Assembly: GCA_017618625.1 (NCBI GenBank)
Contig: JAFZTV010000012.1
Coordinates: forward strand, 22,044 to 86,043
Origin: Bacteroidales bacterium
GTDB taxonomy: Bacteria > Bacteroidota > Bacteroidia > Bacteroidales > P3
Reading direction: 5' to 3'
DNA: 64,000 nt
The notes under the pieces are model-generated. The model had not been told where the DNA came from. It searched no databases and worked only from the letters and a program-made list of their open reading frames with translations. A program made the position numbers and the translations under genes. This document shows positions 1 to 64,000 of the stretch, piece after piece. Each line of letters opens with the position of its first letter. Within the stretch, counting starts at the first letter, position 1.

Positions 1-147
1 CTTGCGTATTCTGAGGTTGTAATCCTCGATGCGTTTCAGGTACAGCACGTCCATCGTCACCAGCTGCGCGCGAGTCTCCTCCACACGCAGGATGCTCCAT
101 CCCATTATCAAAGTTCCCGGGTCGATTCCCAATATGATGCGCTCCAT
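1..147 (-). CDS. ruvC: RuvC Holliday junction endonuclease, N-terminal 49 residues (runs off window start)
   Basis: RuvC resolves Holliday junctions with RuvAB. The visible N-terminus, MERIILGIDPGTLIMGWSIL, carries the family's first catalytic Asp in the IDPG motif (D9) followed by the usual G-T-x-x-x-G-W/Y strand. The start at 147 is preceded by a good Bacteroidetes promoter reading leftwards. The rest of the gene lies outside the window. It is divergent from the cytidylate-kinase-like gene. Identification rests on the N-terminal motif only, but that motif is distinctive. Confidence 0.88.
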   Translation of the reverse strand, partial: MERIILGIDPGTLIMGWSILRVEETRAQLVTMDVLYLKRIEDYNLRIRK

Positions 148-166
148 GCGATTTTTTTAGAGTGTG

Positions 167-197
167 CAAAGTTACGAACAATGCCGCTAATTGCAAA
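167..197 (-). promoter_or_regulatory. Bacteroidetes-type promoter for ruvC
   Basis: On the minus strand a TTTG (194-197) is followed after 19 bp by TAACTTTG (167-174), matching the sigma-ABfr pattern TTTG-N19/21-TAnnTTTG. It lies about 20 bp upstream of the ruvC start. Confidence 0.7.
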
Positions 198-235
198 ATA
201 TTTTTGAAGAAAGCTCAGAAGTGCGATATATTCCG

Positions 236-243
236 TATCTTTG
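236..243 (+). promoter_or_regulatory. -7 box (TATCTTTG) for the cytidylate-kinase-like gene
   Basis: TATCTTTG matches the Bacteroidetes TAnnTTTG element. A start codon at 241 would lie inside this element, so the in-frame ATG at 271 is the better start. No convincing TTTG was found 19-21 bp upstream. Confidence 0.6.
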
Positions 244-270
244 CACGTCTTTTTCAAGCAAGTCTTTACC

Positions 271-897
271 ATGAACAAGATTATCATAACAATCAACAGG
301 CAGTGTGGCAGCGGCGGTGGCGAAATAGCCAAGCTGCTGGGCGAGAATCTGGGTTTGAAAGTCTATGACCGCGAGCTGCTCGAAAGTATCGCCAAGTCGT
401 TCGATATGACCATCGAGCATATGGAGCAGGTCAAGTCGCAGAGGGTCAACTGGTGGAGCGATTTCTGCCGCTTTTATCAGCAGTTCGGCGCTGCGGGGCA
501 TACGGTCAGTGCTAAGCCCGACGTGACGCCGCTGAGTCTCTACTATGCCGAGGCACGGGCTCTGCGCGAGCTGGCTGAGAAGGAAAGCTGCATCATCGTG
601 GAACGTGCGGGTTTCCATATCTTCCGCGACAATCCCGAGGCGCTGCACCTGTTCATCAGCGCCGACCGCGAATCACGTATCGCACGTGTCGCCGCACAGC
701 TTAACATCGACCTTGGCGAAGCAGAGAAGACGATGGACCGTATCGACAAGGGACGCGACAATTTCGTCAAGAACGTCACCGACTCGTCGCGCTACGACTT
801 GCGTAACTACGACTTTGTGTTCAACGTCACAGGTAGAGACGTCAACAGTGTGTCCGAGTTCCTGGCGAATAACATACGCCTCAAGATGAACCAATAG
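271..897 (+). CDS. Cytidylate kinase-like family protein (208 aa)
   Basis: A P-loop nucleoside-monophosphate-kinase-like protein. The N-terminal strand leads into a glycine-rich loop RQCGSGGGEIA (about residues 10-20), then YDRELLE near residue 32, as in the cytidylate-kinase-like family of Firmicutes and Bacteroidetes, which is distinct from Cmk. A C-terminal R-x-x-Y-D-L-R-N-Y-D-F segment is also typical of that family. The P-loop has Glu where a Lys or Arg is common. Substrate is unproven. The start was chosen because the promoter box covers the upstream alternative. The gene stands alone, divergent from ruvC. Confidence 0.85.
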   Translation: MNKIIITINRQCGSGGGEIAKLLGENLGLKVYDRELLESIAKSFDMTIEHMEQVKSQRVNWWSDFCRFYQQFGAAGHTVSAKPDVTPLSLYYAEARALRELAEKESCIIVERAGFHIFRDNPEALHLFISADRESRIARVAAQLNIDLGEAEKTMDRIDKGRDNFVKNVTDSSRYDLRNYDFVFNVTGRDVNSVSEFLANNIRLKMNQ

Positions 898-901
898 AAG
901 C

Positions 902-939
902 GCAAACGGCAGCTATCCTTATGGGCAGCTGCCGTTTGC
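902..939 (+). other. Perfect 13-bp inverted repeat after the cytidylate-kinase-like gene
   Basis: GCAAACGGCAGCT (902-914) pairs fully with AGCTGCCGTTTGC (927-939), with a 12-nt loop, 5 bp after the stop codon. No T-run follows, so it may stabilise the mRNA 3' end or pause transcription rather than terminate alone. Confidence 0.6.
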
Positions 940-1019
940 CGTTCATGATTGCATACCCGCAAAGACGGTTATTTACCTTCTGTTTTTTGCGATTTTTCAT
1001 GTGTTAAAATGCGAAAGTT

Positions 1020-1054
1020 AAGTGCTTGGTAATCTTGTGACTAAGCACTTTTTT
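1020..1054 (+). terminator. Rho-independent terminator
   Basis: AAGTGCTT (1020-1027) pairs with AAGCACTT (1043-1050) and runs into a T tract. It lies 120 bp downstream of the cytidylate-kinase-like gene on the same strand. Confidence 0.6.
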
Positions 1055-1106
1055 CGTTGCAGAAAACGGGTGAAAAACGAGGTATAAGGTATTGATATAT
1101 AGATTG

Positions 1107-1205
1107 TTGTATCTACAGTTTTTGCTCACCTTCTGCTCACCTTCTGGGTTGGGCCAACGTCGGGACATAATAACGCTGGTGGAAAGTCGTTATAACTATG
1201 ACCGA
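1107..1205 (+). repeat. Dispersed intergenic repeat, copy 1
   Basis: Contains two direct TGCTCACCTTCT-type units, then GGGTTGGGCCAACGTCGGGA and a partly conserved ATAATAACG...GTCGTTATAAC tail. A closely similar copy lies in inverted orientation at 58390-58500. Nothing in it looks coding. It precedes the DUF6266 gene. Confidence 0.7.
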
Positions 1206-1395
1206 GGTGAGAACAGGGAAGGAACGAGGCGGCAACGGGGCAGGAACTGGGTTGGAACGAGGGAGGGACGGGGCTGTGGATGGACAGGAACGGGGTGCTG
1301 GAGATGGCCGAACGAGGAGGTAATGGAGAAGGAACGGGGTGGAAAGGAGGAAGGAACGAGGAGGGAGGGAGAGGACGGGGTGAGCACAAACGGAT
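1205..1395 (+). repeat. G-rich degenerate minisatellite upstream of the DUF6266 gene
   Basis: About 190 bp of loosely repeated GGAACGGGG / GGAACGAGG units, spaced around 15 bp apart, with almost no pyrimidine on the plus strand. An open frame runs through it (1092-1397), but its translation is only Gly/Arg/Glu/Thr low complexity. I read it as a repeat tract, not a gene. Confidence 0.65.
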
Positions 1396-1413
1396 AACGA
1401 AAACGGAACAGAT

Positions 1414-2121
1414 ATGGCAAAGATTGGGAGTTCGCTGATACATCCGACGGGAGCGATTGGCGACATGGTTTTTTACAAACGGTTTGGCAGGACGTACTGC
1501 AAGCGTAGAACAAACGTGTTTAACGACCGGAGGTCGGAGGAGCAACTGCAACAACGTGCGCGTTTTAAGGCGATGCGACGGACGGCGTCGCTGATGGGCA
1601 CGATGCTGCAGCGGGGCTTGACGAAGTATGCGCATGAGCACGGGATGACGGAGGAGAATATGTTTATGCGGATGAACAATGAGTGTTTCAAGTGTGAGGG
1701 CGGAAGGGTGAAGATTGACTATACGGGGCTGAAGGTGGCGTATGGTCAGGTGGGAGAGGTGAAGGTGTCGGGGGTGAGGCATGAGGGGAACAGGGTGAAG
1801 GTGAGGTTCGGGATGTGGCAGCCGGAGGAGGTGGCAAGCAAGACGGATGTGGTGCACATATACGCGGTGGAGCCGAAAGAGGGGCTGTGTGAGCTGGTGG
1901 CGAGCGTGGAGAGGCGTGCCGGGGCGGTGGAGTTTGAGCTGCCGGTGCCGGAGGGGAAGGGGCGGTGGACGTACTACCTGTATGCGATGGCGGAGGCGGC
2001 GAGTACTGCGGGTCGGCCGACCTTGTCGGCGGACGAGAAACGCGCGGACAAGGGTCACAGGAACATTAACAGAAGGGTGTCGAGGAGCGAGTTTGTGGGG
2101 AGGGTGAGTGTGGTGGTTTAG
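1414..2121 (+). CDS. DUF6266 family protein (235 aa)
   Basis: The N-terminus MAKIGSSLIHPTGAIGDMVF, followed by a basic segment and a QQRARFKAMRRT helix, resembles the Bacteroidetes family DUF6266: a short GxxG(D/K)-V-x-Y/W strand motif and then a conserved alignment-like helix. There is no signal peptide. Function is unknown. Codon use is extremely G-rich on the coding strand (GTG, GGG, AGG, GAG), unlike most neighbours but like nrdJ. It is a lone gene downstream of a repeat element and a G-rich minisatellite, typical of an accessory locus. The family call is from memory of the N-terminal motif. Confidence 0.62.
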   Translation: MAKIGSSLIHPTGAIGDMVFYKRFGRTYCKRRTNVFNDRRSEEQLQQRARFKAMRRTASLMGTMLQRGLTKYAHEHGMTEENMFMRMNNECFKCEGGRVKIDYTGLKVAYGQVGEVKVSGVRHEGNRVKVRFGMWQPEEVASKTDVVHIYAVEPKEGLCELVASVERRAGAVEFELPVPEGKGRWTYYLYAMAEAASTAGRPTLSADEKRADKGHRNINRRVSRSEFVGRVSVVV

Positions 2122-2137
2122 GATGGGGTTGAAGGTA

Positions 2138-2170
2138 AAAAAAGCCCGGACCTTTGGGGTTCGGGCTTTT
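2138..2170 (-). terminator. Terminator, duplicated with the hsp20 locus
   Basis: On the minus strand AAAAGCCCGAACCCC...GGTCCGGGCTTTTTTT forms a stem with a T-run, downstream of the DUF4369-like gene. The same terminator occurs at 13148-13180 after hsp20. Confidence 0.8.
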
Positions 2171-2255
2171 CTGTTTTGTCGCTTGCTGTTTTAGCTTCGG
2201 AAGAAGGGTTTATTGGATGTCTATCTTCTGAGCGAGGGCTTTCTTCTCGTCTTCG
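2138..2255 (-). repeat. 118-bp duplication of the hsp20 3' end and terminator (copy at 13148-13265)
   Basis: Aligned by eye at a constant offset of 11010 with only four mismatches (2193, 2205, 2231, 2234). The copy covers the terminator, the 3' UTR and the last codons, and ends abruptly at 2255/13265. Here it supplies the C-terminus EDEKKALAQKIDIQ of the neighbouring secreted-protein gene. Confidence 0.9.
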
Positions 2256-2605
2256 CTCATGAAGCGGTACAGCTGCTTGTTGATGGCGCTGCCTGTGACG
2301 GTGAAGTCGTCGTAGTCGATGGCCAGTTCCATATTCGGCTCCACCACCACAGGCAGGCCGATGCCGTGAGAGTTGGTGATCCATCCGATGAAAGTTGTGT
2401 CGGTATGGCCGGAGAGACTAATCGCCCAGTCGCTCACTTTGGCGGAGTCGATAACCGCCCACGCCTGTTTGTTGAAAAACTTAAACACCGTTTCCTCCTC
2501 AATGTCCAGCGGCAGGTTCTCCACCGAGATGGAGAAGTTCTTTTCTTGTGCCGCCGCAACACCGCAGGCGGCCAACAAGACGGCTATTAGAAGTGATTTG
2601 TTCAT
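2210..2605 (-). CDS. Truncated DUF4369-like secreted protein carrying an Hsp20-derived C-terminus (131 aa)
   Basis: Start set at 2605 (MNKSLLIAVLLAACGVAAAQ), which gives a clean signal peptide; ATG 2620 is an alternative. The mature part has the pattern of the DUF4369 N-terminal domain seen before AhpC/TSA domains in Bacteroidetes: ISVENLPLDIE, then a VIDSAKVSDWAISLSGHTD strand and VVVEPNMELAIDYDDFTVTGSAINKQL. The family's downstream part is missing. The frame ends in DEKKALAQKIDIQ, identical to the end of the small heat-shock protein at 13220, because the 3' end was copied from there. I infer a truncated gene; whether the product is functional is unclear. Confidence 0.7.
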   Translation of the reverse strand: MNKSLLIAVLLAACGVAAAQEKNFSISVENLPLDIEEETVFKFFNKQAWAVIDSAKVSDWAISLSGHTDTTFIGWITNSHGIGLPVVVEPNMELAIDYDDFTVTGSAINKQLYRFMSEDEKKALAQKIDIQ

Positions 2606-2612
2606 AGCGAGA

Positions 2613-3053
2613 TTATTCACATTTGCTATGCTGTGTTTCTTGTGATTTGGAGCTGCCTATTGCCAGCACGGTGTAGGCCTCGCCGTGCATGTCGCTTTTG
2701 GTTTGGATGGTGCCGCTGTACGAGGCGGTGTCGCCCGAAGAGTGGGTTACGCCAAGGATTGGATCTTCTGCCCAAATGACACTCTCGTTGTGTTCGAGTA
2801 TATAATTATTATTGTCCACAGTAAGTGCCCAAACCAATCCTGGCACCACCGGTTCGGTCTCGGCGGGGTTGTTCACATGACACAGTGTGCCCGAGTAGGT
2901 GTTGGCTTGTGTCGTTGTTTGTGTTGTGTCCTGCGGGGTGTCGGTAGGGGTGTCCTCGTCTTCGCACGACACCATCATCATGCCCATCAGAGCTACAGCC
3001 ATAAAGAGCAGCCGGACACTCAGCTTCTTTGATTGAATTGTTGCCTTTTTCAT
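2613..3053 (-). CDS. Hypothetical lipoprotein (146 aa)
   Basis: A basic N-terminus and hydrophobic stretch end in a lipobox, MMMVSC (Cys about residue 30), followed by acidic residues EDED and a Thr/Asp/Gln-rich linker, as in surface-exposed Bacteroidetes lipoproteins. The roughly 95-residue remainder (YSGTLCHVNNPAETEPVVPG... SYSGTIQTKSDMHGEAYTVLAIG) has two similar YSGT segments and no family I recognise. It lies just upstream of the DUF4369-like gene on the same strand with an 8-bp gap, so they may be co-transcribed. Confidence 0.7.
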   Translation of the reverse strand: MKKATIQSKKLSVRLLFMAVALMGMMMVSCEDEDTPTDTPQDTTQTTTQANTYSGTLCHVNNPAETEPVVPGLVWALTVDNNNYILEHNESVIWAEDPILGVTHSSGDTASYSGTIQTKSDMHGEAYTVLAIGSSKSQETQHSKCE

Positions 3054-3106
3054 AGTCTTATTGTTTTATGGGTTATACGATATATTATTTGCAAAGTGAA
3101 CGATGG

Positions 3107-3346
3107 TTACTTCTTCTTCTGGTGTTTCATCCGTACTTCCATAGTGAAAGCCCAGGCGAAGCCGAACCAGAGGTAGAGGAAGATGAATACGAGGGGTTGG
3201 AGCTTGTAGGGCTGGTGGTGGATCAGCATCGTCACCAGCGGGATGACGAAATACATGAAAAGACCCCAGTAGGTCGAGTCGATGTAATAGCTTGCGATGC
3301 GGTGTTTGATGCGCCATTGGCGGTAGTTTTCAAGTGTTTTGCTCAT
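3107..3346 (-). CDS. Small two-helix membrane protein (79 aa)
   Basis: MSKTLENYRQWRIKHRIASY begins a short basic cytoplasmic segment, then two hydrophobic helices (about residues 28-42 and 50-67) joined by a short HHQPYK loop, and a basic tail RMKHQKKK, so both ends are predicted cytoplasmic. It resembles small 2TM-domain proteins often found near regulators in Bacteroidetes, but I cannot place it firmly. A TATCTTTG promoter box lies 128 bp upstream. Function unknown. Confidence 0.65.
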   Translation of the reverse strand: MSKTLENYRQWRIKHRIASYYIDSTYWGLFMYFVIPLVTMLIHHQPYKLQPLVFIFLYLWFGFAWAFTMEVRMKHQKKK

Positions 3347-3777
3347 GGTTTGTGTTGTTAGATAAGGATAAATGTCGATTTTTGTACTGGGAGTTAGGTG
3401 GGCGTTGGTAGGGCGTTGGGTGGTCGATAAGTTTTAGCCGTTTTCGAGTGGTCGGTGGTCGTGATTTCGGGTGCAAAGATACGGTGGCGGGATTGCGGTT
3501 TACGAATGATTTGGAATATTTTTTTTGACAGAATGTGGAAGGTGTTGGTTTGGCGGAGGTTGTGGATGTTGGATTTTCGAGGCGTTACAGTTGTTACAGT
3601 GTTACAGTTGAAAATGGATGTTTTGATAGGTTTGATGTTGATAGGTCGATATGTTTTATGGCTGAATGCCAAATCGGTCATTTTGGTCATTTGTCATTTT
3701 GTCAAAATCGGTTTTCGATGTGTCATTAAGTGTCATTAGTCAATAAGTCAATAAGGAATTGTGGAAATTGGTTTGTT
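3347..3777. other. Gene-free stretch with short phrase repeats
   Basis: No supported gene; the open frame at 3455-3739 (+) lacks a sensible start or composition. It holds a minus-strand promoter box (3474-3481), a GTTACAG triplet repeat near 3590-3610, TTGATAGG/TTGATATG phrases near 3625-3656, and GTCATTTTG phrases near 3676-3711 and 3720-3755. Confidence 0.6.
3474..3481 (-). promoter_or_regulatory. -7 box (TATCTTTG) for the 2TM protein gene
   Basis: Reverse complement reads TATCTTTGCAC, an exact TAnnTTTG match upstream of the gene starting at 3346. The upstream TTTG partner is not obvious. Confidence 0.5.
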
Positions 3778-4401
3778 TTATTTGGATGACTTGTTGTGAT
3801 TTTTATTTGAACCTTTTTGGATGTTGTCATATAATTCTTTGGCTTCGGGGTCCACATCTTTGAAGGTCTCGTAGATTTTTTTGTATGTCACGGCAGAGTT
3901 TTCCTCTTGGGTGCGGGTGTCGAAGGTATAGAGTGTGCTGTCGTTGTAGCTGAAGGTCATCAGGTAGTCGTCTGGAGAGGGATGGCGTCCTTTCTCATGA
4001 ATAAGGTTGAATGGGTCATTTCTTGACGCCCTGAAAAATTTTACGGAGGGCAAGGTGCGGAAGTCAGGTGGAATCGGCAAGTTGTTTGCCCGATAGATGC
4101 TGTCAAGAATCATACAGCGCTGTTCGGGTGTGTCGATGTGGAAGTCATTTAGCAGTTGGCTAAAGCCGATGGAGTCCCTCGCGACGAGCACGGTTACGTT
4201 GAGCCTCAATGTGTCGTTGATTCGGTAGCCTTTGATGAAGGAGGCGTCGATGTGCTCGTTGTCTTCGTAGTGTTTGTATAGGACGCCTACGTCGCGTGGC
4301 GGGAAGATGTCGTACCAGTAGCGCACGACAAGCACGGTGGCGACCTCCATCACGAGTATGAGTGCCACGACTGTCCAGAATGTACGTACTTTCTTTTTCA
4401 T
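3778..4401 (-). CDS. Membrane-anchored hypothetical protein, third gene of the sigma operon (207 aa)
   Basis: Start at 4401 (MKKKVRTFW), whose ATG overlaps the stop of the preceding gene (ATGA, 4398-4401). One N-terminal membrane helix (about residues 8-28, VVALILVMEVATVLVVRYWY) is followed by roughly 175 mainly polar residues predicted outside the cytoplasm and a Lys/Asn/Ser-rich tail. No family recognised. The tight overlap with a sigma-factor gene and a small one-helix protein suggests it senses or buffers an envelope signal for that sigma factor, but this is inference from context. Confidence 0.7.
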   Translation of the reverse strand: MKKKVRTFWTVVALILVMEVATVLVVRYWYDIFPPRDVGVLYKHYEDNEHIDASFIKGYRINDTLRLNVTVLVARDSIGFSQLLNDFHIDTPEQRCMILDSIYRANNLPIPPDFRTLPSVKFFRASRNDPFNLIHEKGRHPSPDDYLMTFSYNDSTLYTFDTRTQEENSAVTYKKIYETFKDVDPEAKELYDNIQKGSNKNHNKSSK

Positions 4402-4709
4402 TTTGTGCAAAACATTTTGTTGATTGATGTTACTGCTGCGAATGCCGTTGTGTGACCAGATGGGCTTATGGCGCAAATGTAGTCATCGTGGGTCGGGATT
4501 GCTGTAGCTGCTGTTACAGGCACGATGGCCAGCAGACATAGTGCGACGGTCGTCATTGCTGCCATACGACGGCGGCGGTAACGACGACAGCGGTCGGCGA
4601 GACCTATGTTGTTGACGGTAAGTAGCGCCTGCACCAGCTCGCGTTCGGAGGCGGATGGCCGCTGACTGCTGACTGCCAACTGCTGATTACTTTTATCTTT
4701 CTGTTTCAT
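4398..4709 (-). CDS. Small one-helix membrane protein, candidate anti-sigma partner (103 aa)
   Basis: Starts within the stop of the sigma gene (ATGA at 4706-4709) and overlaps the next gene by 4 bp, so the three are translationally coupled. About 48 cytoplasmic residues, including an ERELVQALLTVNNIGLADRCRR helix and an RRYRRRR patch, precede one hydrophobic helix (about 50-68) and a short external tail with two Cys. This arrangement fits a minimal anti-sigma factor, but no ZAS or FecR motif is visible. The N-terminal QQLAVSSQRPSAS is encoded by a CAGTCAGCAGTC-type phrase repeat. Confidence 0.65.
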   Translation of the reverse strand: MKQKDKSNQQLAVSSQRPSASERELVQALLTVNNIGLADRCRRYRRRRMAAMTTVALCLLAIVPVTAATAIPTHDDYICAISPSGHTTAFAAVTSINKMFCTK

Positions 4710-5224
4710 ATTTCGTCGTTGTTTAGTCGGTTTACTATTACTGTGGCGTTTTTGAGTCGGATATGGCCGTGACCGGCCAGTTTTCGGAGGCGTTTGAGTA
4801 TGCGGTGTCGGGTGGAGATGACGGAGTCGCGTTTCACGTCGAGTGTTGTGGCGATGTCGTCGTCGCTGTAGCCGTCGGCCATAAGTTGGAAGTATATGCG
4901 CTCGCGCTTGGAGAGGAGTGAGGCGAGCTTTTCGATGCTTTCGCGTAGCCGTTCGTTTGACTCCTCGTCGGACAGCGGCTCATCCGGATGCTCTTCTATC
5001 GGCAGCGCGTCGTGTAAGCTTGCGTTCCGCCTATGACGGCTCCACGTGTCGCGGCAGCGCCACCACACGAAATTCCTGCGCTGCATGGCGGTGGCATTCT
5101 CACGCAGTGTGTCGTAATGAGTGAGGATGTTGAAATAGGCTTCGCTCACCAGCTCGCGGCAGAGTGTCTCATCGCCCTTTACACGGACGATGAAGAAACG
5201 CTCTATATAGTCGCGGTGGGACAT
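4706..5224 (-). CDS. ECF-like RNA polymerase sigma factor (about 172 aa)
   Basis: A sigma-70 family protein of ECF size. Region 2-like sequence (VKGDETLCRELVSEAYFNILTHY) is followed by an acidic linker and a region 4 helix-turn-helix (LASLLSKRERIYFQLMADGYSDDDIATTLDVKRDSVISTRHRILKRLRKLAG). The start is uncertain: ATG 5224 is used here, GTG 5239 is possible, and the frame stays open to an ATG at 5371. That longer version would encode 5280-5325, a TTGATATG-type repeat (HQTYQHINIKH), which argues against it. First gene of a three-gene overlapping operon with two membrane proteins. Confidence 0.75.
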   Translation of the reverse strand: MSHRDYIERFFIVRVKGDETLCRELVSEAYFNILTHYDTLRENATAMQRRNFVWWRCRDTWSRHRRNASLHDALPIEEHPDEPLSDEESNERLRESIEKLASLLSKRERIYFQLMADGYSDDDIATTLDVKRDSVISTRHRILKRLRKLAGHGHIRLKNATVIVNRLNNDEI

Positions 5225-5279
5225 GATGAGCTTCACGATGTCGTCACGCTTGGCGTCGGGGGAGATTATGGAGGAGGAA

Positions 5280-5325
5280 TGTTTGATGTTGATATGTTGA
5301 TATGTTTGATGTTTATGGGTTGAAG
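5280..5325. repeat. TTGATATG-type phrase repeat
   Basis: Three or four TTGATATG/TTTGATG units just upstream of the sigma-factor gene. Related tracts occur at 3625-3656, 7256-7288, 9244-9312, 11837-11870 and 13674-13757. Confidence 0.7.
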
Positions 5326-5385
5326 TTGGTGGCGAATTGAGGAAGAAGTGCCGGATTCGGAAATCCGGCACAACGGGTGCTCAAC

Positions 5386-6288
5386 TTAGTTTAGGTATTC
5401 GTATTCGTAGCTTGTTGTGCCGCTATCAGATGCGATTTTCACTATGCAGGATGTTGGATAATCGCCCTTGTAGGTGTAGGTATAGGTGACACTCTCAGTA
5501 GTGTTGCGATTGATGTCTTGATATTTACTGGCAAGGATGTTGTTTTTGTCAAACACTTTAAACGTTGAACCTAGAAGATAGTAATCCTCGTTAAGGTCAT
5601 TGAGCCACGAGACGCCCAATCCACAGAAAGGATTGCGCTTATTGTCGTAGGTAAACTCATTTGTCTTAATGTATCCATCATAATCCCACACCATCTTTGA
5701 TATGTTGTTCCCATCCCAAGTTATAGAGACTTTGAAGATTAACTCACCCGATTTGCTGTTTGCTTTGAGTTGCAGGCAGGCTTCGTTCTGCTGCAGGTCT
5801 AACGGCATAAGCATGTCGAGCATCAGATTGTTATCGAAAGAGCCTTTCGAGCCATCGGGAAGATTCAGGTAGATGAAATCGATGGCTGTTATTTTGCCGT
5901 CGGTTTGAGTGAACTTTGCTGTACTTCTAAGGATTCCTCCAACATAGTAATCGGCTTGTTGAAGATATTTGCCGTCGTAGGTAAAATCCGTTTTACAGTA
6001 GTGGTCATTGAGGAAATCTTTATAGATAATACTCGCTAAGCGTTTGCCATCATAAGAATAAGTATATAAATAAGTCGTATCGGGAGGGCAGTATAATATT
6101 GCTCTTGATACAAGCTTGTTGCCTTCCCACTTCCACAGTTCTCTATAAGAGCCTTGCATCGAAAGACCTTCTCCTGAGTAAACTATCTTGCTGATTTTCT
6201 TTTTGGGGTTGTAAACGCCGTCTTTTTGGCAGGATGAGGCGGCGAGGAGCAGCAGGGCTGCTGTTGCGATTAGAAGGGTTCTTTTCAT
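5386..6288 (-). CDS. Lipoprotein with YD-like repeats (DUF4595-like), paralogue A (300 aa)
   Basis: Start at 6288 (MKRTLLIATAALLLLAASSC) gives a lipoprotein signal with lipobox Cys20, then QKDGVYNPKKKISKI, which is shared with the next gene. The body alternates short strands such as YTYSYDGKRLASI, FTYDGKYLQQADYY and ITWDGNNISKMVWDYDG, like DUF4595 or RHS-style YD repeats, and ends TSYEYEYLN. It is the downstream member of a tandem pair with the gene at 6309-7241, 20 bp apart. Likely outer-membrane-anchored; role unknown. Confidence 0.72.
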   Translation of the reverse strand: MKRTLLIATAALLLLAASSCQKDGVYNPKKKISKIVYSGEGLSMQGSYRELWKWEGNKLVSRAILYCPPDTTYLYTYSYDGKRLASIIYKDFLNDHYCKTDFTYDGKYLQQADYYVGGILRSTAKFTQTDGKITAIDFIYLNLPDGSKGSFDNNLMLDMLMPLDLQQNEACLQLKANSKSGELIFKVSITWDGNNISKMVWDYDGYIKTNEFTYDNKRNPFCGLGVSWLNDLNEDYYLLGSTFKVFDKNNILASKYQDINRNTTESVTYTYTYKGDYPTSCIVKIASDSGTTSYEYEYLN

Positions 6289-6308
6289 AATTATGGGGAT
6301 GTTTTGAC

Positions 6309-7241
6309 TTAGTTCAGGTATTCGTATTGGTAGCGGTAGGTTCTGTTGTTGCTCTGTACGTCCATCCAATTTGTGGTACATGTTGTCGGATAATCGTCCT
6401 CATAGGTGTAGGTATAAGTGGTGCTTGTGCGAGCAGACGAATGAGTGTATTCGCATGTCAAGACGTTGTTTCTGTCGTACACAAAATAGCTTGGTTCTTG
6501 CCTCCAGTCGTCAATATCGACTAACAGATGGAGGTACATAACACCCATTCCGCAAAAAGGATTTCTTTTATCATCGTAGGTAAAAACACCTGTCTGCACA
6601 TCACCCTCAAGGGTTGACACCATCTTTGTAATGTTATTTCCATCCCATGTCAGTTCGATTTTTGCTATGTGTTCTTCCGATTCGCCTTTAGCGTTGGCTT
6701 GACGACTTACACCGCTCATTTGTATATCCAATGGCAAGAGCATATCCAGCATTGAAGTACCAATGAAAGCATTTTTCCCAACGAAACGGTGATAGGTGAT
6801 ATCGATGGCTGATATTTTTCCATTGGTATGCGAAAATTGAACACTACAATAATGACGACCATCGGAGTAGTGTTCGGCCGACGAAAGTTTTTTTCCATCA
6901 TACGAAAAGTCCGTCTTACAAGAGTAGCCATTAGTCGTGTAGGCGATACTCGCAAGGCGTTTGCCGTCGTAAGAATAAGTGAATTGGGCAGCAGCCTCGC
7001 CATCAGCGTCGAACAAAGTTCTGGAAGCAAGTTTGTCTCCATCCCACGTCCATTGTTCGTTCAAGCACATTGGGTTATCATACGCATAGCCAGATGCATC
7101 GGAAGGAGTTGAGCTACTTGAACTGCTGATTTTGCTGATTTTCTTTTTGGGGTTGTACACTCCGTCCTGGTCTTTTTGGCAGGATGGGATGATGAGAAGC
7201 AGCAAGGCTGCCGCCGCGAAGTAAAAGATGGTTCTTTTCAT
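6309..7241 (-). CDS. Lipoprotein with YD-like repeats (DUF4595-like), paralogue B (310 aa)
   Basis: Lipoprotein signal MKRTIFYFAAAALLLLIIPS with the lipobox Cys directly after, then QKDQDGVYNPKKKISKI, a Ser-rich linker and the same repeat pattern as its neighbour: FTYSYDGKRLASIAY, DFSYDGKKLSSAEHY, LTWDGNNITKMVS, FTYDDKRNPFCGMGV, and a YRYQYEYLN end. Clearly a tandem duplicate of the 5386-6288 gene. Its upstream 200 bp is nearly the same as that of the lipoprotein gene at 11062-11820, although the proteins are unrelated. The two paralogues are probably co-transcribed from there. Confidence 0.74.
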   Translation of the reverse strand: MKRTIFYFAAAALLLLIIPSCQKDQDGVYNPKKKISKISSSSSSTPSDASGYAYDNPMCLNEQWTWDGDKLASRTLFDADGEAAAQFTYSYDGKRLASIAYTTNGYSCKTDFSYDGKKLSSAEHYSDGRHYCSVQFSHTNGKISAIDITYHRFVGKNAFIGTSMLDMLLPLDIQMSGVSRQANAKGESEEHIAKIELTWDGNNITKMVSTLEGDVQTGVFTYDDKRNPFCGMGVMYLHLLVDIDDWRQEPSYFVYDRNNVLTCEYTHSSARTSTTYTYTYEDDYPTTCTTNWMDVQSNNRTYRYQYEYLN

Positions 7242-7449
7242 AACTGTATGTTTTTTTGTTGATATGTTTTATGTTGATAGGTTGAAGTCGGTGGTTGGAT
7301 TTTTTTTGTGGTTATATAGTTAGTAGCAAAAAATGACAAAAACCGTGAGGAAAGGAAAAAAATCCAAGAGAAAATTACTCCCTTACACTATGTAATAGAA
7401 AAAATGGGGGTGAAAATTGACAAATGGGGTGAAGTTTTAACATTTTTTT
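7242..7449 (-). repeat. Duplicated upstream region, copy 1 (copy 2 at 11821-12020)
   Basis: Reading + strand: AACTGTATG, a T-run, TTGATATG phrases, GTTGAAGTCGGTGGTTGG, GTGGTTATA(T/A)AGTTAGT(A/T)GCAAAA, ACAAAAACCGT, then a diverged middle, and finally TTGACAAA(T/G)GGGGTGAA and TTTTAACATTTTTTTTC. The same series occurs in the same order before the lipoprotein gene at 11820. A partial third copy lies at about 9263-9375. It probably carries the promoter and 5' UTR. Confidence 0.8.
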
Positions 7450-8649
7450 TCATTTCACTGCCAGTTTGCGGGTGGTGGTGGCGGTGGTGGTGGTTACTTG
7501 GAGGGTGTAGAGTCCTGGGGTGAGGGTCGAGGTGTCGAGGGTTGTGGAGGTGCCGCAGTTGCGGAGGGTGCGTATCAGGCGGCCGTTGATGTCGCAGATG
7601 GTGAGCTCTTGTATCTCTGCGTCGCAGGTGACGACGGTGCTGTTGCTAGCTGGGTTAGGATATATTCTGACCGCCGACTGCTGACTGCCGACTGCTTCAC
7701 CTATGCCTTCGTCACCGCCTGGGTTGTCGGGGTCAGGGTTCTCGGGGTCATCAGGGTCTTCAACAACGTCTGTTATCAAGAGTTCCATGCGGTCCTCCTC
7801 CCATTGCGGCAGCGGCTCGATGATGGCCATCATGTGATCCCATGATTCTCCGCGATCATGAGGCGTGCAATCCGCACCAAAGACTCTGACATCTGACGGT
7901 CCATTAATTTGCGTCCTGAAGGAATAATAGACCTTCGACCTGCATGACAGCATTTCTATTTTCCAATAGAGAAAGGTATCCCTTATGTGGACGGGCTGGT
8001 CGAAATAGATTTCCAGCACTTGCACCTGTTCATCAAACAATGTGCAGTCTTCTAATGGTATGGGATAGTATGCGTTATTGACGGAGTCATATACCGTCTC
8101 AGGATATGCTATTTCACCTGTTGTAATCGGGTGGGTCATATACCGCCTGACACCCACAGTGGTTTCGTCCAAGGTTATGCTGTCAAGCCTCTCGAAATGG
8201 GTGCCGTCGTCAGCTTTTTCACAGATATAAATCCTCACATAGTCGCCGGGATGGAATTCCTTGACACTGTCGATAAACACAGCGACACCGTAGATGTCGA
8301 TATCGCCGTGTGGCAGGGGGTTTTGATGGTAGTCGCCAAAGTATTCGTTCCAGCCGGGATAGTTGGGGTGTCCTGGTACCACATCAATGCATCCGATATA
8401 ATTATGTAAATACTCACTGCCAACTGGCCCAAATCCAACCTTGTCTTTAGTACACATGGAAACGGAGTCTATGATATGGCCTACTGATTCATCGTAGCTC
8501 CATACGGGCATCCAGAATTCATGAACGAGGGGGGTGTGAGCATATCGGTAGTAGTTGGTGTCAACTACTGTCTGCGCGTTCAGGTCTATAGCTGGCAGCG
8601 AGGACAGAACTATTGCAAAAAAAACGAAGCTAAGTATGTTTGTTTTCAT
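7450..8649 (-). CDS. Secreted protein with type IX secretion type A sorting domain (399 aa)
   Basis: Start at 8649 (MKTNILSFVFFAIVLSSLPA) gives a signal peptide ending near NAQ. About 300 residues of unrecognised, Tyr/Asp-rich sequence follow, then an Asp/Pro/Asn linker (DPDDPENPDPDNPGGDEG) and a C-terminal T9SS type A domain of about 75 residues: IYPNPASNSTVVTCD, LTICDINGRLIRTL, LDTSTLTPGLYTLQV, TRKLAVK. The linker/CTD junction includes EAVGSQQSAVR, encoded by a CAGTC-type phrase repeat (7669-7698). Predicted cell-surface or secreted cargo of the Por machinery. Confidence 0.85.
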   Translation of the reverse strand: MKTNILSFVFFAIVLSSLPAIDLNAQTVVDTNYYRYAHTPLVHEFWMPVWSYDESVGHIIDSVSMCTKDKVGFGPVGSEYLHNYIGCIDVVPGHPNYPGWNEYFGDYHQNPLPHGDIDIYGVAVFIDSVKEFHPGDYVRIYICEKADDGTHFERLDSITLDETTVGVRRYMTHPITTGEIAYPETVYDSVNNAYYPIPLEDCTLFDEQVQVLEIYFDQPVHIRDTFLYWKIEMLSCRSKVYYSFRTQINGPSDVRVFGADCTPHDRGESWDHMMAIIEPLPQWEEDRMELLITDVVEDPDDPENPDPDNPGGDEGIGEAVGSQQSAVRIYPNPASNSTVVTCDAEIQELTICDINGRLIRTLRNCGTSTTLDTSTLTPGLYTLQVTTTTATTTRKLAVK

Positions 8650-8682
8650 AGTTTGTGGTTTTATTTGTAAATAATAACTATG

Positions 8683-8690
8683 CAAATGTA
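8683..8690 (-). promoter_or_regulatory. -7 box (TACATTTG) for the T9SS cargo gene
   Basis: The minus strand reads TACATTTGCATAG, 34 bp upstream of the ATG at 8649. Confidence 0.55.
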
Positions 8691-9113
8691 TTTTTTTACA
8701 TGACAATAAAAAAAACTAATAGCAAATCTGCTCGACATTCGATATCTGTATGGGACATTGTATTAAAAAACTATTCGTCCCTACTTTTCTATAAGTTGTA
8801 GGATTATTTCGACTGCTCATTCTTTCTTTTCATAATTTAATTATTTGGGGGTTAATAAATAGAAATCGTTTACAGACGGTATAAGGGATGAGTCTTTCAC
8901 AGCTGTCGAACGTTTGCAACCTTCATCTATTTCAGCTTTTATGGAAAAAGCGGAAAAACTCCTATGGTTCAAAAATATTTTACTTTCAATACCCTGACGC
9001 AAACAAATAAAAATCATTATGTAAAGGATTTGATTTTACCCATTGCCATTGGGGTTGCATTGCTGCAAAACGTGCTTTGGACTCGGTTAATTAAAGAATT
9101 GACATATTGTCTG
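8691..9113. other. Gene-free stretch, possibly decayed
   Basis: No supported gene. A stop-bounded open segment on the + strand (about 8868-8997) translates to plausible but short protein (SFTDGIRDESFTAVERLQ...), and a 69-aa frame at 8964-9173 follows. Neither has a recognisable family or start context. They may be remnants of a disrupted gene or mobile element. Confidence 0.4.
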
Positions 9114-9263
9114 TTATTTGGTGACTTTTATGATTTTGTGTCTTGTTGTGGTTTCGGTGCTTTTTATTGTTAGGTAGTAGATGCCGACGGGGAGGGGAGA
9201 GAGGTTTAATGTGATTGTTTGATTGTGTGATTGTGTTAATGTTTCAGGTTGATAGGTTGGTTT
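9114..9263 (-). pseudogene. Orphan T9SS type A sorting-domain fragment
   Basis: Minus-strand translation ending at the TAA at 9114-9116 reads ...TITLNLSPLPVGIYYLTIKS and then TETTTRHKIIKVTK-stop. This is the usual last part of a T9SS type A C-terminal domain (L-S-P-L-P-x-G-I-Y-Y-L-x-I ... K-I-I-K-V). The frame is closed about 48 codons upstream, where it meets a leader repeat. There is no signal peptide or passenger, so I read it as the tail of a deleted T9SS cargo gene. Confidence 0.75.
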
Positions 9264-9375
9264 TTTTTATGTTGATATGTGGATAGGTTGATGTGTTTTT
9301 TGTTGATGTGGTTAAGCCGGTGGTTGGATTTTTTGTGGTTATATAGTTGGTTGCAAAGACAAACAATTTTGTCGA
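9263..9375 (-). repeat. Partial third copy of the lipoprotein-gene upstream repeat
   Basis: Contains TTGATATG-type phrases, CCGGTGGTTGGATTTTTTGTGG, then TTATATAGTTGGTTGCAAAG and ACAAACAATTTTGTC, matching the 7242 and 11821 copies in order. It lies directly upstream, on the minus strand, of the orphan T9SS domain. Confidence 0.7.
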
Positions 9376-9403
9376 AGATGCTTTTTGCTAAACTCGGTGT
9401 AGA

Positions 9404-10684
9404 TTATTTTTTTCCCTTTGAGTCTTTAACATCACGAACCAGCCGCACGGAGAGGCCGAAGCATCGGACTTCGTTGCAGACGCCCATACTCCCGTCGTAG
9501 TGGAAGAGATAGCGTACATAGCCTTCGGAAATATGAGTGCTTGACCAGTAACGCCCTTCTGGCTCTTCCATATAGTGGATGACCTCCGTGCCACCCCGGA
9601 ATTCGGCTGCTGGCAGGAAAATACAGCCAAGGTTTTCCATAATTTCCCATTCGCTAAGCGTCAGTACGAAGGCGTGGTAAGAACCGTAGGTGTTTAGATC
9701 GCATATCGGGGTTACGCCCTCAGGATGCTGATATCCGTCGGGGAAAATCACTAATCCATTCACGTTGTTCACGACGGCTTTTCTGAAAGAGAGGGGATAG
9801 CCGTTGTAGAGTGAAATCTGGCCGTCACGGTTGAACAGAAGGTAATTCCATTCGCCCTCTGTCAGGGTGCGCCACATGCCTGGAAGGTTGCCGCCGTTGC
9901 TGATGGCGTTGTAAACACCCCAGTCGGCATTGGCATAGGAGCCCGTAAGGTTGGTGTATTCGCTGTTGCCTGGTTGGTAGTCGGTGGCGTTTGCGCTCGT
10001 TGACCAGGGCTGATAGGCGCGAGCGCCGCTGTTCCATCCGCTGGTACCCCATCCGAAGAGGTCGATCCAGCCTGTGTATGTAGACGAGATGTTGGCGTTG
10101 TCGTCGCCGATGCAGTCGTACTGATGCTCGGCGAAGCGCCAAGTGCCGACCTCGGTGCCTCCAGTTGCAACGGCATGGGAGCCAGTGGTTGTGAACTGAA
10201 GGTTGCCTTTTGAGAAATGAACCTTACGGTCTGCCGCAACCGAGAATACTGCGTAGGATGCTCCGTTGTGGTCGAAGGCCCTAGAGGCTGTGTGCGGGTC
10301 GTCGTGGTCACTTGGGTCGTCGGTGGTGCCAGGGTTGTCGGGATTAGATGGGTCGCCATCTACAACAATGACGTGGCACACGTCACTTTTTTCGCCAGCA
10401 CTGGCTGTTATGTCGCAGCTGCCAACTGCAACTGCTGTGACCACCCCGGATGCGTTGACTGTGGCCACGGCAGGACGACTGCTGAACCACTCCAAGTCCT
10501 GCGTGGCATCGCTGGGCGACACGATGGCTGATAACTGATAAGTGGAGCCGAGCGAAAGTTTTACAGAGGGCTGTTTGATATTGACGCTGTCAACCTCAAC
10601 CGTGTCGGGTTTGCAGCTGCTTAATAGTGACAGGGCCACGCAAAACGCTGCCGACACCACTGTTAGAAAGATGGTCTTTTTCAT
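9404..10684 (-). CDS. Ig-like (Big_2) lipoprotein with FISUMP-like C-terminal domain (426 aa)
   Basis: Start at 10684 (MKKTIFLTVVSAAFCVALSL) gives a lipoprotein signal with Cys in LSSCKPD. Residues about 30-108 form a bacterial Ig-like group 2 domain (VNIKQPSVKLSLGSTYQLSA, LEWFSSRPAVATVNASGVVTAVAVGSCDITA). An Asp/Pro/Asn linker follows, then about 280 residues with WRFAEHQYDCIG, GWIDLFGWGTSGWN, MWRTLTEGEWNYLL, FLPAAEFRGG, RYWSST and LSVRLVRDV, the pattern of Fibrobacter-succinogenes-major-paralogue-like domains common in Bacteroidetes lipoproteins. Probably surface exposed; ligand unknown. Confidence 0.8.
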   Translation of the reverse strand: MKKTIFLTVVSAAFCVALSLLSSCKPDTVEVDSVNIKQPSVKLSLGSTYQLSAIVSPSDATQDLEWFSSRPAVATVNASGVVTAVAVGSCDITASAGEKSDVCHVIVVDGDPSNPDNPGTTDDPSDHDDPHTASRAFDHNGASYAVFSVAADRKVHFSKGNLQFTTTGSHAVATGGTEVGTWRFAEHQYDCIGDDNANISSTYTGWIDLFGWGTSGWNSGARAYQPWSTSANATDYQPGNSEYTNLTGSYANADWGVYNAISNGGNLPGMWRTLTEGEWNYLLFNRDGQISLYNGYPLSFRKAVVNNVNGLVIFPDGYQHPEGVTPICDLNTYGSYHAFVLTLSEWEIMENLGCIFLPAAEFRGGTEVIHYMEEPEGRYWSSTHISEGYVRYLFHYDGSMGVCNEVRCFGLSVRLVRDVKDSKGKK

Positions 10685-10727
10685 GATTTTGATATTTTGG
10701 GTTAATCCTAGTTTATACACTTTTGCG

Positions 10728-11039
10728 TTATACAGACTGCTGGCCGTTGCCGTCGCCTGATAAACGCTTTTTGTAGATGTGGTAGCTCCACGCTGCTCCT
10801 GGCACCGCCATCAACGCGCTGATTGCCACTCCTATCCAGAGCGACGACTCGTTATAACCGAACAGCTGTCGCACAAAGTCGCCCACGGCAAGCGACACAA
10901 ACCATATCGCCCATGCCGCCAGCAGGAATTTCCATTTCCCGTACCTTTTCCCACGCAGCTTCGTAAGCAACCTTTCAAAGACCACCGTCGATAACACTAT
11001 GCCCAGCGCAATCCCTATAAAATACTTTATCGCTATCAT
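10728..11039 (-). CDS. Small membrane protein, about three helices (103 aa)
   Basis: Start at 11039 (MIAIKYFIGIALGIVLSTVV); the open frame upstream is not signal-like. Hydrophobic segments lie at about residues 3-20, 38-56 and 67-84, separated by a basic loop (TKLRGKRYGKWK) and a polar loop. No recognised family. It lies between two FISUMP-like lipoprotein genes with short gaps (43 and 22 bp), so it is probably in one transcript with them, but nothing links it to them functionally. Confidence 0.65.
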   Translation of the reverse strand: MIAIKYFIGIALGIVLSTVVFERLLTKLRGKRYGKWKFLLAAWAIWFVSLAVGDFVRQLFGYNESSLWIGVAISALMAVPGAAWSYHIYKKRLSGDGNGQQSV

Positions 11040-11061
11040 ATTATGCGAAATAAATGATACA

Positions 11062-11820
11062 TTACTGCTGGTTGCGCACCGCACGTACACATCTTCCACC
11101 GACACGATTACCATTCGCTAATACATGTTGATATCCTGTGTATAGGAAAGAATATTCATAAGCATGAGGGTATTCCGGATGAAGCGAACTTGACTGATAC
11201 CATCCGTAATTTACATCATCAACCATACGACTTCCTATAACATATATATTATTGTCATCATAGACGGGAACGATACAACCTGCTGCGGGGAGAAAAATAC
11301 TCTGTCCGTTTTCGGCTGTGAATTTCCATCCGTTGGTTCCGTTCTGCGTAGTCCATCCCGAGGAGGTGTTTTCCATTAGTTCTTCCCAATCCTCTTTGGT
11401 GGGAATGTGAGCCCCGTTGCCAAGAATTACGGTGGCCACATCGTCTGATGGCTCAAGGACTGTCAGCATGTCGGTAAAGCCATTGTGACCGTCTTCGGGA
11501 TTGTTACAATACTTGGTGAACTTCCAACTTCCAGTGTCGCACCATCTATATGTAGTGTACCAATAAATATCCTTCGTCTGCACTTCTCCCCATGCGTAAT
11601 AGTCGCCGTACTCTTCGGGAGTGGCGGCGCCTATGTTGCAGCTGTACCACAGCAGTCCGCTGGGCAGGCCGAGGTCAACCCATTCACCGGGGACTTCTGG
11701 GGTATCCGTGTCGCCGTTCTCCCCTCCGGGAGTTGTCAGTTCAATGTCGTTTCTTTCGCATGACGCGATGCCGACCATCAGCAGCATTCCAGCTGCAAGG
11801 TAAAATAATGTCTTTTTCAT
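11062..11820 (-). CDS. FISUMP-like lipoprotein (252 aa)
   Basis: Lipoprotein signal MKKTLFYLAAGMLLMVGIAS, lipobox Cys directly after, acidic linker (GGENGDTDTPEVPGE), then the familiar WVDLGLPSGLLWYSCNIGA, YGDYYAWGEVQTKD, HIPTKEDWEELMENT, GQSIFLPAAGC and GGRCVRAVR blocks of the Fibrobacter succinogenes major paralogous domain family. Related in fold to the C-terminal half of the gene at 9404. Likely outer-membrane surface protein. The upstream region is a duplicate of that before the unrelated lipoprotein at 6309-7241. Confidence 0.8.
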   Translation of the reverse strand: MKKTLFYLAAGMLLMVGIASCERNDIELTTPGGENGDTDTPEVPGEWVDLGLPSGLLWYSCNIGAATPEEYGDYYAWGEVQTKDIYWYTTYRWCDTGSWKFTKYCNNPEDGHNGFTDMLTVLEPSDDVATVILGNGAHIPTKEDWEELMENTSSGWTTQNGTNGWKFTAENGQSIFLPAAGCIVPVYDDNNIYVIGSRMVDDVNYGWYQSSSLHPEYPHAYEYSFLYTGYQHVLANGNRVGGRCVRAVRNQQ

Positions 11821-12020
11821 AACTGTATGTTTTTTTTGTTGATATGTTTTATGTTGATAGGTTGAAGTCGGTGGTTGGTTTTTTTTGTGGTTATAAAGTT
11901 AGTTGCAAAATTAGACAAAAACCGTCATCACACTAGACAAAAATTGTCGTCTCATTATATACATAGACGCAAAGGGGGTAAAAAATTGACAAAGGGGGTG
12001 AAATTTTAACATTTTTTTTC
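11821..12020 (-). repeat. Duplicated upstream region, copy 2
   Basis: See the copy at 7242-7449. This copy includes an exact -7 box on the minus strand (TAATTTTG, 11906-11913) and the dyad-like GACAAAAATTGTC near 11937-11949. Confidence 0.8.
11906..11913 (-). promoter_or_regulatory. -7 box (TAATTTTG) for the FISUMP-like lipoprotein gene
   Basis: Exact TAnnTTTG match on the minus strand, 86 bp upstream of the start at 11820. At the corresponding place copy 1 has a weaker match. Confidence 0.5.
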
Positions 12021-12190
12021 GGGAAGGGGTTGGAGTTAAGGGGGAATATTGTTGGCTATCAGTGGGTTGGGTTGAATGGGGAAATTTGGCGGAAATTTTG
12101 AAGAAATCTAGCGGGGTTGTGGGAGAGAAATAATTCAGTTTTTGAAGAAATATTATAGGGTTGACGGGTGCTTCCTAAGCTGTAAGTGGT
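12021..12190. other. Gene-free stretch
   Basis: About 170 bp with no open frame, dyad or repeat that I can support. Confidence 0.5.
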
Positions 12191-12272
12191 GTGTCTCCGA
12201 CACTCATGTTGTTGCGGTTGGACCCCCACACTCCCAGTGTGGGGTTAATAGGATGGTGTGCTTTCGGCACAC
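12191..12272. ncRNA. Three-hairpin element, candidate structured RNA or palindromic repeat
   Basis: Three perfect stems follow each other: GTGTC/GACAC (12191-12203), CCCCACACT/AGTGTGGGG with a CCC loop (12224-12244), and GTGTGC/GCACAC with a TTTCG loop (12256-12272). No coding sequence overlaps. It could be a folded RNA, or a palindromic element of REP type. Strand is unknown. Confidence 0.4.
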
Positions 12273-12286
12273 GATTGAGGGGGAGT

Positions 12287-12313
12287 AAAAAAGCCGCTTG
12301 GAAAGCGGCTTTT
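12287..12313 (-). terminator. Rho-independent terminator after hepT
   Basis: AAAGCCGCTT/AAGCGGCTTT stem, flanked by an A-run on one side and T-run on the other, directly after the hepT stop on the minus strand. Confidence 0.75.
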
Positions 12314-12317
12314 GGGC

Positions 12318-12665
12318 TTATTGCAGGTCGGTGATGTATTTTTCTACCTGCTGTTTCAATATCGGTAGGTCGTTGGTGTAGGTCTCCCAGACAAACAACG
12401 GGCTTGTGTTGTAGTAGCCGTGCACCAACACGTTGCGCATGTCGATAATCTGACGCCAGGGGATTTCAGAATGGCTTTCGCGGAACTCCTTGGTCAACAA
12501 GTTGGCCGCCTCGCCTATGACCATGATGTTGTAAACTACTGCGTGGTAGCACATCACGTCGGCTTTCATTTGTTCGAGGGTTTTGCCACGAAGGAAATCC
12601 TCGATGTGAGTAATGCTGCCGACGATATGCCGCAATCTTTCGATGTCTCTACTTTGCTCTCTCAT
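12318..12665 (-). CDS. hepT: HepT-type toxin (DUF86 ribonuclease, 115 aa)
   Basis: A four-helix HEPN protein of the HepT/DUF86 family. The catalytic RX4HXY motif is complete (RNVLVHGY, about residues 77-84). The N-terminal helix DIERLRHIVGSITHIEDFL and the ALEQ-like region GKTLEQMKADVMCYHAVVYN, then IGEAANLL, are typical. It overlaps the upstream nucleotidyltransferase by 17 bp, the classic MntA-HepT order. In characterised systems the partner modifies the motif tyrosine to block RNase activity; all the needed residues are present here. Confidence 0.92.
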   Translation of the reverse strand: MREQSRDIERLRHIVGSITHIEDFLRGKTLEQMKADVMCYHAVVYNIMVIGEAANLLTKEFRESHSEIPWRQIIDMRNVLVHGYYNTSPLFVWETYTNDLPILKQQVEKYITDLQ

Positions 12666-12948
12666 ATATAAGTCGTTTGTCGCGGTTGGCTGACTCTGCG
12701 GCGAAGGGCATCAATGTTCCCTCTTCGACCAAATCGACTTTGCGTCCGATGAGCTCCTCGATTTCGCGCCACATACCGGCATAGCGTAGCAATCCGATTG
12801 GACGTTCGTGGTCGAACACAACCAGTATGTCCACGTCGCTCTTTGGAGTTTCCTCGCCGCGGGCGAAGGAGCCGAAAAGCCATGCTTTCAGGACGGGTTG
12901 CGTCTTGAAGTATTCGGCTATGGCTTCAGTCATCGCTTGGGTGCTCAT
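12649..12948 (-). CDS. mntA: MntA-type nucleotidyltransferase antitoxin (99 aa)
   Basis: A minimal nucleotidyltransferase with the full GSX10DXD active-site motif (GSFARGEETPKSDVD). It is the antitoxin that AMPylates HepT in studied pairs. Start set at 12948 (MSTQAMTEAIAEYFKTQP); the frame is open to 12984, but those extra residues (MPRNPNHKTPQP) look non-coding. It precedes and overlaps hepT, so the two are translationally coupled. Confidence 0.9.
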   Translation of the reverse strand: MSTQAMTEAIAEYFKTQPVLKAWLFGSFARGEETPKSDVDILVVFDHERPIGLLRYAGMWREIEELIGRKVDLVEEGTLMPFAAESANRDKRLIYERAK

Positions 12949-13147
12949 AGGTTGTGGTGTTTTGTGGTTCGGATTACGTGGCAATCACACAATTTGTAAC
13001 GTTCTTCTGGTGAAAATATTGTGTGATGATACATACCCGCCATTTAGAAACTTGAATTTTTTTATTGGGGAGAGGGTGTTTTTGTGGAAGTTTGTTGTGC
13101 GGCGGGAGGGTCTTTTTTGGTGGGTTGTTGACTTGGGTGCGCACGAA

Positions 13148-13180
13148 AAAAAAGCCCGGACCTTTGGGGTTCGGGCTTTT
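13148..13180 (-). terminator. Terminator after hsp20
   Basis: Same stem and T-run as at 2138-2170; part of the 118-bp duplicated block. Confidence 0.8.
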
Positions 13181-13265
13181 CTGTTTTGTCGCTTGCTGTT
13201 TTGGCTTCGGAAGAGGGGTTTATTGGATGTCTATCTTCTGCGCCAGGGCTTTCTTCTCGTCTTCG
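13148..13265 (-). repeat. Source copy of the 118-bp hsp20 3'-end duplication
   Basis: Covers the last codons of hsp20, its 3' UTR and terminator. The near-identical copy is at 2138-2255. I take this as the source because EDEKKALAQKIDIQ ends with the I-x-I motif expected of small heat-shock proteins. Confidence 0.85.
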
Positions 13266-13651
13266 GTGAACTTGGGCATCGTGATGGTCAGGATACCGTG
13301 CTCGACCTTTGCCGAGATCTGCTCGCGCTTGACGTTTTCGGGCAGGGTGAACACCTGCTTGAACTGAGAGGAGCTGAACTCGCGGCGCAGCCACTTGCGG
13401 CCCTCCTTTTCCTCTTTCTTGTTCTCCTTGGACATCTCGACGACAAGTTGGTTGTCGGTGTCGATGCTGATGGAGAGGTCTTCTTTCTTGAGGCCGGGGA
13501 CACAGAGCTCCATCTCATAGTCTTTGTCGGTCTCGCTGATGTTCATTTTCGGGGTGGCGACACGCTCTTCGGGCATGAAGCTGTTGCCCCAGTTGAGAAG
13601 CTCGTTGAACAATGACGGCATCAATTCGCGGTTGTTTCTTGTTACTAACAT
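13220..13651 (-). CDS. Small heat-shock protein, Hsp20/alpha-crystallin family (143 aa)
   Basis: ATP-independent holdase chaperone. The N-terminal arm is MLVTRNNRELMPSLFNELLN. The alpha-crystallin domain spans about residues 34-127 (MNISETDKDYEMELCVPGLKKEDLSISID, then RREFSSSQFKQVFTLPENVKREQISAKVEHGILTITMPK, with the conserved A-x-x-x-x-G-[IV]-L-T-[IV] near the end). The C-terminal tail ends IDIQ, the I-x-I assembly motif. Length is normal. Upstream there are two TGTCAAAATGxCA boxes and a TTGATATG repeat array, and downstream a terminator. Confidence 0.95.
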   Translation of the reverse strand: MLVTRNNRELMPSLFNELLNWGNSFMPEERVATPKMNISETDKDYEMELCVPGLKKEDLSISIDTDNQLVVEMSKENKKEEKEGRKWLRREFSSSQFKQVFTLPENVKREQISAKVEHGILTITMPKFTEDEKKALAQKIDIQ

Positions 13652-13673
13652 GGTTTTGTCCTCCTTTTTTTTA

Positions 13674-13757
13674 ATTGTTGATATGTTTTATGTTGATATG
13701 TTCGATGTTGATATGTTGATATGTTTTGTGTTGATATGTTCAATGTTGATATGTTTT
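13674..13757. repeat. TTGATATGTT phrase array upstream of hsp20
   Basis: Six to seven imperfect units (TTGATATGTT, alternating with TTTTATG, TTCGATG, TTTTGTG and TTCAATG) lie between the hsp20 start and its presumed promoter region, so they would be transcribed as 5' UTR. Confidence 0.8.
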
Positions 13758-13845
13758 GTTGTTTTCTTTTCGGGGCTCTTTCGAACTGCTTTACCGCCTT
13801 TCGGCGTCATTGGGGTATGTGCAAGTTGCGTGCCTAATGGATATT

Positions 13846-13905
13846 TGTGTCAAAATGGCAGAAAATGTGCTTTTTTGACTGATTTTATTATGTCAAAATG
13901 ACACA
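13846..13905 (-). promoter_or_regulatory. Two TGTCAAAATGxCA boxes upstream of hsp20
   Basis: TGTCAAAATGGCA (13848-13860) and TGTCAAAATGACA (13891-13903), same orientation, 43 bp apart. The TGTCA/TGACA ends are inverted. They could be an operator or part of a stress promoter. No CIRCE element is visible. Confidence 0.35.
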
Positions 13906-14020
13906 AGGAGATGGGTTTCGGGGGCGGGAAATGGGGGTGGAGGGCTTGGGGCGGCACGCACCTAACCGTTGACTGTTAATATCTTTCGTGGAGGGGTGGG
14001 GCTATATATTATTAATTAAG

Positions 14021-14028
14021 TAATTTTG
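14021..14028 (+). promoter_or_regulatory. -7 box (TAATTTTG) for glsA
   Basis: Exact TAnnTTTG match 29 bp upstream of ATG 14057. A TTG codon at 14036 would sit almost on the transcription start and is therefore unlikely to be the start. Confidence 0.6.
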
Positions 14029-14056
14029 CAGATGATTGAACCGACTATTAACGCCT

Positions 14057-14911
14057 ATGGAAACAGATGTTAGAAAAGCCGCCGAGAGTCAGGAAATCGG
14101 CAAGGAGTATATCAACCTGAAAAAGCTGCTGGAGGCGAAAGGGGTGAAGACGGGACGCCTGACGAGGGCGCTGCTGAGCCGTCTGCTGCACATCAAGGAG
14201 CTGAACGCGGGCATATATAACCATCGCGACAAGTTCGGGCTCGACTTCGTCGACGCGTTCTTCTACGGGGACCTGGGCATCACGGTGGAGACGATACACC
14301 CCGAGCGGATACCGCAGGAGGGATACCCGATTATAGCCGGGAACCACCCGCTGGGCGGCCCCGACGGGCTGGCGCTGATGGGCGCGGTGGGGAAGTTCAG
14401 GAAGGACATTCTGTTTCCTGTGAACGACTTTTTGATGCACCTGCCGGGGTTGAAGTCGCTCTTTGTGCCGATTGACAAGGTGAACAAAAACAAGAACATC
14501 GAGGCTCTGGAAAACGCCTTTGCAGGCGAGAACACGCTGCTGTACTTCCCGGCGGGGATGTGCTCGCGGCTGATAAAGGGTAAGATACGCGACCTGGAGT
14601 GGAAGCCGACGTTCATAAAGAAGGCCATACGCTATAAGAGGGACATCATTCCTGTCTTTTTCGACGCGCGTAACCGCAAGCGGTTCTACCAACTGGCGAA
14701 CCTGAGGAAGCGGCTGGGGGTGAAATTCAACTTCGAGATGGCGCTGCTGCCGGGCGAGATGTTCGCGCAGAAGGGCAAGACATTCAAGCTGGTGGTGGGC
14801 AAGCCGATTCCGTGGAGCCGCTTCGACAACAGCCACTCGGCCAAGGAGTGGGCGGCGATGCTGAGGGAGTATGTGTATAGGCTGGGCGCGGAGCCGGATT
14901 TGGAGTTTTGA
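14057..14911 (+). CDS. glsA: Glycine-lipid O-acyltransferase GlsA-like (284 aa)
   Basis: A PlsC-type acyltransferase. Block I is NHPLGGPDG (H97...D103; spacing is HX5D rather than the usual HX4D), and block III is FPAGMCSRLIKGKIRD. It stands next to the GNAT-type N-acyltransferase at 15014, the same partnership as the Bacteroides glycine-lipid genes glsA and glsB, where GlsB N-acylates glycine and GlsA adds the second acyl chain. Function is inferred from family and context. In the Bacteroides reference locus, as I recall it, glsB comes first; here glsA is first. Start at ATG 14057. Confidence 0.82.
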   Translation: METDVRKAAESQEIGKEYINLKKLLEAKGVKTGRLTRALLSRLLHIKELNAGIYNHRDKFGLDFVDAFFYGDLGITVETIHPERIPQEGYPIIAGNHPLGGPDGLALMGAVGKFRKDILFPVNDFLMHLPGLKSLFVPIDKVNKNKNIEALENAFAGENTLLYFPAGMCSRLIKGKIRDLEWKPTFIKKAIRYKRDIIPVFFDARNRKRFYQLANLRKRLGVKFNFEMALLPGEMFAQKGKTFKLVVGKPIPWSRFDNSHSAKEWAAMLREYVYRLGAEPDLEF

Positions 14912-14914
14912 GGG

Positions 14915-14989
14915 GTTAGTGATTAGTGAATAGTGATTAGTGAATGGACAAATGGGGATTGTAGTGACCAGTGATCAGTGACCAGAGAT
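14915..14989. repeat. AGTGATTAGTGAATAG phrase repeat
   Basis: Repeats of GTGATTAGTGAATAG ending GGACAAATG, then GTGACCAGTGATCAGTGACCAG. A near-identical string, with the same GGACAAATG ending, occurs at 34885-34915, and an inverted one at 58749-58775. Confidence 0.75.
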
Positions 14990-15013
14990 GGGTTTGATTA
15001 TAAGTTTTGAACT

Positions 15014-16273
15014 ATGGAGAATATCGATATAAGTTACATCCGTGAGCCTGTTGAGAGGGCGCTGTTGCTGCAGGAGCTGAAGCAGCGGCATTTCCTGCGC
15101 AAGACGAACTACGGCGACAAGGAAATATATGTGACCACGGCGCACCGCTCGCCGAACATCATGCAGGAGATTGGACGGCTGAGGGAGCTGAGCTTCGCGC
15201 TGCAGGGCGGCGGCACGGGCAAGCCAGTCGATATAGACGAATACGACACGCTTCCCGACCCACACTGCTACAAGCAGCTGTTTGTGTGGAGTCCGCAGGA
15301 CCAGGAGATTGTGGGCGCCTACAGGTTCATACACGGCACGAACATACTGCAGCGTCCCGACGGCACCTACGCCACTTCGGCGGCGTCGGAGTTCCACTTC
15401 AGCGAGGAGTTTATAAGGGACTACCTGCCGTTTACGGTGGAGCTGGGCAGAGCTTTCGTGCAGCCGAAGTTCCAGCCGGTCACAAGCTTCAGCAAAGGGC
15501 TCTACTCGCTCGACAACCTGTGGGATGGCATCGGGGGCCTGGCGATGGAGATTCCCGAGACGCACTATTTCTTCGGGAAGGTGACGATGTACTCGCAGAT
15601 GAACCCCGAGGCGAAGGACCTCATACTTTATTTTCTCAAAAAGCACTTCCCTGACCGCGACGGCCTTCTGTGGCCCTATGAGCCGAGGGAGATTGGGACG
15701 GACTTCAACAAGCTGCACCGTCTGTTCAAAGGGCGCAACTACAAGGAGGACTACCAGACGCTGGTGCACTCGGTGAGGGAGATGGGGTCGAGCGTGCCGC
15801 CGCTCATCAACGCCTACATGAAGCTTTCGCCCACTATGCGCACGTTCGGGACGGCGATGACACACGGCTTCGGCGACGTCGATGAGACGGGCATACTGAT
15901 CAAGCTGGGCGACATATATCCCGACAAACGGAGCCGCTATTTCGAGTCGTACGAGAAACGCAACAAGCGCCTCGACCGTCGCAACCTCTTCAACATCGAC
16001 CTGGAGAAGCTTCCGTGGTGGGGCAAGAACGACGACGGCGAGACGGAAAGCATAGCGGAGCATATAGCGAAAATAAAAGAGCGACACGAGGAACGCAAGA
16101 AGGTGCGCTCGGAGAAACGCAAGGCACTACAGGAAGAACGCAAAGCCAAACGCACCAAGAGGACAGAAACAAAGGCCAAGACCAAAGCTGAACCGAACAA
16201 GGCAAAGAAGGAAACAAAGGTTAAGACGAACACGAAAGAAGTGAATGAGAAGAAAGCGGTCAGCAATGATTAA
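15014..16273 (+). CDS. glsB: Glycine-lipid N-acyltransferase GlsB-like, with long Lys/Glu-rich tail (419 aa)
   Basis: A GNAT-fold N-acyltransferase of the OlsB/hemolysin-like type: IGRLRELSFALQGGGTGKPVDIDEYD, LFVWSPQDQEIVGAYRFIHG, TVELGRAFVQPKFQ and ALWxGIGGL-like blocks (here LDNLWDGIGGLAMEIPE). It is expected to make N-acyl-glycine, the first step of glycine-lipid synthesis, with GlsA encoded just upstream. Residues from about 345 to the end form a highly charged, coiled-coil-like tail (KERHEERKKVRSEKRKALQE..., then Lys/Thr-rich) not needed by the acyltransferase fold. Confidence 0.85.
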   Translation: MENIDISYIREPVERALLLQELKQRHFLRKTNYGDKEIYVTTAHRSPNIMQEIGRLRELSFALQGGGTGKPVDIDEYDTLPDPHCYKQLFVWSPQDQEIVGAYRFIHGTNILQRPDGTYATSAASEFHFSEEFIRDYLPFTVELGRAFVQPKFQPVTSFSKGLYSLDNLWDGIGGLAMEIPETHYFFGKVTMYSQMNPEAKDLILYFLKKHFPDRDGLLWPYEPREIGTDFNKLHRLFKGRNYKEDYQTLVHSVREMGSSVPPLINAYMKLSPTMRTFGTAMTHGFGDVDETGILIKLGDIYPDKRSRYFESYEKRNKRLDRRNLFNIDLEKLPWWGKNDDGETESIAEHIAKIKERHEERKKVRSEKRKALQEERKAKRTKRTETKAKTKAEPNKAKKETKVKTNTKEVNEKKAVSND

Positions 16274-16342
16274 TTTTGAATTTTGAACTTTGAATTTTGA
16301 AGATAGGAAACCTATCAACGTTAAACCCTTCAACGAATCCAC

Positions 16343-16939
16343 ATGACAATCAAGTCGGCCGAATTCATAGTGAGCAACAGCACCTACAAGAAGTGCCCTG
16401 AGGACGGAAAGCCCGAGTATGCGTTCATTGGGCGCAGCAATGTGGGCAAGTCGTCGCTTATCAACATGCTCACCGGCGTGAAAGGATTGGCAAAGACGAG
16501 CGGGAAGCCCGGCAAGACGCAGCTGATAAACCATTTCCTCGTGAACAAAGAGTGGTATATCGTGGATTTGCCCGGCTACGGCTACGCCCGTACGGCGAAG
16601 ACCTCGCGCAAGGCGTGGGCGAAGATGATTGAGGACTATATGCTCAAGCGGGAGGCGCTGGTGAACGTGTTCCTGCTCATCGACTCGCGCATACCGCCGC
16701 AGAACATCGACATAGAGTTTGCCAACTTCTTGGGTGTGAACGGTGTTCCGTTTACGATTGTCTTCACCAAGACCGACAAGGAGAATCAGCGCACGGTGAG
16801 CGGTAACGTGAACGAATTCAAGAAACGGATGATGCAGGACTGGGAGTCGCTGCCCGAGATGATACTCACCTCGTCGGCGACGGGATATGGAAAGGAGCAG
16901 CTCCTGGCCTATGTAGAACAAATAAACGAAAGCCTATGA
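16343..16939 (+). CDS. engB: Ribosome biogenesis GTP-binding protein EngB/YsxC (198 aa)
   Basis: TRAFAC GTPase needed for 50S assembly. G1 GRSNVGKSS (about 31-39), the switch GKPGKTQLINHF, G3 DLPGYGYA, G4 FTKTDK and G5 SSATGYGK are all present, and the N-terminal AEFIVSNSTYKKCPED is typical. Full length. The last 4 bp overlap the start of dacB (ATGA), so the two are translationally coupled. Confidence 0.95.
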   Translation: MTIKSAEFIVSNSTYKKCPEDGKPEYAFIGRSNVGKSSLINMLTGVKGLAKTSGKPGKTQLINHFLVNKEWYIVDLPGYGYARTAKTSRKAWAKMIEDYMLKREALVNVFLLIDSRIPPQNIDIEFANFLGVNGVPFTIVFTKTDKENQRTVSGNVNEFKKRMMQDWESLPEMILTSSATGYGKEQLLAYVEQINESL

Positions 16940-18378
16940 AAAAACTTGCAATCATAGCCGCGATTTTGACGGCGTTTAACGTCGCGGCACAGAATACCTC
17001 GAAGCTCGACCAGGCGGTGCGTGAGGCGCAGAACTCGGCACAACTCAGCCATGCCACGCTCGCGGTGAGCGTTTACAACATCACCAAGGACAAGAGCGTC
17101 TATTCGTATGAAGGGCAGAAGTCGCTGGTGCCGGCGTCGATGGCGAAGATGCTGACAACGGCGGTGGGATTCGAGAAACTCGGCTCGTCGTTCAGATTCA
17201 AGACGGTGGTGAAATACACGGGCAAGATAGACAAGGGCGGTGTGCTGCACGGCGACATAGTGATTGTGGGCGGCGGAGACCCGATACTTGGCTCGTACAG
17301 GTACAAGCAGACGACGCCCGACTCGGTGTTTGCCTCGTGGATGAGGGCGATGCGCAACCATGGCATCAAGAGCGTTGACGGGAGGGTGTGCTACGATGCC
17401 AGCGTGTTTGACGACAAGCAGCACAACGACAGCTGGCAGTGGGGCGACATTGGCAACTACTACGGCTGCGGAGCCTCGGGGCTCAACTTCCACGAGAACA
17501 TGTATTTTGTATATTTTAACGGCGGACAGAAGCTGGGAGCCGCCGCGACGGTTGACCACACTTCGCCCAACGGGATAAAGGTGCACGGGCAGAACTATGT
17601 CACCACAGGGCCAGCCAATTCGGGCGACAACGTGGTGATATACGGCGACGCCACCAGCTCGGTACGCGTGTATGAAGGCACCGTGCCGCTGGGCAAGCGC
17701 AACTTCTCAGTGCGAGGAGCTTTGCCAAATCCCGCCGAGAGCTGTGCGGCGATGTTTACCGCCTACCTCAAAGGGAAAGGGGTAAATGTGAGCGGAACTC
17801 CCACACAGAATCTGCGTCACGCCGAAGGCAAGGAGATGGTGGATTACCTGTCGAACACATACTATGTCATAGCGCAATACACCAACTTGACGAGCAACAA
17901 CCTGTATGCCGAGAGCATTTTGAAATACCTGGGTTACAAGGTTTACAAGAAAGGGACCTCCGAGAACGGCTCGAAGGTGATAATGAGCTACTGCACGGAA
18001 GGCGGCCTTAACACCGACGGGGTGGTGGTTAGGGACGGCTGCGGTTTGTCGCGCGAGAACAGGGTGACGAGCGATTTCATGTGCCGCTTTCTGCGTCATG
18101 TCGCCCGTAGACCGATTTATAGCGATTTCAGCAAGTCGCTCGCCAAGGTGGGCGAGAGCGGCACGGCCAAGAACATGCTGCCCAAGCTGCCCGCAAATGT
18201 GGCAATGAAAATCAAGAGCGGCTCGATGGACGGTGTGAAGAGCTATGCCGGATATATCACTAACTCGAAAGGCGACCTGCTCTGCTTCGCCATAATAGCC
18301 AACAACTTCACCTGCTCTGCGTCGCAGGTGCAGCCGCAAATGGAGAAAATCATGATGCAGATGGCTACGATGCAGTAG
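16936..18378 (+). CDS. dacB: D-alanyl-D-alanine carboxypeptidase/endopeptidase, PBP4 type (480 aa)
   Basis: Family S13 penicillin-binding protein acting on peptidoglycan in the periplasm. Signal peptide is residues 1-19. The three active-site motifs are present: SMAK (S68-K71), SNN in NLTSNNLYAES, and KSG in MKIKSGSMDGVKSYAG. The large insertion between motifs 1 and 2 (DIVIVGGGDPILGS, WGDIGNYYGCGASGLNFHEN) is typical of PBP4. Starts inside the engB stop. Ends before a bidirectional terminator facing mreB. Confidence 0.94.
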   Translation: MKKLAIIAAILTAFNVAAQNTSKLDQAVREAQNSAQLSHATLAVSVYNITKDKSVYSYEGQKSLVPASMAKMLTTAVGFEKLGSSFRFKTVVKYTGKIDKGGVLHGDIVIVGGGDPILGSYRYKQTTPDSVFASWMRAMRNHGIKSVDGRVCYDASVFDDKQHNDSWQWGDIGNYYGCGASGLNFHENMYFVYFNGGQKLGAAATVDHTSPNGIKVHGQNYVTTGPANSGDNVVIYGDATSSVRVYEGTVPLGKRNFSVRGALPNPAESCAAMFTAYLKGKGVNVSGTPTQNLRHAEGKEMVDYLSNTYYVIAQYTNLTSNNLYAESILKYLGYKVYKKGTSENGSKVIMSYCTEGGLNTDGVVVRDGCGLSRENRVTSDFMCRFLRHVARRPIYSDFSKSLAKVGESGTAKNMLPKLPANVAMKIKSGSMDGVKSYAGYITNSKGDLLCFAIIANNFTCSASQVQPQMEKIMMQMATMQ

Positions 18379-18395
18379 AGGCTTCGTGAAGGTGC

Positions 18396-18430
18396 AAAAA
18401 AAAGGCTTCCTCGTTGTGGAAGCCTTTTTT
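18396..18430. terminator. Bidirectional terminator between dacB and mreB
   Basis: AAAAAGGCTTCC (18399-18410) and GGAAGCCTTTTT (18418-18429) form a 12-bp stem with A and T runs at both ends, so it can serve both convergent genes. Confidence 0.85.
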
Positions 18431-18446
18431 GTTGGAGTAGGTTCGT

Positions 18447-19472
18447 TTATTTTATAAGGAATTGGAACCTGTTGAAGTTCTTCAAAGCGATGCCTGTTCC
18501 GCGAGCCACAGCGCGCAGGGGGTCTTCGGCGATGTGCACCTGAAGTTTTGTCTTCGACGAGATGCGCTCGTCCAAGCCGCGCAGCAATGCGCCGCCGCCA
18601 GCCAGCCAGATGCCGGTCTTGTAGATGTCGGCGGCTAGCTCAGGCGGGGTTTGAGCGAGGGTGTCGAGGATGGCTTGCTCGATTTGGGTGATGGATTTGT
18701 CGAGGGCGTGCTGCATCTCTTTGTAGTTGATGGTGACCTCCTTGGGCAGGCCGGTCATCATGTCGCGTCCCTTGCAGGGGAAGTCGTCAGGAGGATTCTC
18801 CAGTTCGGAAACGGCCGAGCCCACGGCTATCTTCACGCGTTCGGCTGTAGGAATGCCGATAATCATGTTGTGATGCTTGTGCATATAGTCAACCACGTTT
18901 TGGTTGAACACGTCGCCAGCCACGCGGATGGAGTCGTTGCAGACGATGCCACCGAGGGAGATGACGGCGATTTCAGCGGTACCGCCTCCGATATCGACAA
19001 CCATGTGTCCGAACGGTTCGAGGACGTCGATGCCGATACCCACAGCTGCGGCCATGGGCTCGTGTATCATGCGTATCTCTTTTGCGCCAGCTTGTTCGGC
19101 GGCTTCGCGCACGGCGCGTTCCTCAACGTTGGTGATGCCCGAAGGTATGCAGATGACCATCTTGAGTGACGGCGGCATGAACGAGCGGCTGATGCTGGTC
19201 ATGCCGATGAGGCGGCGGATGAGGTGTTGAGCCATCTCATAGTCGGCGATGACACCGCCCTTCAGCGGTCGTATGGTTTCGAGGTTGCGCTGGTCGGTAC
19301 GACCTTCCATGAGCTGCGCCTCTTTACCGACGGCCTTTATCTCGCCGGTGTTGCGGTCGTAGGCTACGATGGAGGGCTCGTCAATGACCACCTGGTCGTT
19401 GTAAATAACTATGGAGTTGGCTGTGCCCAAGTCCATTGCTATCTCTTTGTTGAAAAGCGAAAGAAGACCCAT
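18447..19472 (-). CDS. mreB: Rod shape-determining protein MreB (341 aa)
   Basis: Actin-like cytoskeletal ATPase guiding lateral wall synthesis. N-terminal amphipathic MGLLSLFNKEIAMDLGTANS with phosphate-1 DLGTAN; RPLKGGVIADYEMAQHLIRR; connect/phosphate-2 VDIGGGTAEIAVISLGGIV; adenosine motif IWLAGGGALLRGLDE. Length is typical. No mreC/mreD downstream on the visible side; the next gene is convergent. It lies 156 bp after purH on the same strand, separated by a TTTTAAGTTTTGAG repeat tract. Confidence 0.95.
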   Translation of the reverse strand: MGLLSLFNKEIAMDLGTANSIVIYNDQVVIDEPSIVAYDRNTGEIKAVGKEAQLMEGRTDQRNLETIRPLKGGVIADYEMAQHLIRRLIGMTSISRSFMPPSLKMVICIPSGITNVEERAVREAAEQAGAKEIRMIHEPMAAAVGIGIDVLEPFGHMVVDIGGGTAEIAVISLGGIVCNDSIRVAGDVFNQNVVDYMHKHHNMIIGIPTAERVKIAVGSAVSELENPPDDFPCKGRDMMTGLPKEVTINYKEMQHALDKSITQIEQAILDTLAQTPPELAADIYKTGIWLAGGGALLRGLDERISSKTKLQVHIAEDPLRAVARGTGIALKNFNRFQFLIK

Positions 19473-19480
19473 ATTTTGTT

Positions 19481-19575
19481 TTTGTTTTTTGTTTTTAGTT
19501 TTAAGTTTTGAGTTTCAAGTTGCTGGTTCCAGGTTTTGAGTTTTAAGTTCTTGGGTTCAGGTTCTTTGAGTTATT
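19481..19575. repeat. AGTTTTAAGTTTTGAG phrase repeat
   Basis: Five or more degenerate AGTTTTAAG / GTTTTGAGTTT / AGGTTCTTTGAG units in the purH-mreB gap. A related TTTTGAATTTTGAAC tract is at 16272-16302. Confidence 0.65.
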
Positions 19576-19628
19576 AGTTCTTTTACGTTTTCTGAGGTCG
19601 TTTTGTTTCAAGTACCAATACTTTCACA

Positions 19629-21155
19629 TCAATGCTTGAAATGGCGTTTACCAGTTATCACCATCGCCATCTTGTTCTTTTCGCAGTAGTCGATGGAGTC
19701 TTGGTCGTGTATGGAGCCGCCGGGGTGGACCACTGCGGTGATTCCCGCCTCGTGGGCTATCTCGACGCAGTCGGGGAAGGGGAAGAAGGCGTCGCTTGCC
19801 ATCACTGCGCCGTTGAGGTCGAAGCCGAAGCTCTTGGCTTTGGCTATGGCCTGTCTCAGTGCATCCACGCGCGAGGTTTGGCCGGTTCCGCTGGCGTAGA
19901 GCTGGTGGTTCTTGGCCAGCACGATGGCGTTAGACTTGGTGTGTTTCACCAGTATGGTGGCGAAGGCGAGGTCGGCGGCTACATCAGGAGTCACAGGCGT
20001 TGAGGTCACGCTGGTGGTCATCTCTTCGGCTTTGGGCACCACGGTGTCGCGATCCTGCACAAGAACTCCGTCGAGTACGTTGCGGAACGTCTGCCGGTGC
20101 ATCTCGAACGGGTTGCGTTTCAGGATGATGCGGTTTTTCTTGCCTTTGAGAATCTCGAGGGCGTCGGCATCGTAGTCGGGTGCTATGCACACCTCGAAGA
20201 ATATCTTGTGCATCTCTTCCGCCACCTCTTTGGTGATGGTGCGATTGGTGATGAGCACGCCGCCGAAGGCCGATACGGGGTCACTTGCCAAAGCCATCTT
20301 CCAGGCATCAAGCAGAGTGTCGGCGGTAGCCATTCCGCAGGCGTTGTTGTGCTTCAGTATGGCGAAGGCGGTGTCGTCGAAGTCGTCTATGAGCGAGCAG
20401 GCCGCATCGATGTCGCCCAGGTTGTTGTAGCTTATTTCCTTGCCGTTAAGTTTTGTGAAACAGGCATCCAGGTCGCCGTAGTAAAACCCTTTCTGGTGGG
20501 GGTTTTCACCGTAACGCAAAGGCACGGCTTGGAGGCAGCTCTGTTTGAAGGCAGGGATTTTTTCGGTGCGGTTGAAGTAGTTGAAGATGGCGGTGTCGTA
20601 GTGCGAGCTCACGTTGAAAGCGTAAGCGGCAAAGCGATGTCTCTCTTCAAGAGTTGTGCAGCCCTCGTTTTTGCGGTAGATGTCGAGGAACTCGGCATAG
20701 TGGTTCACTGCCGGCACGATGATGACATCCTTGAAATTCTTGGCGGCGGCGCGGATGAGCGAGATGCCTCCAATGTCTATTTTTTCGATAATGTCCTGCT
20801 CGGGAGCGTTGCTTGCCACCGTCTGCTCGAATGGGTAGAGGTCCACGATTACGAGGTCGATTTCGGGTATCTCGTATTCTTTCAGCTGTTCGCCATCGCT
20901 GAAGATGTCGCGGCGGCTCAGGATGCCACCGAACACCTTGGGATGCAGCGTCTTCACGCGGCCTCCGAGAATGGATGGATAACCCGTCAGCGACTCCACG
21001 GCGACAGGCTCGATGCCGAGGTCGTGGATGAACTTGTGGGTGCCGCCGGTAGAGTAGATGGTGACATCGTTTTTGTGCAGTTCACGCACGATGTCCTCAA
21101 GTCCGTCTTTGTAGTAAACCGAAATTAATGCGCTTTTTATTTTTTTCGTTTCCAT
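19629..21155 (-). CDS. purH: Bifunctional AICAR formyltransferase / IMP cyclohydrolase PurH (508 aa)
   Basis: Catalyses the last two steps of IMP synthesis. The N-terminal MGS-like cyclohydrolase domain (about 1-195) shows KSALISVYYKDGLEDIVREL, TGGTHKFI, TGYPSILGGRVKTLHPKVFGGILSRR and DLVIVDLYPFEQTV. The C-terminal transformylase domain shows LRYGENPHQKGFYY, KEISYNNLGDIDAACSL, LKHNNACGMA, FATILVKHTKSNAIVLAKN, and FPFPDCVEIAHEAGITAVVHPGGS. Full length. Starts 13 bp after pfkA. Confidence 0.97.
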   Translation of the reverse strand: METKKIKSALISVYYKDGLEDIVRELHKNDVTIYSTGGTHKFIHDLGIEPVAVESLTGYPSILGGRVKTLHPKVFGGILSRRDIFSDGEQLKEYEIPEIDLVIVDLYPFEQTVASNAPEQDIIEKIDIGGISLIRAAAKNFKDVIIVPAVNHYAEFLDIYRKNEGCTTLEERHRFAAYAFNVSSHYDTAIFNYFNRTEKIPAFKQSCLQAVPLRYGENPHQKGFYYGDLDACFTKLNGKEISYNNLGDIDAACSLIDDFDDTAFAILKHNNACGMATADTLLDAWKMALASDPVSAFGGVLITNRTITKEVAEEMHKIFFEVCIAPDYDADALEILKGKKNRIILKRNPFEMHRQTFRNVLDGVLVQDRDTVVPKAEEMTTSVTSTPVTPDVAADLAFATILVKHTKSNAIVLAKNHQLYASGTGQTSRVDALRQAIAKAKSFGFDLNGAVMASDAFFPFPDCVEIAHEAGITAVVHPGGSIHDQDSIDYCEKNKMAMVITGKRHFKH

Positions 21156-21168
21156 ATCTCAATTGTTG

Positions 21169-22269
21169 TTAGTCTCCAAATTCTATTCCAAGTCCTTTGG
21201 CGGTGTGCACCAAGCGACTGTCGGGGCTTACGAGGTTCTGCTCGCGGACGGCTTCTTCGAGTGGGATGCCAACCACATCGGGGTGGTGGTAGGCCACCAT
21301 CTGGCCGAACTTGCCTTCGAGCACAAACTCCATTGCGCGCACGCCGAACTCGCTTGCCAGCACACGGTCGAAAGCGATGGGTGTGCCGCCGCGCTGTAGG
21401 TGTCCAAGTATGGTGCAGCGTATGTCGTGCTCCACGCCCGCGGCTTTCAGGTCGGCTGCCAGTTGTTCGGCTATGCCTCCCAGCTTGATGTGCTGATAGC
21501 CTACCTCGCCAGTCACTGTGCCGGTTACCGAACCGCCTGCAGGCACAGCACCTTCGGCTACCACGATGATGCAGTAACCGTGACGTTTGTTATAACGCTG
21601 CTCTATCTTCTGCTTGATTTTTTCGAGGTTGTAGGGTATCTCGGGGATGATACAGACGTCGGCACCGCCAGCGATGGCGCTGTGCAGCGCAATCCAACCC
21701 GCGTCACGACCCATCACCTCCATGATGAACACACGGTTGTGCGAGGCTGCGGTGGTGACCAACTTGTCGATGGCTTCGGTGCATATCTGTACAGCCGTCT
21801 GGAATCCGAAGGTATAGTCGGTCAGCGACAGGTCGTTGTCAATGGTTTTTGGCACGCCCACAATCTTCAAACCTTTCTGGGCCAATCCGAGAGAGATGCG
21901 CTGGGAGCCGTCGCCGCCAATGTTTATAACCGCGTCGATGCCGAGGTAGGAGAGCTTTCGTATCATCTCGTCGCTGCGATCAACCGTTGTCCAGCTGCCG
22001 TCGGGGTTCTTCACCGGCCATGCAAACGGACCTCCCTTGTTGGTTGTGCCGAGGATGGTGCCGCCTTGTATCTGCAGACCTTCCACCGATTTTTCGTCGA
22101 GGATTTGTATCTCGGTGGGCTCACGCAACACACCGTTGAAAGATTCGATACATCCCACCACTTCCCAGTCGTTTTCCTGTGAGGCGCGTTTTACTATGCC
22201 TCTTATCACTGCGTTCAGGCCGGGGCAGTCGCCGCCTCCTGTGAGAACCATTACTCGCTTCAGTGCCAT
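21169..22269 (-). CDS. pfkA: 6-phosphofructokinase, ATP-type by GGDGS but with PKTIDND (366 aa)
   Basis: Phosphofructokinase of glycolysis. N-terminal MVLTGGGDCPGLNAVIRG, IGGDGSQRIS (about 117-126), catalytic PKTIDNDL (about 140-147), MGRDAGWIALH, and FDRVLASEFGVRA near the end. Gly in GGDGS is the ATP-type residue, while Lys in PKTIDND is typical of PPi-dependent or group III enzymes, so phosphoryl-donor choice is best called ATP with caution. Upstream gene of a likely pfkA-purH operon with a good promoter. Confidence 0.92.
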   Translation of the reverse strand: MALKRVMVLTGGGDCPGLNAVIRGIVKRASQENDWEVVGCIESFNGVLREPTEIQILDEKSVEGLQIQGGTILGTTNKGGPFAWPVKNPDGSWTTVDRSDEMIRKLSYLGIDAVINIGGDGSQRISLGLAQKGLKIVGVPKTIDNDLSLTDYTFGFQTAVQICTEAIDKLVTTAASHNRVFIMEVMGRDAGWIALHSAIAGGADVCIIPEIPYNLEKIKQKIEQRYNKRHGYCIIVVAEGAVPAGGSVTGTVTGEVGYQHIKLGGIAEQLAADLKAAGVEHDIRCTILGHLQRGGTPIAFDRVLASEFGVRAMEFVLEGKFGQMVAYHHPDVVGIPLEEAVREQNLVSPDSRLVHTAKGLGIEFGD

Positions 22270-22351
22270 AGATTATTGGGGTTTGAGTGTTATTGTTATC
22301 CGATTGTTTTTCAGCTGTCTTAATGTAAGTGCCGATTATTTCATAGACGAA

Positions 22352-22382
22352 CAAAAATACATATTCTTTCTTAATTATGCAA
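22352..22382 (-). promoter_or_regulatory. Promoter for pfkA-purH
   Basis: Minus strand TTG (22380-22382), 20 bp, then TATTTTTG (22352-22359), about 83 bp upstream of the pfkA start. Confidence 0.7.
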
Positions 22383-22588
22383 GTGCTTTTTTTAACATTG
22401 TGTTCATTTAATGCTAAAAGAAACGGTCGATTGTCGCCAAATTCTTTTCAAGGATGGTGCAAAACGGACGCCAGAAACACATCCGATGTGGCAGTGGAAA
22501 ACGTCTGGCTGAACCAGGGTGAGGGTTATCAATGTTGCAGTGTTGAAAAATGATTGTTCTGGGTGTGGCTTTGCAATGGGGATATATG

Positions 22589-22596
22589 TATTTTTG
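22589..22596 (+). promoter_or_regulatory. -7 box (TATTTTTG) for ftsE
   Basis: Exact TAnnTTTG match 91 bp upstream of ATG 22687; the open frame upstream of that ATG crosses this promoter and is ignored. Confidence 0.6.
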
Positions 22597-22686
22597 CAAA
22601 TTGAAAAGGAGTGTGGGATGGTGTGTGAGGAAGTCCATCCCGCGGGTGTTCACAATAAGGCAATCAAAAAATCACGCAATAAAACA

Positions 22687-23385
22687 ATGTCCGAAGAAGA
22701 GATTATCCATCTGAAAGATGTACTGATTAGCTACGACGATGAGTCGCCAGTGTTGTCGCATGTCAACCTTTCGTTGAAGAAAGGCGAATTTGCGTATCTC
22801 ATAGGCAAGAGCGGGGCCGGCAAGACCTCTCTGCTGCGCTCGCTTTATGCACAGCAGTCGATAGAAGGGTTGGAGGCCAACGTTTGCGGTTTCGACCTGC
22901 TAAAGATGAAACGCCGTCGCCTGCCTTTGTTGCGAAGAAAAATCGGAATAGTCTTTCAAAACTTCAATCTGTTGAACGACCGTAACGTGTATGACAACCT
23001 TTATTTTGTACTGAGGGCGACAGGTTGGAAGAAGCGCAAGCTGATGGACCAGCGTATCATGGAGACATTGGATGCTGTGGGATTGGCTGGAAAGGCACAG
23101 TCGCGCACACGTCAGCTTTCGGAAGGCGAGCAGCAGAGGGTCGGAATCGCGAGGGCGTTGATAAACAACCCTGAGCTGATTCTGGCCGACGAGCCGACAG
23201 GCAATCTTGACCCCATCACATCTTCGGAGATTATGCAGCTGCTGACGGATATCAACAAAAACTCCCAGATACCGATGCTCATCTCCACACACGATTTCAT
23301 GATGATTGACAAATTCCAGGCACGTGTGATATGCTGCGAGAACGGCACGCTGGTTGACCCCGAACAGGGCGGCGCTCAAGACTAG
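22687..23385 (+). CDS. ftsE: FtsE-type cell division ABC ATPase (232 aa)
   Basis: ATPase partner of FtsX, which activates septal peptidoglycan hydrolases. Walker A GKSGAGKTS (40-48), Q-loop FQNFNLLNDRNVYDNL, signature LSEGEQQR (Glu where Gly is usual), Walker B ILADEPTGNLD, H-loop STHD. Start at ATG 22687 matches family length. No ftsX follows; the next gene encodes an OmpA-family protein. LolD-type transport remains an alternative. Confidence 0.85.
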   Translation: MSEEEIIHLKDVLISYDDESPVLSHVNLSLKKGEFAYLIGKSGAGKTSLLRSLYAQQSIEGLEANVCGFDLLKMKRRRLPLLRRKIGIVFQNFNLLNDRNVYDNLYFVLRATGWKKRKLMDQRIMETLDAVGLAGKAQSRTRQLSEGEQQRVGIARALINNPELILADEPTGNLDPITSSEIMQLLTDINKNSQIPMLISTHDFMMIDKFQARVICCENGTLVDPEQGGAQD

Positions 23386-23518
23386 ACGCTTGCGTTGTTG
23401 GACAATAAAAATGTGCTGCGGATGTAATTAATGAGGCGCAAACGGCACTAAACAATAAAAACCAGTGGCTGGCGTTTTATTTAACAGTCAGTGATTTGAA
23501 AAAAATACAGTTCCAGAT

Positions 23519-24448
23519 ATGAAGAAGATTCTTTTATTGATTCTTGCGGTGCTGGTCGTGGCGCCGGGACTTTCGACACAGAACAAGACCGAAAAGAAGG
23601 GGAAAAAGGTGGTTTCGCCCATATTGGAGGGACGCCAGAAGGTGCGCCAGACCGACTACGACTCGGTGTGGAAGTTTACCACCTTCGACAACAAGAAGAA
23701 ATACTATTGCGATTTCGACTATACAAGGGTGGTCGATATTGTTGCGCAGAAAAAGCCCGAGTGGGGATCGTTTCAGCCGGTAATGAACTATCTACTTACC
23801 GTTCCGCGTGCACCACTACGTATCTGCGCGGTGTTTGCCATTAATCCGAACATAACCAACGAGGAACATCGCAATGCGCTTATCGAAGCTGCCCGTTATG
23901 ACGCAAAAGAGGCTTACGCCCTGTTCACCGATTGGGCGCAGGAGCAGGAAATGAAGAACAAATTCTCATTCAATGTGGCACAGGTTGATTACCGTTACTG
24001 GAAAGGCAATAGCTATTTTCTGTCTGAGCCGCCTACGGACGATATTATTGTTGTCGGCTACATTCTTTACTTTGGTACCAAGAAAATTGACTTGTTCCCT
24101 AATGCTACAGCCGATGCGCAGACTTTCAAAGACATCAAGTTCTTCCCGAACGATGCAACTATAGTTGATTCGTATATACCTGTGATTGACTCACTTGCCA
24201 GCTACCTCAACGCCCACGACAATTATGAGGTTCTGCTGACTGGATATACCGACAACCAGGGCACCTCGGCCTATTGCACCGGCTTGGCTCGTCAACGTGC
24301 CACGGAGGTGAAGAAACTTTTGTTGAAGCGCGGTATTGCAGAGTACAAGATTGAAATTGACCCCAAGGGCTCTGCCGACCCCATAGGCGACAACAGCACC
24401 TACGAGGGCCGCATTGCCAATAACCGTGTGGCGATAAAGATACAGTAG
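23519..24448 (+). CDS. OmpA-family protein with peptidoglycan-binding domain (309 aa)
   Basis: Signal peptide (residues 1-20, MKKILLLILAVLVVAPGLST). An unrecognised N-terminal half (about 30-205) is followed by a C-terminal OmpA domain (about 210-309): FFPNDATIVDSYIPVIDSLASYL, YEVLLTGYTDNQGTSAYCTGLARQRATEVKKLLLKRGI, and NNRVAIKI. The Asp and Arg that bind meso-DAP are in place (TDNxG; N-x-R near the end). It probably tethers the outer membrane or a complex to the wall. Start follows ftsE by 133 bp. Confidence 0.85.
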   Translation: MKKILLLILAVLVVAPGLSTQNKTEKKGKKVVSPILEGRQKVRQTDYDSVWKFTTFDNKKKYYCDFDYTRVVDIVAQKKPEWGSFQPVMNYLLTVPRAPLRICAVFAINPNITNEEHRNALIEAARYDAKEAYALFTDWAQEQEMKNKFSFNVAQVDYRYWKGNSYFLSEPPTDDIIVVGYILYFGTKKIDLFPNATADAQTFKDIKFFPNDATIVDSYIPVIDSLASYLNAHDNYEVLLTGYTDNQGTSAYCTGLARQRATEVKKLLLKRGIAEYKIEIDPKGSADPIGDNSTYEGRIANNRVAIKIQ

Positions 24449-24458
24449 TCGGTAGTTA

Positions 24459-25424
24459 GTGGTCAGTAATAAGGAGATATATAGGCAACTATGCGAAACA
24501 GAGGGCGGCAGAATCCCTCTGTTTTTGCAATATTGGTGGATGGAGGCAGTGTGTGTGGGCAAGCAGTGGGACGTGGCGCTTGCCTTCGCTAAGGATGGTT
24601 CGGTCTTGGGTGCTATGCCATACCTCATAGGCTCGAAGTTTGGGCTGCGATATGTTGTCCAGCCGCAGCTTACACAGTACAACGGCCCGTGGTACAACTA
24701 TCCCGAGGGGATTAATATGCGCAAGCGCATCCAGTTTCAGTACGATGTTGACGAGCAGCTGATAGCACACATGAAAGGTTTGCGGCTCGCCTTCTTCAGC
24801 CAGAGTTTTTCGCCAAGTGTGACAAACTGCCTGCCATATCATTGGGCGGGGTTCAAGCAGACGACAAGGTACAGCTACCGTTACGACGACATATCCGCAC
24901 CAGAATCGCTCCTGGAGCTGATGAGCCCCAAGAACAGGAGGTACAAGATAGAAACGATGATGCCGTCGGTGGAAATCGAGAATATAGACTCTGCCGAGTT
25001 GGTGAGGATGCAAAACGACTACCTTCAGCGCCAAGGTAAGGACAGCCTGTTGTCCCAGGAGTTTCTCAAGAGTGTGTGTAACACAGCTGTGGGGCGCGGG
25101 AACGGGGTGGCGATAGCCCTTCGTGACAAATCGAATGGCAAACACATCGGAGCCGCTTTCGCGGTGTATGACAGCAACTGCGCATACGCCCTTGTGACTG
25201 CATACGACAAAGCAGGCGACGCCGCAGCGACAAATACCTGTATTTTCTGGGCACTGATAAAAACTCTTTCGGGACGCACAAAGGCTTTCGATTTCGAAGG
25301 CAGTATGGACAAAGGTGTCGAGTATTTCTTCCGTTCTTTCGGCGCCACGCCGGTGGCTTATCATCACGTGTGGAAGGTGAACAATCCTTTGCTGAAACCC
25401 TTTTTGGAAAGGCGTGGTATATGA
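24459..25424 (+). CDS. GNAT-fold acyl/aminoacyltransferase, FemAB/BioF2-like (321 aa)
   Basis: Begins at GTG 24459, 10 bp after the preceding stop; no in-frame ATG fits. QLCETEGGRIPLFLQYWWME at the N-terminus, an LMSPKNRRYKI segment in the middle, and a second half with GAAFAVYDSNCAYALVTAYDKA and FDFEGSMDKGVEYFFRSFGA give the duplicated-GNAT pattern of BioF2-like/FemAB proteins common in Bacteroidetes. Substrate unknown. It overlaps rlmH by 4 bp (ATGA). Confidence 0.75.
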   Translation: MVSNKEIYRQLCETEGGRIPLFLQYWWMEAVCVGKQWDVALAFAKDGSVLGAMPYLIGSKFGLRYVVQPQLTQYNGPWYNYPEGINMRKRIQFQYDVDEQLIAHMKGLRLAFFSQSFSPSVTNCLPYHWAGFKQTTRYSYRYDDISAPESLLELMSPKNRRYKIETMMPSVEIENIDSAELVRMQNDYLQRQGKDSLLSQEFLKSVCNTAVGRGNGVAIALRDKSNGKHIGAAFAVYDSNCAYALVTAYDKAGDAAATNTCIFWALIKTLSGRTKAFDFEGSMDKGVEYFFRSFGATPVAYHHVWKVNNPLLKPFLERRGI

Positions 25425-25891
25425 AAATCACTTTGTTGGTGGTCTCCAAGACCGATGTCTCATACGTCAAGGCTGGCCTCGACGAGTATGTGTCAAGGCT
25501 TAAGCACTATGCCGATTTCGAGGTTGTCACCGTGCTGCCCAAGATAGCCTCCTCGGCTTCGCCCGAAATGGTTAAGAGGCAGGAGGGCGAGCTGATTCTG
25601 AAACAGCTGCAGAAGGCCGACCGAATCGTGTTGCTTGACGAGCGAGGCAAGGAGTTCCGCTCCGTGGAATTTGCCGATTATATCCAGCGTCAGGCCAACG
25701 CCGCCGTGCGTCACCTCTGCTTCGTCATAGGCGGTGCCTACGGCTTCTCCGAGGATGTCTATAAGGCTGCGCACGATAAACTTTCGCTTTCCAAGATGAC
25801 CTTCAACCACCAGATGGTGCGCCTCTTCTTCGCCGAGCAGCTCTATCGCGCCTTCACCATCCTCAACCACGAGAAATACCACAACGAGTGA
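25421..25891 (+). CDS. rlmH: 23S rRNA (pseudouridine1915-N3)-methyltransferase RlmH (156 aa)
   Basis: SPOUT methyltransferase. KITLLVVSKTDVSYVKAGLDEY at the N-terminus; knot motifs IVLLDERGKEFRSVEFADY, FVIGGAYGFSEDVY, and the C-terminal KMTFNHQMVRLFFAEQLYRAFTILNHEKYHNE, which ends in the highly conserved N-x-x-Y-H. Start at 25421 overlaps the preceding stop; the open frame further upstream is not part of the family. Full length. Confidence 0.97.
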   Translation: MKITLLVVSKTDVSYVKAGLDEYVSRLKHYADFEVVTVLPKIASSASPEMVKRQEGELILKQLQKADRIVLLDERGKEFRSVEFADYIQRQANAAVRHLCFVIGGAYGFSEDVYKAAHDKLSLSKMTFNHQMVRLFFAEQLYRAFTILNHEKYHNE

Positions 25892-25987
25892 TTGCGTTAA
25901 AGTGTAATTGTGTTAATGCGTTAGTGTGTTAATGCGTTAGTGTGTTAATGTGTTATTGCGTTAATGTGTTAATGCGTTAATGTGTTA
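25892..25987. repeat. GTGTTAATGCGTTA phrase array
   Basis: About seven imperfect 14-bp units (GTGTTAATGCGTTA and variants) directly after rlmH. Shorter relatives are at 35418-35460 and, inverted, at 60416-60446. Confidence 0.8.
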
Positions 25988-26067
25988 GAGGGGTGTGCTT
26001 AATAAAAAAACTATATCCATACACAATAATATTTATTTCCAGTGGTTATTTATATGTTGATAAGATT

Positions 26068-26140
26068 GCGACAGTAGCTCAGTTGGTAGAGCGGCGGCTT
26101 CCCAAGCCGCAGGTCGCGGGTTCGAGCCCCGTCTGTCGCT
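26068..26140 (+). tRNA. tRNA-Gly (anticodon CCC)
   Basis: 73-nt cloverleaf: acceptor GCGACAG/CTGTCGC with discriminator T, D arm GCTCAGTTGGTAGAGC, anticodon stem GCGGC/GCCGC with loop TTCCCAA (anticodon CCC at 26101-26103), and T arm CGGGTTCGAGCCCCG. CCA is not encoded. The start codon of the sialidase lies only 9 bp after its last base. Confidence 0.95.
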
Positions 26141-26149
26141 CAAGTGGTT

Positions 26150-27295
26150 ATGAAAACACTGCACAAAGTCTTTAACGGAAGCGCGACGGCAATGGTCTTG
26201 CTTCCTTTCTTTTTTATGTTCTCTTTTTCTGGGCTTCGAAGCGAGGCGCAGGAACTGAAGGTGATATACCAGGCACGGTTGTTCGCCCCTGGCGACGAAG
26301 GCTGCTTCTGGCGCATCCCTGCAATCCTCTGTCTTGATGACGGCACGCTGCTCGCCACTTGCGACCGCCGCAAGAACAACGAGGGCGACCTGCCCGAGGA
26401 CATCGATGTCATTTCCATGCGAAGCACAGACAACGGTCACTCGTGGAACGACCCCGTCACCGTGGCGCAAGGGCAGGGTAGGGGGCGCGGCTACGGCGAT
26501 GCCGCACTGGTGCAGTGTTCCAACGGCGACATCGTGTGCACCTTCGCGGGTGCGGCAGGGTTCTGGGAGTCGACAGAAGATAATCCCATTAGGACCTATG
26601 TGTGTCGCAGTTTTGACAGAGGCCTCACTTGGAGCGAACCTGAAGATATAACCACAGCGCTGTGGGGAAGCAAGACCATTCAGCCACAGGCACGAGTCTA
26701 TCGAGGTTCATTTAACGCCTCCGGCAACGGGTTGTGTCTTAAGAAAGGCAAATACAAAGGTCGTATCATGTTTGTCGCTGCGATGCGGCGAAACGACGTG
26801 TGGGCGGCAGACAATTTTGTTGTATATTCAGATGACAACGGGCATACATGGCAAGTCTCCGGGTGTGCTTTCGGTGGAGGCGACGAGGCAAAGGTGATCG
26901 AAATGCCCAACGGAAAGGTGCTCATGAGCACGAGGCAGAACGGTGCAAGGGGATTCACAATCTCCGACGACGGAGGACATACATGGCACAGTCAGGGACA
27001 TTGGGAAGAGATGAAAACCAACGCCTGCAACGGCGACATGCTTTTGCTGAAAAGATTCAAAGGGAAGAAGAACGTGCTGTTGCACTCATTGCCGAACTCC
27101 ATGCAGCGCGAGGATGTGACGCTCTTCGTGAGCTATGACGGAGGCAAGACCTGGCCGGATAAAGCGCTCGTCATGCCAGGTCCGTCGGCCTACAGTTCCA
27201 TGACGCGGCTCCCTGACGGCACTATAGCCATGTTCGTCGAAAAACTAGTAGATGGCAAGACCGAACTCTGGTTTCTGATAGTCAGCGCACGGTAG
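26150..27295 (+). CDS. Exo-alpha-sialidase, GH33 (381 aa)
   Basis: Releases terminal sialic acids from glycans. Start at ATG 26150 gives a signal sequence ending near EAQ. The arginine motif WRIP (residues 54-57) and five Asp-boxes (STDNGHSW, SFDRGLTW, SDDNGHTW, SDDGGHTW, SYDGGKTW) define the six-bladed sialidase propeller. The carbohydrate-binding domain often attached is absent. It follows tRNA-Gly by 9 bp with no promoter or Shine-Dalgarno between, and overlaps the convergent hydrolase by 14 bp at its 3' end. No nan operon is nearby. Confidence 0.92.
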   Translation: MKTLHKVFNGSATAMVLLPFFFMFSFSGLRSEAQELKVIYQARLFAPGDEGCFWRIPAILCLDDGTLLATCDRRKNNEGDLPEDIDVISMRSTDNGHSWNDPVTVAQGQGRGRGYGDAALVQCSNGDIVCTFAGAAGFWESTEDNPIRTYVCRSFDRGLTWSEPEDITTALWGSKTIQPQARVYRGSFNASGNGLCLKKGKYKGRIMFVAAMRRNDVWAADNFVVYSDDNGHTWQVSGCAFGGGDEAKVIEMPNGKVLMSTRQNGARGFTISDDGGHTWHSQGHWEEMKTNACNGDMLLLKRFKGKKNVLLHSLPNSMQREDVTLFVSYDGGKTWPDKALVMPGPSAYSSMTRLPDGTIAMFVEKLVDGKTELWFLIVSAR

Positions 27296-28709
27296 CCTTT
27301 ATCCATTCCGTCATCGCTTCAAGAGCCTCTGGCGCGAAAGTTTCCTCTATCAGCATATATTCCGACGGCAGCCCTTTGTCGCAGTGTTGGAAAAGGTGGT
27401 TGAGCCCCTCAAACCGCCTTGTGGTAAGCAACTCCGCCTTCACCGATTTCTTGATTGCGGCAAGGTTTTCCTCGGCCGATACCTGCAGGTCTTTTCCGCC
27501 GTTCATCGCCAGCACAGGGCATCTCACTTTCTTCAGGTAGTCGGTGGGGTCCAGTTCTATGAATCGCCGCATCCATGCCGCCTGCATCTGTATCTGTAGC
27601 GCCATCTGCGACGCCTCGTATGCGGTGAGGCCGACCTTCTTTCTTTCGGCTTTGGTCATCCCTTTCGAATGGCGGTCGGCAAAAGCCTTTAAGAGCGAGT
27701 CTAGCTCGCCGTCTTTGTGTTGCGGCAAGGCATCGAAGCAGTCTTTCAGGAATGCGTCGCGTGCCGCCACTAGCCCGCTGTCCACCCCGTCGGCGAGATA
27801 AAGGTCGCGGTTCTGCATCCTAAGTATCTCGCCGCCGTCAACCCCGGGCCCCGCCAGCATGACGATGAAGGCGACCTTTCTGTTGCGCGAGGCAATCATA
27901 GGTGCAATGCAGCCTCCTTCGCTGTGACCGACTATGCCCACCCGTTTCGGGTCGATGCCGGGCTGTTTTCTCAGCCAGTTGAACAGCCATTCCGCGTCCT
28001 CGGCCAGGTCGTCGGTGGTGATGTTCGTCACGTCGCCCAGGCTTTCGCCGGTCCCTCTGTCGTCATAGCGCAGGCTGGCAATCCCGTTCCGCGCCAAGTA
28101 GTCGGCTATTACAAGAAACGGCTTGTGCCCCAGCAGCTCCTCATCGCGGTTCTGCAAGCCCGACCCCGACACAAGCAGCACGCAAGGCACCGCCTCTCCC
28201 TTGATGTCGGGCATCGTGAGCGTTACCCCGACATCGATTTTCTCCCCGTGACTGTCCTTGTGGTTCAGCACCAGTCGTTGTTCGCTGTACGGGAACGGCG
28301 GCTGCGGCTCCTGCGGACGGTTCAGCTTGAACAGCCCCTGCGACGGCTTCAGCGTGATGTCTGTCACGTACAGCCCCTGTTTGAAACGCCCCGAAAAGAT
28401 GCTGTCCGCAGCGTTGTATCTCAATGTCATCTTTGCGCCGATGTCTTTTATCTGTATGCGCAGCGTGTCGCCCGCATAGCTCCATGTTGTGGGGCGCATA
28501 GCCTCTGCGCTCTGCATGGGGCTGTACAGCACCGGCTCCAGAGCCCCGCTTGCATCCTCTTCGAAAGTGATGTTCAGCGGCAGCGACACCTCTTCCAGCA
28601 TGCCCAGCCACCAGCGTCCCTTGAATTGCGACGGCATTTGTGCTTGCGCCATCACTGCGATGGCCGTAAAGAGCCACAAAGCCAGGATTTTTGACCTCAT
28701 TGCTTTCAT
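27282..28709 (-). CDS. Secreted alpha/beta hydrolase (475 aa)
   Basis: Start at 28709 (MKAMRSKILALWLFTAIAVM) gives a signal peptide and overlaps the rsgA stop (ATGA). A beta-rich N-terminal domain (about 25-145) precedes an alpha/beta hydrolase domain: VLLVSGSGLQNRDEE (oxyanion side), ASLRYDDRGTGES, nucleophile elbow GHSEGG (Ser), later Asp in MNGGKDLQVS and His in GLNHLFQ. This is the layout of Bacteroidetes S9-related or EstA-like esterases. The substrate is unknown. Frame open upstream to 29012, but that part is antisense to rsgA. Confidence 0.85.
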   Translation of the reverse strand: MKAMRSKILALWLFTAIAVMAQAQMPSQFKGRWWLGMLEEVSLPLNITFEEDASGALEPVLYSPMQSAEAMRPTTWSYAGDTLRIQIKDIGAKMTLRYNAADSIFSGRFKQGLYVTDITLKPSQGLFKLNRPQEPQPPFPYSEQRLVLNHKDSHGEKIDVGVTLTMPDIKGEAVPCVLLVSGSGLQNRDEELLGHKPFLVIADYLARNGIASLRYDDRGTGESLGDVTNITTDDLAEDAEWLFNWLRKQPGIDPKRVGIVGHSEGGCIAPMIASRNRKVAFIVMLAGPGVDGGEILRMQNRDLYLADGVDSGLVAARDAFLKDCFDALPQHKDGELDSLLKAFADRHSKGMTKAERKKVGLTAYEASQMALQIQMQAAWMRRFIELDPTDYLKKVRCPVLAMNGGKDLQVSAEENLAAIKKSVKAELLTTRRFEGLNHLFQHCDKGLPSEYMLIEETFAPEALEAMTEWIKATVR

Positions 28710-29626
28710 GTCAAGTCTTCTTGTATTTGGCCGAGAATACCTAGGTAGTTCCCATATCGTTCCGCCGAAATCTTCCCGTCGTCCACCGCCTGTTTCACCG
28801 CGCACCCCGGCTCGTGAGTGTGCGTGCAGGTGTTGAAGCGGCAGTCGTGCAGCCGTTCGCGTATCTCTGGGAAGAAATGCCCCAGCTCCTCCGCCTTGAT
28901 GTCCACCATCCCGAACTCCTTTATGCCCGGCGTGTCTATAAGAAAAGCCCCTGCCGTAGGCAGCGGGAATATTTCCGCGAACGTAGTTGTATGCTTCCCC
29001 TTCTCGCTCCATTCCGACACCTCGCCCGTCCTCAGGTTCAGGCTTGGCTCTATCGCGTTCAGCAGTGCCGACTTCCCCACGCCGCTGTGTCCGCTGAAAA
29101 GCACCGTCTTGCCGCAGATGGTCTCCCTCAGTTGCTCTAAGCCGGTCTTTCTTAGGGCGGAGGTTACGAGCACGGGATATCCGGCGGCCTCGTACATTGC
29201 CTTTAGGGAAGAGAGCGTGTCGAGCAGTTCTTTATCGTAGAGGTCCACCTTATTGAAGATGACGCAGGCGGGGATATGGTAGGCTTCGGCAGTGACGAGC
29301 AGGCGGTCGATGAAGCCCGTCGAGGTGCGGGGAAATCCAAGTGTGGCTACGATGCAGAGGAGGTCGATATTGGAAGCGATGACGTGAGTCTGTTTTGAGA
29401 GTTTGGTGGCTTTGCGCACGATGTAGTTACGGCGGTCGAGCACGTTGTTTATCATGCCTGTGCCGTCGTCCTGGAGTTGGAACTCCACGAGGTCGCCCAC
29501 GGCCACGGGGTTGGTCTGCTTGTTGCCGCGCAGACGGTAGTTGCCGCGCAGACGGCAGTCGAACGCAGCCCCGTCGGAGAGCACCTTATACCAACTACCC
29601 GTGGTGCGTGTTACCAAACCTTGCAT
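28706..29626 (-). CDS. rsgA: Small ribosomal subunit biogenesis GTPase RsgA (306 aa)
   Basis: Circularly permuted GTPase acting in late 30S assembly. The OB-fold N-terminus (about 1-65, TRTTGSWYKVL) precedes G4 NKVD, G5 TSA, G1 GHSGVGKSAL, G2/G3 TTTFAE and DTPGIKEFG, and a C-terminal zinc knuckle (CRFNTCTHTHEPGCAV). Full length. Its last bases overlap the start of the hydrolase gene. Confidence 0.96.
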   Translation of the reverse strand: MQGLVTRTTGSWYKVLSDGAAFDCRLRGNYRLRGNKQTNPVAVGDLVEFQLQDDGTGMINNVLDRRNYIVRKATKLSKQTHVIASNIDLLCIVATLGFPRTSTGFIDRLLVTAEAYHIPACVIFNKVDLYDKELLDTLSSLKAMYEAAGYPVLVTSALRKTGLEQLRETICGKTVLFSGHSGVGKSALLNAIEPSLNLRTGEVSEWSEKGKHTTTFAEIFPLPTAGAFLIDTPGIKEFGMVDIKAEELGHFFPEIRERLHDCRFNTCTHTHEPGCAVKQAVDDGKISAERYGNYLGILGQIQEDLT

Positions 29627-29630
29627 TCTG

Positions 29631-31091
29631 TCAGACTTTCACGGGGTCGGTGGTGAATTCTATTCCTAGGCGTTTGAATATCTTCCTATCCACCTCGCTG
29701 AGCATCTTGGTGGCGTGCACCTGGCATCCTTTCAGCTGCGGCAGACAGTCGAGTGCCTTGCGGCAGTTGGGGTCGCTCAGGCTCAGTATAGAGAGCGTCA
29801 CCAGCACCTCGTCGCTGTGCAGGCGCGGAGCCTTGCTGTGAAGCATGTCCACCTTGGTCTTCTGTATAGGCTCGATGGTCTGCTGCGGTATCAGCTGCAG
29901 CGAGTGGTCGATGCCCGAAAGATGTTTCAGCGCGTTGATGATAAGCGCCGCACTTGCCGAAAGCAGGTTGCTCGAATGTGCCGTGATGATGGTGCCGTCG
30001 GCCAGCTGTATTGCCGATGAAGGTGCCTGCTCCTCTTCCTCGCGTTTGTGGGCGGCTACGGTCGTGGGTCTGTCGTCGGTGGTCAGCTTCAGCTGCTTCA
30101 TCAGCAACTTTATCTTGTTTATCTCGCTCTCCGTGGCGCGTCCGTCGGCAAAGTTGCACAGGGTGTTGTAGTAGCGGCGTATTATCTCGTCTTTCGACGC
30201 CTCGCTGCACACCTCGTCGTCCGAGATGCAGAAACCCGCCATGTTCACTCCCATGTCGGTGGGCGACTTGTAGGGGTTCTCGCCGAAGATGCTCTCGAAT
30301 ATGGCGTTCAGCACGGGGAATATCTCTATGTCGCGGTTGTAGTTCACCGTCGTCTTGCCGTAGGCCTCCAGATGGAACGGGTCAATCATGTTCACGTCGT
30401 TCAGGTCGGCGGTGGCCGCCTCGTAGGCCACGTTCACAGGGTGCTTCAGTGGGATGCTCCAGATGGGGAAGGTTTCGAATTTGGCGTAGCCGGCCTTCAC
30501 TCCGTGTTTGTTCTCCAGATAAAGCTGACTGAGGCACACTGCCATCTTGCCGCTTCCTGGTCCCGGTGCCGTCACCACCACCAGCGGGTGTGTCGTCTCG
30601 ATATATTCGTTCTTGCCGAATCCCTCGTCCGAGCAGATATGTTCAACATCTGTCGGATAGTTTTTTATAAGGTGTAGGTATGCCACCTTTATGCCCATGC
30701 GCTCCAGCCGCTCACGGTAGGCTACGGCTCCGCTCTGCCCGTTGAAATGGGTGATGGCTACCGCTCCCACCTGCAGGCCGCGGCTCTGGAACTCGTCCCT
30801 CAGGCGCAGCACGTCGGCGTCGTAGGTGATGCCTAGGTCGGCGCGCACCTTGTTCTTCTCAATGTCCTCGGCGTTGATGGCGATGATGATTTCGAGTTGG
30901 TTGCTGAGCTGCATCAGCATCCTCAGTTTGCTGTCGGGTTGAAATCCCGGCAGTACGCGGCTTGCGTGATAATCATCAAAGAGTTTGCCGCCGAATTCCA
31001 GATACAGCTTGTTGCCATACTGTGAAATACGCTCCCTGATGTGCTCTGATTGGATTCTCAGGTACTTGTCGTTGTCAAAACCTTGTTTCAT
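29631..31091 (-). CDS. DUF1846 domain-containing protein (486 aa)
   Basis: Matches the conserved, function-unknown DUF1846 family in length and motifs: the N-terminal GFDNDKYLRIQSEHIRERI, LYLEFGGKLFDDYHASRVLPGF, VVVTAPGPGSGKMAVCLSQL (P-loop-like), ETFPIWSIPLKHPVN and LNDVNMIDPFHLEAYG. Cytoplasmic, no signal. It lies 4 bp upstream of rsgA and probably heads the transcript DUF1846-rsgA-hydrolase from the promoter at 31154. Confidence 0.88.
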   Translation of the reverse strand: MKQGFDNDKYLRIQSEHIRERISQYGNKLYLEFGGKLFDDYHASRVLPGFQPDSKLRMLMQLSNQLEIIIAINAEDIEKNKVRADLGITYDADVLRLRDEFQSRGLQVGAVAITHFNGQSGAVAYRERLERMGIKVAYLHLIKNYPTDVEHICSDEGFGKNEYIETTHPLVVVTAPGPGSGKMAVCLSQLYLENKHGVKAGYAKFETFPIWSIPLKHPVNVAYEAATADLNDVNMIDPFHLEAYGKTTVNYNRDIEIFPVLNAIFESIFGENPYKSPTDMGVNMAGFCISDDEVCSEASKDEIIRRYYNTLCNFADGRATESEINKIKLLMKQLKLTTDDRPTTVAAHKREEEEQAPSSAIQLADGTIITAHSSNLLSASAALIINALKHLSGIDHSLQLIPQQTIEPIQKTKVDMLHSKAPRLHSDEVLVTLSILSLSDPNCRKALDCLPQLKGCQVHATKMLSEVDRKIFKRLGIEFTTDPVKV

Positions 31092-31153
31092 GGTGTTGCT
31101 TATTTGAATGATTATGAAATATATATGATGGATTAATCAGTCAATTAAGCAAA

Positions 31154-31161
31154 CAAAAGTA
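31154..31161 (-). promoter_or_regulatory. -7 box (TACTTTTG) for the DUF1846 operon
   Basis: Exact TAnnTTTG match on the minus strand, 63 bp upstream of the start at 31091. Confidence 0.6.
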
Positions 31162-31328
31162 GGAAATAATCAACAAAATGCCAAATATAAGTTATAAACA
31201 ATTAACAAACGACTAGATGAAAATGCCCTAAGTGGCTGAAGGATTTTTTTGTTTGTGTGGGTACATTTATGCTTCAGGATGGACAACAAGAAATAACAAT
31301 ATCCTTTTCGATATTCCGTTAATAAATT

Positions 31329-32489
31329 ATGAAAAAAGCACTTCTGATATTTATCAACGCGATCCTGTGTTTGGGACATGTGTTGGGGCAACAGGATATG
31401 GTGAAGATGACCTATTACGGGCATCTCTATTTAGAGTCGAGAATCAACGGGAAGCCAGCCCGTATGGTTTTCGACACAGGTTCGCCATACACCTGCTTGG
31501 ACAGCATCTTTGTGGCCGAGAACGGCCTTGAGTTCGACTCTATAGAATGGACTACGGCGAGTGGTGCAGGAAACGGTGTGGTGGATGTGCCTGTGGTTGT
31601 CAACAAACTGTCCTACACGTTTGGAGAGCGGGAGTTTATAAACGAGATAACCCCTGTCTTGCCAATCAAGCCCATTATTGGCGACTTTGTTGACGGCATT
31701 ATCGGCATATCGAATTTGAGAGACAAAGTAATCTCGATTGACTATGTCGCAGGGCAGATGCGTATTTTGGACAGTTTGGGCGATACTGCTGGATACACAG
31801 CCATACCCATACGCTACGAGAATCATCGTATATATGTGCCTCTCGCTTTAAACCTTTTCGACCATGGATGGATGTCGGGCGATGTCATACTGGACCTTGG
31901 CAGTGGCAATTCGGTGTCAATCTATGGTTGGGACGCAGTGCGTAATATCTCGCCGCGCATTTGCTACACCGACATCAATACTGGTGTCGGCGGCGGGTCG
32001 TCGGGATGCTTTTTCAGGGCCAAAAGTGTGACGGTTGGACCGTTCACATTCGACAGCGTGACGATGGATTACAGAAACAATTCAGTAGGTGCGATTTCAC
32101 CCGAGAGTGACTGTATGGGTATCATAGGGAATGCCATCTGGGAACGGTTCGACATGATGATTGACCTGCCGGGCAGGAAGTTGTACCTGAAAAAGAACGC
32201 CAATTACGGCAATCCCTTCGGAAGTCCTCTGATAGGTTTCACACCTACCAACCGTGGCAGAACCCTTGGTTGTTGGATTGTGAACGGCATCTTCACTGGT
32301 TCCAACGCTGAGAAGGCAGGTCTCAGGTGCGGCGACCGTATAACGGTCATCAATGGACGCAGTGTGAGAGAAATTGGTTTTGAGGATATGCCCACATTCT
32401 TCAAAGGTATGAAAAGCATTACGTTGACCGTCCAAAGGGACAACGGCACAGAAGAGATAAGCTTCGATTTCGACAAGCCCAAGATATGA
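31329..32489 (+). CDS. Retropepsin-like aspartic protease with PDZ domain (386 aa)
   Basis: Signal peptide MKKALLIFINAILCLGHVLG. Two aspartic-protease-like lobes: RMVFDTGSPYTCLDS near residue 46 with the D-T-G motif, and GDVILDLGSGNSVSIYG near 190 with D-x-G-S. A C-terminal PDZ domain follows (about 300-375: GCWIVNGIFTGSNAEKAGLRCGDRITVINGR). Bacteroidetes encode many such exported proteases of unknown target. Divergent from the DUF1846 gene and upstream of the rpoN fusion, but the latter has its own promoter. Confidence 0.82.
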   Translation: MKKALLIFINAILCLGHVLGQQDMVKMTYYGHLYLESRINGKPARMVFDTGSPYTCLDSIFVAENGLEFDSIEWTTASGAGNGVVDVPVVVNKLSYTFGEREFINEITPVLPIKPIIGDFVDGIIGISNLRDKVISIDYVAGQMRILDSLGDTAGYTAIPIRYENHRIYVPLALNLFDHGWMSGDVILDLGSGNSVSIYGWDAVRNISPRICYTDINTGVGGGSSGCFFRAKSVTVGPFTFDSVTMDYRNNSVGAISPESDCMGIIGNAIWERFDMMIDLPGRKLYLKKNANYGNPFGSPLIGFTPTNRGRTLGCWIVNGIFTGSNAEKAGLRCGDRITVINGRSVREIGFEDMPTFFKGMKSITLTVQRDNGTEEISFDFDKPKI

Positions 32490-32526
32490 GCTCGTGACAA
32501 AATATGTGGCTTTGTAGAAGCATTAT

Positions 32527-32558
32527 TTTGACAGTTTCAGCGAATTTGTGTATCTTTG
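32527..32558 (+). promoter_or_regulatory. Promoter for the rpoN fusion gene
   Basis: TTTG (32527-32530), 20 bp, TATCTTTG (32551-32558): an exact Bacteroidetes promoter 43 bp upstream of ATG 32602. Confidence 0.8.
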
Positions 32559-32601
32559 CAGGTCAAAATTGACACTGTTTGAGGTTTTTTAAGCTTAAAC
32601 T

Positions 32602-34878
32602 ATGATAGGTCAACGGCAGACTATGAAGCAGCAGCAGAAGCTGACTCCGCAGCAGGTGATGGTGCAGAGGCTGCTACACATGCCTGTCCACGAACTATTG
32701 GATGCGATAAAAAACGAGTTGGAGAAAAACCCGCTGTTGGAGGCCGAGGAGATGCCTATGGAGTCGCTTCCCTCGTATGGCGACATGGACAGACGTGAGC
32801 TCGATGATGACGATTTCGATACTAGAACTTACATGGCATCCGGAGGCGACCGTGAGGAGCGTGAGTGGCAGATGGCAAGCGAACCTACTTTTGCCGAGAC
32901 TCTGCACGAGCAGCTTGAAATGAAAAACCTGAGCGAGAAAGAGGCTTTGATTGGCCACGAGTTGATAGACAGTCTTGACGACAGCGGCTATCTTTCCCGC
33001 GACCTAGGCATAGTGGCTAACGACTTGGCGCTGTACAAGGGGCTGGATGTTGAGCCGCGAGAGGTGGAAAAGGTGCTTGAGGCGGTGCAGTCTCTGGACC
33101 CCGCAGGAGTCGGGGCAAGAAGCCTTCAGGAATGTCTCTCTCTGCAACTGCACAGGATTACGCATCCTGATGCGAAGGAGCGGCTGGCCATGGATATAGT
33201 GGACAGGTGGTTCTCTGCTTTCTCGCAGCACAAGTACGACCTGATTGCAGAAAAGACAGGTGCCGACAGGGATGATTTGAGAGCGGCCATGGAGGTGATA
33301 CAACGCTTGAACCCGAAGCCCGGCGAGTCTTCGGACAGCATGGGCGGTAGGGCGGCAGCTGTGGTGCCCGATATGACGGTATATGTGCAGGAAGGCAACG
33401 TCGGCTTTGAGATAAACGACAAGTATCTGCCCAAGTTGCGGGTGGATGACAGCTATATGGGCATGCTCGAGGCTTTGGGCGGTTCGGATGACCCGAAAGG
33501 CGAGGCGGCGCGGACCGAGAAGTTCATAAAGAGCAACGCCGAGGAGGCCACGTCGTTCATAGAGGCGCTGGATATGCGTCACCGAACCATGATGGCTGTG
33601 ATGAAAGAGATAGTAAGGCGTCAAAAAAAGTATTTCCTGAGCGGCGAGGCTGGAGACCTTGTGCCGATGTTGCAGAAAGAGGTGGCGGAGGCTACGGGGC
33701 TTGACGAGTCAACGGTGTCGAGGATGGTTAATAGCAAATATGTAAGGACCCCATACGGGATGATTCCGTTGAAGGAACTGTTCAGCAATGCGGTGACCAC
33801 GGATGAAGGCGAGGAGGTGTCATCAAGGGCGGTGAAGGCCGCTCTGCAAGAGGCCGTGGAGCAGGAGGATAAACAGAATCCGCTGTCGGACGATGAACTG
33901 TCTGCCTTATTGAAAGCGAAGGGGTATAGCACGGCACGCCGCACGGTGGCGAAGTATCGCGAGGCGTTGGGTATCCCGGTGGCACGTCTGAGAAAAGGAT
34001 TGACTGTGGTTTTGGTGTTGATAGGCGTAGGCATGATGATGCCTAATGCCGTAGCACAGAACAAGTCGGGAGAGAAAGCGGATAAGAACGCTGCGGCAGC
34101 AGAGAAACCGCAGGTGCCGTCGGTGTTGTGGTATGGAAACAATATGTCGGACGCCAAGGTGAGGTTGAAAGAGATGCCGCTTGACTCGCTGCCCGATGAG
34201 ATAAACCTGCGCCTGCTGCGCAAAGGCGAGCAGTTCGCTTTTCCGGTCAAGGGAGTGAAGTCGTCGCCCTACGGCTGGCGCTGGGAGCGTCCGCATCGTG
34301 GCGTGGATATTGCATTGAAGACCGGCGAGCCGATACATTCCGTGTTTGACGGTGTGGTGCGTATAGCCAAGCCGATGGGAGGCTACGGCAACCTGGTGGT
34401 GGTGAGGCATTACAACGGATTGGAAACGGTGTATGGACACTTGTCGAAGATAAATGTGAAGCCGCGCCAGGAAGTGAAGGCAGGCGATGTGATAGGACTG
34501 GGTGGCAGCACGGGGCACTCCACGGGTCCGCATTTGCATTTCGAAGTGCGTTTCCAATATGAGACGTTCGACCCCGAATGGATACTTGATTTCGCTACCT
34601 GTTCGCTCAGGACGCAACGGCTGCACCTTGACAAATCCTATTTTGGTATCAAGAAGCCGCGTGGCAGGAAAGGTGAGAGCCTCGCATACAAGGCCGACAA
34701 GAGCTATATAAAGGAGCCGGAACGGAGAGGGGCGAAGGAGATGTACTATGTGATGAGGAGCGGCGACAGCCTTGTGGAGATAGCCCACCGTTACAGCACC
34801 ACTGTGGATAAAATTCGCGAGCTGAACGAGGGACTGGCGAAGAAACCCAAGGCAGGGACGAAGATAAGGGTGAGGTGA
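32602..34878 (+). CDS. rpoN: RpoN (sigma-54) fused in frame to M23 peptidase and LysM domains (758 aa)
   Basis: Residues 1-465 form a complete sigma-54: region I (QQQKLTPQQVMVQRLLHMPV), the acidic region, core-binding domain, helix-turn-helix (ATGLDESTVSRMVNSKYVRT) and RpoN box ARRTVAKYRE (445-454), ending ...VARLRK as RpoN proteins normally do. No stop follows. Residues 467-485 are a hydrophobic segment ending NAVAQ, like a signal peptide, then an M23 endopeptidase with HRGVD (H565, D569) and HLH (644-646), and a LysM (714-758). The peptidase gene may once have begun at codon 463 (CTG, one base from ATG) followed by RKGL. Topology fits cytoplasmic sigma-54 and periplasmic hydrolase. Real fusion, internal translation start, or a sequence error at the junction are the options. 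Confidence 0.88.
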   Translation: MIGQRQTMKQQQKLTPQQVMVQRLLHMPVHELLDAIKNELEKNPLLEAEEMPMESLPSYGDMDRRELDDDDFDTRTYMASGGDREEREWQMASEPTFAETLHEQLEMKNLSEKEALIGHELIDSLDDSGYLSRDLGIVANDLALYKGLDVEPREVEKVLEAVQSLDPAGVGARSLQECLSLQLHRITHPDAKERLAMDIVDRWFSAFSQHKYDLIAEKTGADRDDLRAAMEVIQRLNPKPGESSDSMGGRAAAVVPDMTVYVQEGNVGFEINDKYLPKLRVDDSYMGMLEALGGSDDPKGEAARTEKFIKSNAEEATSFIEALDMRHRTMMAVMKEIVRRQKKYFLSGEAGDLVPMLQKEVAEATGLDESTVSRMVNSKYVRTPYGMIPLKELFSNAVTTDEGEEVSSRAVKAALQEAVEQEDKQNPLSDDELSALLKAKGYSTARRTVAKYREALGIPVARLRKGLTVVLVLIGVGMMMPNAVAQNKSGEKADKNAAAAEKPQVPSVLWYGNNMSDAKVRLKEMPLDSLPDEINLRLLRKGEQFAFPVKGVKSSPYGWRWERPHRGVDIALKTGEPIHSVFDGVVRIAKPMGGYGNLVVVRHYNGLETVYGHLSKINVKPRQEVKAGDVIGLGGSTGHSTGPHLHFEVRFQYETFDPEWILDFATCSLRTQRLHLDKSYFGIKKPRGRKGESLAYKADKSYIKEPERRGAKEMYYVMRSGDSLVEIAHRYSTTVDKIRELNEGLAKKPKAGTKIRVR

Positions 34879-34884
34879 GATTGA

Positions 34885-34915
34885 TTGTGAATAGTGATTA
34901 GTGAATGGACAAATG
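34885..34915. repeat. GTGAATAGTGATTAGTG phrase repeat
   Basis: Same string as at 14915-14950, including the terminal GGACAAATG. Confidence 0.75.
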
Positions 34916-34933
34916 TATTTTGATTGGAATAAT

Positions 34934-35425
34934 ATGGAAAATAAGAAGACTAACCTTTCGGACTATGACCCGTCGGTGATTCCTGACGGAAGTGAATATC
35001 GCATTGCAGTGGTGGCGGCAGAATGGAACGCTGAAATCACAGATGCCATGCTTCATGGTGCTTACGAGACCTTGGTGAAACACGGGGTGGGTGAAGATAA
35101 TGTTATGGTGTATCGTGTGCCTGGGACTTTTGAGTTGACTTCTGCGGCGGACATGTTGCTTGCTAAACGTTGTGACCTAGATGCGGTGATATGCATCGGC
35201 TGTGTGATACAGGGCGAGACGCGGCATTTCGACTTTATATGCGAGTCGGTGGCCAACGGGTTGGCAAATGTGTCGATAAAGCACAGCAAGCCTGTTATTT
35301 TCAGTGTGTTGACCACTAATAATATGGAGCAGGCACGTGAGCGGTCGGGCGGAAAGCATGGGAACAAGGGAGTGGAAGGCGCTGTGACCGCGCTGAAGAT
35401 GTGCTCATTCTGGGAGATGTGTTAG
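34934..35425 (+). CDS. ribH: 6,7-dimethyl-8-ribityllumazine synthase RibH (163 aa)
   Basis: Penultimate enzyme of riboflavin synthesis. YRIAVVAAEWNAEITDAMLHGAYETL (substrate-binding W-N), YRVPGTFELTSAADML, VICIGCVIQGETRHFDFICESVANGL with the catalytic His, and FSVLTTNNMEQARERSGGKHGNKG. Start at ATG 34934; the upstream ATG at 34901 falls inside a phrase repeat. Full length. Confidence 0.96.
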   Translation: MENKKTNLSDYDPSVIPDGSEYRIAVVAAEWNAEITDAMLHGAYETLVKHGVGEDNVMVYRVPGTFELTSAADMLLAKRCDLDAVICIGCVIQGETRHFDFICESVANGLANVSIKHSKPVIFSVLTTNNMEQARERSGGKHGNKGVEGAVTALKMCSFWEMC

Positions 35426-35460
35426 TATGCGTTATTGCGTTAATGTGTTAATGCGTTAAA
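35418..35460. repeat. GTGTTAATGCGTTA phrase repeat (short)
   Basis: Three units after ribH, the same family as at 25892-25987. Confidence 0.7.
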
Positions 35461-35508
35461 GTGGGAAGGTGTTGGTGGGTGAATTGTTGAACCTAAAAAC
35501 TGGGAATA

Positions 35509-36456
35509 TTGAAACCACGAATTGTTTTTATGGGCACGCCTGACTTTGCTGTGGCGTCGCTCGATGCTATATGTAAGGCAGGATATGAGGTTGCGGCTGT
35601 GGTGACGGTGCCTGACCGCAAGGTGGGGCGCGGACAGAAGGTGGCTTTCTCGCCTGTGAAGAACTATGCGCTGGAGCATAACCTGCCGTTGCTGCAACCC
35701 GAGAAACTGAAAGACGAGTATTTCTTATCGGCGCTGCGCGCGATAAATGCCGACCTGTTTGTTGTGGTGGCCTTCAGGATGCTGCCGCAGGTGGTGTGGG
35801 GCATGCCGCCTATGGGGACATTCAACCTACACGCGTCGCTGCTGCCGCAGTATCGAGGTGCGGCTCCGATAAACTGGGCTATAATTAATGGAGAGAAGGA
35901 GACGGGAGTGACGACATTTATGCTTAACGAGCGCATAGACGAAGGCGGGCTGCTGATGCAGAAGAGTACGCCGATAAGTGAAGAAGACACTGCCGAGACG
36001 CTGCATGACCGCCTGGCCGCGATGGGTGCGCCAATGGTGGTGGAGACAATCAAGGGACTTGAAAGCGGAGAATTGAAGCCGCAGCCACAGCCTGTGGAGG
36101 CGGAGTGCAAGCCTGCACCTAAAATATTTAAGGAAGATTGTGCAATTGACTGGAATAAGGATGGAGATGCGATACGCAACTTTGTGCGTGGAATGTCTCC
36201 CTATCCGGCTGCCACGATGGCTATGACCGACGAGAAAGGGCAGCAGCATGGCTTCAAAGTGTATGAGGTGACATGTGAGAAAGGCGGCGACATCATGCCG
36301 AGAACGCTGAAAACCGACGGAAAAAAGTATCTAAAAGTCGGTTGCAATGGCGGTTGCATCAATATTCTGAGCCTTCAAATCGAAGGAAAACGCAGAAATT
36401 CGATTGAAGAATTTTTGAGAGGTTATAATGTAAGCGACTGGAAAATAATATGTTGA
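35509..36456 (+). CDS. fmt: Methionyl-tRNA formyltransferase (315 aa, TTG start)
   Basis: Formylates initiator Met-tRNA. Begins at TTG 35509 (KPRIVFMGTPDFAVASLDAI); the next ATG would remove the first strand. Formyl-transfer motif GTFNLHASLLPQYRGAAPINWAI with catalytic Asn/His, TTFMLNERIDEGGLLMQ, and the C-terminal OB-like domain starting near residue 205. Full length. Confidence 0.96.
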   Translation: MKPRIVFMGTPDFAVASLDAICKAGYEVAAVVTVPDRKVGRGQKVAFSPVKNYALEHNLPLLQPEKLKDEYFLSALRAINADLFVVVAFRMLPQVVWGMPPMGTFNLHASLLPQYRGAAPINWAIINGEKETGVTTFMLNERIDEGGLLMQKSTPISEEDTAETLHDRLAAMGAPMVVETIKGLESGELKPQPQPVEAECKPAPKIFKEDCAIDWNKDGDAIRNFVRGMSPYPAATMAMTDEKGQQHGFKVYEVTCEKGGDIMPRTLKTDGKKYLKVGCNGGCINILSLQIEGKRRNSIEEFLRGYNVSDWKIIC

Positions 36457-36498
36457 TTGCAAGTGTGAAAAAATAATTAAAATATTTTTCATTTTTTC

Positions 36499-36530
36499 TT
36501 GCATGATAATCAAACATTTTTATATATTTG
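36499..36530 (+). promoter_or_regulatory. Promoter for the HU gene
   Basis: TTG (36499-36501), 21 bp, TATATTTG (36523-36530), 44 bp upstream of the ATG. Confidence 0.75.
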
Positions 36531-36574
36531 CAACTCGAAAAGAATTCATTCATTAACATTTAAAAAACAAAAAA

Positions 36575-36838
36575 ATGAACAAGACTGAACTTATCAATGC
36601 TATCGCAGCAAAAGGTGGTCTGACAAAGACCGATGCAAAAAAAGCTTTAGACGCTTTCGTAGAGGTGACCAAAGGTGGCCTGAAGAAAGGTGACAAAATC
36701 GCCATCCTCGGCTTCGGTACTTTCAGCGTTGCTCAGCGTAAAGCTCGCACGGGTATCAACCCCGCTACTGGCAAGAGCATGAAGATTAAAGCTAAGAAAG
36801 TTGCTAAATTCAAACCCGGTAAGGGCCTCGCTCTCTAA
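36575..36838 (+). CDS. HU-family DNA-binding protein (87 aa)
   Basis: Nucleoid protein of the HU/IHF family. MNKTELINAIAAKGGLTKTD forms the helical body; ILGFGTFSVAQRKARTGINPATGKSMKIKAKKVAKFKPGKGL is the beta-arm and C-terminal strand with the G-R-N/I-P-x-T-G arm tip. Standard length, own promoter and strong terminator, adenine-rich upstream leader, consistent with high expression. Codon use is more conventional than that of its neighbours. Confidence 0.95.
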   Translation: MNKTELINAIAAKGGLTKTDAKKALDAFVEVTKGGLKKGDKIAILGFGTFSVAQRKARTGINPATGKSMKIKAKKVAKFKPGKGLAL

Positions 36839-36861
36839 GCTTGAATCTTAGTTAGAATGGC

Positions 36862-36896
36862 AAAGCCCGTCGGACATGTCCGACGGGCTTTCTTTT
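36862..36896 (+). terminator. Strong palindromic terminator after HU
   Basis: A perfect 30-bp palindrome (36862-36891; AAAGCCCGTCGGACA and its complement) runs into CTTTTT. Confidence 0.9.
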
Positions 36897-36972
36897 TGTA
36901 TGCCGTTTTGTATGGGTTTCTTGGTTTGTGCGGTTTGGAGGGGATTATGTTGTGTTTGTTGTGAGGCGGGGG

Positions 36973-37632
36973 TTAGTTTAGGTTGAATACGAACTGAAGG
37001 ATGTTGGCGCCCATCTGGAGGGCTTTGATGTGCTTCTCCATCGAGTCGTTGTGGACGTCGATGTCTTCCCATCCGTCGCCGAGGTCGCACTCCCATGTGA
37101 AGAGGCAGACCATGCGGCCTTCGTGAAACATGGCGTAGGCTTTTGGCGGCAGGTTGTCGTGCTCGTGGATTTTGGGCAGGCCATGCGGGAATTCGTATTT
37201 CTGGTGGAAGATGGGGTGGGAGTAGGGCAGCTCGACCCATTTTGAGTCGGGAAACACTTTCTGCATCTGCGCCATGGCGTAATCTTTGAGGCCGTAGTTG
37301 TCGTCGATGTGGAGGAAACCGCCACTGATGAGATAGGTGCGCAAGTTGTCGATTTCTTGCGGAGAGAAGACTATGTTGCCGTGCCCGGTGGCGTGGATGT
37401 AGGGGTAGCTGGTCAGCTCTAGGCTTCCGACATCGACGGTTGCGTACTGCGGTGCGAGGTTCATGTTGAGCTGGGAGTTGCAGAAGGCAATCAGGTTTGT
37501 CAACGAAGTGGGGTTGGCGTACCAGTCGCCGCCGCCGTTGTATTTGAGTAGGGCGATGGGAGTCTGGGCATGGGCGGAAGATGCGGCGAAGAGCAACGCG
37601 ACGAGTATGAGAGTGAGAAGTGTTTTTTTCAT
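36973..37632 (-). CDS. DUF4159 domain-containing secreted protein (219 aa)
   Basis: Signal peptide MKKTLLTLILVALLFAASSA. The mature protein matches DUF4159: IALLKYNGGGDWYANPTSLTNLI, YPYIHATGHGNIVFSPQEIDNLRTYLISGGFLHIDDNYG, ELPYSHPIFHQKYEFPHGLPKIHEHD, and CEC-x-x-G-like ending FTWECDLGDGWED. These proteins have a class I glutamine-amidotransferase-like fold but an unknown role. Start overlaps the rsmE stop (ATGA). Confidence 0.88.
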   Translation of the reverse strand: MKKTLLTLILVALLFAASSAHAQTPIALLKYNGGGDWYANPTSLTNLIAFCNSQLNMNLAPQYATVDVGSLELTSYPYIHATGHGNIVFSPQEIDNLRTYLISGGFLHIDDNYGLKDYAMAQMQKVFPDSKWVELPYSHPIFHQKYEFPHGLPKIHEHDNLPPKAYAMFHEGRMVCLFTWECDLGDGWEDIDVHNDSMEKHIKALQMGANILQFVFNLN

Positions 37633-38339
37633 TGCTGCTGTTGGTTGATGAGAGCGACGGCACAGACGGCGGTGAGCGCTGCGGTCTCGGTGCGTAGGCG
37701 GTTATGGCCGAGGGAGACGGGGCGGTAGCCGGCGTGGTCGGCGAGTGTTATTTCGTGTTCGGTAAAGTCGCCTTCGGGTCCGATGAGCACTACGGTGTCG
37801 TCGGATGGGTGGCAGGCCTGTGACATCATGAGCGGGTGTTCGTAGTGGCCGTGGCAGATGATTTTGGCGGTTGCCGAGGTGTCGCGCAGGAAGGACTCGA
37901 AGGGAGTTTCGTCGTGGATGATGGGCAGATGGCGTTGGAGCGACTGCTTCATTGCGCTGACGGCTATTTTCTCGAGGCGGCTCCGGTTGAGGTGTGTGCG
38001 CTCGGAGTTGTGGGTAATAAGCGGCGTTATCTCGTCGATTCCTATTTCGACGGCTTTCTCAACGAGCCATTCGATGCGGTCAGCGTTCTTGGTGGGGGCG
38101 ATGGCAAGATGGAGGTGGTAGTCGGCGCGGTGGGGCTGGATGTCGCGATTGGAGATCTGGACGGTGCAGCCTTTGGGGTCGGGGGAGAGGATGGAGCCAG
38201 TGGCGAGGGTGCCTTTGCCGTCGGTAATATATAATGTGTCGCCCGCTGCCATGCGGAGTGAGCGAACGCAGTGGCGAGACTCGTCGGGCGAAAGCTGAAC
38301 GAGGTCGTCGTCAAGGTCGGGTATGTAAAACAGTTGCAT
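37629..38339 (-). CDS. rsmE: 16S rRNA (uracil1498-N3)-methyltransferase RsmE (236 aa)
   Basis: MQLFYIPDLDDDLVQLSPDE opens the N-terminal PUA-like domain (SRHCVRSLRMAAGD follows), then the SPOUT domain: APTKNADRIEWLVEKAVEIGIDEITPL, SERTHLNRSRLEKIAVSAMKQS, and the SAM knot VVLIGPEGDFTEHEI with SLGHNRLRTETAAL. Start is ATG 38339; the upstream ATG at 38351 overlaps the -7 box. Because of that, the mRNA leader would be only a few nucleotides. Overlaps DUF4159 by 4 bp. Confidence 0.95.
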   Translation of the reverse strand: MQLFYIPDLDDDLVQLSPDESRHCVRSLRMAAGDTLYITDGKGTLATGSILSPDPKGCTVQISNRDIQPHRADYHLHLAIAPTKNADRIEWLVEKAVEIGIDEITPLITHNSERTHLNRSRLEKIAVSAMKQSLQRHLPIIHDETPFESFLRDTSATAKIICHGHYEHPLMMSQACHPSDDTVVLIGPEGDFTEHEITLADHAGYRPVSLGHNRLRTETAALTAVCAVALINQQQQ

Positions 38340-38348
38340 ATCAGAGTG

Positions 38349-38356
38349 CAAAGGTA
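38349..38356 (-). promoter_or_regulatory. -7 box (TACCTTTG) almost touching the rsmE start
   Basis: Exact TAnnTTTG match ending 9 bp before ATG 38339, implying a nearly leaderless transcript. Confidence 0.65.
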
Positions 38357-38512
38357 CAATTTTTAATAATTTTTGGTGCCTATGTGAAGTTGGGATTGTG
38401 GGGTGGTTGGGTGTAAGTGTTTGATTGTAGGGGTGGTTGTGCGTGAGTCTTTGCTTTTTTTTCGTCCCGGATTTGTTTTAGGTTCGTCCCATTTTTTTGG
38501 TGTTGGCATCTA

Positions 38513-38617
38513 TTTTCTTTTACTGTTCTCCTACATTTCTTTTACTTTGCTTCTACTTTTCTTTTACCTTTCTTTTACTTTGCTCCTACTTTTCTTTTAC
38601 TTTTGACCTACATTTTA
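38513..38617. repeat. Degenerate 22-bp pyrimidine repeat
   Basis: About four units of TTTCTTTTACTTTGCTCCTA and variants, with one shortened unit, on the + strand of a gene-free stretch. Confidence 0.8.
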
Positions 38618-38630
38618 CCTATACTGGGTA

Positions 38631-38663
38631 TATACAGACCTTATACAGACCTTATACAGACCT
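38631..38663. repeat. Three exact 11-bp tandem repeats (TATACAGACCT)
   Basis: Units at 38631-38641, 38642-38652 and 38653-38663 are identical. Part of the gene-free stretch 38357-38865, which otherwise shows no gene on either strand. Confidence 0.9.
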
Positions 38664-38865
38664 TACTTTTCTCTTATTCGGGACCTATTTGTGGTTTGGT
38701 TGTGGTTTGCTGATGGCGAACGCAATTTTTTTTCTTAACAGGTGTTGATATTTTGGGTTGCGGGGAATGGACGGGGTGATGTATCTTTGCTCGCTGACAG
38801 GGTGGGGGATAGGTGTGTGGTAAGTATCTGAACATCATGTAACAACTCTCAATTTACAATTCGTT

Positions 38866-41538
38866 ATGACGGGTCAGAAGGATTTGCTTTTTGATTTTGG
38901 AGAGGAGGCTGTGGAGCCTTCGGTGAAGTCTCAGAAAAAGGAGGAGAAGGCCAAGGTGCAGGCAGCACCCGAGGTGAAGACCGCGGCGGCCAAGACGGCT
39001 GAGAAGGAGGAAACGGTTGAGCTGAAGGAGTATGATTTCGGGGAGATTATGAAGTCTTCGACGGAGTATTTCGGCGGTGACGAGCTGGCGGCGTCGGTGT
39101 GGGCGAACAAGTATGCGCTGAGGGATGAGGGGCACATCTATGAGTTGAACCCCGACATGATGCACAGGAGGATAGCGCGGGAGTTTGCAAGAATTGAGCG
39201 GAACTACCCGAACGCGATGACGGAGGATGAGATATACGAGCTGCTGAAAGATTTTAGGTATGTGATACCGCAAGGGAGCCCGATGGCAGGCATAGGAAAC
39301 ACGTTCCAGGTGGTGTCGCTGAGTAACTGCTTTGTGATAGGCAATAGTGGGAACAGCGATTCGTACGGCGGAATTATGAAGATAGATCAGGAGCAGGTGC
39401 AGCTGATGAAGCGGAGAGGCGGAGTTGGGCACGACCTGTCGCACATAAGGCCTGGCGGCAGCCCGGTGAAGAACTGTGCGCTGACTTCGACGGGCATAGT
39501 GCCGTTTATGGAGCGATACAGCAACACCACGCGAGAGGTGGCGCAGGGAGGTAGAAGAGGTGCGCTGATGCTCTCGATATCGATAAAACATCCCGACGCT
39601 GAGAACTTCATAGACGCGAAGCTGGAGCAGGGGAAGATTACGGGAGCGAACGTGTCGGTGAAGATTACGGACGAGTTTATGCAGTGTGTGAAAAGCGGCG
39701 AGCCGTTTGTGCAGCAGTATCCGATAGACTCGTCGGAACCGATGGTGAAGAAAGAGATAGACGCGAGAGCGCTGTGGAACAAGATAATAGCCAACGCATG
39801 GTCGTCGGCGGAGCCAGGGGTTCTGTTCTGGGACACGATTATCAGAGAGAGCGTTCCGGACTGCTACAGTGAGTTTGGATACAAGACGGTTTCGACGAAC
39901 CCCTGTGGCGAGATACCGCTGTGTCCGTATGACAGCTGCCGACTGATGGCGGTGAACCTGTTCAGCTATGTGAAGAATCCGTTTACGAAAGAGGCGGAGT
40001 TTGACCACGAGCTGTTCCGCAAGCATGTGGCGATGGCGCAGCGTTTGATGGACGACCTGATTGACCTGGAGCTAGAGAAGGTGAACATGATATTGGCGAA
40101 GATAGAGAGCGACCCCGAGGACGAGGAGATAAAGCGGGTGGAGAAAAACATGTGGCTGAACATAAAAATGAAGTGCATGGAAGGTAGGCGCACGGGACTG
40201 GGTATCACGGCGGAGGGCGACATGCTGGCCGCCATGGGGCTGAGATACGGCACCGAGGAGGCGACGGAGTTTGCAGTGTCGGTGCAGAGAGAGCTGGCTT
40301 GCGCGGCATACGGGTCGTCGGTGACGATGGCGGAGGAGAGAGGCGCATTCCCGATATATGATTCGGCATTGGAGAAAAACAACCCGTTTATACAGCGGCT
40401 GGCGGAGGCGGACAAGAGCCTCTACAACAAGATGAAGAAGCAGGGCAGACGCAACATTGCGCTGCTGACCATAGCACCCACGGGGTCGGTGAGCATCTGC
40501 ACGCAGACGACATCGGGCATAGAGCCTGTATTCCTGGTCAACTACAAGCGCCGTAAGAAGATTAACCCCAACGACAAAGACGCTTCGAAACATCGCATCA
40601 TAAAGGACGAGAGCGGTGACTTGTTTGAGGAATACAACGTGTTTCATCCGAAGTTTATTGACTGGCTGCGGGTGAACGGATATGATGTTGAGAAGGTTAC
40701 GGCGATGAACGAGAGCGAGTTGGCGAAAGTTGTAGAGAAATCGCCCTACTACAAGGCTACGTCGGCGGACATAGACTGGGTAAGCAAGGTGAGGATGCAG
40801 GGCGAGATACAGAAATGGGTGGACCACTCGATAAGCGTCACGGTGAACATACCGAAGGAGACGAGCAAGGAGATGGTGAGCCAGATATATATGACCGCGT
40901 GGGAGAGTGGGTGCAAGGGGTGCACGATATACCGCGAGGGTTCGAGGAACGGAGTGCTGGTGTCGAACACGGAGTCGAAAGAGCAGCAGTTTCATGAGAC
41001 CCACGCGCCGAAACGTCCGAAGAAACTGGATGCGGAGATATTGAGATTCAAGAACAACAGCGAAGACTGGATAGCTGTGGTGGGTATGTATGAGGGACAT
41101 CCGTATGAGATTTTCACGGGCAAGGCGGATGCTTTTGTGCTGCCCAAGTGGGTTGAGAAGGGATATGTTATACGCACGAAGGAACAGGGTGCCGAACATG
41201 CACGCTACGATTTCCAGTTCCTGGACAAGGACGGCTACAGGGTGACCATAGAGGGGTTGTCGAGGATGTTCGACCAGGAGTACTGGAACTATGCGAAGCT
41301 GATATCGGGCATACTGCGTCACGGCATGCCGATACCCAACGTGGTGGAGCTTATCAGCAAGCTGAACTTCAACGAAGACAGCATCACAACGTGGAAAAAC
41401 GGAGTGGCGAGAGCCCTGAAACGCTATATCAAAGACGGCTCGGCAGCTGGGGAAGCCTGCCCCGACTGCGGCAGCCAGCTGGTTTATAGTGGAGGGTGTA
41501 AGAGCTGTCCTAACTGCGGCTGGAGCAAGTGCAGCTGA
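38866..41538 (+). CDS. nrdJ: Adenosylcobalamin-dependent ribonucleotide reductase, class II (890 aa)
   Basis: Reduces ribonucleotides with B12 as radical source, oxygen-independent. Active-site Cys in LSNCFV (C155) and NPCGE (C347), GGVGHDLSHIRPGGSPV, APTGSVSICTQTTSGIEP, and GCKGCTIYREGSR are class II features. A C-terminal Cys-rich tail (CPDCG...CKSCPNCGWSKC) carries the redox or zinc cysteines. Residues about 15-55 are an unusual Lys/Ala/Glu-rich extension before EYDFGEIM. Codon use is strongly G-ending. Followed by a terminator. No class I or III partner is in view. Confidence 0.95.
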   Translation: MTGQKDLLFDFGEEAVEPSVKSQKKEEKAKVQAAPEVKTAAAKTAEKEETVELKEYDFGEIMKSSTEYFGGDELAASVWANKYALRDEGHIYELNPDMMHRRIAREFARIERNYPNAMTEDEIYELLKDFRYVIPQGSPMAGIGNTFQVVSLSNCFVIGNSGNSDSYGGIMKIDQEQVQLMKRRGGVGHDLSHIRPGGSPVKNCALTSTGIVPFMERYSNTTREVAQGGRRGALMLSISIKHPDAENFIDAKLEQGKITGANVSVKITDEFMQCVKSGEPFVQQYPIDSSEPMVKKEIDARALWNKIIANAWSSAEPGVLFWDTIIRESVPDCYSEFGYKTVSTNPCGEIPLCPYDSCRLMAVNLFSYVKNPFTKEAEFDHELFRKHVAMAQRLMDDLIDLELEKVNMILAKIESDPEDEEIKRVEKNMWLNIKMKCMEGRRTGLGITAEGDMLAAMGLRYGTEEATEFAVSVQRELACAAYGSSVTMAEERGAFPIYDSALEKNNPFIQRLAEADKSLYNKMKKQGRRNIALLTIAPTGSVSICTQTTSGIEPVFLVNYKRRKKINPNDKDASKHRIIKDESGDLFEEYNVFHPKFIDWLRVNGYDVEKVTAMNESELAKVVEKSPYYKATSADIDWVSKVRMQGEIQKWVDHSISVTVNIPKETSKEMVSQIYMTAWESGCKGCTIYREGSRNGVLVSNTESKEQQFHETHAPKRPKKLDAEILRFKNNSEDWIAVVGMYEGHPYEIFTGKADAFVLPKWVEKGYVIRTKEQGAEHARYDFQFLDKDGYRVTIEGLSRMFDQEYWNYAKLISGILRHGMPIPNVVELISKLNFNEDSITTWKNGVARALKRYIKDGSAAGEACPDCGSQLVYSGGCKSCPNCGWSKCS

Positions 41539-41564
41539 CCTTCATAACACAAACATATTTTCCC

Positions 41565-41600
41565 ACGGCTCCCATTGGTTTGGGGGCCGTTCTTTTTTTT
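41565..41600 (+). terminator. Terminator after nrdJ
   Basis: ACGGCTCCCA (41565-41574) pairs with TGGGGGCCGT (41581-41590), then a run of T. Confidence 0.85.
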
Positions 41601-41717
41601 TCGCGGTCGATGGATGAGTATATTGTTGAAAAAATATAAAGGGTTGATACAGTGGTGTGTGTGATGTTGTTAAGAAAAAAATGTTTATAAAATCCGTAAA
41701 GTATGAATTAATTTCAT

Positions 41718-41725
41718 TAACTTTG
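41718..41725 (+). promoter_or_regulatory. -7 box (TAACTTTG) for the atp operon
   Basis: Exact TAnnTTTG match, leaving a leader of about 95 nt before atpE. The terminator just upstream makes an independent promoter likely. Confidence 0.6.
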
Positions 41726-41785
41726 CCACTCCAAAAGTTTGTAAAACTTAAAGGAGTGTTAAAACACAACGAGTGTAGAAATTAG

Positions 41786-42067
<282 letters not shown>

Positions 42068-42100
42068 TGGAAGGCCGGCAAGGTTGAACAACAAACCGAC

Positions 42101-42144
42101 GGAGCGGCCGACGAAAGCGATTGGCCCAGAAGGCCGCTCCTTTT
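42101..42144 (+). terminator. Attenuator-like stem between atpE and atpF
   Basis: GGAGCGGCC (42101-42109) pairs perfectly with GGCCGCTCC (42132-42140) and is followed by TTTT. Partial termination or 3'-end protection here would raise atpE mRNA relative to the rest of the operon. Confidence 0.6.
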
Positions 42145-42170
42145 AAAAACGCAAACAAAAACAATTATAT

Positions 42171-42668
42171 ATGAACAATCCTTTGATAAGTCCGGGCATA
42201 GGTGTATTCTTCTGGATGCTTGTGTCGTTCGGCATTTTGGTTTTCATCCTTGGCAAATGGGCATGGCCCGTGATGATTAAGGCTCTGAAAAACCGCGAGA
42301 CCGCCATTGCCAACTCCCTCAACGCCGCCGAGAAGGCCCGTGAGGAAATGAAAATGCTGAAGAGCGGCAAGGAAGAGGAGCTGCGCCAGGCCAAGCAGGA
42401 ACGTGACGAGATTCTGCACAACGCCCGTATGACGAGCGAGCAGATAATCGAAGACGCCCGCAAGAAAGCCAGCGAGGAGATAGTGCGTATGCGCGAGGAG
42501 GCTATCGAGAGCATCAACAACGAGAAACTCCGCGCCATGCACGACCTGAAGAACCAGATAGCCACCCTCTCCATTGACATAGCCGAGAAACTCATCAAGG
42601 CCGAGCTGGTGAATACCGAAGCCGCCAAGAGTCTCGTAAACTCGGAGCTGGAAAAAGCCGAATTGTAA
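42171..42668 (+). CDS. atpF: ATP synthase F0 subunit b (165 aa)
   Basis: Peripheral stalk. One N-terminal membrane helix (GIGVFFWMLVSFGILVFILG) and a long charged coiled coil (NAAEKAREEMKMLKSGKEEE..., IIEDARKKASEEIVRMREEA). Length is normal for subunit b. Second gene of the cluster after an attenuator-like stem; 18 bp before atpH. Confidence 0.94.
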   Translation: MNNPLISPGIGVFFWMLVSFGILVFILGKWAWPVMIKALKNRETAIANSLNAAEKAREEMKMLKSGKEEELRQAKQERDEILHNARMTSEQIIEDARKKASEEIVRMREEAIESINNEKLRAMHDLKNQIATLSIDIAEKLIKAELVNTEAAKSLVNSELEKAEL

Positions 42669-42686
42669 GAATAAAAATTCTGCGAA

Positions 42687-43244
42687 GTGGAAAGTTACAG
42701 AATTAATACAAATTACGCTAAAGCGCTGTTTATGCTGGCGGGCGAGACCGGCCGCTACGACGAAGTGGCTACCGATATGAGGCTGGTGAGTAGCGTGTGT
42801 GGTGAAAACCGTGTGCTGAACTCGGTGTTCAACAACCCGACTATTCTTGAGGACAAGAAACGCGCCATCGTGGCTGACCTCTTTGGCGAGAAAGTATGCC
42901 GCGAGTCGCTGGCGTTCCTGAACTTTGTGGTCAAGAAAAACCGTTCGGTGAACCTGCGAGGCATTGCCGACGCCTATCTGGAGATGTACCGCGAAAGCAA
43001 GAACGTCATCCTGTCGAAGCTCACTACCGCCTTTGAGGTGGACGAGAGCGTGAAACAGGAGGTGTCGAAACTTGTGAGCTCGCATACTGGCAAGACCGTT
43101 GAACTTGAAACCAAGGTTGACCAGAGCATCATAGGTGGCTTGATGGTGGAGTTCAACAACACCATGTATGACGGACGCATAAGCGCCAAGATAGCGAAGC
43201 TGCGCAGAGAGTTCAACAAGAACTACTACGAAAGCAAACTTTGA
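42687..43244 (+). CDS. atpH: ATP synthase F1 subunit delta (185 aa)
   Basis: Links the peripheral stalk to F1. INTNYAKALFMLAGETGRYDE at the N-terminus and the C-terminal VDQSIIGGLMVEFNNTMYDGRISAKIAKLRREF are the family's signatures (G-G-x-x-x-x-F/I-x-x-x-x-x-D-G-S/R). Normal length; between atpF and atpA. Confidence 0.95.
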   Translation: MESYRINTNYAKALFMLAGETGRYDEVATDMRLVSSVCGENRVLNSVFNNPTILEDKKRAIVADLFGEKVCRESLAFLNFVVKKNRSVNLRGIADAYLEMYRESKNVILSKLTTAFEVDESVKQEVSKLVSSHTGKTVELETKVDQSIIGGLMVEFNNTMYDGRISAKIAKLRREFNKNYYESKL

Positions 43245-43270
43245 AAATTAACTACTAAACAATAGAACGT

Positions 43271-44851
43271 ATGTCAGAAATCAAACCTGCCGAAGTATCG
43301 GCGATTCTGAAGAAACAGCTGGCTGATGTCAATCTCGATGTGGCATTGGAGGAGGTCGGCACAGTGCTTACCGTCGGAGATGGCATTGCACGTGTCTATG
43401 GCCTCAACAACGCCCAGTCGGGCGAGCTGGTAGAGTTCGAGTCGGGTGAGCAGGGCATCGTCCAGAACCTTGAGGAGGACAATGTCGGTATCGTGATGCT
43501 TGCCGAATCCAACTGCATCAACGAGGGCGACACCGTGAAACGTACCAAACGTATTGCGTCGGTCAAGGTCGGCGAGAAGCTTGTTGGCCGTGTAATCAAC
43601 ACCATTGGCGAACCCATCGACGGTAAAGGTCCCATAGAGGGCGAACTGTTCGACATGCCTTTGGAGCGCAAGGCTCCCGGCGTTATCTATCGTCAGCCTG
43701 TGGAGCAGCCTCTGCAGACAGGTATCAAGGCTATCGACTCGATGATTCCTATCGGACGTGGACAGCGTGAGCTTATCATTGGCGACCGCCAGACTGGTAA
43801 GACTGCAATCGCCATTGACACCATCATCAATCAGAAGAATTTTTACGATGCCGGAGACCCGGTTTACTGCATATATGTAGCTTGTGGACAGAAGGGTTCC
43901 ACCGTGGCCAACATGGTGAAGAACCTTGAGGAGAAAGGTGCTATGGCCTACACCATCGTGGTGGCCGCTACCGCTTCCGACCCCGCCGCTATGCAGTTCT
44001 ACGCACCGTTTGCAGGTGCCGCTATCGGAGAGTACTTCCGCGACACGGGACGTAACGCACTGGTCATCTACGACGACCTTTCGAAGCAGGCCGTGGCTTA
44101 CCGTGAAGTCTCGTTGCTTCTCCGTCGTCCGCCCGGACGTGAGGCTTACCCTGGTGACGTGTTCTACCTGCACAGCCGTCTGCTTGAGCGTGCCGCCCGT
44201 ATCATCCAGAACGATGACATAGCCGCTCAGATGAACGACCTGCCAGAGTCGTTGAAGGGCAAGGTGAAAGGCGGTGGTTCGTTGACAGCTCTGCCTATCA
44301 TCGAGACACAGGCTGGTGACGTCTCGGCATATATCCCGACCAACGTGATTTCCATCACCGACGGACAGATATTCCTCGAGACCAACCTCTTCAACTCGGG
44401 TGTGCGTCCTGCTATCAACGTCGGTATCTCGGTGTCGCGTGTGGGTGGTAAGGCACAGATTAAGTCGATGAAGAAAATCGCTGGTACGTTGAAACTCGAC
44501 CAGGCCCAGTATCGTGAGTTGGAGGCTTTCTCGAAGTTCGGTTCCGACCTCGACGCCGCCACCAAGGCAGTGCTCGACAAGGGCGCCCGCAACGTCGAAA
44601 TCCTGAAACAACCGCAATACACGCCTATGCCAGTTGAGGATCAGGTTGCTATCATCTTCTGCGGAACAAAGGGCTTGTTGCAGAAAGTGCCGGTTGACAA
44701 AGTCCGCGATTTCGAAATCGAGTACCTGTTCTTCCTGCGTCAGAACCATGCTTCAGTGCTTGAAAACCTCAAGAAAGGCAAACTGCTCGACGAGGATATG
44801 GAGACGCTGAAGAAAGTGGCTCTCGATTTCGCAGGCAAGTATGCGAAGTAA
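43271..44851 (+). CDS. atpA: ATP synthase F1 subunit alpha (526 aa)
   Basis: Nucleotide-binding, mainly regulatory subunit. P-loop [11 protein letters not shown] (about 177-187), [74 protein letters not shown], and [15 protein letters not shown] are all present. Full length. Confidence 0.98.
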
Positions 44852-44865
44852 CGATTGAATGTTTA

Positions 44866-44909
44866 AATGTGTGATTGTTTGGGTGTCGAAACCCAAGCAA
44901 TCACGCATT
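44866..44909 (+). other. Long hairpin between atpA and atpG
   Basis: A 19-bp arm (44866-44884, GTGATTGTTTGGGT inside) pairs with 44891-44909 through two G-U pairs and a 6-nt GTCGAA loop. No T-run follows, so it looks like an RNA processing or stability element rather than a terminator. Confidence 0.65.
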
Positions 44910-44935
44910 CAGACAATAACCAATAATAAAAGTCA

Positions 44936-45808
44936 ATGGCTAATTTAAAGGAAGTACGCACCCGTATAGGCTCGGTGAGCTCGACGCAGCAGATTACCTC
45001 CGCCATGAAGATGGTTTCGGCGGCTAAGTTCCGCCGTGCGCAAAATGCCATACTCGGCATGCGTCCATACTCGGCCCAGCTCAACGAGATAATGAACGAC
45101 ATCGACGTTGAGGACGGAGTTGTGACACCATATCACGATGCCCGAAAGGTGGACAATGTGCTGCTGGTGGTTGTGACCTCGAACAAGGGTCTTTGCGGAG
45201 CGTTCAACTCTAACGTCATAAAAGAGGCCACCGCCCGTGTGAACCACTATACCAACGAGGAGAAAGTTTCCACGTTGCACATGATTACCATCGGCAAACG
45301 CGCCACGGAGTTTTTCGGCAAACGTAAGATGAATGTGATTGAAAGCCATGATGAGTTGCTTGACAAGCCGGCATTCGATAACGTTGCAACGTTGGCCGAC
45401 AGCGTGATGAATTCGTTTTGCGACAAGAAGTATGACCGCGTGGAGTTGATATATAACCAGTTTAAGAATTCGTTGGTTCAGATTCTCTCGACCGAGCAGT
45501 TCCTGCCGGTTGTGCCGAAAAAGGCGGACTCGGTGACCTCCAAACGCAATGATTATATCTACGAGCCTGGCAAGGTCGAGATAATGCGAGAGATGGTTCC
45601 GCTGACGCTGCGGTCGCACTTCTACCGTGTGATACTCGACTCGCTTGCAGCCGAGCACGGCGCACGCATGAACGCCATGCAGAAAGCCACCGACAATGCT
45701 ACAGAACTTTTGAAAGAACTGAAACTTAGTTACAACAAAGCTCGTCAGGCCGCAATTACGAACGAGATTATCGAGATTGTGAGCGGTTCGGAAGCATTGA
45801 AAGGATAG
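44936..45808 (+). CDS. atpG: ATP synthase F1 subunit gamma (290 aa)
   Basis: Central rotor shaft. MANLKEVRTRIGSVSSTQQI at the N-terminus (TSAMKMVSAAKFRRA follows), SNKGLCGAFNSNV, and the C-terminal ARMNAMQKATDNATELLKEL (then KLSYNKARQAAITNEIIEIVSG) are diagnostic. Last gene of the cluster, followed by a terminator. The beta and epsilon genes are not in the window. Confidence 0.97.
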   Translation: MANLKEVRTRIGSVSSTQQITSAMKMVSAAKFRRAQNAILGMRPYSAQLNEIMNDIDVEDGVVTPYHDARKVDNVLLVVVTSNKGLCGAFNSNVIKEATARVNHYTNEEKVSTLHMITIGKRATEFFGKRKMNVIESHDELLDKPAFDNVATLADSVMNSFCDKKYDRVELIYNQFKNSLVQILSTEQFLPVVPKKADSVTSKRNDYIYEPGKVEIMREMVPLTLRSHFYRVILDSLAAEHGARMNAMQKATDNATELLKELKLSYNKARQAAITNEIIEIVSGSEALKG

Positions 45809-45840
45809 TTGTCAGACAGCGACTAGAAGTCTCAAAACGA

Positions 45841-45877
45841 GAGCCAAAATCGTATGGTTTTTGGCTCTTTTTGTTTT
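45841..45877 (+). terminator. Terminator after atpG
   Basis: GAGCCAAAA (45841-45849) pairs with TTTTGGCTC (45859-45867), then a T-run. Confidence 0.85.
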
Positions 45878-45937
45878 TTTAATAATTCTTTTGTTACTTT
45901 GGTGGTCAAAAAACGTACACAATCAATAAAATATTAG

Positions 45938-45945
45938 TACATTTG
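45938..45945 (+). promoter_or_regulatory. -7 box (TACATTTG) for the MFS transporter
   Basis: Exact TAnnTTTG match 29 bp upstream of ATG 45975. The GTG at 45963 would leave a very short leader and is less likely. Confidence 0.6.
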
Positions 45946-45974
45946 CAATTTGAATAGAAAGTGTGCAAAAAACA

Positions 45975-47282
45975 ATGGAAAAAAAGCAAAACTTTATAGT
46001 TCCGATAATTGTGATGATTTTCATATTTGCCATGATTTCATTCGTGACCAATATGGCTGCTCCTTTTGGCAATATATGGAAGAATCACTACGAGTGGGCC
46101 GGTATGCTCGGAAACCTTATGAACTTTCTGGCATACTTGATAATGGGCATACCTGCGGGTAAGATGCTTTCGAAAATTGGCTATAAGCGCACTGCGCTTG
46201 TGGCTCTTGCCGTAGGTTTCATAGGCATGGTTGTCCAATATCTCTCCAGCCTTGTTGGTGCCGACACCGCTACGTTTTCGGTGAATGGAGAGCCCGTGAT
46301 GCTGAATTTCCTGATTTATTTGCTGGGAGCCTTCATCTGTGGTTTCTGTGTTTGCATGCTCAACACTGTGGTTAACCCGATGCTTAACACCCTCGGAGGT
46401 GGCGGCAATCGTGGCAATCAGCTCATACAGACAGGGGGAACCCTCAATTCGCTTACTGGAACCCTCACTCCGCTGCTTGTCGGAGCCATGATTGGTCAGG
46501 TGACCGACAGCACGGCAATGAAAGATGTATCGCCATTACTTTTCATTGCGATGGGCGTGTTTGCCGTGGCATTCGTTATCATACTCTGTGTAAGTATTCC
46601 CGAGCCGAACCTGAACCGTGCAAAGAGTGACGGCAAAGACAAGTACAGTGCGTGGAGTTTCCGCCACCTTGTGCTTGGTGTTGTAGCGATATTCTTCTAT
46701 GTGGGTACCGAGGTAGGCATACCCGCCGAGTTGAACTTCTACCTTACTGATATCGACGGTAAAGGCACTGGAGCGGCCATCGGAGGTGCGATAGCGGCAG
46801 TTTACTGGCTGCTTATGATGGTTGGCCGAGCCGCCAGCACTGCGATAAGCGGAAAAGTCTCTACCCGTACACAGCTTACCTTTGTTGCAACACTTGCCAT
46901 TGTTTTTGTTGTGGTGGCAATATTCCTTCCGTCGAGCATCCGTGTTTCGATGCCGGGATACAGCGTTGCCGATGGCTTCAAGATGTTCAGCGTACCGGTC
47001 AGTGCTTTGTTTCTTGTGCTCTGTGGCCTCTGCACCTCGCTTATGTGGGGCGGTATTTTCAACCTCTCGGTCGAGGGACTTGGCAAATACACTGAGCAGG
47101 CTTCGGGCATCTTCATGATGATGGTTGTAGGTGGTGGCGTGATGCCGTTTATCCAGGACCAGATAGCCCGAGTGAGCAGCTATATGACCAGCTATTGGCT
47201 CGTAGTGGCGATGCTCGTATATATACTCTTCTATGCCCTTGTTGGCAGCAAAAATGTGAATAAAGATATACCGACTGAATAA
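45975..47282 (+). CDS. Sugar MFS transporter, FucP/FHS type (435 aa)
   Basis: Twelve predicted membrane helices of the fucose/glucose-galactose:proton symporter family common in Bacteroidetes. FIVPIIVMIFIFAMISFVTN and WAGMLGNLMNFLAYLIMGIPAGKMLSKIGYKRTALVAL (A-motif region with G-x-x-x-x-x-x-G-Y/R-K/R), a large central loop, and a C-terminal VGGGVMPFIQDQIARVSS block that is distinctive of this group. Substrate not determinable from sequence. Monocistronic. Confidence 0.88.
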   Translation: MEKKQNFIVPIIVMIFIFAMISFVTNMAAPFGNIWKNHYEWAGMLGNLMNFLAYLIMGIPAGKMLSKIGYKRTALVALAVGFIGMVVQYLSSLVGADTATFSVNGEPVMLNFLIYLLGAFICGFCVCMLNTVVNPMLNTLGGGGNRGNQLIQTGGTLNSLTGTLTPLLVGAMIGQVTDSTAMKDVSPLLFIAMGVFAVAFVIILCVSIPEPNLNRAKSDGKDKYSAWSFRHLVLGVVAIFFYVGTEVGIPAELNFYLTDIDGKGTGAAIGGAIAAVYWLLMMVGRAASTAISGKVSTRTQLTFVATLAIVFVVVAIFLPSSIRVSMPGYSVADGFKMFSVPVSALFLVLCGLCTSLMWGGIFNLSVEGLGKYTEQASGIFMMMVVGGGVMPFIQDQIARVSSYMTSYWLVVAMLVYILFYALVGSKNVNKDIPTE

Positions 47283-47340
47283 GTATGATGCAAATTGCTT
47301 GAGCGGCAAGACATTCGATTAATTGACAATAACAAGCCTT

Positions 47341-50043
47341 ATGATAAAGAAAATCACTGCTATATTACTGACGACGTTGTTTTCGGTAATGACGGTTTTT
47401 TCACAAGAGTTGACACCGACGCCTCTAGTTAACAGCATGTGTGGACAGTCGACGCAATTGACAATAGGTAGCCTATTGCTTGTAGATGATGGAAATGGGC
47501 AGAACGGCAACTATTCGCCTAACATTAACTGTACTCATAGCGTCGTTGGTGCTTGCAATGACCCGTATCGTATGTCGGTTCGTATTAACTCAATAGATAT
47601 CGACCCGGGTGATACGCTATACATTTACAATGGCCCGGCAACATACCCCTCAACGCTTATAGCTGCCATTAACAATACCAATGCAAACGAGCATAGCGGA
47701 CGTCAGTATTATGCTTCGGCTGCCAATAGCGCAAATACGCTTACTGTACGCTTCCGTTCGAACTCGGACAACCGTACTGGAGAAGGATTTAGTATGACTT
47801 TCAGTTGTGCTTATCCGTGCGAAATGTCATTGCCTGTGATAGAGGACACATACGATGTTTTAAGAAATGGAGTGTTTGTTGGTACGTCTCAGCTGAAAGA
47901 CAATGTCGAATATGATACTGTTGTGAGAGTTGTAAACGGTGTAGCTGAAACTACATACAATGTTTCTCATTTCAAGAGTGCAAATATCTGTGACGGCGAT
48001 TGTGTGCAGCTGCACGCACATGGTGAGTACAGCAGTGATAATGGACTATATTTCCCCACTGACGCAACCACACGGTTTAGGTGGAATTTTGCGGGTGATG
48101 ATACGGTATCAGGGCTGAATATGACCCGGACAAGGCCTATCTGCTATGATTCTGCTTCGTGCTATTACATCAGGTTGTCTCTTTTGGATGAGATGGGTTG
48201 TGCTGGCATTCAGGAAGCGACGATGTATATCAGAATAGCGCCGAATCCGATTAAGACCATTGGCGATTTGCCTATAATATGTGCCAATGACTCGATTTTT
48301 GTTAGCGTCAGCACTGAAGAGGGTTCGGCGGTAACTTACGATCATATTGATATTGAAAGCACTCATTCGGGAAACAACTCATCAAAACAGTTCGTTCCCG
48401 ATGGACTGAACTATTGTGAAGTGTCGTGTTATTCGTCCAATGTCGTATTCAATGAATTCTCGAACGACATGACCGTGACGAGTGCTGAAGATATTTGCTC
48501 GGTATGTGTTAATTTTGAACATTCGTATATGGGTGACTATCAGCTGGCCATTAAATGTCCTACCGGTGCTCAGGCAATCTTGAAATACAAGAATCAGGAA
48601 GGTAGTGCTCCCTCTGGGTCATACGGTGGAGGCAACATATATACTGGATATCCATACGGAGGTAACGATCATGATGATTATGATGAACGAGGTGCTTCAG
48701 GAACCAATGGTTATTGTGATTCGATTTACAATATGTATGGAATCGGTTTGGACTATTGTTTCAGCCGTAATGGTGCGTACACTCTGGTTGATGGTTATCC
48801 GGCTAACACCACAACCACAATGGCAAGCCATTATATAGCAGCAACTGACGCTGCATATCAAATAAATGTTACACATACATTTGAGATTATTCCGCGACCG
48901 TTCGTAGATGCGGGCACATCGGCTGGAACGAAGACTTTCAAGACCAAACTGCCAAGTGACCGCGCAACGAAAACCGATTACTATTTGCCTGCACAGAGTT
49001 TCTCAAACCTTATTGGATGTCCTCTTAATGGAGAATGGGAGGTAGAGGTGTGTGACTGGTTGGGAGTTGACAATGGTTGGATATTCGGCTGGTCGATGGA
49101 TTTGTGTAATGCTCAGTTGGATAACTACAATTGTAGATTTGAGGTGCCAGTGGATACTGCCTATTGGTCGGTGGATTCGACTGAGGGTCATTGGAGTCGT
49201 GGTCAGTATCATGGACTGCATCTTCATAATGTTGGCGGAGAAGAGTATTCTGCGTATATAACCACAGTGGATACCGCTGGTTCGTTTAATCTTTATTTTA
49301 ATTTAATCGACGATTTTGGTTGCCACTGGGATACGAATTTGGTTGTGACCACGAATCCTCTGCCTCACACGGTAACGGTGGTCAACAAATGTCCCGGTGA
49401 AGAATATACTTGGGTTGACGGTAATTCCTATATAGAGCCCCCGACTCCGCGTCCCGAATGGATTTTCCCTGCACAGACGGGATGTGACAGCGTGGTTGCG
49501 TTGCAAATTGTCAATGACAAGGTGCCTGAAGCGCATATTTCAGTTGTGCCGTCATACGTGACCTACGATCACCACGAGGTGACTCTCTATGATGCGTCTG
49601 AGGGCAGTTATGGAAGAATATGGTATTTTGATGACGAGACCAGCACGGATGCAATTGCCACATTCGATTACCCGATAGAAGAAGACTCTCTCAGAGTTAT
49701 GTTGGTGGCTACGAGTAAGTATAATTGTCCCGATACGGCATACGTGACCATCCCGATGGATAAGACCCTTATATGGGTTCCTACGGCATTTACTCCTGAC
49801 CGCGATGACAATGACTTGTTCTTCATCAAGGGCAATAATATCCTTGACGATGCGCAGGTGTATGTCTACAACCGTATGGGAGCATTGGTTTCGTCATGGG
49901 TAGGATTTGAAGGCAGTTGGGACGGCCATCACGGTGGCAAACGTTGTGCTGGAGGTGTCTATACGTGGGTGATTAAGTATCACTCGTCGTTTGAGCCAAG
50001 CCGTTGGCACTACAAGACCGGTACGGTTACGTTGTTGCGATAA
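47341..50043 (+). CDS. Secreted CUB / P-domain protein with T9SS type B sorting domain (900 aa)
   Basis: Start at 47341 (MIKKITAILLTTLFSVMTVF) gives a signal peptide. A CUB-like domain (about 30-155: IDPGDTLYIYNGPATYPSTL, LTVRFRSNSDNRTGEGFSMTF) is followed by PKD-like parts, then a proprotein-convertase P-like domain (CVNFEHSYMGDYQLAIKCPTGA ... CPLNGEWEVEVCDWLGVDNGWIFGWSMDL). The last 90 residues are a gliding-motility type T9SS domain (VPTAFTPDRDDNDLFFIKGN, VYVYNRMGALV, GVYTWVIKY). Large cell-surface or secreted T9SS cargo, perhaps an adhesin. Confidence 0.88.
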   Translation: MIKKITAILLTTLFSVMTVFSQELTPTPLVNSMCGQSTQLTIGSLLLVDDGNGQNGNYSPNINCTHSVVGACNDPYRMSVRINSIDIDPGDTLYIYNGPATYPSTLIAAINNTNANEHSGRQYYASAANSANTLTVRFRSNSDNRTGEGFSMTFSCAYPCEMSLPVIEDTYDVLRNGVFVGTSQLKDNVEYDTVVRVVNGVAETTYNVSHFKSANICDGDCVQLHAHGEYSSDNGLYFPTDATTRFRWNFAGDDTVSGLNMTRTRPICYDSASCYYIRLSLLDEMGCAGIQEATMYIRIAPNPIKTIGDLPIICANDSIFVSVSTEEGSAVTYDHIDIESTHSGNNSSKQFVPDGLNYCEVSCYSSNVVFNEFSNDMTVTSAEDICSVCVNFEHSYMGDYQLAIKCPTGAQAILKYKNQEGSAPSGSYGGGNIYTGYPYGGNDHDDYDERGASGTNGYCDSIYNMYGIGLDYCFSRNGAYTLVDGYPANTTTTMASHYIAATDAAYQINVTHTFEIIPRPFVDAGTSAGTKTFKTKLPSDRATKTDYYLPAQSFSNLIGCPLNGEWEVEVCDWLGVDNGWIFGWSMDLCNAQLDNYNCRFEVPVDTAYWSVDSTEGHWSRGQYHGLHLHNVGGEEYSAYITTVDTAGSFNLYFNLIDDFGCHWDTNLVVTTNPLPHTVTVVNKCPGEEYTWVDGNSYIEPPTPRPEWIFPAQTGCDSVVALQIVNDKVPEAHISVVPSYVTYDHHEVTLYDASEGSYGRIWYFDDETSTDAIATFDYPIEEDSLRVMLVATSKYNCPDTAYVTIPMDKTLIWVPTAFTPDRDDNDLFFIKGNNILDDAQVYVYNRMGALVSSWVGFEGSWDGHHGGKRCAGGVYTWVIKYHSSFEPSRWHYKTGTVTLLR

Positions 50044-50064
50044 TAACCGGTACGTGACAGTATA

Positions 50065-50097
50065 GGGGCGACCATATGTTTGGTTGTCCCTTTTTTA
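50065..50097 (+). terminator. Terminator after the T9SS type B gene
   Basis: GGGGCGACCA (50065-50074) pairs with TGGTTGTCCC (50081-50090), with G-U pairs, then six T. Confidence 0.8.
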
Positions 50098-50216
50098 TTG
50101 TGAAAAATGTTGTTTTGGGTTTGGTTTTCTACAGTTATGCTCTCAAATGTCGAGAGGTAACTATTTTTAATGCAGTGTGATATGTAGAATTATGTACGGC
50201 TTTGAAAAAAAATGTG

Positions 50217-50224
50217 TAACTTTG
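50217..50224 (+). promoter_or_regulatory. -7 box (TAACTTTG) 8 bp before the recX start
   Basis: Exact TAnnTTTG match. ATG 50233 follows after 8 bp, so the leader would be only a few nucleotides. Confidence 0.6.
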
Positions 50225-50232
50225 CAAACCTT

Positions 50233-50700
50233 ATGAAAATCGACGCAACAGAACAAGTTTATCTAGAAAAGGCTCAGCAGTTTTGCGCTGCCGACGAGCA
50301 GTGTGCAGCCTCGGTAATGAGAAAGTTGGCCGATTGGGGATGCCCCCTTACCTCGGCTCCGAAAATTGTAGATGTACTGACCTCTACTGGTTACATCGAC
50401 GAAAACCGCTATGTGTGCCGCTACTGCGAGAGCAAGGCCTTCCACCAGAAGTGGGGCCGTATCAAAATTACATCCATGCTACGCCAGAAACACATCCCGG
50501 GCGATGTGATTTCCAAGGGTATTAAAACCATCAACGAGGAGGAGTATAGGAAGGTGCTCCGTGAGGTGGCCAACACTAAATGGGCGACCTATACCGACGA
50601 TGACAACGAGCGTAATATCACCCGACTGACATCGTTTCTCCTGTCGCGTGGCTATGAAATTGAGATTATTAAGGAAATTACTAAAGATTTTGAACAATGA
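50233..50700 (+). CDS. recX: Regulatory protein RecX (155 aa)
   Basis: Modulator of RecA filaments, made of three-helix repeats: YLEKAQQFCAADEQCAASVM with RKLADWGCPLTSAPKIVDVL, STGYIDENRYVCRYCESKAFHQKWGRIKITSMLRQKHIPGDVISKGI, and the C-terminal LTSFLLSRGYEIEIIKEITK. Start at 50233; the GTG upstream lies in the promoter. RecA is not in the window. Overlaps the DUF3078 gene by 4 bp. Confidence 0.9.
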   Translation: MKIDATEQVYLEKAQQFCAADEQCAASVMRKLADWGCPLTSAPKIVDVLTSTGYIDENRYVCRYCESKAFHQKWGRIKITSMLRQKHIPGDVISKGIKTINEEEYRKVLREVANTKWATYTDDDNERNITRLTSFLLSRGYEIEIIKEITKDFEQ

Positions 50701-51839
50701 AAAAGATTGTTTTAACATCATTGCTGATTTTTGCGGTTTCGATGCCGCTTTTTGCACAAGAAGAAATAGATGAGCAACCCGCACAGGAAGCTACTGAGCA
50801 GGTGGCTGAGGAACAGGCTGCGGCTGAGGACCAGCCAGCCGAAGAGACCTCAAAAAAATCAAAGGGAACATGGACGACGTCCTCGACGCCTGCGTTGAAA
50901 ATCGACCAGGTTTATTATAACAACTGGTCGGCAGCGGGTAACTCCCAATTGGCTCTTACGGCGTCCTTCAATGGTACTTATAAGTACACCAATGGCAAAG
51001 ACTTCTGGGATAATATCGTTGACCTCGCGTTTGGTATCCATTGGCAGGACCTCGACAGCAAAAACTCACCGCTGCTGGAGAGCCTGCGCAAGAATGAAGA
51101 TAAAATCGACCTCACTAGCACCTACTCGCGTAATTTGAAGGGTGCTTGGAATGTCAATGCCATTGCCAACTTCAAAACGCAGTTTTATAAAGGATACCAG
51201 TATGGCGAGGATACGATTATGATTTCAAACATTCTGGCACCTGCATATTTGACCACTGCGCTCGGTTTCGAGTACAAGAAAGAGTGGTGGAACTTGTCGC
51301 TGTCTTTCCTGACTGGCAAGACAACCTTTGTCTGTTCCGACTCGCTGATAAAGAATGGTTATAACTATGGTGTTATACAAGACACCGATTTCCTCACCAC
51401 AGGCCACTACAGGCATGCCTATTTCGGACTTGGTTCGTATGTGAAGTTTTACATGAAAAAAGACATCGCGAAGAACCTGAACCTGTATGTGAGAGCCGAG
51501 CTCTTCTATGACTACATGAAGCGGAGCAACCTGCAGAGAGAGTCTGGCATTCGTCAAGAGTTGGTTGAAAACGGCTATGGCAACTGGAATTATGGTAAGA
51601 AATTGGGCTATTGCCTCTATCACGAGATGGACTTCGATTTGGAAGTGAAACTGGAGTACCGTTTCAGCTCGTGGTTGGCTGCCTACGCTGGATTCCAGAT
51701 GAGGTATGACAGTGACTTCCGTTCGGTCAATGAGTTTGGGCAGAATGTGATGAACAAAGGGGCTATGGGTGCCCTGCAGTTCTTCCAGACCGCTGGCCTG
51801 CAGATCTATTTCAACTGGAAGACTCCGAAAGAGGCCTAG
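50697..51839 (+). CDS. DUF3078 domain-containing outer-membrane protein (380 aa)
   Basis: Signal peptide MKKIVLTSLLIFAVSMPLFA, an acidic Glu/Gln/Ala-rich linker (about 22-57), then the DUF3078 pattern: WTTSSTPALKIDQVYYNNWSAAGNSQLALTASFNGTYKYTNGKDFWDNIVDLAFG, EDKIDLTSTYSRNL, TALGFEYKKEWWNLSLSFLTGKTTFV, LEYRFSSWLAAYAGFQMRYDSD, and an aromatic C-terminus (LQIYFNWKTPKEA). Alternating strands suggest a beta-barrel. Translationally coupled to recX (ATGA). Confidence 0.88.
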   Translation: MKKIVLTSLLIFAVSMPLFAQEEIDEQPAQEATEQVAEEQAAAEDQPAEETSKKSKGTWTTSSTPALKIDQVYYNNWSAAGNSQLALTASFNGTYKYTNGKDFWDNIVDLAFGIHWQDLDSKNSPLLESLRKNEDKIDLTSTYSRNLKGAWNVNAIANFKTQFYKGYQYGEDTIMISNILAPAYLTTALGFEYKKEWWNLSLSFLTGKTTFVCSDSLIKNGYNYGVIQDTDFLTTGHYRHAYFGLGSYVKFYMKKDIAKNLNLYVRAELFYDYMKRSNLQRESGIRQELVENGYGNWNYGKKLGYCLYHEMDFDLEVKLEYRFSSWLAAYAGFQMRYDSDFRSVNEFGQNVMNKGAMGALQFFQTAGLQIYFNWKTPKEA

Positions 51840-51903
51840 CGTTTTGTCAATAATAAACACTTTGACCGTATAACATTTTATCTAATAAACCATCTGGCGG
51901 AAA

Positions 51904-52674
51904 ATGTCGAGTCCAATAGTCACACTGACAACCGACTGGGGCTATAGCAGTTTCTTTGCCGGAATGGTCAAAGGTCGTCTCTATTCCGCCATCCCCGATG
52001 TGAGGGTGGTTGACATCTCACACTCCCTCAAGCCGTATGATTTGGTCAGTGCTGCATTCGTAATACAGAATGCCTGTATGGGTTTTCCCGCCGGCACGGT
52101 CCATATCATCGACATCCTGTCGGAGGAGCAGGAAGGACAGGGGTTTCTTGCTGTACAGTACAACTCCCAGTTCTTCCTATGCACCAACAACGGCTTGCCT
52201 TATTCCCTTTTTGGCAACGCATACCAGCAGGTTGTGGAGTTGAATGCCTTCTGGACTTCCAAGTTCTACAATTTTGCCGCCTACGAAATCTTTTGCCAGG
52301 CGGCAACCAGCCTTCTGTCCGGAATGTCGCTCTCTGGGCTTGGACGTGAGGTGGCTCTTGTCGAGCGCCGTCTGCTGCGCTTTATTGTCAGCGACGGGGT
52401 GATAAAGACCCATGTCTGGCATGTCGATACATACGGCAATGCATATCTCGATATCCTCTATGACGAGTTGATGGAAGTGCTCCAAAATCAATCTTTCGAC
52501 ATCAACATCCGTGGTGTCCATATCAACAGCATCAAGGTCGCCTATGCTGAATGTACCCAGTCTGCACTCACAGTCTCCGAATCTGGCTATATGGAGGTGG
52601 CTCTATATAAGAACCATGCTGCCGACATGCTGGGCTTGAAAGTCGGCGACATAGTTGACATCAGGATAAAGTAA
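51904..52674 (+). CDS. SAM hydroxide adenosyltransferase (DUF62 family, 256 aa)
   Basis: Hydrolyses S-adenosylmethionine to adenosine and methionine in characterised members. IVTLTTDWGYSSFFAGMVKG carries the N-terminal Asp motif; VVDISHSLKPYDLVSAAFVIQ, FPAGTVHIIDI, and a C-terminal half DTYGNAYLDI ... IRGVHI are typical. The halogenase-specific loop cannot be judged. Not a chlorinase or fluorinase by context. Directly upstream of sufC. Confidence 0.88.
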   Translation: MSSPIVTLTTDWGYSSFFAGMVKGRLYSAIPDVRVVDISHSLKPYDLVSAAFVIQNACMGFPAGTVHIIDILSEEQEGQGFLAVQYNSQFFLCTNNGLPYSLFGNAYQQVVELNAFWTSKFYNFAAYEIFCQAATSLLSGMSLSGLGREVALVERRLLRFIVSDGVIKTHVWHVDTYGNAYLDILYDELMEVLQNQSFDINIRGVHINSIKVAYAECTQSALTVSESGYMEVALYKNHAADMLGLKVGDIVDIRIK

Positions 52675-52718
52675 AAGCATACAAACAGAATCAACCAATC
52701 AATTCATAGCAATATATT

Positions 52719-53477
52719 ATGTCACTGCTCTCTATACGAAACCTTCACGCCGGAATCGGCGACATGGAGATACTGAAAGGCATCAATCTCGATGTCAACG
52801 CTGGCGAGGTCCACTCCATCATGGGGCCCAACGGCAATGGCAAGAGCACCCTTGCTGGTGTGATTGCGGGCAACCCCAAATATCATGTCACCGCTGGTGA
52901 GGTGATTTACAACGGCAAGAATATATTGGACCTTCCTGTTGAGGTTCGTGCCGCCGAAGGCATCTTCTTGGGATTTCAGTATCCTGTCGAGATTCCGGGT
53001 GTCAGCATCGCCAACTTTATGCGTACCGCTGTTAACGAGCAGCGCAAATACCGTGGCCTCGACCCGCTGAGCGGCAGCGAGTTCCTGAAGCTCATGGAAG
53101 AAAAGAAAAAAGTGGTCGAGATGACGGCCTCGCTGGCCAATCGCTCGGTCAACGAAGGCTTCTCGGGGGGCGAGAAGAAGAAGAATGAGATATTCCAAAT
53201 GGCAATGCTCAATCCGAAGCTCTCCATCCTCGACGAGACCGACTCGGGACTCGACATCGACGCACTCCGCATTGTCGCTTCTGGCGTGAACAAACTCCGT
53301 TCAAAAGACAATGCCACAATAGTTATCACCCACTATCAGCGTTTGCTCGACTATATTGTGCCCGACTTCGTGCATATTTTATACGAGGGTCGTATAGTGA
53401 AGACCGGTCCCAAGGAGCTAGCCCTTGAGCTCGAGCAGAAAGGCTATGAATGGATTAAGAAAGAACTCGAACAATGA
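52719..53477 (+). CDS. sufC: Fe-S cluster assembly ATPase SufC (252 aa)
   Basis: ABC ATPase of the SUF scaffold. IRNLHAGIGDMEILKGINLD at the N-terminus, Walker A GPNGNGKST (36-44), the SufC-specific FLGFQYPVEIPGVSIANFMRTAVN, signature FSGGEKKKNEIFQ, Walker B LSILDETDSGLDIDAL, and THYQRLLDYI. Full length. Overlaps sufD by 4 bp. sufB is not upstream, as would be expected. Confidence 0.97.
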   Translation: MSLLSIRNLHAGIGDMEILKGINLDVNAGEVHSIMGPNGNGKSTLAGVIAGNPKYHVTAGEVIYNGKNILDLPVEVRAAEGIFLGFQYPVEIPGVSIANFMRTAVNEQRKYRGLDPLSGSEFLKLMEEKKKVVEMTASLANRSVNEGFSGGEKKKNEIFQMAMLNPKLSILDETDSGLDIDALRIVASGVNKLRSKDNATIVITHYQRLLDYIVPDFVHILYEGRIVKTGPKELALELEQKGYEWIKKELEQ

Positions 53478-54580
53478 TACGCAAAGATGTATTGCCTGAA
53501 GCACTCAAAGGCGTCGATTTTTCCGAATTCTGGAACGACGACTTGGTGCGACCCGTGTCTGGGGCTGATTCGGACGTCCATTGTTCGTGCAATATCCCCA
53601 ATCTCGACACCGAGAAACGTGTCATCGTCAACGGTTTTGGCGACGGCCTTGACATCAGGGTGGGAGAGGGGCAGGTCGTTGAGCGTCCGATTCAGATTCA
53701 GTCTGTCGTTAAAACGGAATACAAGTCGCTGATTGAGCTCCATAACACAATCTCCATCGCCGCGGGCGCAAAGGTCAAGATAATCCATTGCGACGACACC
53801 ATCGGCGACACACGTTCTCTCAGCAACAACGAGACTCATATCGAGATAGGCGCAGGGGCATTTGTTGAATACTACAAACTCCAGAACATAAACAACCGTT
53901 CCGGGCTTATCAACAAGACGTATGTCACCATGGCCGAAGGCTCGTCGCTGCGCACCGACTGCATCACCCTCAATGGCGGACATATCTATAACCACTGCGA
54001 GGTCCGCATGCAGGGGCCGCACTGCGAGCTTAATGCCGATGGGCTCTATCTAATCGATAGCGACCAGCGCTGCGACAATTATATTTTCGTTCAGCACGAC
54101 GCACCCCACTGCACAAGCCATGAACTCTACAAAGGCATTCTCGACGACCAGGCTCGTGCCAGCTTCAATGGCCATGTGCTTGTCATGGACGGCGCTGAAA
54201 AGACCGAGGCCTACCAGACCAACCGGAACATCCTCCTCACCGACAAGGCTCACGTCGAAACCAAGCCTTTCCTCGAAATCTACAACGACGACGTCAAGTG
54301 TTCGCATGGCAGCACTGTCGGACAGCTCGACGAGCAGGCGCTTTTCTATATGCGTTCGCGTGGTATAAGCGAGCGGGTGGCCGTCACAATGCTCTCCTAC
54401 GCTTTCTGCGACGAGGTTATCCGTTCCATCGGAATCCCCGAGCTGCGGCAGGCAATTGAGGACATGGTTAAGAAACGTCTCCATGGCGAACTGCTTCCGT
54501 GTGGCAACTGTGCCATCCCCTGCAGCACGCCCTGCAACGGCTCCGAGGCGCACTTCGACATCGACATCTCAAAACTCTGA
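53474..54580 (+). CDS. sufD: Fe-S cluster assembly protein SufD (368 aa)
   Basis: Beta-helical partner of SufB and SufC. The core is visible as VIVNGFGDGLDIRVGEGQVV, LHNTISIAAGAKVKIIHCDD, TLNGGHIYNHCEVRMQGPHCELNADGLYL, HCTSHELYKGILDDQARASFNGHVLV, TKPFLEIYNDDVKCSHGSTVGQLDEQALFYMRSRGI, and LSYAFCDEVI. Translationally coupled to sufC. The cysteine desulfurase gene sufS is absent downstream, where a PorE-like gene follows after 3 bp. Confidence 0.95.
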   Translation: MIRKDVLPEALKGVDFSEFWNDDLVRPVSGADSDVHCSCNIPNLDTEKRVIVNGFGDGLDIRVGEGQVVERPIQIQSVVKTEYKSLIELHNTISIAAGAKVKIIHCDDTIGDTRSLSNNETHIEIGAGAFVEYYKLQNINNRSGLINKTYVTMAEGSSLRTDCITLNGGHIYNHCEVRMQGPHCELNADGLYLIDSDQRCDNYIFVQHDAPHCTSHELYKGILDDQARASFNGHVLVMDGAEKTEAYQTNRNILLTDKAHVETKPFLEIYNDDVKCSHGSTVGQLDEQALFYMRSRGISERVAVTMLSYAFCDEVIRSIGIPELRQAIEDMVKKRLHGELLPCGNCAIPCSTPCNGSEAHFDIDISKL

Positions 54581-54583
54581 CGG

Positions 54584-56458
54584 ATGCTTAAAAGATATCT
54601 GATCATAACAACGTTTCTGATGCTTGCTTTTGCGCTCAGTGCGCAGGACGACGGTGTGACCTGTGGCCCCAAGTTCAAATCCGCCGACCAGGCTACCTTC
54701 CTGAAGGCGAAAACCCTCTACTCGTCCAAGCGTTACAAAGAGAGTCGCGAACTGCTCCACAAGGTGTCGTCCAAATATCCGTCCGCGCCCGACCCCTATT
54801 TCTACCTTGGCATGATAGCTGTCAAGAAGGACTTTAATGCCGCTGGCATCCGGCGCTATTTCCCCAAGGTGCTTTCGCTCTGCCCGAACTATCCCAACGC
54901 ACTGGCCCACTACTACAAGGCCATTGTTGACTATACCGACGAGAATTATGACGACGCGGTGGCCTCGCTCAACCGCTATTTCGACATCACAAATCAGGAG
55001 CGTTTGGCCGAATACGAGGCGGTATACGAAGAGGCGTCCAACTATCTCTATTGGTCGCAGTTCCTGGCCGAGGCAAACAAGGTCAAGGTTCCCTTCCGTC
55101 CTTTTGTGGTCCCCGGCGTCTCCGGCAGCAACAACGAATATCTGCCCTATCTCACTCCCGACGGCTCTGCTTTCTATTACCTCCGCCAGGTGCCCGAAGA
55201 CCGTTCTTCCACCTTCTACAAACGTGAGCTGCAGGCAAAGATATGGCGTCTTTGCCGTAGTGACCGGCGCGACACCGCCTATTCCGAGGGCGTCGAGCTC
55301 TCGGCACCGTTCAACACCTCCGAGAACGAAGGCTCTATGACCATGACTGCCGACAACAAGGTTATGTATTATTCCCGCATGGTCATGAAGAACGGCAAAC
55401 TCAATTGCGACATCTTCCGCACCACTTTCGTCAACGACCGTTGGAGCGAATTCGAGAGCGCCGGCGCAAATGTCAACAGTGACAAATCTTGGGAGTCGCA
55501 GCCTTCCGTCACCGCCGATGGCGAATATCTCTATTTCGCCTCTAATCGCGATGGTGGCATGGGTGGCACCGACATCTGGCGTTGCCATCGCTTGCCCAAT
55601 GGCGACTGGAGCCGTGCCGAGAACCTCGGTCCGTCCATCAACACCTCTGGCAACGAGAAATGCCCCTTTATCCATGCCGACGGCAAGACTCTTTATTTTG
55701 CCTCCGACGGATGGCAGGGCTTTGGCGGCTATGATATGTATTTCATCAACGTCAACGACACCTACCTTCAGCGTCCTACCAACATGGGCCTGCCCATCAA
55801 TTCCGAGGCTGACGAAATCTGTTTCGGCGTGACCACCGACGGTAGCCGCGGCTACTACGCTGGCAAGCCTCCCGAGGGCATTGCAGGCCGTGGTGGCTCC
55901 GATGTGTTTGCTTTCGACCTCTATCCTGCGGCCCAGCCCGAGCCCATGCGCCTTTGCCCGCTTCGTGTCCTTTCGTCTGAGTCCAAGCCTCTTGTGGCCG
56001 AGGTCTCCGTCTATCGCAAGGGGGCCAACCGTATGCGCTATGTCGCCGACGCCTCGACTGGCGAACTGTCGGTTATGCTCTCGATGAAGGTTGACAACTT
56101 CGTGGTCGCCTCTGCCAAGGACTATGTGCCTGCGGTGCGTTTGGTCAAGACCTCCGCTGTTAAGCAGCAGTCAATCCCCGACCTGCACATGCAACCGCTC
56201 AAGAAGGGTGGTCGCTATCCTCTTCCTGGCATTCAGCTGACCACCAATGGTCTTTCCGACACTGGAAAAACCATCCTCGACGCCTACATCGACTTCCTCC
56301 GCGAAAATCCCATGGTGCATATCCGTATCGAGGGCGTCACCGAGAACATGGTTCGTGCGGTTTATGACTATATGGTTGAGCAGAAACTCCGTCCCGAACG
56401 GCTTTCCTACAAGGCTGGCGGCTCTGCCGACCTCCAGTTTGTCGTGGTTCAGAAATAG
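54584..56458 (+). CDS. TPR / PD40 propeller / OmpA-like protein, PorE-like (624 aa)
   Basis: Signal peptide MLKRYLIITTFLMLAFALSA. TPR-type helices (about 35-155: TFLKAKTLYSSKRYKESREL..., PYFYLGMIAVKK, ALAHYYKAIVDYTDENYDDA), then PD40 beta-propeller repeats (about 180-450: LPYLTPDGSAFYYLRQ, MTMTADNKVMYYSRMV, PSVTADGEYLYFASNRDGGMGGTDIWR, PFIHADGKTLYFASDGWQGFGGYDMY), a regulatory-domain-like stretch, and a C-terminal OmpA-like domain (about 540-624). This order is that of PorE, a T9SS periplasmic subunit, but the protein lacks a clear lipobox. T9SS cargo in this window fits. Confidence 0.75.
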   Translation: MLKRYLIITTFLMLAFALSAQDDGVTCGPKFKSADQATFLKAKTLYSSKRYKESRELLHKVSSKYPSAPDPYFYLGMIAVKKDFNAAGIRRYFPKVLSLCPNYPNALAHYYKAIVDYTDENYDDAVASLNRYFDITNQERLAEYEAVYEEASNYLYWSQFLAEANKVKVPFRPFVVPGVSGSNNEYLPYLTPDGSAFYYLRQVPEDRSSTFYKRELQAKIWRLCRSDRRDTAYSEGVELSAPFNTSENEGSMTMTADNKVMYYSRMVMKNGKLNCDIFRTTFVNDRWSEFESAGANVNSDKSWESQPSVTADGEYLYFASNRDGGMGGTDIWRCHRLPNGDWSRAENLGPSINTSGNEKCPFIHADGKTLYFASDGWQGFGGYDMYFINVNDTYLQRPTNMGLPINSEADEICFGVTTDGSRGYYAGKPPEGIAGRGGSDVFAFDLYPAAQPEPMRLCPLRVLSSESKPLVAEVSVYRKGANRMRYVADASTGELSVMLSMKVDNFVVASAKDYVPAVRLVKTSAVKQQSIPDLHMQPLKKGGRYPLPGIQLTTNGLSDTGKTILDAYIDFLRENPMVHIRIEGVTENMVRAVYDYMVEQKLRPERLSYKAGGSADLQFVVVQK

Positions 56459-56549
56459 TACTATTCCTGTTGTTCCCTAATACAGCATCGCTATTAAACA
56501 CTCTCGTACCTCCCGCTCCGCTTCTATCTCTACACAGCCGCTTTGGCGC

Positions 56550-58346
56550 GTGTTCCTCTACCTGCGTCACTATCCAAGGTACATCCTCCTTTGCTTCCTT
56601 TTCGACCTCCTAGGGGTCCTCTTCAATCTTTCTTCCTTTGTCTTCATAGTTCCCTTCGTCGAGCTCCTTTTCGGAGGTGTCCGTTCGGCGTCTCCCCATG
56701 CCTTTTCGTTGAATCAGCATGACCTCAGCGAGTGGCTTAACTGGCAGCTTTACCAGTGGAGCTCCGCGCACGGCCTTTTCTTCTGCCTGGCCGCTATAGC
56801 CTTGTCTTTTCTCCTCTGTTCTTTCCTGTCCAACCTTTTCAGGTTCCTCTCTACTTGGTGCTTGAGCCCTGTCCGCAATGGCGTTGTCGAACGCCTCCGC
56901 AACGACATCTTCCACAAAATCACCATACTCCCCGTCGCCTACTTCAAGCGTCAGCGGAGCGGTGACCTTCTGAGCCGTATGTCCAACGACATCGCCGACG
57001 TCGAGTGGAGCATCGTCAGCTCCATCCAGTCCTTCCTCAAGTCCCCGGTCAATATCATCGTCTTTTCCGCCACGCTGCTTTTCATAAGTCCCACCCTCTT
57101 CCTCTATTTCCTCTTGGTGGCGCCTGTTCTGTTGTTTCTGGTGGGCGTGGTTGGCAAGAGCCTGAAACGCAACTCGCTGAAAGGGCAGAACAAGCTCGGC
57201 TCGCTCTTCTCTCTGCTCGAGGAGAACATCTCCGGCATACGTGTTGTCAAGGCCTTCGGCGGGGAACGGCGTCAGTCTCTCCGTTTCTCCGACGCTCTCC
57301 GCGACTACACCCGCCGCATGAACCGTGTCGTACGCCTCAAAGAGCTCAGCAGCCCGCTCTCCGAAATCCTCGGCACCGTGGCTATGGCCGCCATCCTTGT
57401 CATCGGCGGCTCCTACGTCATCGGCGGCCGCATGCATGCTTCGGTATTCATCCTTTTCGTCATTGTCTTCGCACGGCTTATCCCTCCCGTTCAAGCCCTC
57501 GTCCGCGCCTACAACAGCATGCTTAAAGGCAATGCTTCCGCGCGCCGCATCATGGAGATACTCTCCGCCGACGAGGTCGTCCTCGAGGCCCCCGATGCAG
57601 TCGCCGTGACTTCGTTCGACAGCGAGATTCGTTACCGTGATGTCTCGTTCGCATACGACGACATGGACTCCGCGTCTGTGCTCAACCACATCGACCTGGT
57701 TGTCCCCAAGGGTAAGGTTGTAGCGCTTGTTGGACATTCTGGTTCGGGCAAGACCACCCTTGTTGACCTGCTTCCCCGTTTCTACGACCCCACGGCGGGG
57801 GCTGTCATGCTCGACGGTATCGACCTGCGACGCCTCAACATTGCAAGCCTGCGCCGCCTCGTCTCCATCGTCACCCAGGACTGCATCCTCTTCAACGACT
57901 CTGTCGCCAACAACATAGCCTTCGGCAACGAGGCCGCCACCCCCGAATCCATACGCCACGCCGCACGGTTGGCCTGTGCCGACGAGTTTATCGAAACCCT
58001 CCCCGAGGGCTACGACACCATGGTTGGCGACCGGGGCATCACCCTCTCTGGCGGCCAGCGTCAGCGTATAAGCATCGCCCGTGCTCTCCTCAAGGACGCA
58101 CCCATACTTATCCTCGACGAGGCCACCGCCGCCCTCGACAACGACTCCGAGCGACAGGTTCAGGCGGCTCTACATACCCTTATGCAGAACCGCACCACCA
58201 TCGTCATCGCCCATCGGCTTTCCACCATCCGTAATGCCGACGTCATCCATGTGCTCGACCACGGTTCTATTGTCGAGTCAGGCTCCCACGACCAGCTCCT
58301 AGCCCTCAACGGTGCCTACGCCCGCCTTCTCTCGCCACAAATCTAG
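56550..58346 (+). CDS. ABC exporter of MsbA type, permease-ATPase (598 aa)
   Basis: An N-terminal six-helix permease (about 1-330) with the coupling region LRNDIFHKITILPVAYFKRQRSGDLLSRMSNDIADVEWSI, then the ATPase: Walker A GHSGSGKTT (395-403), Q-loop VTQDCILFN, signature LSGGQRQR (499-506), Walker B LILDEATAALD, H-loop IAHRLS. Likely flips lipid A core or another lipid, as MsbA does. Start GTG 56550 is uncertain: the frame is open upstream to about 56481 with no ATG, and QPLWR before GTG looks like coding sequence. Confidence 0.88.
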   Translation: MFLYLRHYPRYILLCFLFDLLGVLFNLSSFVFIVPFVELLFGGVRSASPHAFSLNQHDLSEWLNWQLYQWSSAHGLFFCLAAIALSFLLCSFLSNLFRFLSTWCLSPVRNGVVERLRNDIFHKITILPVAYFKRQRSGDLLSRMSNDIADVEWSIVSSIQSFLKSPVNIIVFSATLLFISPTLFLYFLLVAPVLLFLVGVVGKSLKRNSLKGQNKLGSLFSLLEENISGIRVVKAFGGERRQSLRFSDALRDYTRRMNRVVRLKELSSPLSEILGTVAMAAILVIGGSYVIGGRMHASVFILFVIVFARLIPPVQALVRAYNSMLKGNASARRIMEILSADEVVLEAPDAVAVTSFDSEIRYRDVSFAYDDMDSASVLNHIDLVVPKGKVVALVGHSGSGKTTLVDLLPRFYDPTAGAVMLDGIDLRRLNIASLRRLVSIVTQDCILFNDSVANNIAFGNEAATPESIRHAARLACADEFIETLPEGYDTMVGDRGITLSGGQRQRISIARALLKDAPILILDEATAALDNDSERQVQAALHTLMQNRTTIVIAHRLSTIRNADVIHVLDHGSIVESGSHDQLLALNGAYARLLSPQI

Positions 58347-58389
58347 CTCTAGTGTTCAAGCGTGAGCTCTCCGCTCTCCGCATCGCCGC

Positions 58390-58500
58390 CGCTACGGTTA
58401 TTGTTATGACGGCTTTTCGCCGGCGTTATAACGTCCCGACGTTGGCCCAACCCAAAAGGTAAGCAAAAGGTGAGCAAAAGGTGAGCAAAACCTGTAAATA
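58390..58500 (-). repeat. Dispersed intergenic repeat, copy 2 (inverted relative to copy 1)
   Basis: On the minus strand: three TTTTGCTCACC / TTTTGCTTACC units, then GGGTTGGGCCAACGTCGGGA, a short dyad AACGTCGGGACGTT, the palindrome CGTTATAACG, and AAAAGCCGTCATAAC. Closely matches 1107-1205 on the + strand, which has two of the units. Confidence 0.75.
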
Positions 58501-58814
58501 TATTTTATTGAACTACACATAGTTACAACCCCTAAAAACGCACTTTTTTGCACACGAAAAAATGCTCTTTTCGTTGATTTACAACAATATAACTTTTGCA
58601 AAAAAAACACCAACAACCCCCGATTCTCACCCCAATCCCCCGTCACCAACAAGCCATTTTTCGCCCTCTTTCGCCAAAGCATCAAAAAAAAATCTTTTCG
58701 CGCTTTTCGATGTGAAAAAAACTGACAGCTACCCACCCCAACAAATCCCATTTGTCAATTCACTATTCACTAACCTGAATAAAAAAGACAGCCACCAAAA
58801 AGCGACTGTCTCAG
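58501..58814. other. Gene-free stretch
   Basis: AT-rich, no credible gene. The + frame at 58562-58855 runs into the tRNA and is discounted. It contains an inverted AGTGAATAGTGAA phrase repeat at 58749-58775. Confidence 0.6.
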
Positions 58815-58889
58815 TGGAAGTTATCGGATTCGAACCAATGACCCCCTGCTTGTAAGGCAGGTGCTCTGAACCGGCTGAGCTAAACTTCC
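58815..58889 (-). tRNA. tRNA-Val (anticodon TAC)
   Basis: 75-nt cloverleaf on the minus strand: acceptor GGAAGTT/AACTTCC, discriminator A, D arm AGCTCAGCCGGTTCAGAGC, anticodon stem CCTGC/GCAGG with loop CTTACAA, T arm TTGGTTCGAATCCGA. CCA not encoded. Confidence 0.95.
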
Positions 58890-58922
58890 GTTTCACGACC
58901 ATCTCTCGGTCGAAATCGGCTG

Positions 58923-58952
58923 CAAAGATACAACTATTTTTTTTATTTACAA
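58923..58952 (-). promoter_or_regulatory. Promoter for tRNA-Val
   Basis: Minus strand TTG (58950-58952), 19 bp, TATCTTTG (58923-58930), 33 bp upstream of the tRNA. Confidence 0.8.
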
Positions 58953-59083
58953 CTTTTTTCTCGTCTCATGCGTTTCCCGTGTCCTTGTCCCCCTTTCAAA
59001 CCGTCCGCCCGCAGCCTTACACAATAATTCTGATGTGCCTTGCGTTAAGAACCAAACGACTATTTAATTCAACTCTTTCAGCC

Positions 59084-60415
59084 ATGCAGATTGACCTCTC
59101 TCGCCTTTACGACACCTATCTCCGTTCCCGCACAGTCACTACCGACTCGCGTGCCATCACCCCTGGGTGCATTTTTTTCGCCTTCAAGGGTGCCTCCTTC
59201 GACGGCAATGCCTTTGTCCCCTCGGCACTCTCCCAGGGTGCGGCCCTCTGTGTCACCTCCGACACTCACTATTCCGACAACCCCCAGTGCGTCGTGGTTG
59301 ACGACGTCCTCGCCGCACTCCAGCTCCTGGCTCGTCACCATCGTGAGCAGCTTACAATCCCCGTTATCGGCATAACTGGCACCAACGGCAAGACCACCAC
59401 CAAGGAACTCCTTTCTGCCGTCCTCAGCCGTCGTTATCGTGTGCACGCCACCGCTGGCAATTTCAACAACCACCTCGGTGTGCCGCTCACCCTCCTCTCC
59501 ATCCCCGCCGACTGCGAGGTGGCTGTCGTCGAGATGGGTGCCAACCACCCGGGCGAAATCGACGACCTCTGCCGTATCGCGCAGCCCGACTTCGGCCTCA
59601 TCTGCAGCGTCGGCAAGGCTCACCTCGAAGGTTTCGGCAGTTTCGAGGGTGTCGTCCGCACCAAGACCGAGCTCTACCGTTTCCTCGATTCCCGTCGCGG
59701 CACCATCTTCGTCAATGCCGATAACCAGGTGCTCCTCGCCGAAGCGATGAAATGCCATTCTGCTTCCGTTCTCCTTTACGGCAGCTCCGCCACCGAGGTA
59801 ATCAGACACTCAGGCAGTCAGGCAATCGCCACCGCCACCTACCTCGGCTCCGACCCCTGCCTCTCGTTCTACACCGAGCTGGGCGACCAGGTTTACAACA
59901 TCGCCACCCACCTCTTCGGCGGCTACAATTTCGCCAACGCCCTTGCCGCCCTCGCCGTCGGACGTTTCTTCAAGGTTGAACTTTTCGACATCAAGCAGGC
60001 TCTCGAGCAATACACCCCGTCCAACAACCGTTCGCAACTCAAAGCCACCTCCCGCAACCAGCTCCTGCTCGACTGCTACAATGCCAACCCCACCAGCATG
60101 GAGGCCGCCATACGCAGCTTCGCCGACATGCATACCGACCACAAGGTCGTCATGCTCGGCGGCATGCGTGAGTTGGGTGCCGAGTCCGATGCCGAGCACC
60201 GTCGCCTCTTCGACCTCGTCAAGTCTTGCCGGTTCAGTCAGACGGTCCTCATCGGCGACGAATTCGCCTTTGCTGCCTCCGACCCCTCTATCCTTTGGTT
60301 CCCCGACAGCCTCAAGGCGAAAGACCATTTCGCGCATAACCCCCTCTCGGGCGCCACGGTGCTGCTCAAAGGCTCCAACGGCACCCGTATGTGGCTTCTG
60401 GAAGAAGTTCTCTAA
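59084..60415 (+). CDS. murF: UDP-N-acetylmuramoyl-tripeptide--D-Ala-D-Ala ligase MurF (443 aa)
   Basis: Last cytoplasmic amide ligase of peptidoglycan precursor synthesis. N-terminal VTTDSRAITPGCIFFAFKG; P-loop GTNGKTT (99-105) with TAGNFNNHLGVPLTLL; VVEMGANHPGEIDDL; and a C-terminal LLDCYNANPTSMEAAIRSF, MLGGMRELGAESDAEHRRL, LLKGSNGTRMW. Start at ATG 59084. Strong preference for C-ending codons. Confidence 0.96.
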   Translation: MQIDLSRLYDTYLRSRTVTTDSRAITPGCIFFAFKGASFDGNAFVPSALSQGAALCVTSDTHYSDNPQCVVVDDVLAALQLLARHHREQLTIPVIGITGTNGKTTTKELLSAVLSRRYRVHATAGNFNNHLGVPLTLLSIPADCEVAVVEMGANHPGEIDDLCRIAQPDFGLICSVGKAHLEGFGSFEGVVRTKTELYRFLDSRRGTIFVNADNQVLLAEAMKCHSASVLLYGSSATEVIRHSGSQAIATATYLGSDPCLSFYTELGDQVYNIATHLFGGYNFANALAALAVGRFFKVELFDIKQALEQYTPSNNRSQLKATSRNQLLLDCYNANPTSMEAAIRSFADMHTDHKVVMLGGMRELGAESDAEHRRLFDLVKSCRFSQTVLIGDEFAFAASDPSILWFPDSLKAKDHFAHNPLSGATVLLKGSNGTRMWLLEEVL

Positions 60416-60520
60416 CACCCACTAACCCACTAACGCAATAACGAATCCCCCAGCCCCTCAACTAAAACCTTGTGCCAAAGGCTGCGAGCACATCTAAATA
60501 AAATATCTAAATAAAATTAA

Positions 60521-61540
60521 GTGAAGCGAGTCAAACTCTTATTCCCCCTCCTGCCTCTGCTTTTCACCTTTTTCGTTGGGCAGGCGCAGCCCTCTCGGAT
60601 TGCCTTTTGGAATGTCGAAAACTTCTTCGATACCCGCAACGACTCGCTGACCAACGACGACGCCTTCACCCCGCAAGGGACAAACCATTGGACCTCCAGT
60701 CGCTTCAACCTCAAGAGTAACAACATCTTTAAAACCCTCGTGGCTCTCGATGCGCCGATGGTGGTCGGCCTCGCCGAGGTCGAGAACTCCTACGTGCTTT
60801 CCCAGCTCTGTTTCGCTACCCCGTTGCGCAAGTTCGGCTACGATTTCATCCATTTCGACTCGCCCGACCCGCGCGGCATCGACTGCGCCCTCCTCTACCG
60901 CCGCCCTCTGTTCCACCCCTTCCACTCGTCTGCCATCACCGTCTCCGACTCCGCCACGCGCTGGTTCTCGCGCGACCTCCTCCTTGTTGGCGGCACCACC
61001 TCCTCTGGCGACAGCCTTTTCCTCCTCGTCTGTCACCTCCCCTCCAAACTCGGCGCCGCCCTTGCCGACCACCACCGTGCCCGCATAGCACACCGCATCC
61101 GTGCGTTGGTTGACTCCCTGTCCGTCTGCCATCCATGCCTCCCGGTGTTTGTCATGGGCGACTTCAATGCCGACCCTCGCGAGTCCGCTTTCTGCGCCTC
61201 ATTCGGCTTCCCGTCGCTGCCCTTGTCCGAGGCCTATCCTGCCGACGCCCTGCCCGTCAACCCCGAAGGACTTTTGGGGCTTATGTATGCCTTTGCCGAA
61301 GGCGAGGGGTCGTGCTCCTATGCCGACCGCTGGTCTTTCTTCGACCAGTTCCTTGTTCGCATCCCCGCTTGCTCCAACTTCACGACGCCCGTCGCACAGC
61401 TTTTCCGTCCCGACTTCCTACTCAAACCCTCTCCGCGTTCGCAATCCGTCCGCCCGTTCCGCACCTACAGCGGCCCCAACTACTTAGGCGGCTTCAGCGA
61501 CCACCTCCCAATCTACCTCGATCTCGAGCAGCTTCAGTGA
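60521..61540 (+). CDS. Secreted endonuclease/exonuclease/phosphatase-family protein (339 aa)
   Basis: GTG start; signal peptide (KRVKLLFPLLPLLFTFFVGQ). EEP-fold metal and catalytic motifs: WNVENFFD near residue 31, VVGLAEVENSYVL, VCHLPSKLGAALADHHRARIAHRI, VFVMGDFNADPRESAFC, and SDHLPIYLDL at the end with the catalytic Asp-His. Related Bacteroidetes proteins are exported nucleases or phosphatases; substrate unknown. Ends the C-rich codon block. Confidence 0.85.
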   Translation: MKRVKLLFPLLPLLFTFFVGQAQPSRIAFWNVENFFDTRNDSLTNDDAFTPQGTNHWTSSRFNLKSNNIFKTLVALDAPMVVGLAEVENSYVLSQLCFATPLRKFGYDFIHFDSPDPRGIDCALLYRRPLFHPFHSSAITVSDSATRWFSRDLLLVGGTTSSGDSLFLLVCHLPSKLGAALADHHRARIAHRIRALVDSLSVCHPCLPVFVMGDFNADPRESAFCASFGFPSLPLSEAYPADALPVNPEGLLGLMYAFAEGEGSCSYADRWSFFDQFLVRIPACSNFTTPVAQLFRPDFLLKPSPRSQSVRPFRTYSGPNYLGGFSDHLPIYLDLEQLQ

Positions 61541-61777
61541 GTATTGCATATTGTGTTGTTCTGTCTCAAAAGGCACGGAGTTATGTTCTCGTTGCGAAGA
61601 GCCAGGGCTGCCGAAATCGGTTTCGTATGAGGCATGAGGTAAAGAAAAATTCATATATATAGCATAGTTTATAATAAATCCGTATTTTTGCTAGTTAATA
61701 TTGGTCTCTGCTAGAGAATGTGCGGAGGTCAAAGTTATTGTGCCACAGTCGTTTTATGGGCTGCGGTAAATTGTAAT
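61541..61777. other. Intergenic stretch before the terminal gene
   Basis: About 240 bp, AT-rich toward the right. It contains a TATTTTTG promoter box (61683-61690) and nothing else that I can support. Confidence 0.5.
61683..61690 (+). promoter_or_regulatory. -7 box (TATTTTTG) for the terminal secreted-protein gene
   Basis: Exact TAnnTTTG match 87 bp upstream of ATG 61778. Confidence 0.5.
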
Positions 61778-64000
61778 ATGAAATCAAATATTGGTTATAT
61801 TATGTCCAATTTTTATTCAGCAGAAGGTTATCGTGTGGTTAGGAATATGATTGTCGAGCGTCTTAGCACAAAGCATCTCTCAACCCGTTGCCATAAAATA
61901 ACAGCATCGGTCATTTTGATTCTCGTGTTTGCAGGTAATGCTTTTGGGCAGACGACGGTAAAGATGGGACCGGATGGGTCTCAACATGTTCTTCCGTTTA
62001 ACAATTTCTATAAAAATTCCTGGAATCAGATGATATACACCGCCGAGGAAATTGGAGGAGCAAAAACTATCTCATCTATTAGTTTTTTGCTTGGTGGACT
62101 TCCTAGTACGGCATGGCAGGCAACGGATGTTAAGATATATATGGGACATACGTCGCTATGTGGCAGTGATGGTAGCACATCTCTCACTGAAACAGACTGG
62201 GTGCCTGCAGGTAGTCTTACACAGGTATGGTCGGCCACTAACTATACTCCTGTAACAGCGACAACCTTTGACGACTTCGGAACCAATGCTAATTATAACT
62301 GGGTGACAATAAATTTGAGTACATCTTTCAACTACAACGGAACTGACAACCTTTGCATTGTGGTTGCATCAAAATGTGACACATATCAATCCGGATTAAC
62401 ATTCAAATACATAAATGACGGTAAAAGTTTGTGTTTGTATAGGAGGAATGACAGTGATCAAAATTATGCCAATCACCCAGGCACGAATTCTGGAACGACA
62501 ACGAGTAGCCGACCAGTGTTAAAGTTAGCTAGTTATAATACAGTAAGCGAAATTATCAACATAAAGAAAACTCTAATAAATTGTGGTACGGACATACTAT
62601 TTTATGACGAAGGCGGTGATGGCGGAAACTGTTCGAGTGGTGACGTGTCAGGAAACTACTATACGAGATATTCCACCTATAGGCATATATTCACAAGTAC
62701 GGGAAGTGCGATAACTGCGACATTCCAAGAGTTTTGTACAGAATCTGCCAATTACGATTGGATGTATGTTTATGACGGATATAACAATTATACCAATGCT
62801 TTGTCTGCATTATTAGGAGGCACCCCAAGTACGATGCCTGGCCCATACGCTTCCTCCGGACAAAGTATGACTTTTACATTTAGAGCGGATGTAAGTGGCA
62901 ATCGAAAGGGGTGGAAAATACGGCTGTCATGTCCTTCCTGCACAGAGCGGACGCTCTCGTTTGGTTCGTCACCAACATCGGTTAGTATTGGTTCCAGTAT
63001 CACGTGTATCGCCACACCGTCCGCAGGCGGTGGCACCGTCAGCTATACCGCATCGCCGGCTGGCATTGTTAACGTAACGTCGGATGGAGTTGTTACTGGA
63101 GTCTCGGTCGGTACAGCCACAATCACTGCCACCATACCAGCAAGCGGTTCTTATTGTGGCGCAACTCAAACGCATACAGTGACCGTAGTGGTTCCAGCCC
63201 CCAACCTGCAGCAAACCAACGAGCCTCGTTGCGGCATTGAGAATGTAACTCTTCAGGCAAGCATGCCTGGTGGCATTAATGTTCCGACTGGCTACGCATA
63301 TTACTGGTATTCCGATGCTGCATGCACGTCAGAGATCACATCAGAGGTGTCAGGCCCGAACAACAATACGCTCACAATTGCATCCGTCGATGAGCAGCAA
63401 GTGTGGTGCCGTCTCGAAAAAAGAGTCTCATCAACCAGTGCGCAAACGTTCAATTATTCTGGTAGTGTCGCCACTTATACAGTTCCAGCAGGCGCGACAT
63501 CCCTAATCCTTGAAGTATGGGGCGCGGAAGGAGGTGGCCAAAGAACCAGTGGTAATACGAATTCTGGATACGGTGGAAAAGGAGGCTATTCCACCGGAAC
63601 ATTATCTTCGCCAAGCGGAACGTTGTATGTTTGTGTTGGTGGAGCTGGAGGTAGTTCAACAAGTGGCAGTGCAGCTGGTGGTTACAATGGAGGAGGAAGC
63701 GGCTATGCATCGTCTTCGTCAGAGCCAGGCAACGGCGGTGGTGGAGCAACCCACATTGCCACAGTTTCTGGTACATTGAGGTATATCGCAACAGCAAATG
63801 TATTGATTGTTGCTGGCGGCGGCGGCGGCGGTGGAGAAGATGGAAGTGACAAAGGTGGTGATGGTGGAGGAACGACTGGAGAAGACGGACAAAACACCGG
63901 ATCCTACCAAAGTAGTTGTGCCGGAGGTACTCAGAACGGAGCTGGCCCCAATGCAGGCTTTGGCTATGGTGCTACAACAAATTATGGTGACGGCGGCGGC
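61778..64000 (+). CDS. Large secreted CUB / Ig-like / glycine-rich protein, first 741 residues (runs off window end)
   Basis: I translated this frame by hand; it is open from ATG 61778 to the last base. A long N-region ends in a hydrophobic signal near residues 43-62 (ASVILILVFAGNAFG). Later ATGs (61802, 61847) would give a shorter one. Then come a beta-rich domain, a CUB-like domain (about 270-390: FYDEGGDGGNCSS... FCTESANYDWMYVYDGYNN), a Big_2-like Ig domain (about 395-470: ITCIATPSAGGGTVSYTASP, GVVTGVSVGTATITATI), and a glycine-rich domain (YTVPAGATSLILEVWGAEGG...). Codon use is AT-richer than the genes before it. A T9SS domain may lie beyond the window. Confidence 0.85.
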   Translation, partial: MKSNIGYIMSNFYSAEGYRVVRNMIVERLSTKHLSTRCHKITASVILILVFAGNAFGQTTVKMGPDGSQHVLPFNNFYKNSWNQMIYTAEEIGGAKTISSISFLLGGLPSTAWQATDVKIYMGHTSLCGSDGSTSLTETDWVPAGSLTQVWSATNYTPVTATTFDDFGTNANYNWVTINLSTSFNYNGTDNLCIVVASKCDTYQSGLTFKYINDGKSLCLYRRNDSDQNYANHPGTNSGTTTSSRPVLKLASYNTVSEIINIKKTLINCGTDILFYDEGGDGGNCSSGDVSGNYYTRYSTYRHIFTSTGSAITATFQEFCTESANYDWMYVYDGYNNYTNALSALLGGTPSTMPGPYASSGQSMTFTFRADVSGNRKGWKIRLSCPSCTERTLSFGSSPTSVSIGSSITCIATPSAGGGTVSYTASPAGIVNVTSDGVVTGVSVGTATITATIPASGSYCGATQTHTVTVVVPAPNLQQTNEPRCGIENVTLQASMPGGINVPTGYAYYWYSDAACTSEITSEVSGPNNNTLTIASVDEQQVWCRLEKRVSSTSAQTFNYSGSVATYTVPAGATSLILEVWGAEGGGQRTSGNTNSGYGGKGGYSTGTLSSPSGTLYVCVGGAGGSSTSGSAAGGYNGGGSGYASSSSEPGNGGGGATHIATVSGTLRYIATANVLIVAGGGGGGGEDGSDKGGDGGGTTGEDGQNTGSYQSSCAGGTQNGAGPNAGFGYGATTNYGDGGG

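Follow-up and report, generated by a model that had tools for sequence, protein, structure and literature searches.

A single open frame of 758 codons at positions 32602–34878 (+ strand) of the window, the whole 64,000-nucleotide stretch of Bacteroidales DNA analysed here, encodes a sigma-54 factor (RpoN), a leader, an M23 peptidase and a LysM domain. The product is probably a polyprotein that is cut by signal peptidase I, with the hydrolase leaving and sigma-54 keeping a hydrophobic tail by which it would be tethered to the membrane, at least briefly. A gut and rumen clade of Bacteroidales would make its sigma-54, the sole one detected in each of the 80 fused genomes tested, as one half of a predicted secreted wall hydrolase.

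The limits of the fused gene rpoN-leader-M23-LysM (758 aa) are supported by the open frame, by Pfam and TIGR02395 matches and by homologues, and all five Pfam domains of the protein exceed their curated cut-offs. The sigma-54 half consists of region I, the activator-interacting domain (residues 4–47, 32611–32742, +; PF00309 Sigma54_AID, E 1.2e-11), the core-binding domain (residues 91–285, 32872–33456, +; PF04963 Sigma54_CBD, E 3.1e-52) and the DNA-binding domain (residues 307–465, 33520–33996, +; PF04552 Sigma54_DBD, E 5.8e-51). Within the last of these lies the sequence ARRTVAKYRE (residues 445–454, 33934–33963, +), which we take to be the RpoN box; its pattern is kept in 83 of 87 fused loci and carries substitutions in the remaining four. 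The leader GLTVVLVLIGVGMMMPNAVA (residues 466–485, 33997–34056, +), identified by site conservation, hydrophobicity and an AlphaFold2 helix as a putative internal signal peptide, is all that separates the normal end of RpoN from Gln486 (34057–34059, +), the predicted first residue after a signal peptidase I cut, which is invariant in the fused proteins. The second half comprises a Peptidase_M23 domain with HxxxD and HxH zinc motifs (residues 564–658, 34291–34575, +; PF01551, E 2.2e-33, 114.8 bits) and a LysM domain (residues 716–757, 34747–34872, +; PF01476, E 1.4e-06, 28.6 bits against a cut-off of 20.9). Downstream is the gene for lumazine synthase, ribH (34946–35425, +; PF00885).

A preliminary description of this DNA, made from its letters and open frames, had claimed a complete RpoN joined to M23 and LysM in one 758-codon frame, with the junction at RpoN's normal end, residue 465. 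Both claims are borne out: besides the open frame and the Pfam matches, TIGR02395 (rpoN_sigma) reaches 401.9 bits where the cut-off is 277.35, and of the solved sigma-54 chains the best match, 9mse (477 residues), aligns over residues 7–465, residue 465 pairing with residue 474 of 9mse, three residues short of its end. For the second half, alignments to M23 endopeptidases of solved structure were obtained. The zinc ligands H565, D569, H644 and H646 are invariant among 64 aligned fused proteins, and the strict HxxxD and HxH patterns are satisfied in 86 of 87 fused loci; the exception, L186, fails the strict HxxxD pattern, yet matches PF01551 over the whole profile. No anti-sigma domain was detected in the fused protein by Pfam at E up to 0.001. 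The RpoN half looks functional, and a sigma factor role at -24/-12 promoters is predicted for it.

A protein search with residues 440–758 as query, restricted to subjects of 0.55–1.75 times the whole length, gave 598 matches among 7998 candidates scored. The fusion is beyond chance, because PF04552 and PF01551 occur together in every one of the 120 matches listed of the 598, and this shared architecture also speaks against a sequencing or assembly error or a pseudogene. An artefact of that kind was considered and rejected, the same architecture being present in 86 other genomes with the active-site motifs kept, and its probability is vanishingly small. Several of the fused homologues bear only the source name RNA polymerase factor sigma-54. 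Four fused loci came from the species-level genome collection, where they are titled Bacteroidales or Bacteroidetes bacterium, and among these four titles one names water buffalo rumen and one reindeer.

The GTDB family of the nearest genome, G001, was searched across 190 genomes, 177 of which had a usable rpoN locus; the 13 set aside comprised nine without an RpoN match and four with partial matches. The preliminary description had pointed to related genomes as the place to look for the fusion and for separate but adjacent genes, and both were found. The same fusion is present in 86 of the 177 genomes, the window not counted. With the window, the 178 loci divide into 87 fused, 63 with a separate M23 gene and 28 without an M23 match, the last class being judged within the sequence stretch around rpoN and including L206, whose contig ends there. 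The 63 separate M23 genes all lie downstream on the same strand, 32 of them at a distance of 129–315 bp and 31 at 784–1314 bp. The fusion appears confined to the family of G001 as far as sampled, because in a phylum-wide sample of 148 genomes a sigma-54 frame of more than 700 codons was seen in G001 only, the next longest having 642. An order-wide search covered 393 genomes, 375 with a sigma-54 match. Among the best-scoring matches listed, five of the longer frames (L032, L038 and L216–L218) stop two codons beyond the end of RpoN, their open stretch lying upstream instead; the matches listed also include a frame of 594 codons in G025. Close M23 relatives (E up to 1e-55) were found in 8 of the 393 genomes, and such a relative within a frame of more than 700 codons again in G001 only.

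At the junction, a small residue followed by Gln is present in all 87 fused loci, the residue before Gln, at the end of the leader, being Ala in 82, Gly in four and Ser in one. The cut site was defined as the first A-Q or G-Q at least 8 residues into the leader; L099, with its S-Q site, is for that reason absent from the 86-locus start-codon counts given below. Leader length ranges from 13 to 29 residues and is 16–19 in 64 of 86. Across 64 aligned fused proteins Gln486 never varies, Ala485 reaches at least 90% identity, and none of columns 466–484 attains 90%. Cleavage is favoured as the predicted fate of the chain because this small residue and Gln are invariant amid a non-conserved leader, and, read from the alignment, the conservation pattern is that of a retained protease site. 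All the features expected of a substrate of signal peptidase I under the Q-rule are present, namely a positive flank, a hydrophobic core, a small residue at -1 and Gln at +1. In Bacteroidetes, signal peptidase I exposes a Gln that is cyclised to pyroglutamate, the Q-rule (PMC5837995, PMC10653852), and Gln486 would by analogy probably be cyclised after the predicted cleavage.

The same segment might instead remain uncut, giving a bitopic sensor in which cytoplasmic sigma-54 is anchored to the membrane and the M23-LysM part sits on the wall, so that the state of the wall is passed straight to sigma-54. Such a sensor would be suited by one continuous chain in which the segment is preceded by positive residues and followed by a LysM domain, as well as by the AlphaFold2 model (mean pLDDT 79.5, pTM 0.46), in which a helix spanning residues 461–479 begins inside the RpoN end and runs straight on from it; residues 481–505 are of low confidence. 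Against it stands the invariance of the small residue and Gln in sequence that is otherwise not conserved, as does the hydrophobicity of the segment, which is no higher than that of free signal peptides. When compared with the signal peptides of free M23 proteins from 31 near unfused relatives, the best 12 residues of the leader have a median Kyte-Doolittle value of 2.73 vs 2.65 (p 0.88), and over 19 residues the values are 1.72 vs 1.91 (p 0.04). The leader is therefore similar or slightly lower in hydrophobicity, and no stronger anchor appears to have evolved. Since the helix starts within the RpoN end, no linker separates the DNA-binding domain from the leader helix; a membrane-held form would be expected to bind DNA poorly, and in a permanently anchored protein the membrane would crowd DNA binding. 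On this evidence the uncleaved sensor is improbable. The lasting physical link between sigma-54 and the cell wall put forward in the preliminary description is accordingly less supported, the segment being no more anchor-like than a signal peptide and carrying the invariant site; the accompanying suggestion, that a signal peptidase could split the two halves, gains from that same site.

Another possibility is that translation of the hydrolase begins mostly at a start codon within the last part of rpoN, the long frame being of little consequence for it. The stretch in which such a start would be plausible was taken to open 12 codons ahead of the RpoN end and to close about 12 residues short of the cut, and at least one ATG, GTG or TTG occurs there in 84 of 86 fused loci, which leaves room for internal initiation. 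There is no ATG in 40 of the 86, however, none of the three codons in two (L053, L129), and around the junction start codons are conserved at no position across the 86 loci. The preliminary description had also noted that codon 463 is CTG, one base from ATG, and saw in it the remnant of a start; the codon is indeed CTG, but this position was rejected as a start remnant, with ATG in 1 of 86 fused loci and any of ATG, GTG and TTG in 10 of 86. It carries little information, because only that one locus has ATG there. The mRNA at the junction is folded and not AT-rich, unlike that at the rpoN start. In 41-nt stretches its mean folding energy is -9.8 kcal/mol, 1.3 more stable than synonymous shuffles, with a difference from shuffles of about 0 at -30 and +30 nt and a structure looser by 1.0 at +75 nt; the value at the rpoN start, whose place is approximate and which was taken without a shuffled control, is -3.1 kcal/mol. 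AT content is 0.37 at the junction vs 0.60 just upstream of rpoN. One observation is at odds with this. Six codons ahead of the end of RLR(R/K) lies the Val of GIPV, which has the codon GTG in 48 of 67 cases. Elsewhere in the fused rpoN genes GTG accounts for 954 of 1676 Val codons, and unfused genes have it in 26 of 68 at the aligned column; all of these are raw counts that ignore ancestry and base composition. This excess is mild and points toward an internal start, against the folding data. Taken together, the lack of a conserved start and the folded mRNA favour the fusion and the GTG excess opposes it, and internal initiation as the main source of the hydrolase is unlikely. Even if it occurs, the sigma-54 gene still has no stop and its product must bear the extension. 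The situation in which all close relatives have split genes and an internal start serves the peptidase does not hold here, many relatives sharing the fusion and showing little sign of such a start.

Comparison with unfused genes suggests how the polyprotein arose. Apart from L206, unfused rpoN genes stop 0–7 codons past the position of residue 465, and the fused ones continue. In near unfused relatives rpoN and an M23 gene are neighbours; the two overlap by 4 bp in some cases and share a frame in others. In the more distant L163 and L177 a gene for what appears by eye to be a small membrane protein lies between them. The leader would accordingly correspond to the signal peptide of a once-separate M23-LysM gene; this reading, already advanced in the preliminary description, is supported by the separate neighbouring genes of relatives. 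On the 3' side, ribH-like and fmt-like N-termini were recognised in the genes that follow the fusion in the window, L001–L004 and L236.

In an RpoN-only tree of 182 rows, from which L215 was excluded (its rpoN is in two broken pieces), the fused state costs 5 changes, 3 of them forced by well-supported branches; shuffles need a mean of 60.6 changes, and none of 500 was as low as 5. A group of 91 rows (support 91, base unresolved) contains 86 of the 87 fused loci together with five unfused ones, and L186 stands outside it. A mixture-model tree of 63 rows, chosen by hand and with L186 left out, gives 4 changes, 2 of them forced. There, a group of 41 rows (support 92) is made up of 37 fused rows and the unfused L187, L189 and L188/L214, the base of L188/L214 being unresolved, and the unfused L153 lies outside the group. 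For the main clade these trees suggest one fusion of neighbouring genes followed by a few losses, some of the placements being weak. The 804 aa fusion of genome G569 (L186/L236) has the same domains and a leader that ends in Gly ahead of the Gln, and, placed in another part of the family, suggests a second origin. The family provides a well-sampled record of a fusion that was seemingly born from neighbouring genes, born again, and undone.

These losses bear on whether the arrangement does anything for the cell. The fusion is dispensable, because several lineages that the trees put inside the fused clade (L187, L189, L188/L214) are without it; in L187 and L189 rpoN has a stop and a normal end with no M23 gene found next to it, and the only M23 relatives found in their genomes have 40–47% identity. 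One may suppose a neutral operon fusion, in which a stop codon was lost, export and cleavage work, and the tail of sigma-54 is either trimmed away or without harm and regulates nothing. Such a reading competes with a regulatory role and not with the polyprotein reading itself, and we give it somewhat below an even chance. It fits the unfused relatives, where the two genes are adjacent and in some cases overlap by 4 bp or share a frame, and it fits the fact that several of the lineages assigned to the fused clade lack the fusion, among them L187 and L189 with their normally ending sigma-54. Opposed to it are the second case and the persistence of an open junction in the greater part of a clade that has diverged deeply (86 fused loci in 91 rows), where a single substitution could create a stop, although this amounts to long tolerance and not necessarily to benefit. 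The losses favour dispensability, and long retention with a second origin favours at least tolerance.

Exactly one Sigma54_DBD match was found in each of 80 fused genomes tested (80 of the 86), and the sigma-54 frames in these genomes run for 743–901 codons with no stops. The activator domain of sigma-54 partners, PF00158, was detected in 38 of 40 sampled genomes of relatives, including 18 of the 19 fused ones, the sole exception among the latter being G004, with no such domain at the cut-off. At loci of nine fused main-clade genomes the activators carry a Walker A motif and a G(A/S)(F/Y)TGA loop, and only 39–45 residues precede Walker A; in three of the nine, Pfam identifies AAA+ and Fis-type domains but detects no sensor domain. 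The activators of G569 differ: L233 has the loop GAFTSA, and L234 contains a receiver domain. The loop search pattern was matched neither by L234 nor by L235, a second activator in G412. An S2P protease (TIGR00054) scores over its cut-off in all 12 fused genomes tested.

In the polyprotein model, ribosomes starting at the rpoN start codon would meet no stop at the RpoN end and would continue into the M23-LysM hydrolase. The leader would then act as an internal signal peptide inserted N-in/C-out, its positive flank being supplied by the RLRK that ends RpoN, and signal peptidase I would cut between Ala485 and Gln486. This would free the hydrolase outside the membrane, into the periplasm, with its new N-terminal Gln probably cyclised, and would leave a tail of about 20 residues, hydrophobic in character, on sigma-54, which would stay at the inner membrane for at least a short time. 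Release of sigma-54 could follow by intramembrane or other proteolysis of the leader remnant. In other systems signal-peptide remnants are reported to be removed by the S2P protease RseP (PMC10470546). Synthesis as one chain that is then split at the membrane is probable because the conserved cut site lies between the halves. The single frame, the sole sigma-54 in the relatives tested, the conserved site, the scarcity of signs of a start at the junction and the occurrence of the two as separate neighbours in relatives can be read directly from the DNA; from these we infer cleavage, topology, tether and release.

A more far-reaching version of the model is that the cell's sole sigma-54, made already joined to a Sec-exported wall hydrolase, is gated by export, being held at the membrane and binding no promoter until export, cleavage and removal of the remnant have taken place. 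This is a tentative proposal and rather doubtful. Export gating could replace sensing by activators, because the nine main-clade activators have no room for an N-terminal sensor. If it were true, sigma-54 activity would report directly on secretion and wall-building.

No report of a fusion between sigma-54 and a wall hydrolase was found in the open-licence literature searched. Sigma-54 waits at promoters for an activator, and we are aware of no example of the sigma-54 protein itself being coupled to the membrane or to export. Comparative work has tied sigma-54 to control of the bacterial exterior (PMC3162934); the fused gene unites the two in one polypeptide, by which the link becomes directly testable.

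Several characterised systems share single features with the predicted polyprotein. Pro-sigma-K, a membrane-associated sporulation factor of the sigma-70 family, carries an N-terminal pro-sequence. It resembles the fused sigma-54 in being a sigma factor made as a precursor, and is cut by the S2P protease SpoIVFB (PMC11486902). In RsiV, signal peptidase I cuts site 1 at an A-x-A or V-x-A motif and RasP, an S2P protease, cuts site 2 (PMC9044953). The likeness lies in a cytoplasmic regulator part joined to an extracellular part that ordinary signal peptidase can remove, leaving a remnant for S2P; RsiV, however, is an anti-sigma factor that holds sigma-V and is triggered by lysozyme, whereas here the sigma factor itself bears the segment. 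The Bacteroidetes Q-rule substrates (PMC5837995, PMC10653852) share the small residue followed by Gln at the predicted site, likewise in Bacteroidales, but their signal peptide is N-terminal and that of the fused gene is internal, after a sigma factor of 465 residues.

The nearest known kind are ECF sigma factors with fused extensions, such as IutY of Pseudomonas putida (ECF243) and SCO4117 (ECF52). IutY is freed by Prc and the S2P protease RseP, and SCO4117 is an ECF sigma factor with a C-terminal membrane extension and a periplasmic carbohydrate-binding domain; proteolytic freeing is shown for IutY and expected for the group of SCO4117 (PMC8999054). As in these proteins, the C-terminus of a sigma factor runs on without a break into a membrane segment and an extracytoplasmic domain, insertion into the membrane being a prediction for the protein described here. 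IutY and SCO4117 are ECF factors whose extensions are described in that source as fused anti-sigma parts; the fused gene, in contrast, encodes sigma-54 with no Pfam anti-sigma domain, and extends it instead with a signal-peptidase-I-like site and a predicted wall hydrolase.

In two related genomes that group with the fused clade (loci L188 and L214), rpoN and the M23 peptidase gene are nevertheless separate, and overlap by 4 bp. A different arrangement is seen at two further unfused loci, L163 and L177, where the gene of an apparent small membrane protein sits between rpoN and the M23 gene; all three genes share one frame, with stops between them. The gene directly 5' of the fusion in the window (positions 31329-32489) encodes a PDZ-domain aspartyl protease, and among the ORFs listed for loci L001-L004 there was none with a start resembling that of this gene. 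Outside the family sample, the longest sigma-54 frame in the phylum sample, apart from that of G001 (the nearest genome, which carries the fusion), was one of 642 codons in G627.

An internal start near the RLR(R/K) end of RpoN, just before the leader, is a less likely rival to a single fused chain. At window codon 460, six codons before this end, valine is encoded by GTG in 48 of the 67 fused loci that have valine there, compared with a GTG share of 57% among the valine codons in the rest of these fused genes' rpoN part. The preference for GTG at this codon possibly reflects either a weak internal start or codon bias.

Sigma-54 activators were counted as PF00158 matches in the fused genomes of the 40-genome sample: one match was found in 16 of 19, two in 2 and zero in 1, while several unfused relatives in this sample have two or three. 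At the loci read from nine fused genomes (L223-L231), the activators have just 39-45 residues preceding Walker A. Judged by the look of the N-termini, an aroA (EPSP synthase)-like gene adjoins the activator gene at L223, L226, L228 and L232, and dnaG-like and miaA-like genes lie close to it at some of these loci. In G569, which carries a second, separate fusion within the same GTDB family, one of the activators has a receiver domain, and the activator loop at L233 reads GAFTSA, compared with G(A/S)(F/Y)TGA in the other activators read.
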